Positions 1 through 20,048 of a stretch of 20,048 nucleotides of DNA are shown one piece after another. This DNA is from a virus: IMG/VR virus record IMGVR_UViG_3300044302_004889, positions 1 to 20,048 of that record; one strand, written 5' to 3'. Every line of letters begins with the position of its first letter. Within the stretch, counting starts at the first letter, position 1. The notes under the pieces were generated by a model. It did not search any database, was not told the DNA's origin, and was given only the letters and a program-made list of their open reading frames with translations. The position numbers were made by a program, and so were the translations under genes.

Positions 1-2045
1 AGTCCTGAAACGTAAATTCTTCCATAAAATTCTGGTCTTAACATTTTCTTAGCATAACGAGTTAATAAACCTTTTCTTGGAGTGAAGGTTGTTGGATCGT
101 ATACTAGAGGAGTCATGATAAGTGGAATGTATGGAGAGAATACAGCACCCGCTTCTAAGAACTGACCACCTCTGTATCCTAATAGGATAGTGTTGTCAGT
201 CATGTATGGGTTTTTGTAAACTTGGTATCTACCATTCATTGAACCAGCTTTCTGTACACCAAATGCATAGCTCATTTTAGCAGCATCACCATCTGAGTTA
301 CTAGCAAATCCTGGAATAGATTCGATAATAGTAGCTACAGTTGGAGAACATACCATAAAGTTAGCACCACCTCTAAGAGTTCTTTGGTGAATAATGTTAC
401 TTAACTTTTGAACTTTAGTTCCTAAAGTTTGGAACCATTGTCCTTGAGAATTAAAGAATCCTAATGCAGTTCCAGCACCTGCAGCACTAATATTTTGGTT
501 ATTAATAGCACTCCAGTACTCATCACCAGCACCAGCATCTTCGATTAACATTGCAAGAATTTCTTGGTCTATTTCTACTGAAATATACTCACTCATAATT
601 GAAGTTAATTCAGCTTCTGCATCTAAAGAATGGTAAGCGTTTAAATCTTGAGCGAACTCAGGAGTCCAAACAGCTTTCAATTTCTTAGTTTTAGCAACGA
701 TAGCTTCACTTCTCATTTGAACATTGATTTCTGGAATTGCGATTGGAGCATTTGCAGCATTCGCACCAGTATCCATTTGTTCAAAATCACCTCTGTTATT
801 ATCAGTAGGTTGTAGAGTTTGTAAAACAGTACCTGCAGCATCACCAGCAACAACTGATCCTGATACTACGAAGAAAGAAATGATTGAATCAGCACCTCTA
901 ACATCAGCAGCAACAGCAGCACCTAAAGTAAGTACCATTGCTACAGCAGCACCAACACCGTTAGTACAGTTTGGTCTAGAAGCAACTGAGAAAGTTACTG
1001 TATCACCAGCAACATATCCTGAACCTGGGTTGTTAACTACCACATCAGTAGTAGCACCACCAACAGGACCTGAAAAGTCAACTGTTAAACCAACACCCGC
1101 AGCAGAAGTTGTAGCTGTAGGAGCAACGTTTAAATCTGAAGCACCTGCTACAGAAGCAGAGTCAGTAGTAACATCACCCGCTGGTACAGCAGAAACTGCA
1201 GCAACTGGAGCTGGGAAATAACCACCTGAACTTAAAGCTGTAAATGCAGGATATTGTCTTGATCCATCAGCAGGAGTATTTGTAAAACTTGCTAAATAGA
1301 ATCCTTCAATAGCTGTTGCATCATAAGTAGCAGCTAAGTTAGTAGCTAACATATTTACTTTACTTACATTAGTTACAGTACTGTTATCAGCACCTACACC
1401 TGATGTAGTAAAAGCAAAAGCAGAATCAGCATGCATATCTCTGTAGAAATCAGCAGCACCAACGTTATAAGTAGTAACTGCAACAGCACCTGAAATTAAG
1501 TTTTGCGTTGAGTATCCAAATCTACCAGCTCCATAAAGACCACCTGCAGCAGCGTTACCGAAGCCACTAGTGTTTGTTGGAGTTGCATCTGGAGAAGCTG
1601 TACCATATAAAGATTGTCCAATTGTAAATGGATTTTTCTCTGCATTAGCAGCAGCTTGTGGAGAGTTAACTTGCGTTCCTCCGTATTGGAAGTCTAGATA
1701 AAATACTAGACCAGAAGGTAAGTTCATTGGTTGAACCGAAACAAATTCTTTTGCAGCGATTTGTCCAAATACTTTTCTTACCAATGGTAAAGCAACACCA
1801 GCCCATTGACCTGCAGGACCTGTACCAGCAGTCATAGTTGCTGATCCACCACCTGTTTGAGTGTTCTCTGTTACCAATTGTTTAGCTTGGTTTTCTAAGA
1901 TCATAGACATATTGTTTTTGTCTTGCTCAGAATCCATGCCCTCAAGTAAGCCTGTTTTAGCCCACTTGGACGCTAATCTTGCAGCATCACTTTGTAGTGA
2001 TTTATACGTGTTAGCGCTTTCTAAAAGTGAATTTAATTGTGACAT
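1..2045 (-). CDS. gp23: Major capsid protein gp23 (3' end cut by window edge)
   Basis: This is the T4-type major capsid protein, which forms the hexamers of the head shell. It translates from the ATG at 2045 for 681 codons with no stop before the window edge, so only the last few residues are missing. The C-terminal half is classic gp23: VAKTKKLKAVWTPEFAQDL near residue 450, then YHSLDAEAELTSIMSEYIS, and finally KKMLRPEFYGRIYVSG at the edge. The N-terminal part contains GQWAGVALPLVRKVF and SVQPMNLPSGLVFYLDFQYG. Known gp23 proteins are cut by gp21 near residue 65; here LVTE-N at 57-61 aligns with the T4 site. At 681+ residues it is much longer than T4 gp23 (521). The extra length lies in an Ala/Gly/Thr/Val-rich stretch at about 185-435 that holds NNPGSGYVAGDTVTF. 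Codons are richer in C-ending forms than in neighbouring genes, as expected for a very highly expressed protein. Confidence 0.97.
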   Translation of the reverse strand, partial: MSQLNSLLESANTYKSLQSDAARLASKWAKTGLLEGMDSEQDKNNMSMILENQAKQLVTENTQTGGGSATMTAGTGPAGQWAGVALPLVRKVFGQIAAKEFVSVQPMNLPSGLVFYLDFQYGGTQVNSPQAAANAEKNPFTIGQSLYGTASPDATPTNTSGFGNAAAGGLYGAGRFGYSTQNLISGAVAVTTYNVGAADFYRDMHADSAFAFTTSGVGADNSTVTNVSKVNMLATNLAATYDATAIEGFYLASFTNTPADGSRQYPAFTALSSGGYFPAPVAAVSAVPAGDVTTDSASVAGASDLNVAPTATTSAAGVGLTVDFSGPVGGATTDVVVNNPGSGYVAGDTVTFSVASRPNCTNGVGAAVAMVLTLGAAVAADVRGADSIISFFVVSGSVVAGDAAGTVLQTLQPTDNNRGDFEQMDTGANAANAPIAIPEINVQMRSEAIVAKTKKLKAVWTPEFAQDLNAYHSLDAEAELTSIMSEYISVEIDQEILAMLIEDAGAGDEYWSAINNQNISAAGAGTALGFFNSQGQWFQTLGTKVQKLSNIIHQRTLRGGANFMVCSPTVATIIESIPGFASNSDGDAAKMSYAFGVQKAGSMNGRYQVYKNPYMTDNTILLGYRGGQFLEAGAVFSPYIPLIMTPLVYDPTTFTPRKGLLTRYAKKMLRPEFYGRIYVSG

Positions 2046-2080
2046 TTTTTCAAATTTTTAAAGTCGTTAATAATTAATTT

Positions 2081-3253
2081 TTATCCTTTGATGATACCAG
2101 CTAATTTCTGGAATCTCATCACCATCTCATTTGATTCTACAATAGGTTTTTTACTTGGAGCTTTTGGAGTAGAAATGGATTTAGAAGCTCTACCTAAATT
2201 TTCATTTATGTGTTTTGCTTTAGATTTGAATCCTGTACTTACAGTTTCAAATACTAATTTTGCTTCTTTTACATTACTAGCTTTATCAAATGCTTCTAGT
2301 ACTTTTACCTTTTGAGTTTCATTTAAGTTTTTAGATTTGAAGATTTTATTAGTATAAAGTAATTTTGCATTAAGTAAATTGATTTCATTTAATTCTTTTC
2401 TTAAAGTCTCAACAGTAGCATAAGCTTCTTTTAATTCTTCATCTTTTTCTTTATTTTCATCAATTTCTTTTTTAGCATCTGCTTTAGCGTCTTTGATACC
2501 ATCTTTGTATCCTTCTTCTTCAGCATCTGTTCTTGCATCTTCTGCTATGTCAACCGAAGTTTCCATATCATCTTCTACTTCTATTTCACCTTCTTCATCT
2601 ACGTCCACGTCAACGTCATCTTCAAAGTTATCACCAGCTTCAATTTCGCCAGCTCCTACCATATCTTCGATTACGTCTTCTATGAACTTTTTAAGATCTT
2701 CTTCAGACATATCTTCAAGGTCGATTTCTTCGTCCTCGTCTTCCATGTCTTCTTTCTCGTCTTTTTCACCATCAAGGTAGCCTTCTTCCTCGGCATCTGT
2801 ACGTTCGTCCTCTTTCAAGTCCTCTTTTTCGTCTTTCATACCGTCTTTGTAGCCTTCCTCTTCAGCGTCTGTACGAGCATCTTCTTTAAGTTCTGTTTCT
2901 AATTCAGCTAAAATTTCATCTAGATCAGAGTCATCTTCTTTAAGTTTTCGCATTTTTTCAGTTTCGGTCTCAGCTTTGTTATCATACTTTCGATCGTCAC
3001 CTTCTGCTTTTTCTTTTTTAGTCATGTACTCTTTTCCTTCATCCATTTTATCCTCATCAGATTTTTTTGCTTCGTCTACTTTATCATTTGCTTCATCCAT
3101 TTCTTCTTTTTCCATTTCTTCTAACTTTGCAGCTAGCATGGATTTGATTTGTGGTTGAAAAGCTTCTTCTAAAGCAAGCTTAGCATTTGCAATGGCTGAT
3201 TCTTTTACAGTCTTTGCATCGGCAATAGCCTCTTTTAAAAAGTTTCTGTTCAT
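2081..3253 (-). CDS. gp22: Prohead core scaffold protein gp22-like
   Basis: This is the probable internal scaffold on which the gp23 shell assembles, to be degraded later by gp21. It lies exactly between protease and capsid genes, as gene 22 does in T4. The 390-residue product is extremely charged and mostly helical. The N-terminus (MNRNFLKEAIADAKTVKE) resembles the T4 gp22 start, with a protease-like site at I10-A11-D12/A13. The middle (about 100-260) is acidic and carries three copies of RTDAEEEGYxDGxKDxK. The C-terminal third is the most family-like: LLNAKLLYTNKIFKSKNL at about 293-310, then KVKVLEAFDKASNVKEAKLVFET. T4 gp22 is about 270 residues, so this one is enlarged mainly by the acidic repeat region. 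A rare AGGA lies just before the ATG. The name rests on position plus composition and the C-terminal motif, not on an alignment. Confidence 0.87.
   Translation of the reverse strand: MNRNFLKEAIADAKTVKESAIANAKLALEEAFQPQIKSMLAAKLEEMEKEEMDEANDKVDEAKKSDEDKMDEGKEYMTKKEKAEGDDRKYDNKAETETEKMRKLKEDDSDLDEILAELETELKEDARTDAEEEGYKDGMKDEKEDLKEDERTDAEEEGYLDGEKDEKEDMEDEDEEIDLEDMSEEDLKKFIEDVIEDMVGAGEIEAGDNFEDDVDVDVDEEGEIEVEDDMETSVDIAEDARTDAEEEGYKDGIKDAKADAKKEIDENKEKDEELKEAYATVETLRKELNEINLLNAKLLYTNKIFKSKNLNETQKVKVLEAFDKASNVKEAKLVFETVSTGFKSKAKHINENLGRASKSISTPKAPSKKPIVESNEMVMRFQKLAGIIKG
2483..2875 (-). repeat. Three-copy acidic repeat inside scaffold gene
   Basis: Three copies of a 17-residue unit, RTDAEEEGYxDGxKDxK, are encoded at 2825-2875, 2753-2803 and 2483-2533. 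The first two are 24 residues apart, giving a near-perfect tandem; the third lies about 90 residues further on, after a very acidic D/E block. The amino-acid match is tighter than the codon match: synonymous changes separate the copies, which suggests an old duplication under selection rather than a recent slippage product. Confidence 0.85.
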
Positions 3254-3324
3254 TTTCCTAAATTTTTGTTGGAAGTACGATTATTAAGAATCGTAATAAG
3301 AATTAATAATTGTTCTAATGTCAT
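3250..3324 (-). CDS. Possible 24-residue leader ORF before scaffold gene
   Basis: A short ORF starts at ATG 3324 (MTLEQLLILITILNNRTSNK, then NLGK) and stops with a TGA that overlaps the gp22 start codon as ATGA. That arrangement would allow translational coupling to the scaffold gene. The start codon lies in the second arm of a 7-bp inverted repeat (3318-3338), and a promoter-like stretch ends about 21 nt upstream. No family is recognised. With 24 codons in AT-rich DNA it may be chance, so confidence is low. Confidence 0.25.
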   Translation of the reverse strand: MTLEQLLILITILNNRTSNKNLGK

Positions 3325-3338
3325 ATCAGAAATGACAT
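3318..3338. repeat. 7-bp inverted repeat upstream of scaffold gene
   Basis: ATGTCAT at 3318-3324 and ATGACAT at 3332-3338 are perfect reverse complements separated by 7 bases. The element sits in the 182-bp gap between the protease and scaffold genes. It could be an operator or a weak RNA hairpin in the gp22 leader. No binding protein is identifiable, and the stem is short and AT-rich. Confidence 0.35.
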
Positions 3339-3342
3339 ATTA

Positions 3343-3363
3343 TGTTTATACGTATATGAATAT
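3343..3363 (-). promoter_or_regulatory. Candidate late promoter for scaffold/capsid unit
   Basis: The coding strand holds TATAAACA (3350-3343), one base away from the T4 late promoter TATAAATA. It is preceded by ATATTCATATACG. It lies just downstream of a probable terminator and upstream of gp22, where a separate promoter for the highly expressed scaffold and capsid genes would be expected. A related string, ATATTCACGTAATAAA, follows the other terminator in the window (14392-14407). AT-rich DNA makes such matches easy, so this is tentative. Confidence 0.3.
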
Positions 3364-3365
3364 TC

Positions 3366-3409
3366 TTAAAAAGTAAAGGAAAAGCGCCTCTTAATTAAAA
3401 GAAAGCGCT
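3366..3409 (-). terminator. Probable weak terminator after protease gene
   Basis: On the minus strand, AGCGC (3409-3405) pairs with GCGCT (3387-3383). Inside it a second stem, CTTTT with AAGAG, closes an AATT loop, leaving a 3-nt bulge on one side. Two T-rich runs (TTTT, then TTTACTTTTT) follow. It ends about 30 nt after the gp21 stop codon, so it would stop or attenuate transcription from the portal-protease block. The long bulged stem makes it less certain than the one at 14411. Confidence 0.42.
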
Positions 3410-3435
3410 AATCCAGGGTTCACAGGGTAAAACTG

Positions 3436-4044
3436 TTATATTATAGGGCATGTACCATTTGCACAAAGTATTTCTGTTATTATAGAATTTACTTTAGTAT
3501 ATGGATTTTCTTTAGGAATTTCAATTCCTTCTTTTACTAAATGCATAAATGAATCTGGGTTAGAAGGTGTGGATACAAAATCCCAACATAATAATTCAAA
3601 ATCATCTTGTACTTCTTGTACTTCACCCATTGGCTTTAAACTTCCCATACCTCTAGAAGATACACCAACTGTAATTCCACTTTCGATTAATGCTTTTAAT
3701 ATATTTCCTGCTGGTGTTGGTAATAATTCTATTTTTCCTACTACATTATCACCATCCCACCACATATCTTTTATATTATGTGATACATTTTTTAAATTTA
3801 TTATTGTATCATCAGGGTGATCTAATTCACCTAATGCTCTATTTTCATCAACTAATGTTTTGTACTTGTCGATTTCTCTTTCCCATAAATCTTTTGAATA
3901 ATACCTACCATTACCATTTTTTACTTCAGCAGTAGCTAATATTCCCTCAACTAAAGGATTTCCCGATTCTGAAATTTTCTTTTCAGTTAGAGATTTTGGC
4001 ATGGCCGCGAACAGCCTTGTTTCGACTAGTACTTGTTTATCCAT
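3436..4044 (-). CDS. gp21: Prohead core protease gp21
   Basis: This serine protease sits in the prohead core, matures the capsid by cutting gp23 and internal proteins, and digests the scaffold before DNA entry. The 202-residue product has the family layout: NGRYYSKDLWEREIDKY at about 45-61, the catalytic-His segment GELDHP (H76), GVSSRG (S129/S130, nucleophile region) and LLCWDFVSTPSNP (D155). The length matches T4 gp21 (about 212). It lies directly before scaffold and capsid genes, as in T4. The start at 4044 follows an A-rich, SD-less leader seven bases after the preceding stop. Which of the two serines is catalytic cannot be settled without an alignment. Confidence 0.94.
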   Translation of the reverse strand: MDKQVLVETRLFAAMPKSLTEKKISESGNPLVEGILATAEVKNGNGRYYSKDLWEREIDKYKTLVDENRALGELDHPDDTIINLKNVSHNIKDMWWDGDNVVGKIELLPTPAGNILKALIESGITVGVSSRGMGSLKPMGEVQEVQDDFELLCWDFVSTPSNPDSFMHLVKEGIEIPKENPYTKVNSIITEILCANGTCPII

Positions 4045-4051
4045 GTTTGTA

Positions 4052-5224
4052 TTAATTGATTCCGTTAGAATTTAAATTTGAACCTTCATTTGAATTGTCA
4101 TTTGAGTTTTCATTTGACTCTTGATTTGTTTGCTCTTCAAATGTAGTTTTTGATTGACCTACTTTTCTTGGTACCCAATCTTGACCAGATCCATTATTTT
4201 CTTTCCATTTAGTAGAATCCATTTCATCTACTTGTTGTTTATATTTTTTACCACACATTTTTTCATAAAGTTTTTCCATTTTAGCTTTTCTTTTTTCTAA
4301 AATTTTAACTTCTTTTTGTATAGCTTTAATTTTTGATTTATCAAGTAATTCTGCTAAATCATTATCTTCATTTACTAAATTTATTCTTGCTGATTTTGAT
4401 GCTATTACTTCACTTACAGCATTAATTTTAGCTTCCATAGCTACTATTTGTGCTTGTTTATCAATTTCAGCTAATTTAGTTTCAATAGTTTCTTTTTTTA
4501 CTTTTTTAGCTCTTTTTGGTTTTTCACCTAATGGTCCGTTTTCTACTAAATTTACTAATGATATCATTTTATTTTCTTTTAATTTTACTTTTTCCATTTG
4601 GTCAGATTTACTTGCTCTAATACCAGGCCAGTCATCTGTGTATCCTACTTTATCTATACCAAACATAGCATTTTTAACATAATACAAAGGATCAGCACTT
4701 AAATTTTTAGCTACTAATTTTTGTGCTTTTTCTATAGCTTCTCCTAAATCAGCATCAGAAACTGTTTCTCTAACTTTATCCATTTCAAATTTAACACCTA
4801 ATCTAAATTCTTCACCATTTAAATTATCCCAATTTTTTTTATCTTTATAATCAAATCCTTTTGTTTCTAAATCAACTACATCTTTATTAGGTTTTTTAAC
4901 ATCTGCTTTAATTGCTTCATCTTTTTTAGCAGCATCAGATAATGGACCTTCAACACCTGATAATGATTTTGATTCTTCTTTAATAAGATTCATATTATCA
5001 TCAAATATTTTAAACCAATCTGGTTTTTTAAGTGAATCAGTTACTACACCAGCAATGTTTTCAGATAATACTGATCTGTTTAATAGTATTTCTTCTGCTT
5101 GATTAAATGTAGCAGAATTAACTATCATATGTGGATAGCTTCTTTTAACCTCTTTAAGAAAAAGTTCTTTACTACCTTTTCCTTTTTTTATTTGGTTATA
5201 TTGTTCTTGTATTGTTTTTGCCAT
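4052..5224 (-). CDS. Conserved head-region protein, unknown function, Asn/Ser-rich tail
   Basis: This 390-residue soluble protein lies in the portal-to-protease interval, where T4 has its small core proteins gp67 and gp68. The N-terminal part reads YNQIKKGKGSKELFLKEVKR and VNSATFNQAEEIL, a pattern I recall from uncharacterised proteins of marine T4-like phages. Residues about 235-335 are Lys/Glu-rich and probably coiled coil. A Trp-containing segment (GQDWVPRKVGQSKTTFEE) follows, and the last 24 residues are almost entirely Asn, Ser and Glu with repeated SN pairs. It starts one base after the preceding stop and ends seven bases before gp21, so it is co-transcribed with head genes. A prohead core or minor scaffold role is inferred from position only. 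Confidence 0.8.
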   Translation of the reverse strand: MAKTIQEQYNQIKKGKGSKELFLKEVKRSYPHMIVNSATFNQAEEILLNRSVLSENIAGVVTDSLKKPDWFKIFDDNMNLIKEESKSLSGVEGPLSDAAKKDEAIKADVKKPNKDVVDLETKGFDYKDKKNWDNLNGEEFRLGVKFEMDKVRETVSDADLGEAIEKAQKLVAKNLSADPLYYVKNAMFGIDKVGYTDDWPGIRASKSDQMEKVKLKENKMISLVNLVENGPLGEKPKRAKKVKKETIETKLAEIDKQAQIVAMEAKINAVSEVIASKSARINLVNEDNDLAELLDKSKIKAIQKEVKILEKRKAKMEKLYEKMCGKKYKQQVDEMDSTKWKENNGSGQDWVPRKVGQSKTTFEEQTNQESNENSNDNSNEGSNLNSNGIN

Positions 5225-5225
5225 T

Positions 5226-5642
5226 TTATTTTGCTTTTAATAAGTCTTTAATATCTTTTATATAGTCCAAAACTAAATCAGTTGGTTTAAGTACTGAAAA
5301 TGATGAAGGATTATCATTATAATAATCACTTGTTTCATTTTTAGCATTACTCAACATCTTATAAATATCATTAAGTTCCTGTTCAATTGAATCAAATGCT
5401 GCTATTCTTTCTTTTTGAAAGGATTTTGCATCTTCAAATAAATTAACAACATCTAATTTTGAGCCTTTTTGTACATAATTTCCCTTTTTATCTTTAGGAA
5501 CTAACTTGTACCCAAATTCACTAGTATATGTACTATTATCAACCCCATCTTTTCCTGCTTTAGGTCCTGGTCCTAATGTTGCTCCAGGATCTTTACTTTC
5601 ATTTATTGAAAGTGATGATACAACTCCAGATGGTGTTTTCAT
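5226..5642 (-). CDS. Hypothetical head-region protein
   Basis: This 138-residue product is not recognised. The first half is Gly/Lys/Asp-rich and low in predicted structure, including GATLGPGPKAGKDGVDNS and GYKLVPKDKKGNYV. The second half (about 65-135) is helical, with EDAKSFQKERIAAFDSIEQ and a C-terminal LDYIKDIKDLLK. Its ATG overlaps the upstream stop as ATGA, and its own stop is one base from the next start, so translation is probably coupled across three genes. There is no signal peptide or membrane segment. A core-assembly role is inferred from location alone. Confidence 0.72.
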   Translation of the reverse strand: MKTPSGVVSSLSINESKDPGATLGPGPKAGKDGVDNSTYTSEFGYKLVPKDKKGNYVQKGSKLDVVNLFEDAKSFQKERIAAFDSIEQELNDIYKMLSNAKNETSDYYNDNPSSFSVLKPTDLVLDYIKDIKDLLKAK

Positions 5643-6259
5643 TTTTCTAGTTTTTTTTTTCTTTTAAATGCATATGGGGTTGCATATGTCATTCCTGTAC
5701 CTGGTGTAAATGAAGCTGTACCTCCTCCTGTTGAAGAGATTTCATCTAAACCACCCCCGGCTCCACCACCTTTTAAACCTCCTGATCTTACTATTATTTC
5801 ATATTCTTCAGGATAATTTTTTCTTAAATGTGTTCTATATTCATTAAATACATCATCCAATTTATCAAATATACCTTTAATTTTTTCATCACCCTGTACA
5901 TCTTTATTTTGTTTGATGAATTTAATATCATCTCTCATTTTAGTAAACCCTTTAAATATTTTTGAAAAGTTTGGTAATCTATATTGATTTGATACTGATC
6001 TAGTTCCTGTATTTACTTCCCCACCATAATCTGGTTCTAATTTTTCCCAATATGTTGAGAAATTATTTGTAAAATAACTTCCTTTTGGAATTGGACCATA
6101 TTTTTTTTCTATCTTTTTTAAAAATGATTCTGGTATTCTTTTATCATCTACATATATAATACCTTCAGCCCAATCTTCTGGTTTAGGTTCATCTCTTGAT
6201 GCTTCTGGCTTAGGATCAATAAATTCTACTTCTGATATTTTTTTATTAAATTTATCCAT
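5639..6259 (-). CDS. Hypothetical head-region protein with Gly-rich C-terminus
   Basis: This 206-residue product is not assigned to a family. A Pro/Glu/Asp-rich N-terminus (FIDPKPEASRDEPKPEDW) is followed by a mixed region with KKYGPIPKGSYFTNNFSTYW, then a helical stretch (about 95-150) and a Gly-rich linker (GGLKGGGAGGGLDE). The end is basic: GTGMTYATPYAFKRKKK. I recall similar TPYAFKRK-type tails in unknown proteins near portals of marine T4-like phages. The N-terminus MDKFNKKISEVEF partly resembles the targeting-like peptides at 16172 and 16452, but lacks Ala or Gly after the Glu. The start overlaps the previous gene by 8 bases and the stop overlaps the next start by 4. Confidence 0.75.
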   Translation of the reverse strand: MDKFNKKISEVEFIDPKPEASRDEPKPEDWAEGIIYVDDKRIPESFLKKIEKKYGPIPKGSYFTNNFSTYWEKLEPDYGGEVNTGTRSVSNQYRLPNFSKIFKGFTKMRDDIKFIKQNKDVQGDEKIKGIFDKLDDVFNEYRTHLRKNYPEEYEIIVRSGGLKGGGAGGGLDEISSTGGGTASFTPGTGMTYATPYAFKRKKKLEK

Positions 6260-7112
6260 TTGCTGTTGTTAATTCTTCTAATAATGAATGATATTGTAAT
6301 AAATCAACTAGATGATTATTTTTAACTGTTGTTCTTTTATTTAATTCTAAAATTAATTTATCAACTTCTTGTAATTTAATTTTTGTTGTTTTATCTTTTA
6401 CTTTTTTAATTTGAGTTTTTAAAGATGATTTAATTCCTGCAACTTCAGAATTATAAAATTCCTTTAATAAAGGGCCATTATCAGCTGAATTAATAAACTG
6501 TTTCAATATGGATTTTTGTTTTGTATTTAATTCATCATATTTAGTATTAAAATTTTCAAGTAAAACATGATAAGTTAATTGACGTAAGTCTTTGTCATAT
6601 GATTTAAATTCTTCTAATACTGTATTTTTTACTTTTACTTTATCTACATGTTTAGTAGTAATATGCTCTAATATTGTTATTTTATTATCTATTACTTGTT
6701 GTGGATTAGTATTCTTAGGAGAATTATATATTTCTAATAAAGTATAAAAAGAAGCTCGTGCTTTATAATCAGATAATTTAGTTTTAAATAAATCTTCAAC
6801 ATCATAGTGAGATTTTAGTTCTTTAATTAAATTATATTTTTCATTTCTTAATTTTCTTCTATTAAGTTTTTTAGATTGTTCTAGGATAGTATCTAAAATT
6901 ATATTTGCTTTACCTTCTGTTAGGTTTTTATTTTTAAATGCAGTTTCATATAATTTGTACTCTCTTCCTAATTCTGTATTTACAAAATATTCTTTGATTA
7001 TCTTTATCGCTGGAGAGGTTACCCCAGATAATGTGTCACCAGTAATTTTCTTTACTAGAATCTCGAAAAGAATACCGGTATTTTTAAATTTTGAGTGTTT
7101 TATATACATCAA
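6252..7112 (-). CDS. Conserved head-region protein downstream of portal, unknown function
   Basis: This 286-residue, Lys-rich, almost wholly helical soluble protein begins MMYIKHSKFKNTGILFEILV. I recall SKFKNTGLLFELL-type starts in uncharacterised proteins of many marine T4-like phages, always near gene 20 or 21. Other segments are TSPAIKIIKEYF, YNLIKELKSHYDVEDLFKTK and LLQYHSLLEELTTA at the end. It occupies the slot of T4 genes 67/68 but is longer than either and shows no obvious similarity to them. The adjacent second codon is also ATG, so the start could be three bases later. A TATTTATA motif lies 13 nt upstream. Its stop overlaps the next gene. Confidence 0.82.
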   Translation of the reverse strand: MMYIKHSKFKNTGILFEILVKKITGDTLSGVTSPAIKIIKEYFVNTELGREYKLYETAFKNKNLTEGKANIILDTILEQSKKLNRRKLRNEKYNLIKELKSHYDVEDLFKTKLSDYKARASFYTLLEIYNSPKNTNPQQVIDNKITILEHITTKHVDKVKVKNTVLEEFKSYDKDLRQLTYHVLLENFNTKYDELNTKQKSILKQFINSADNGPLLKEFYNSEVAGIKSSLKTQIKKVKDKTTKIKLQEVDKLILELNKRTTVKNNHLVDLLQYHSLLEELTTANG

Positions 7113-7124
7113 TATTTATTTTAG

Positions 7125-7132
7125 TATAAATA
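7125..7132 (-). promoter_or_regulatory. TATTTATA motif upstream of 286-residue head gene
   Basis: The coding strand reads TTTTAATATATTTATACTAA in the 28-bp gap between the portal stop and the next ATG (7112), 13 nt from it. The core TATTTATA is shared exactly with sites at 9067, 11816 and 16558, each just upstream of a start codon. It may be a late promoter element or a leader signal for SD-less initiation. A second AT-rich palindromic string, AATAAATATT, lies between it and the ATG. Confidence 0.45.
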
Positions 7133-7140
7133 TATTAAAA

Positions 7141-9054
7141 TTATTGTTCCTTAATATTTGATTCATCAAGGAGCGAACTTTTCGCCTTATTTTGCTCAAA
7201 TACCAATTTCTTTTCAGAAGGGATTGATTTTAACATACCCTGATGTTGTAAGTAATTTGAGTTACTTTCTAATGCTAATGGACTTTTATTAGGATCATTT
7301 ACATCTTTTTTCATTCCTTGGGCACCTAATCTATCTTTTCCAAAATTATCATCTTGTGTATTTCTTTTAGATGCTTTTTCTGCTGGTCTTCCTAATGGGG
7401 TTGTATCTTTTGTTCCATCTTTATAACCATCAGGAACATTACCCGGGTCTGTATACATTCTACCTTTACCATATAATGAAGCTAAATCATGAGGTGTTCC
7501 ATATGATTTCCCAGTTTCAATAGGATCATTACCTTCTGCTTCAATTTGAGAAATTCTAAATTGACGTTTAGCATCTTCTCTTACTAAATCCCTATATTCT
7601 TCATAATTATCTTCACTTAAATGGAATATATTCTCATAAATCCATTCTGTTGGCAATAATTTATTTTCCATCATTTGGGCAGCTAAATCAACTTTTTCTT
7701 TCATTAATGCTATTCTTTCTTGATCATAAATGATTGAAGGATTAGTTAATGATAATTCAAAATTTCCTAATTGTTCATCTCTATAACCTTGAGTATATAA
7801 ATGAACTAATGCTATTTTATATAATTCAGAAACAACTATTCTTTGAATTCTTTCTATTGTACGAGCAAATCTAATATCTTGAGCTGCTAATGTAGCTTTA
7901 CCTTCTACATTTTCATCATACCCCATAAATGCTTTTGGAACTTTTAAAGCTGCAAATAATTTATCTCTTAAATATTCAACATCTTCAATTCCATTCCATT
8001 GTAATCCATTTAAATTTTCTATTTTTGTTGCTTGATCATTTCCTCTAACAGGTATATAATAATCTTCTAATATATTTTGCATATTATATTTTAAATTATA
8101 TTCACCTGTTTTTTCATCTATAAATGGAGTTCTTTTTAATTTACTTAAAGTTTTTTCCATAAATGCATCTACTTCATTTGGTGGAATAGCTCCTACATTC
8201 ATATAAAATATACGTTTTTCAGGTGCACGTACAATTCTATGAATTAACATTGCATCTTCCATTAAAGTATATTGCTTAAATAATTTTCTTGCTGGTTCAA
8301 TATATGATCTACCATAAGGTAAGAAATTCATATCAGATAATAATCTAAAATGAGCCATTTCATAATTATCAAATATAATAGAACTTGCTTGATTTCCTGC
8401 ATTTGGTACATTATAATATCCATAAGTTGATGTTGAAACCCCATCTGGTTCAAATCTAAATCTAACATCTTGAGGATTTGTTTCTTCGCCTGTTTCAGGA
8501 TCAGTACCTATGCCTCCTTCTACTCTTTCAATATGAAAAGCTGTATAAGGGATAACATTATACACCCCAAATTTTTCAGCTATTTCTAATTTTAAAAAGA
8601 AATCTCCATACTTACACATATTACGTATCCATGACCAAAGATTAAATTCTATATTTAATACATCATAAAATAAATTATATAATATTTTTTGTATATCTTC
8701 ATCTGCAGATTTAATTGATAAAACTTCACCCATATCATTTTTTAGAGTTGCTTCATCTGCTACAATATCTAATGCTGAAGCTACTATAGCATCCATATCC
8801 ATTGCATCATAATCTGAATATAATAAAGGACGCATAACTTGATAGTTAAATGCATTTTGTTGTCCATATATTGAAGTACCTGAGTTTGAGTAAATTCTAT
8901 TAAATCTATCTACTAAGGCATTTGTTTCTAAATTTCCAGTTCGTTGTGCTTGATTTACATCAAACACTTTAAGTTGATCACCCCCAACATTACGAATTAT
9001 TACATCTGTTGAAAATAATCTTCTTAGTCTTGAAAATAAACTTGTATTTGCCAT
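7141..9054 (-). CDS. gp20: Portal vertex protein gp20
   Basis: This is the dodecameric portal ring that starts prohead assembly, docks the terminase and later joins the neck. The 637-residue protein shows family hallmarks: MRPLLYSDYDAMDMDAIVAS near 74-93, SALDIVADEATLKND, FNLWSWIRNMCKYGDFFLKL, RIVRAPEKRIFYMNVGAIP and KVPKAFMGYDENVEGKATL. It follows the terminase gene directly. T4 gp20 is about 524 residues; the surplus is a hydrophilic, low-complexity C-terminal tail of about 126 residues, rich in Lys, Asp, Asn and Pro. That tail contains GYKDGTKD, similar to the scaffold repeat. The ATG at 9054 lies in an A-rich leader with a TATTTATA motif 13 nt upstream. Confidence 0.97.
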   Translation of the reverse strand: MANTSLFSRLRRLFSTDVIIRNVGGDQLKVFDVNQAQRTGNLETNALVDRFNRIYSNSGTSIYGQQNAFNYQVMRPLLYSDYDAMDMDAIVASALDIVADEATLKNDMGEVLSIKSADEDIQKILYNLFYDVLNIEFNLWSWIRNMCKYGDFFLKLEIAEKFGVYNVIPYTAFHIERVEGGIGTDPETGEETNPQDVRFRFEPDGVSTSTYGYYNVPNAGNQASSIIFDNYEMAHFRLLSDMNFLPYGRSYIEPARKLFKQYTLMEDAMLIHRIVRAPEKRIFYMNVGAIPPNEVDAFMEKTLSKLKRTPFIDEKTGEYNLKYNMQNILEDYYIPVRGNDQATKIENLNGLQWNGIEDVEYLRDKLFAALKVPKAFMGYDENVEGKATLAAQDIRFARTIERIQRIVVSELYKIALVHLYTQGYRDEQLGNFELSLTNPSIIYDQERIALMKEKVDLAAQMMENKLLPTEWIYENIFHLSEDNYEEYRDLVREDAKRQFRISQIEAEGNDPIETGKSYGTPHDLASLYGKGRMYTDPGNVPDGYKDGTKDTTPLGRPAEKASKRNTQDDNFGKDRLGAQGMKKDVNDPNKSPLALESNSNYLQHQGMLKSIPSEKKLVFEQNKAKSSLLDESNIKEQ

Positions 9055-9066
9055 GTTCTATTTTTT

Positions 9067-9074
9067 TATAAATA
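9067..9074 (-). promoter_or_regulatory. TATTTATA motif upstream of portal gene
   Basis: The coding strand reads TTTAATATTTATAAAAAAA right after the terminase stop; the core 9074-9067 is 13 nt from the portal ATG. The string also contains TATAAAAA, one base from the T4 late promoter. It is nearly identical over 13 bases to the copy at 16558. A promoter here would leave only a very short leader, which an SD-independent host might tolerate. Confidence 0.48.
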
Positions 9075-10649
9075 TTAAATTAACCAACTTATGTCGTGGT
9101 CTTTTCCACCTATGTTGGTTTTATATGGATTTTCTACATTAGAATTACCTTTATAACCACCTTTATATGGAGTTTTATTACTTTTTATATTATCTAATGC
9201 AGCCCTTGCCATATCTAAACTTTGTTGTTGAAACTTCAATGAAGTATCACGTAGGAACATACCAATCCCAAATGACATAACCAAGTCATCGTTATAACCT
9301 GTTTGAGCTTCTGGTCTTCCATTTTTCCAAACGAATACTTTCATTTCTTCTAATAAACGTTTTGAACGAATTGTTACTGATCTATCACCTACAAATTCTC
9401 TAAATTTATTAATACAAAGAGGTCTTGTTCTCATTGACATAGTAAAACCAGGAACCATTTCTGAATTTCCTTCATATACTCTTAAATAAGATTCTGCTGT
9501 CATTTGATCAGATTTTGGGGATTGATATAAATTTCTATATCCTCTTTCTTGTATAGCATCTAATGTTGCCCATCCTATGTTTGCATTTTCTACTACTAAC
9601 ATAGCATTATTATATTCTGTAGCTAATCCTGTTAAAAAATATCCAAATTCTTTAGGTGGCATTTGTCCTTTATACTCAGCTACCTGTGTGTTTGTTTGAA
9701 TATCCATAACATGACATGCCGAATAATCTTTACCATCTCCTCTTGCTACATCAGCTACTACCATATATTCTCTAGAATAATCTGCTGATTCCCAAATCCA
9801 TAAATTTTGATCTACTCCTCTTCTTTCCATAGGATCTTGGATAGTTGATTCTTTAACAAAATCGATCCATTCTGAGTAAAATACTATATCACCAGATGTA
9901 CTAAAATCACAATCACATTCTTGAGCTGCTAATCTAGGATCACCTAATAATTCATCTTGTCTATCTCTCCATGTTTGATCTCTTTCAGGATGAACATCCC
10001 AAGGTAATCTTATAGGTAAAAAATCATTTTGGGAATTCTCAGCTGATACCCATGTTTTGTGAAACCAATTTCCTGTTCCATATGGTGTACTTAATACTAT
10101 TGCTCCACCACCTGTTGCTAGAGTTTGCTGTGCTGATGCCCATATTTCTCCAATTTGTTCAATAAAAGCTGCCTCATCAATTAGTAGAAGAGATACTGCT
10201 TCTGATCTACCAGCATCACTACTTGCTGATGTTGCTTTAATTATAGAACCATTACTAAGTCTTAATGATAATTTATTATTTTCTTCTGCATTTATTTTTA
10301 ACCAAGAAGGTAAACTATCATACATAAATTTTACCTTTGTAACCATATTACGAGCTGTTTCTTGTTTAGTCGCAATACAAAGTACATTTTTATCTTTATG
10401 AAATAACATTAACCATAAAGAATATCCTGCTGATAGAGTGGATATACCTAATTGTCTTGATTTTAAGATAATAGAATAAGGATTATCTCTCCAAAGATGT
10501 AATACTTTTTCTTGAAAAGGATATAAATTAAATAATATTCTTCCTCTTTGAGGATGTTGAATGTTACAGTATTTTTTCATAAAATGAGCAGGATCTTTAG
10601 CACATTTTATATATTCATGTCTTATTATTTTTTTTAAATCCGAACTCAT
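9075..10649 (-). CDS. gp17: Terminase large subunit gp17
   Basis: This is the packaging motor: an N-terminal ATPase pumps DNA through the portal and a C-terminal RNase H-fold nuclease cuts the concatemer. The 524-residue product carries all expected motifs. The deviant Walker A is SRQLGIST (64-71), Walker B is LLLIDEA (154-160, D158 and E159), and the coupling motif is LSTPYGTGN (186-194). Nuclease acids are D300 in VVADVARGDGKD, E354 in VVENANIGW and D454/D455 in YNDDLVMSFG. The length is slightly below T4 gp17 (610), with a short C-terminus. It begins one base after the preceding coiled-coil gene and ends 20 bases before the portal start. Sheath and tube genes do not separate it from the portal, unlike in T4. 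Confidence 0.98.
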   Translation of the reverse strand: MSSDLKKIIRHEYIKCAKDPAHFMKKYCNIQHPQRGRILFNLYPFQEKVLHLWRDNPYSIILKSRQLGISTLSAGYSLWLMLFHKDKNVLCIATKQETARNMVTKVKFMYDSLPSWLKINAEENNKLSLRLSNGSIIKATSASSDAGRSEAVSLLLIDEAAFIEQIGEIWASAQQTLATGGGAIVLSTPYGTGNWFHKTWVSAENSQNDFLPIRLPWDVHPERDQTWRDRQDELLGDPRLAAQECDCDFSTSGDIVFYSEWIDFVKESTIQDPMERRGVDQNLWIWESADYSREYMVVADVARGDGKDYSACHVMDIQTNTQVAEYKGQMPPKEFGYFLTGLATEYNNAMLVVENANIGWATLDAIQERGYRNLYQSPKSDQMTAESYLRVYEGNSEMVPGFTMSMRTRPLCINKFREFVGDRSVTIRSKRLLEEMKVFVWKNGRPEAQTGYNDDLVMSFGIGMFLRDTSLKFQQQSLDMARAALDNIKSNKTPYKGGYKGNSNVENPYKTNIGGKDHDISWLI

Positions 10650-10650
10650 A

Positions 10651-11031
10651 TTATTGTGGTAAGGAATAGTCTATTACATGAATTGTAATAAGAGTACCTA
10701 ATACTCCTCCTACAACTCCAACCCATGGTTTTTTATACCATTTATCAACTTGTTTTAGTCTATCATCATATAAATTAATTTGTTCATGTAATAGTATAAT
10801 TTCTTGGTTTTTAAAACCAATTATTAAACTATCCTGTTTTGATAATAAATTAAAATTTTTAATTTGACTTTCTAAATCTTGTATTAAAATAGTTTTTAAT
10901 GAATCTTGTTGTTTAAGAGTATCAATAGCTAAAAAAAATTCCTCTAGTTCTGTTTGGGGAATTTCTACTATATCCTGACTATAACAATTAAGTGTTATAA
11001 ATGATATTAAGATTAGAATTAAATTTTTCAT
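10651..11031 (-). CDS. Secreted coiled-coil protein with C-terminal membrane segment; u-spanin/o-spanin-like
   Basis: This 126-residue envelope protein of unknown family has an N-terminal signal peptide (MKNLILILISFITLNCYSQ) with a Flavobacteria-like cut after Gln19 or possible lipidation at Cys16. Residues about 25-95 form a probable periplasmic coiled coil, and 103-120 (WVGVVGGVLGTLITIHVI) are a membrane helix near the C-terminus. Signal or lipid anchor, coiled coil and C-terminal helix is the layout of unimolecular spanins such as phage T1 gp11, which is of similar size. TLNC is a poor lipobox, so an ordinary secreted, inner-membrane-tethered protein is the main alternative. Its ATG overlaps the upstream stop as ATGA, coupling it to another membrane/coiled-coil gene. 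The lysis role is an inference from architecture. Confidence 0.75.
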   Translation of the reverse strand: MKNLILILISFITLNCYSQDIVEIPQTELEEFFLAIDTLKQQDSLKTILIQDLESQIKNFNLLSKQDSLIIGFKNQEIILLHEQINLYDDRLKQVDKWYKKPWVGVVGGVLGTLITIHVIDYSLPQ

Positions 11032-11324
11032 TTTTTTCTATATTTTTTCTCAAATTTATCTATTGTAGATTTTGCATTTTGAGTATTTTTTACTTTTGAC
11101 TTTGTAGATTTTATTTTTGAAGATGTTTTTTTAATATTAGCTTTTGTTTCTTTTTTTTCTTCTTCTACTTTTGAGGATTGGGATTTAATGTCTTTTATTT
11201 TGTCATTATTTTCCTTTACTTTTCTATTAAATTCTCTTTTACTTTTATTTTGTGAAGCAAAAATAGCAAATATTCCAGCAATTACTCCTCCTATTGCTAA
11301 TATAATTTTAAATAATTTTTTCAT
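11028..11324 (-). CDS. Small membrane-anchored coiled-coil protein; i-spanin-like
   Basis: The 98-residue product has an N-terminal membrane helix (about 5-24, FKIILAIGGVIAGIFAIFAS) followed by about 70 residues of Lys-rich coiled coil (for example REFNRKVKENNDKIKDIKSQ) ending KFEKKYRKK. The frame is open to an earlier ATG at 11348, but that overlaps the previous gene. The ATG at 11324, seven bases after that stop, opens directly with MKKLFK before the hydrophobic stretch and is preferred. The TM-then-coiled-coil layout with overlap into the next envelope gene recalls Rz-type inner-membrane spanins. Without similarity evidence it could equally be a virion or superinfection membrane protein. 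Confidence 0.72.
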   Translation of the reverse strand: MKKLFKIILAIGGVIAGIFAIFASQNKSKREFNRKVKENNDKIKDIKSQSSKVEEEKKETKANIKKTSSKIKSTKSKVKNTQNAKSTIDKFEKKYRKK

Positions 11325-11331
11325 AACTTTA

Positions 11332-11799
11332 TTAGAGCATTGATTCAAGCTCTTTTTTAATTTTGGTTAATTTTACTAATCTATCTCTTAATTTTAATTT
11401 ATCTCCACCTTCAGATTCTTTCCATTTTTTAGCTGTTTTTTTTAATTCGGTAGAAATTTGTTGTAGCTTACTAGCTATTACTGATACTGAATCCTTAGAG
11501 GCTCCTTTAAGTTGAGATGTTGAAGGTTCTTCTTCATCATTTTCTTTATTTTCAAAAGCCATTGATTCTGGGTCACTGTGAACATATAAATCTGTTGTAT
11601 CATCTACATCCTTCTTATCAACATATCCATCATCTTGATTATCTCCTTCATCAACTAAACCTGCTTTTTTTGCTAATTCAGCACTTCTTTCTAATTCATC
11701 GTTATAATCTTTTTGAGCTTTAACATCTTTATCTGTTACTGCTTCTAATATATCAATTATTTCTTCTCTTATTGAACTTTTTAATTCCGATTTTTTCAT
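11332..11799 (-). CDS. Acidic hypothetical protein, possibly encapsidated
   Basis: This 155-residue product is not recognised. The N-terminus MKKSELKSSIREEIIDILEA is helical and contains I17-L18-E19/A20, which fits the T4 prohead protease consensus. I recall KKSELKxxIREEI-type starts in several proteins of phages from marine Bacteroidetes. The middle (about 50-100) is acidic and disordered, with DEGDNQDDGYVDKKDVDDTT and ENKENDEEEPSTS. The C-terminal third is a basic coiled coil, IASKLQQISTELKKTAKKW to LTKIKKELESML. Gene 16 (small terminase) also precedes gene 17 and has coiled coils, but two membrane-protein genes intervene here and no DNA-binding motif is seen, so that name is not supported. 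Confidence 0.7.
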   Translation of the reverse strand: MKKSELKSSIREEIIDILEAVTDKDVKAQKDYNDELERSAELAKKAGLVDEGDNQDDGYVDKKDVDDTTDLYVHSDPESMAFENKENDEEEPSTSQLKGASKDSVSVIASKLQQISTELKKTAKKWKESEGGDKLKLRDRLVKLTKIKKELESML

Positions 11800-11815
11800 T
11801 GTAAAGTTATTTTGT

Positions 11816-11823
11816 TATAAATA
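11816..11823 (-). promoter_or_regulatory. TATTTATA motif upstream of acidic gene
   Basis: The coding strand reads TGATATTTATAACAAAATA directly after the kinase stop codon, 17 nt before the ATG at 11799. It shares ATATTTATA and the following A-rich run with sites at 7125, 9067 and 16558. It would start a transcription or translation unit covering the acidic protein, the two membrane proteins and the terminase. Confidence 0.45.
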
Positions 11824-12354
11824 TCATAAAGAAATCGTTCCTTTAACTAATTTTATACGTTCTTCCGTTGAACCTTTAATTTCAATAAAATTTTTAATTT
11901 TATGTCTATATTTAATAATTAATAATTGAATGCTTTCATCAATTTGTTTTCTATATTCTTTATTAGTTTCTCTTACTCCATTATTTTCAATTTCAACTCC
12001 TTCAGGAGAAACATAAAAAATATAATCATATTGATCTAACATATGAGCAGCAAAATCACAAAAATCATTAGCTTCAAAATAATACATTGATTTAGAACAT
12101 TTAGCAAACGCCATTACATCAATAATAGTTCTATCTGTTATTATATTATCTTGCATTAATTCACTAGCTCTTTCTGCTAAAAATACTGCTTGACCTTTTA
12201 CAGTGGAATCAGTATTCAAAGGAATACCCATTTCCATTAAATATTTAGAACGCTCTGTTCTAAATTTATAATCTTTAAATTCAGGTAATTCAGCTAAAGC
12301 ATTAACTAAAGTTGTTTTACCTACTGACATTGTACCACAAAAACCTATTTTCAT
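11824..12354 (-). CDS. P-loop nucleotide/nucleoside kinase, NadR/AAA_28-like
   Basis: This 176-residue ATP-binding enzyme is probably a small-molecule kinase. The P-loop is GTMSVGKTT at 7-15, at the extreme N-terminus. ITDRTIIDVMAFAK at 72-85 supplies the Asp-Arg pair typical of NadR-like kinases. The YDYIFYVSPEGV strand at 109-120 and the lid-like NNGVRETNKEYR at 124-135 follow, and the end reads FIEIKGSTEERIKLV. This order matches the ribosylnicotinamide-kinase domain of NadR and the PF13521 (AAA_28) group. The NadR adenylyltransferase and repressor domains are absent. Substrate cannot be read from sequence: nicotinamide riboside or a deoxynucleotide are both possible. It starts one base after the cupin stop. 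Confidence 0.85.
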   Translation of the reverse strand: MKIGFCGTMSVGKTTLVNALAELPEFKDYKFRTERSKYLMEMGIPLNTDSTVKGQAVFLAERASELMQDNIITDRTIIDVMAFAKCSKSMYYFEANDFCDFAAHMLDQYDYIFYVSPEGVEIENNGVRETNKEYRKQIDESIQLLIIKYRHKIKNFIEIKGSTEERIKLVKGTISL

Positions 12355-12355
12355 A

Positions 12356-12763
12356 TTAAAACGGTAAATCTAATGGATCTAATTGTGAAGATCCCATTCC
12401 TACTCTATAACTATCACTATCAAAGTGTTGTGTTGATACCTCGAATATACAACTCCCTTCTTCAAGAGCCAACATTTGGTGAGGTTGTCCTGGCATTAAG
12501 TGAATACAATCGCCTTCTCTTACTACCACTTTATGTTGTTGTGCTGTTTCAGTATCTATGTAAGTATATTGAAATTCGCCTTTAGAAATATACCATGCTT
12601 CATCTTTTAACAAATGATAATGCATTGAAAAAGACTTATCTTTATGAAATACTAATAGTTTACCACAATAAAATTCATTATTAATAATCCATAACTCATG
12701 TCCCCAAGCTTTTTCATGTCTTTCTCCTTTATAAGGCATTGCTTGTAAAGTATGTTCTCTCAT
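12356..12763 (-). CDS. Cupin protein, mannose-6-phosphate isomerase type II-like
   Basis: This 135-residue single-domain cupin is probably metal-binding. Motif 1 is H48-x-H50-x4-E55-x6-G62 in MHYHLLKDEAWYISKG, and motif 2 is GDCIHLMPGQPHQM with H95. These supply the usual metal ligands. The opening EKAWGHELWIINNEFYCGK and the ending FEVSTQHFDSDSYRV resemble the cupin domain of GDP-mannose pyrophosphorylase/mannose-6-phosphate isomerase fusions (ManC/AlgA C-terminal part) and small stand-alone relatives. No nucleotidyltransferase domain is present, so it may be an isomerase-like or sugar-binding cupin acting in glycan or sugar-nucleotide metabolism. It sits one base from genes on both sides. 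Enzymatic activity is inferred from motifs only. Confidence 0.85.
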   Translation of the reverse strand: MREHTLQAMPYKGERHEKAWGHELWIINNEFYCGKLLVFHKDKSFSMHYHLLKDEAWYISKGEFQYTYIDTETAQQHKVVVREGDCIHLMPGQPHQMLALEEGSCIFEVSTQHFDSDSYRVGMGSSQLDPLDLPF

Positions 12764-12764
12764 A

Positions 12765-13040
12765 TTAATTTCTATATGTTTGACCTTTAGGGGCTGATTG
12801 TTTATACCAAGGCAATCCTTCTCTTTCTTTCATTATTTCTTTAAATGTAGCTTCATCATACTCAATTCCTCCTAAAAAATATCCTTTTTTAAATTCACTA
12901 TCTTTCGATAAGGGAACTATTGCAGGTTTATCATATCTGTGATGTTTAAAATGTTCCTCGCCTTCCATTTTAATTAAATAATGTCTAGCACCTTTAAATT
13001 TTATAACTTTTTCTTCAAATAATTTTTTGTCTTTACTCAT
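12765..13040 (-). CDS. Small protein with a degenerate HRxDGPA-type repeat, unknown function
   Basis: This 91-residue, basic, soluble protein has a central HFKHHRYDKPAIVPLSKD followed by KKGYFLGGIEYDEATFKEIM. That order resembles the HRxDGPA...WYxNG...F repeats I recall from hypothetical proteins of large phages and some bacteria, here as a single divergent copy. The tail EGLPWYKQSAPKGQTYRN is Pro/Tyr-rich. It begins four bases after the dehydrogenase stop and ends one base before the cupin start, so all three are probably made together. No catalytic motif is visible. Confidence 0.7.
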   Translation of the reverse strand: MSKDKKLFEEKVIKFKGARHYLIKMEGEEHFKHHRYDKPAIVPLSKDSEFKKGYFLGGIEYDEATFKEIMKEREGLPWYKQSAPKGQTYRN

Positions 13041-13044
13041 AACT

Positions 13045-14379
13045 TTAATTTTTAATTAATAATTGTTCTGCTACTAATGTGCCTTGTGCTCCTGATACTG
13101 TGATACCTCTGGCACTTAAGGCATCTCCTACAAAATGAACATCAGGATATTCTTTTAAACTTAAATTACTATAATCTACTAATGGTTCAGGTGATAAATA
13201 TTTTACTTCTGGTACGTAAATTCCCCAATCATCTTTAAGTGTTGGAAATACTTTTTTCATATCTTCAATAAAATTATCTATATAATCATAATAACCTTTA
13301 AATGATTTTTTAATTTCCTCTAATGAATTAATAGGCATAGCATCAACTATATCACCTTCACTTGTCATTCCTCTTTTACGTGATGGAGAATAATATAAAC
13401 CTGAATGGGTTTTACGGGCAAATCTGCCTTGTCCTTTAGAAGTATCAAACCAAGTTTTATTTACCTTTTGAACTAATTCTCTAGACCAATCAAAAGGTTT
13501 TTTAATACCTCTAATTTCCATTAAAATACCAAAATTAGTCATATCATTTTTATACTTCATATCTTTTTTAGCATGTCCATTGTAACTAACATCTCCATAA
13601 GTTTGCTCAACAGCAACATAAGCTGCATTATTATTTGTGCAAAATGATCTTAATGATACACCTTCATCATCAAATTTACGATATAATTTAAAATCGTAAC
13701 TTACATCAATTAATTTTTGAAAGTGTTTTTGTGGAGCTTCAAATCTAACACCTATTTGTACTGGTTTAGATTCTGTAGCTAATTCATATTTTTCAGCTAA
13801 TTTTTTACCAAAATCAATACCTGATTTACCAACCCCAAATATAAGTTTATCATAAGGCATTGTATATAAATCTGTGTATACTTCTTTTTTTTCAAAATCA
13901 ATATCAGTTACTTTTTCTTCCCATCTAAAGTTTACACCATTATCCACTAAATGTTTATACCAATTTTTACCTATTTCATGTAAATAATCAGTTCCTACAT
14001 GCCATACAGGGAATAATCTTAAACCAAAATAAGGTTTAATAAATTCTGGTTCTGCTACTGGATTAGAGCATTGAACTTCTTCTGGTTTAGGGTGAAAACG
14101 TTTGAAATTTTCTATTACCTGATCCATTAACTCCATTGCTTTTTCATCACCAGTATATTTAGATAAATGACCTCCAATTGAAGTATGATATGTTAATTTA
14201 CCATCAGACCAACCACCAGCTCCTAAGAATCCAGTCATTACTTCTTCAGGTAGCCTTTTATTAGGATCTTTACCCATATCAATGATGGTTATATGTCCAT
14301 CAAATTTATTATCTACTAATTTAGTGGCAGCATTAATTCCTGCTACTCCTGCTCCTACAATTACAACGTGTTTTCTCAT
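13045..14379 (-). CDS. FAD-dependent dehydrogenase, COG2509-like
   Basis: This 444-residue flavoprotein oxidoreductase has a Rossmann dinucleotide-binding start (VVIVGAGVAGINAA, G9/G11/G14), with the acidic ribose-binding residue at the end of strand 2 in TIIDMGKD. GAGGWSDGKLTYHTSIGG at 53-70 matches the SDGKx signature of the uncharacterised COG2509 dehydrogenases. A second FAD motif, FVGDALSARGITVSGAQGT at about 416-434, precedes the C-terminal helix. LIFGVGKSG at about 180-188 fits the central FAD/NAD(P)-fold junction. The whole family fold appears intact, with no frameshift. The substrate is unknown. It follows a strong terminator and heads the small protein-cupin-kinase series. Its place within a phage structural region is unusual, and auxiliary metabolism is the likeliest role. 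Confidence 0.88.
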   Translation of the reverse strand: MRKHVVIVGAGVAGINAATKLVDNKFDGHITIIDMGKDPNKRLPEEVMTGFLGAGGWSDGKLTYHTSIGGHLSKYTGDEKAMELMDQVIENFKRFHPKPEEVQCSNPVAEPEFIKPYFGLRLFPVWHVGTDYLHEIGKNWYKHLVDNGVNFRWEEKVTDIDFEKKEVYTDLYTMPYDKLIFGVGKSGIDFGKKLAEKYELATESKPVQIGVRFEAPQKHFQKLIDVSYDFKLYRKFDDEGVSLRSFCTNNNAAYVAVEQTYGDVSYNGHAKKDMKYKNDMTNFGILMEIRGIKKPFDWSRELVQKVNKTWFDTSKGQGRFARKTHSGLYYSPSRKRGMTSEGDIVDAMPINSLEEIKKSFKGYYDYIDNFIEDMKKVFPTLKDDWGIYVPEVKYLSPEPLVDYSNLSLKEYPDVHFVGDALSARGITVSGAQGTLVAEQLLIKN

Positions 14380-14391
14380 TTAGTATTTTAA

Positions 14392-14407
14392 TTTATTACG
14401 TGAATAT
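14392..14407 (-). promoter_or_regulatory. Candidate promoter between terminator and dehydrogenase gene
   Basis: The coding strand reads ATATTCACGTAATAAA just after the terminator T-run and 13 nt before the ATG at 14379. It resembles ATATTCATATACGTATAAA in the other post-terminator gap (3345-3363). Some signal is needed here if the terminator is efficient. Neither a clear T4 late promoter nor the Bacteroidetes TAnnTTTG box is present, so this is weak. Confidence 0.22.
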
Positions 14408-14410
14408 ACG

Positions 14411-14447
14411 AAAAAAAGCTGTGGTCTCCAAAATGGAGGCCACAGCT
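14411..14447 (-). terminator. Strong intrinsic terminator
   Basis: AGCTGTGG (14417-14424) pairs with CCACAGCT (14440-14447), and CTCC (14426-14429) with GGAG (14435-14438), around a 5-nt loop. That makes a 13-position stem with one internal mismatch on the minus-strand transcript (a G-U wobble if read on plus). On the minus strand a run of seven T follows at once, so it ends transcription of the 14505-16172 gene before the dehydrogenase. No T-run follows it on the plus strand. Confidence 0.88.
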
Positions 14448-14504
14448 CTCAAAATAATTTATAATAGTCGTTCGGCTATGAATCGAACTGTAAGTTTTTA
14501 GATT

Positions 14505-16172
14505 TTAATAATCATCATCTTCATCATCATAGTAATCATCATAATCATCCTCATAATCTTCTTCATCTTCATATTCAGATGTGTAAGATAACATATCTTC
14601 ATTTGATGGAGTATAATTACCATTTTTTGCTTCAACAAAATCAACTATTTGTTTTAATGCCATTTTAGTTGCTCTTTCATATGTTTGCTCTTCATCTCCT
14701 GATGATTGCATAATTTTAGTGAATATGCTTTGGAGTGTTGATTGAATTGCTAATGGAATATCTTTTGAATTAATTAAAAATGAATGAGCAGGACCTGCTG
14801 TTTCTGTACCATATCCTTTGTAGAAGAAATCCCCATCATTGTAATAACGATAGATTATTTTATTAATTGCTCTTAACATTTCGCCTTCAATAAATTCAGA
14901 ATTACCTTGTCCCGGTACTAATTCGTCATATAAGACATTATTTCTTTTTTCTAATTCACCACCTACCCATTCTTTTATTGGCTCACTAAAGTAATCATCT
15001 GCTCTTGTCTCTAAATCTTCCATTTCTTCATCAGACATTTTACCTTTCATAAATATTTTATCCATATCTACTTCTTGGTATCCACTTAAAATACCATCAA
15101 GTACTTTAACAAATGAATCTTTCATTTTAGAATTTAAAACTCCTTGATCTATTTGGTTTCTAAGTGATTTTACTAAAGCAACTTCATTTGATTCTAGACT
15201 ATAACCTTCAGTTAATTTAAAATCAACAATATCTTTTTGAAGTTGTTTTACTGGTTTAACAATTGGAGCAATATCAGCACCTTCATTTTTAGCAAATGGA
15301 TTAGGCATGTCTGAAACTCTTCTAAATTCTTTAGCATGTACACGTGCCATTAAAGCTGATTTGCGGTTATCAGTTTTAGTATAAAATGATTCTAATGCAT
15401 CTAATATTTCATCATATGAGTATTTATCTGCTATTGCTTGGATTAGATCGAATGATTTTGAATCTACATCTTCATTTGCTAAAGGTTTAATTGTCGTTGA
15501 CATAAAATTCCTTTCTTCAGGTAAATCGTCCCACTTTTTCCCAACATATATTTCAGCATCATCAGGATCTTTAAATACTGTTAATAGAGAATCCATTTGT
15601 TGTTCAGCATCCATTCTACTCCACATTTTACTATCTACTTTCCTATCACTAGCTTCATTTAAGCTTCCATAAGGAAAGTTACTAGGATTGTATCCTAATG
15701 TATAGTCTTCATTATAATCATAAATGTCACCTTTACTATTAACAGTTACTATTCCATTACTTTCTCCATTAACATAAACAGTATATAAAGGGTTATCATT
15801 TATATCAAATTCTTCAAAAGATACATCTACTTCTCCATCACCCCCCATAGAATCAAGAATAGCACCTTCAATTTGTCCTTCTATATTTTGAGCCCTCATC
15901 TCATCATCTTCGTATTTACCATCTCCTACAGAAGTACCATCAACTTCATATCTATCAGGAGCATCAAACATTATTGAACCCATAGCTTCTTCATCTCCTT
16001 CATTAACTTTTTTACCTTGTTTAGCTTCATATGCTTTTTTAACACTTTCCAATGTTGGTAAAGGTTCACCTGATTTTCTAGTATCATACCCAGGTGCACT
16101 TTCATTTAATAGTTCAGCATCCTTATGTAATCTACCTTCAGCTATATATTTTTTTAAATCAAATTTGTCCAT
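14505..16172 (-). CDS. Putative encapsidated protein with capsid-targeting-like N-terminus
   Basis: This 555-residue, strongly acidic protein has no recognised family. The first residues, MDKFDLKKYIAEGRL, resemble the T4 capsid-targeting peptide MKTYQEFIAEA, with a protease consensus site I10-A11-E12/G13. The next protein upstream starts almost the same way. The body is mixed: a Glu/Asp-rich region at about 55-170 including FDINDNPLYTVYVNGES, a helical part with PIVKPVKQLQKDIVDFKLTE at about 295-315, and ADDYFSEPIKEWVGGELEKR near 395. The last 25 or so residues are nearly all Asp, Glu and Tyr. It starts one base after its neighbour's stop and is followed by the terminator at 14411. Packaging into the head is inferred from the N-terminus. 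Confidence 0.82.
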   Translation of the reverse strand: MDKFDLKKYIAEGRLHKDAELLNESAPGYDTRKSGEPLPTLESVKKAYEAKQGKKVNEGDEEAMGSIMFDAPDRYEVDGTSVGDGKYEDDEMRAQNIEGQIEGAILDSMGGDGEVDVSFEEFDINDNPLYTVYVNGESNGIVTVNSKGDIYDYNEDYTLGYNPSNFPYGSLNEASDRKVDSKMWSRMDAEQQMDSLLTVFKDPDDAEIYVGKKWDDLPEERNFMSTTIKPLANEDVDSKSFDLIQAIADKYSYDEILDALESFYTKTDNRKSALMARVHAKEFRRVSDMPNPFAKNEGADIAPIVKPVKQLQKDIVDFKLTEGYSLESNEVALVKSLRNQIDQGVLNSKMKDSFVKVLDGILSGYQEVDMDKIFMKGKMSDEEMEDLETRADDYFSEPIKEWVGGELEKRNNVLYDELVPGQGNSEFIEGEMLRAINKIIYRYYNDGDFFYKGYGTETAGPAHSFLINSKDIPLAIQSTLQSIFTKIMQSSGDEEQTYERATKMALKQIVDFVEAKNGNYTPSNEDMLSYTSEYEDEEDYEDDYDDYYDDEDDDY

Positions 16173-16173
16173 A

Positions 16174-16452
16174 TTAGTGGTATTTTTCTATATCTTCTGT
16201 ATCCATTAAGTACATATCCTCTCTTTGATCATATACTACTGACATATCTCTTAAAGCAATTCCTTCATCGTTAAATAAATCTTCTATAGGTACACCATCT
16301 ACATTTTCTTCAAATCCATAATCATCTCTTAATTCATCCATCATCCCTCCTTCACCTTTTTTGATGTTTATTTCAATGTCTTCAATAGGTCCACTTACTT
16401 CTTTTAATAGTTTACCTTCAGCTAAATATTTTTTATAATTAAAGTTATCCAT
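16174..16452 (-). CDS. Small acidic protein with capsid-targeting-like N-terminus
   Basis: This 92-residue product opens MDNFNYKKYLAEGKLLKE and shares KKY(L/I)AEG(K/R)L with the 555-residue protein encoded next. The cleavage-like site L10-A11-E12/G13 is at the same residue number. After it the sequence is acidic with no recognised domain: PIEDIEINIKKGEGGMMDEL and DGVPIEDLFNDEGIALRD. The two genes are also similar at DNA level over their first 50 or so bases but diverge afterwards, suggesting a shared or duplicated leader module on different cargo. It is separated by one base from the downstream gene. Confidence 0.75.
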   Translation of the reverse strand: MDNFNYKKYLAEGKLLKEVSGPIEDIEINIKKGEGGMMDELRDDYGFEENVDGVPIEDLFNDEGIALRDMSVVYDQREDMYLMDTEDIEKYH

Positions 16453-16459
16453 AATATTT

Positions 16460-16546
16460 TTATTTACAACATTTCATTTCGCACCAACCTAAACATACTT
16501 TGTTAAAAGTTATAGCGCATACTAATTTGCATATTAATTTTTTCAT
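16460..16546 (-). CDS. Tiny Cys-rich ORF (28 residues)
   Basis: ATG at 16546 opens MKKLICKLVCAITFNKVCLG, then WCEMKCCK and TAA, with the stop seven bases before the next ATG. Six of 28 residues are Cys (6, 10, 18, 22, 26, 27), and the N-terminal half is hydrophobic and basic, so it could be a membrane-associated or metal-binding peptide. Its leader is A-rich, and the TATTTATA motif lies 12 nt upstream, as for three clear genes. That spacing is the main support. It fills an otherwise empty 131-bp gap. No family is recognised. Confidence 0.5.
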   Translation of the reverse strand: MKKLICKLVCAITFNKVCLGWCEMKCCK

Positions 16547-16557
16547 TTTGTTTTTAT

Positions 16558-16565
16558 TATAAATA
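16558..16565 (-). promoter_or_regulatory. TATTTATA motif upstream of Cys-rich ORF
   Basis: The coding strand reads TTTAATATTTATAATAAAA, 12 nt before the ATG at 16546 and 18 bp after the preceding stop codon. The first 13 bases are identical to the copy before the portal gene (9067). This would be the leader of the unit containing the Cys-rich ORF and the two targeting-peptide proteins. Confidence 0.48.
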
Positions 16566-16583
16566 TTAAATTTTATTTCCCCA

Positions 16584-17423
16584 TTACCATTTTTTACAAG
16601 ACCAATATCTAGCCATTGTTTTAGGTCCTGGATTATCGCAATTGTGTCTTGCTCTAAATGCTGATCTTGCTTTAGGATTTGACTTTCTTATTTTCATGGT
16701 TTTTTGTCCAGCTTTTTTAGCTGTAGTTCCTCCATGCCCAAAATTAACTTTTTTTACTTTAATTGTACCATCAGCATTTTTTTTACCTGAGTTAACATAA
16801 ACTTTAAATTTCTTACTATCACCTCTCATTGGTTTATTTAAAGTAACTGTTTTACCTTTATATTTTGCTTCAGTTATATTTTCATCAATAATTTCCATAT
16901 CTAGTACTTCTTGAATAGACATATATGATTCATCTAAATCTTTATTGATTTTATCTCCTGCTTTTTTAGCTGATTTGTAAGCTTTTGTACCTGGTTTGGA
17001 CATACCACTTTTGCCTACTCTTTTTCTTTTAGCACGTATATTAGCCCATAATCCCGGTTTTTCTTCATTTATAATTTTATCTTTTACATACATTATATAT
17101 GATCCATCTTCTAAAATAGGAAAATCTAAAGGTACTTTTTTACCTTCAAATATACCAAAATGACCTAAATCCGTTTCTGTTAAAATTGTTAAATCAACTG
17201 GGTTGTTAAACCCTAAGATACCTCTACTATATAATGATCTTGCTTCTGCAATTAAATCAAAGTATTCACGTGAACCCCATTCACATACTGGCTCATTAAG
17301 CGGTTTATTATTGTCTATATGGTATTTTAACGCCTCAGACAACATAGTCCTAGACGCTTTATTTTCATTAAGTACTAACGCATTATCTTTAGTTTCGCAT
17401 GTATTACATCCACAATTGCACAT
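16584..17423 (-). CDS. Conserved phage protein with N-terminal Cys cluster and C-terminal Cys/Trp domain
   Basis: The 279-residue product has no assigned function. The frame is open to ATG 17468, but that start overlaps the upstream gene. The ATG at 17423, eight bases past that stop and behind an A-run, is preferred and opens MCNCGCNTCET, a tight C-x-C-x-C-x2-C cluster that could bind metal. A central region has KPGLWANIRAKRKRVG and a KPGTKAYKSAKKAG basic stretch, a pattern I recall from hypothetical phage proteins. The C-terminus (about 185-279) has YKGKTVTLNKPMRGDSKKFK and ends ARHNCDNPGPKTMARYWSCK, a conserved tail seen in unknown virion-region proteins of marine T4-like phages. A structural or DNA-associated role is likely, but that is inference. 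Confidence 0.82.
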   Translation of the reverse strand: MCNCGCNTCETKDNALVLNENKASRTMLSEALKYHIDNNKPLNEPVCEWGSREYFDLIAEARSLYSRGILGFNNPVDLTILTETDLGHFGIFEGKKVPLDFPILEDGSYIMYVKDKIINEEKPGLWANIRAKRKRVGKSGMSKPGTKAYKSAKKAGDKINKDLDESYMSIQEVLDMEIIDENITEAKYKGKTVTLNKPMRGDSKKFKVYVNSGKKNADGTIKVKKVNFGHGGTTAKKAGQKTMKIRKSNPKARSAFRARHNCDNPGPKTMARYWSCKKW

Positions 17424-17430
17424 ATTTTTT

Positions 17431-18558
17431 TTATTTAATTCCGTTTGTAAAAGTTGTTGGAGATACATTTTTCACAGATATAGGACCCGAAAATGATAAA
17501 GGATTTTCATCTATATATGCTTCCATTTCTCCTGCTGATTTTACCAAATAATCTCCAAAATTAGATGTTGTATCAACAAATATAAAATCACTTACTCCCT
17601 CTGCATTAACATAATTATTAGCATAAATTTTTTGAAATGCTTTTCTTAATTCTAATGAACTATCTAATATATCTGATGTTAATACTTTATCAATATTATC
17701 TGCTCTGCCATACATTTCTTTAGCTAGATCTTTTGATAGTTTTAATATTTCTGCTTTATCTTCTCCTCTTTCAATTAAATCAGGAATAAATAAATCAGGT
17801 CTTACTTTATTAGCTATATCTTCATATTCATCTACTTTTTTTAGTATAGGAATATTTCTTGAAATTGATTGATCTCGTTTTCCTAATCTACCTGATGTAC
17901 CTTTTACTTCTAAATAATTACCATCCCAATTTAAATCACCTTTATCACCAGTCATCATTTTAACATCTTTTAAAAGTAAAGCTAAAGCTATTTCTGCTTT
18001 ACCAACACCTCTACCTCCTTCAGTACCCCCAAAATTTATTAAATCCCTTAATGAATTAGCTGAGACCCCTGATTTAGCTAAATCGTTTATTAAATTAGAT
18101 TTCCCATCTTTTTTTAAACCAGCTAATGAAAAATGATTTCTCATAACATATGATTGAAAATTATCAACATCATCATTATTAACTAATATATTAAATAATT
18201 CTTGTGCAGCATCAACTCCAGCTAATGTAGAATCATTTATATCTGCATTATTAGCTATTTGTGTGAAGAATTTTTGTTTAGGTCTATTTTTAATATATTT
18301 TTTTAAATATGTTATAGCTTCATCATCACCTTCAAGATTTTTAAGTAAAACTCCAATATCTTCTCTATCAATAGATGCTAATTCTTCATCTGGAAATAAA
18401 GATAATTGAGTATCTTCAACTCTATCTTCAGCATCTTCAGTTATAAATTTTGAAAACATTTCAAATAATAATTCCTTTTCTTTAGGATTATTCATATCTG
18501 GGTATCCTTTAGGAAATTTATATGCTACTCTGTTTATATATTTAGTTATATTATCCAT
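17431..18558 (-). CDS. Conserved phage protein with PD-(D/E)XK nuclease-like motif
   Basis: The 375-residue protein opens KYINRVAYKFPKGYPDMNNP, a start I recall from uncharacterised proteins of marine T4-like phages. Residues about 175-230 look like a PD-(D/E)XK nuclease core. GVGKAEIALALLL (E189) is followed by KGDLNWDGNYLEVKGTSGRL, placing D208 and E217-x-K219 at normal spacing for the catalytic Asp and Glu-x-Lys. The rest is helical, and the C-terminal half ends in a region with FIFVDTTSNFGDYLV. No second DNA-binding domain is recognised. The ATG shares one base with the upstream stop (TAATG), implying coupled translation. Nuclease activity is suggested by motif only; a structural protein with a dead fold is possible. 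Confidence 0.82.
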   Translation of the reverse strand: MDNITKYINRVAYKFPKGYPDMNNPKEKELLFEMFSKFITEDAEDRVEDTQLSLFPDEELASIDREDIGVLLKNLEGDDEAITYLKKYIKNRPKQKFFTQIANNADINDSTLAGVDAAQELFNILVNNDDVDNFQSYVMRNHFSLAGLKKDGKSNLINDLAKSGVSANSLRDLINFGGTEGGRGVGKAEIALALLLKDVKMMTGDKGDLNWDGNYLEVKGTSGRLGKRDQSISRNIPILKKVDEYEDIANKVRPDLFIPDLIERGEDKAEILKLSKDLAKEMYGRADNIDKVLTSDILDSSLELRKAFQKIYANNYVNAEGVSDFIFVDTTSNFGDYLVKSAGEMEAYIDENPLSFSGPISVKNVSPTTFTNGIK

Positions 18559-19022
18559 TATACTTCTATTGTTGCTTCATCATCAATATTAACATCAACA
18601 TTTTCTTCACCACCACCACTATCATCACTACCTCCTGTATCAGCAGCATCTTTTGATTCTGGAGCTCCATATCTTAATATACGAGCTATTGCTTCAATTG
18701 CTCTTTCTTCTTCTGGGAGATTAAGTAAATAGTATTTTTTACCTTCAACTTGTGCTATCCAACTTGTTTTAGTGAATATTAAATAGAAATTAAAATCATT
18801 TCTTAAATTGATTCTAAATGTTGAAGGTTTTGGTGCAACCCAATCAATTGATGCTATAAAAGAATCAAATTCATAGGTTAGTAAATCGATTATTACTTTT
18901 TTTAATTGTGGAAATTTAGTAAGTTCATCGTATTCAACAGCAGCTTCTTCGGCCTGTTTCCTATTCCCAACGATAGTTGGGACAAGTAATCTAATCTTTT
19001 CCCTTAACTCTGCCGCTGTCAT
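18558..19022 (-). CDS. Hypothetical virion-region protein
   Basis: This 154-residue product is not assigned to a family. The N-terminal half is helical: MTAAELREKIRLLVPTIVG, then AEEAAVEYDELTKFPQLKKV and DLLTYEFDSFIASIDW. A central beta-like part follows with TFRINLRNDFNFYLIFTKTSW and GKKYYLLNLPEEERAIE. After about residue 118 it becomes a Gly/Asp/Glu-rich disordered tail, DTGGSDDSGGGEENVDV. It is two bases from the upstream gene and overlaps the next by one base, so the three are probably one coupled set. No membrane segment or signal peptide is seen. Confidence 0.75.
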   Translation of the reverse strand: MTAAELREKIRLLVPTIVGNRKQAEEAAVEYDELTKFPQLKKVIIDLLTYEFDSFIASIDWVAPKPSTFRINLRNDFNFYLIFTKTSWIAQVEGKKYYLLNLPEEERAIEAIARILRYGAPESKDAADTGGSDDSGGGEENVDVNIDDEATIEV

Positions 19023-19024
19023 GA

Positions 19025-20048
19025 TTATTTCTGTTTTGCTGTTGGACCTTTTCCTCCACCTTTAGCTTTATATGATGCTACTGCACCAGCTATAGCTTTA
19101 GCTGCTTTTTCTGATTTTCCTGATTTTTTAATCTTACTGACTAATGAATCATAATCCTCAGCCATTCTTTTCTTTTGTTTAGCTGTAGGTCCTGATCCTG
19201 CGCCTTTTCTTTTAAGGTTAGCTATATACCCAGCTATATTAGCTGCGTCTTTTTTAGTTTTTCCTTTTTGTTTATCTATTTTTTTAGCTAATGAGTCAAA
19301 TGATTCATCTACTTTACCATCTTGGTCTTCATCTTTTGCATCGATTTTTTTATCCCAAAATCCTTTAGGTAAACCTTCTTTTAATTGTTTAGCTAATTTT
19401 TCTGCTATTTTTGATTTATTCATATTATTAGTATTTGTTTTTTCATTTAAATCATCTACTGATGTAATTTTATCTTCAATTGTTTCATCAATTTCAATAT
19501 CATCTACTACATCTATTACTGCATCGATTTTAGGTTCTTTTAATTCAAAATCAAGATAATGCTTTGCCCCAACTAATGCATCTTTTGCTTTGAATATTTT
19601 ACTTTGCCACCATGAAGGAAAATCAACTTCACCTTCACCATCAAACCCATCTACTACCTTATATAACTCCATAGCATATTTACCAATTCTATATAAATCA
19701 GCTTTTATCATATGAGGTTCATTATCTTCATGACCTAAATCATAATCTTCTTTAAGTTCTGATTTTGATAAAGAGGCAATATCATGTTTTTTATATTTTT
19801 TACCATCTTTACCTTTAACCTCTTTTTCTTCTTTAGCTTCAGGTATAAATTTATCACCATAAACTGATTCTTCACCTTCTTCACCTTGAACTATATCAAT
19901 ATGATCTCTTATCATAGCATCTAAATATAAATTAGCATCATCTGTTGACATTGCTTTCATCATAGATGAAATAATATAATCATCATCACCAATAGCATCT
20001 CTAAGTCGGTCTAATTTAGCCCAAGCTGATTCATCTGTGGTTTCATTC
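19025..20048 (-). CDS. Virion-region protein with duplicated C-terminal basic module (5' end cut by window edge)
   Basis: The frame stays open past the first internal ATG (19963) to the window edge, reading ETTDESAWAKLDRLRDAIGD there, so the start lies outside and at least 340 residues are encoded. A middle domain has YDLGHEDNEPHMIKADLYRI, then DFPSWWQSKIFKAKDAL and HYLDFELKEP, a block I recall from hypothetical proteins of marine T4-like phages. An EF-hand- or dockerin-like DEDQDGKVDE follows. The C-terminus is two copies of a basic helix module ending GPTAKQK. Fusion of a conserved acidic part and a repeated basic part hints at DNA or protein contact inside the particle. Function is unknown. 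Confidence 0.82.
   Translation of the reverse strand, partial: NETTDESAWAKLDRLRDAIGDDDYIISSMMKAMSTDDANLYLDAMIRDHIDIVQGEEGEESVYGDKFIPEAKEEKEVKGKDGKKYKKHDIASLSKSELKEDYDLGHEDNEPHMIKADLYRIGKYAMELYKVVDGFDGEGEVDFPSWWQSKIFKAKDALVGAKHYLDFELKEPKIDAVIDVVDDIEIDETIEDKITSVDDLNEKTNTNNMNKSKIAEKLAKQLKEGLPKGFWDKKIDAKDEDQDGKVDESFDSLAKKIDKQKGKTKKDAANIAGYIANLKRKGAGSGPTAKQKKRMAEDYDSLVSKIKKSGKSEKAAKAIAGAVASYKAKGGGKGPTAKQK
19028..19303 (-). repeat. Tandem duplicated GPTAKQK module
   Basis: Two copies of an approximately 43-residue unit are encoded at 19172-19303 and 19028-19156. Both run (F/Y)DSLxxKI, Lys-rich turn, xxAxxIAGxxA, basic turn, then GxGxGPTAKQK. The second copy ends at the stop codon. Identity is clear at the ends and lower in the middle, so this is an established domain repeat rather than recent slippage. 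Confidence 0.85.

Follow-up and report, generated by a model that had tools for sequence, protein, structure and literature searches.

The locus analyzed here raises the question of why two neighboring proteins of a T4-like phage begin with nearly the same short peptide. The window, that is, the whole stretch of DNA analyzed (20,048 nucleotides), is a complete 20 kb viral record whose minus strand encodes a T4-like head module (Table 1), and relative to transcription both genes sit 4–6 kb upstream of the terminase. The original prediction held that this peptide, read also in the scaffold, sends cargo proteins into the head, where gp21 trims them. The N-termini on which it rested were all confirmed: the 555-aa protein (14505-16172, minus strand) starts MDKFDLKKYIAEGRL, the 92-aa protein (16174-16452, minus strand) starts MDNFNYKKYLAEGKL, and the scaffold (2081-3253, minus strand) starts MNRNFLKEAIADAK, with IAEG, LAEG, and IADA, respectively, at residues 10–13; ILE/A was likewise found at residues 17–20 of the protein encoded at 11332-11799 on the minus strand (a slash marks a cut site throughout, predicted in the phages studied here). 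The leader shared by the two window proteins has the consensus MD[NK]F[DN]xKKY[IL]AE/G over 12–13 residues. Judged from sequence, it is probably a capsid-targeting propeptide that would work like the T4 capsid-targeting sequence (CTS) and be cut by the S77 protease of the phage, targeting and cleavage both being inferred; we put the probability of this reading at roughly 0.83.

Table 1. Coordinates of the head module, leaders, and cargo proteins in the window
Feature	Positions	Strand	Basis or remark
Major capsid protein (gp23)	3..2045	(-)	Truncated by contig end; homologous to immuto gp23
Predicted gp23 processing site VTE60/N	1866..1874	(-)	Equivalent of T4 FLTE/A
Scaffold (gp22 position)	2081..3253	(-)	N-terminus MNRNFLKEAIADA, gp22-like, Asp at P1
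S77 prohead protease (gp21 type)	3436..4044	(-)	Pfam PF03420 9.4e-31; PHROG 207 2.1e-59
Core-type protein, between portal and protease	4052..5224	(-)	L104 homologue contains leader
Leader-like internal stretch LKE/NK-MISLVNLVE/NG in core-type protein	4541..4582	(-)	
Portal (gp20)	7141..9054	(-)	Position and homology to immuto head module
Large terminase (gp17)	9075..10649	(-)	Terminase comparison with cultured phages
Second leader type MKKSELKSSIREEIIDILE/A on 155-aa acidic protein	11743..11799	(-)	
Body of 555-aa protein, modular cargo with acidic tail	14505..16136	(-)	
Helical domain, residues 395-535 of 555-aa protein	14568..14990	(-)	Predicted all-helical
Leader MDKFDLKKYIAE of 555-aa protein	16137..16172	(-)	Cut predicted before G13
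Body of 92-aa protein	16174..16416	(-)	
Leader MDNFNYKKYLAE of 92-aa protein	16417..16452	(-)	Cut predicted before G13

The sharing of the leader extends far beyond the two cargo proteins in which it was first noticed. DNA pattern scans yielded at least 279 distinct proteins with the leader, nearly all from IMG/VR contigs, and at least 116 groups of bodies behind it, with 80 singletons among the matches listed. Both counts are lower bounds from two IMG/VR scans of at least 120 stretches each, one of them without the AEG requirement. The carriers are T4-like phages from aquatic samples, and among 84,980 genomes of bacteria and archaea a very similar pattern occurred in only three contigs, each of them a short contig of a metagenome-assembled genome. 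A tblastn search of cultured phages with the 21-aa leader peptide alone gave no match, probably owing to the shortness of the query, and a literature search turned up neither an account of such leaders in environmental phages nor the string KYLAEG.

Conservation was analyzed with one representative per body group (n = 112, among the matches listed). F4, K8, and an aromatic residue 9 were invariant in all 112, the invariance of F4 and aromatic 9 being partly built in because the search patterns demanded them. L/I10 was present in 111 representatives and E12 in 107, the residue after E12 being G in 58, N in 41, and S in 7; in the loci listed without the AEG requirement, E12 was retained in 74 of 78. 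Conservation extends about 6 residues beyond the predicted cut, and leader information is at background level beyond about residue 18. Of the leader cores among the matches listed, 271 fall within the first 9 residues, and gene fusions or N-extended ORFs account for most of the 20 that do not. Leader genes of one locus are always on the same strand, and seven of them are on a single 112 kb contig (G001, locus L003). Since leader genes often stand in tandem (a gap of no more than 100 bp separates 66 of 98 consecutive pairs among the matches listed), the common start might be merely a duplicated or recombining segment of DNA at the beginning of tandem genes, without function at the protein level. 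However, the residues are fixed while synonymous codons vary at nearly every leader position, indicating that the constraint acts on the peptide; the leader also spans all of the body groups and persists within fused proteins, sometimes without its Met. The codon variation speaks against a DNA-level origin, and we give this explanation practically no credence.

Comparison with T4 revealed a closely similar layout. The CTS of T4 IPII and IPIII (MKTYQEFIAE/A, cut by gp21) is also a short N-terminal peptide common to unrelated bodies, with an aromatic residue at position 4 and at P4, I/L at P3, A at P2, E at P1, and a small residue at P1'; both proteins start MKTYQEFIAEA, and a T4 record numbers the IPII precursor from -10 to 90. 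In IPIII, targeting depends on residues 4 and 7 and processing on residues 8 and 10; gp21 cleaves after L/I-x-E (PMC9026906). The leader counterparts of these four functional positions are F4, Y/F9 (P4), L/I10 (P3), and E12 (P1). The proposed match to the T4 peptide therefore stands for sequence and layout but not for exact position, as T4 cuts after residue 10 and the leader is predicted to be cut after residue 12. Unlike the 10-residue T4 CTS, the leader has 12 residues before the predicted cut, a different sequence (MDNFDLKKYLAEGKL), and frequent Asn at P1'. The T4 internal proteins are basic (PMC9026906), whereas the bodies described here are mostly acidic, far more numerous, and also fused into longer chains. 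The layouts are alike, and the peptides are too short to separate common descent from convergence. The propeptides of T4 gp22 (MLKEQLIAE/A) and gp24 (MAKINELLRE/S) resemble other leader types of these phages (MISLIQLLKE/A, and the scaffold AIAE/A or AIADA); they stand on single head proteins, while the MISLxxLLKE type is common to several accessory bodies. In the ejection-protein propeptides of SPN3US and phiKZ, the cut in head proteins similarly follows a short motif whose last residue is Glu, and two SPN3US paralogues have an identical 15-residue start (PMC5694885). Those are giant phages with an S80 protease, and the shared start lies on homologous paralogues rather than on unrelated bodies.

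The leader is linked to the prohead protease and to head genes. As in T4, the leader-bearing phage has an S77 protease together with a T4-like head module, and this protease (3436..4044) is presumed to be the enzyme that cuts the leaders. Of 18 leader-bearing contigs, 14 encode the S77 protease; the remaining 4 also lack a terminase and are thus probably fragments missing that module. When six genomes were pooled and the broader motif [ILVF]xE[AGSN] was used, a site at residues 5–30 was found in 76 of 200 head-region genes (38%) versus 73 of 679 others (11%, p=4e-17), and the excess was much weaker at residues 35–60 (33 of 187 head-region genes versus 64 of 603 others). The p values are strong but not exact, as the compared genomes are related and the uncultured contigs carry simple longest-ORF gene calls. 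The closest cultured phage is Flavobacterium phage immuto_2-6A, whose terminase is 58% identical to that of the window and whose head module is the same. In its annotated genome, 13 of 34 head-region proteins have [IL]xE[AGSN] within their first 30 residues, versus 12 of 197 others (p=2.5e-6). Its leader genes (immuto26A_3, 179, 194, and 195) are of the Asn form (MENFDLKKFLVENKLT); they end in VE/N or TE/N with a second [LI]xE downstream, unlike the AE/G of the window. They are annotated as hypothetical except immuto26A_194 (cobalamin adenosyltransferase PduO), which starts MADNFNLRSFLTEN. It had been stated in advance that finding the peptide equally often on cytoplasmic enzymes would refute the idea; no annotated replication or nucleotide-metabolism enzyme in the complete immuto genome carries the leader. 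A few leader or leader-like genes lie away from the head region, at L252 1803-2318 (immuto), which adjoins the DNA polymerase, and at G001 9044-9607 and G003 117366-117704.

Analysis of the scaffold indicated that it does not belong with the two cargo proteins. The suggestion that it matches the gp21 consensus was wrong because it has Asp at P1, which in the T4 targeting sequence prevents cleavage while leaving targeting intact (PMC9026906). Nor does it share the same leader: it fails the layout MxxF[DN]x[KR]K[YF][LI]xE, and its gp22-type N-terminus MNRNFLKEAIADA aligns with the scaffolds of relatives and resembles T4 gp22 (MLKEQLIAEA), although the type of site is held in common. The scaffold peptide (IADA) is homologous to the T4 gp22 N-terminus and is not the same leader. 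The scaffold (2081-3253, minus strand) also contains three repeats like [AE]RTDAEEEGYxDGxKDE, a repeat that recurs behind the leader in the L104 core-type protein. The scaffold C-terminus has a further motif, [FM]QKLAGII, which recurs close to the N-terminus in immuto proteins (L250 16676-17140) and is there followed by TE/S.

The leader was also found within a core protein. The L104 homologue (8286) of the core-type protein at 4052-5224 has the leader inside it, as VKE/NK-MDNFDLKKYLAE/GKLSKE/NK, and the leader-like internal stretch of the window protein is the corresponding part; the MISLxxLLKE type to which that stretch belongs stands at the N-terminus of kinase bodies as a leader. In gp23, the Glu of Q[LI][VI]-x-E is conserved and stands at the place of the T4 cut FLTE/A. 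The residue after this Glu is N, S, Q, A, T, G, I, or E in the clade, suggesting that Asn or Ser after Glu is plausible for these phages. A correlation within each phage between the P1' residues of gp23 and leader was considered and dropped, since the window combines gp23 VTE/N with leaders in AE/G, and immuto gp23 VSE/A with leaders in VE/N. The protease N-termini mostly have [LIV]xE sites too.

Predicted cut sites are conserved beyond the leader itself and support its removal by the protease only indirectly. Among the matches listed, a second [ILV]xE at residues 19–28 was found in 40 of 70 Asn-form leaders versus 14 of 174 Gly leaders (p=1e-15); the two forms may be different lineages, so this contrast is not fully independent evidence. 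Where leader bodies occur inside longer proteins without a leader, an [ILVM]xE[AGSN] site lies at 47 of 81 non-redundant junctions, counted within about 26 residues upstream, against an expectation of 19% from random windows of the same proteins. An initial count of 18 internal sites standing ahead of leader-type bodies had been selected on the motif, a bias from which the 47/81 count is free. At many fusion junctions, F..KKY is gone and LAE/G plus RLLKE is kept, as expected if a chain needs targeting once but cutting at each junction. One junction in L065 reads LSNLAE/GRLLKEDYDKESLIKAL, and the third module there is a separate leader gene in L068. The L065 ORF (264 aa, reverse strand) has three modules with LAE/G at residues 12, 106, and 188, and its second leader has Ile in place of Met, indicating a true fusion. 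The junctions bear on whether the leader is cut at all: it could instead be an uncut docking peptide for the neck, tail, baseplate, or an intracellular phage structure, its LAEG resembling a gp21 site by coincidence. No experiment excludes this, and conservation does go on beyond residue 12. However, an uncut peptide poorly fits fusions that keep E12 and the [LI]xE spacing while losing F..KKY, sites enriched in head genes rather than other late genes, and a leader present in a prohead-core protein, and we consider it improbable.

The leader is modular, as the same bodies also stand behind alternative short N-termini: a kinase body behind MISLIQLLKE/A, and DUF5872 behind MDRIKETVQSVLE/K. Further alternative leaders on other bodies are MKELYKFRQYLAE/GKL, MKYLKKFNEFITE/A, and MKKSELKEIIKSQFLAE/A, the last being the type to which the protein starting at 11799 belongs. 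Several of these resemble the T4 gp24 (MAKINELLRE/S) and gp22 (MLKEQLIAE/A) starts. No description of leader swapping or of cargo polyproteins was found for T4. In the capsid-targeting model, the residues before the site (F4, K8, and aromatic 9) would bind the scaffold core during head assembly and bring the attached protein into the prohead, where the S77 protease would cut after E12 in [LI]xE/[GNSA]. Leaders with Asn after E12 might be cut alternatively at the second [ILV]xE about 12 residues downstream. The mature protein would remain inside the head after the cut. The leader would act as a module, attached to more than 100 unrelated bodies and exchangeable for other short leaders with a similar site, and bodies could be chained into polyproteins whose junctions carry such sites. 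Every sequence-level test that we ran favored capsid targeting, and delivery, trimming, and virion presence remain to be demonstrated: leader-driven targeting, cleavage, and the presence of the bodies in virions are inferred without virion proteomics or a cleavage or packaging assay. What the sequences themselves establish is the common leader, its modularity, its linkage to the protease and head genes, and the conserved site. The acidic bodies, the conservation beyond the cut, and the few leader genes outside the head region speak against a targeting propeptide.

The bodies themselves are mostly of no known function. Database relatives of the 92-aa protein match its first 19–35 residues only and then diverge, and no relative of its body (16174..16416) was found outside the leader region. 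The 555-aa protein has extra [IL]xE sites at E24, E173, and E322, and in L036, L040, L154, and L200 its domain at residues 395-535 stands by itself as a leader cargo. The AlphaFold model of this domain (14568-14990) is confident (pLDDT 88.7); it had no significant match among solved structures and one, without a name, among viral models. At residues 22-50, the 555-aa protein has a second shared module after the leader, LLNESAPGYDTRKxGEPLPTLESVKxAYEAK, which several other phages carry too; in these, LLNE/[NS] is kept while the first site has often disappeared (GEKS, SART). Pfam and PHROGs identified few known families among 121 leader proteins, including a Zeta-toxin-type kinase (5.5e-18), DUF5872, and an AAA domain, and gave no match to T4 internal proteins (IPI-III, Alt); PADLOC likewise gave 0 matches among the 121. 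Tad5 was rejected as a cargo identity, its Pfam E value of 0.0076 being too weak to trust. One common body has relatives among phage proteins whose annotation is high-potential iron-sulfur protein.

The composition of the bodies leaves room for a different fate after targeting and cleavage. They are mostly acidic (median pI 4.8, with 18% above 8, among the matches listed), as is the tail of the 555-aa protein; the leader occurs within a core-type protein, and long members have many internal [LI]xE sites. These features would suit bodies that are mainly assembly or core parts, degraded or expelled before packaging like T4 gp67 and gp68 and never delivered. The very high turnover of bodies (at least 116 groups, 80 singletons listed) better fits accessory cargo, however, and some bodies have enzyme-like folds such as the Zeta-type kinase. 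We regard an assembly role as unlikely on the whole while keeping it as an alternative to retained cargo.

If the leader does mark retained cargo, its 12 residues would allow sequence by itself to reveal what the heads of uncultured T4-like phages probably contain, and more than 100 uncharacterized protein groups, most without a Pfam or PHROGs match, would become candidates for traveling with the genome into the host. The T4 targeting principle, known for a handful of enterobacterial phage proteins, would extend to phages near a Flavobacterium-infecting relative. Ejection of the bodies into the host and functions in takeover or anti-defence are speculative. A broader possibility, which we hold only tentatively, is open-ended cargo delivery in one T4-like clade, in which interchangeable leaders, rapidly exchanged bodies, and polyproteins cut in the head would supply early takeover or anti-defence factors on ejection.

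Two further parts of the window lie near the leader genes. Between the cargo genes and the terminase, 11824-14379 on the minus strand likely holds metabolic genes, by eye P-loop kinase-like, cupin-like, and FAD oxidoreductase-like. The 294-aa protein encoded at 16584-17468 on the minus strand has a C-terminal domain (PHROG 7595) that is conserved: several head-cluster proteins contain it, and in L030 it serves as a leader cargo.
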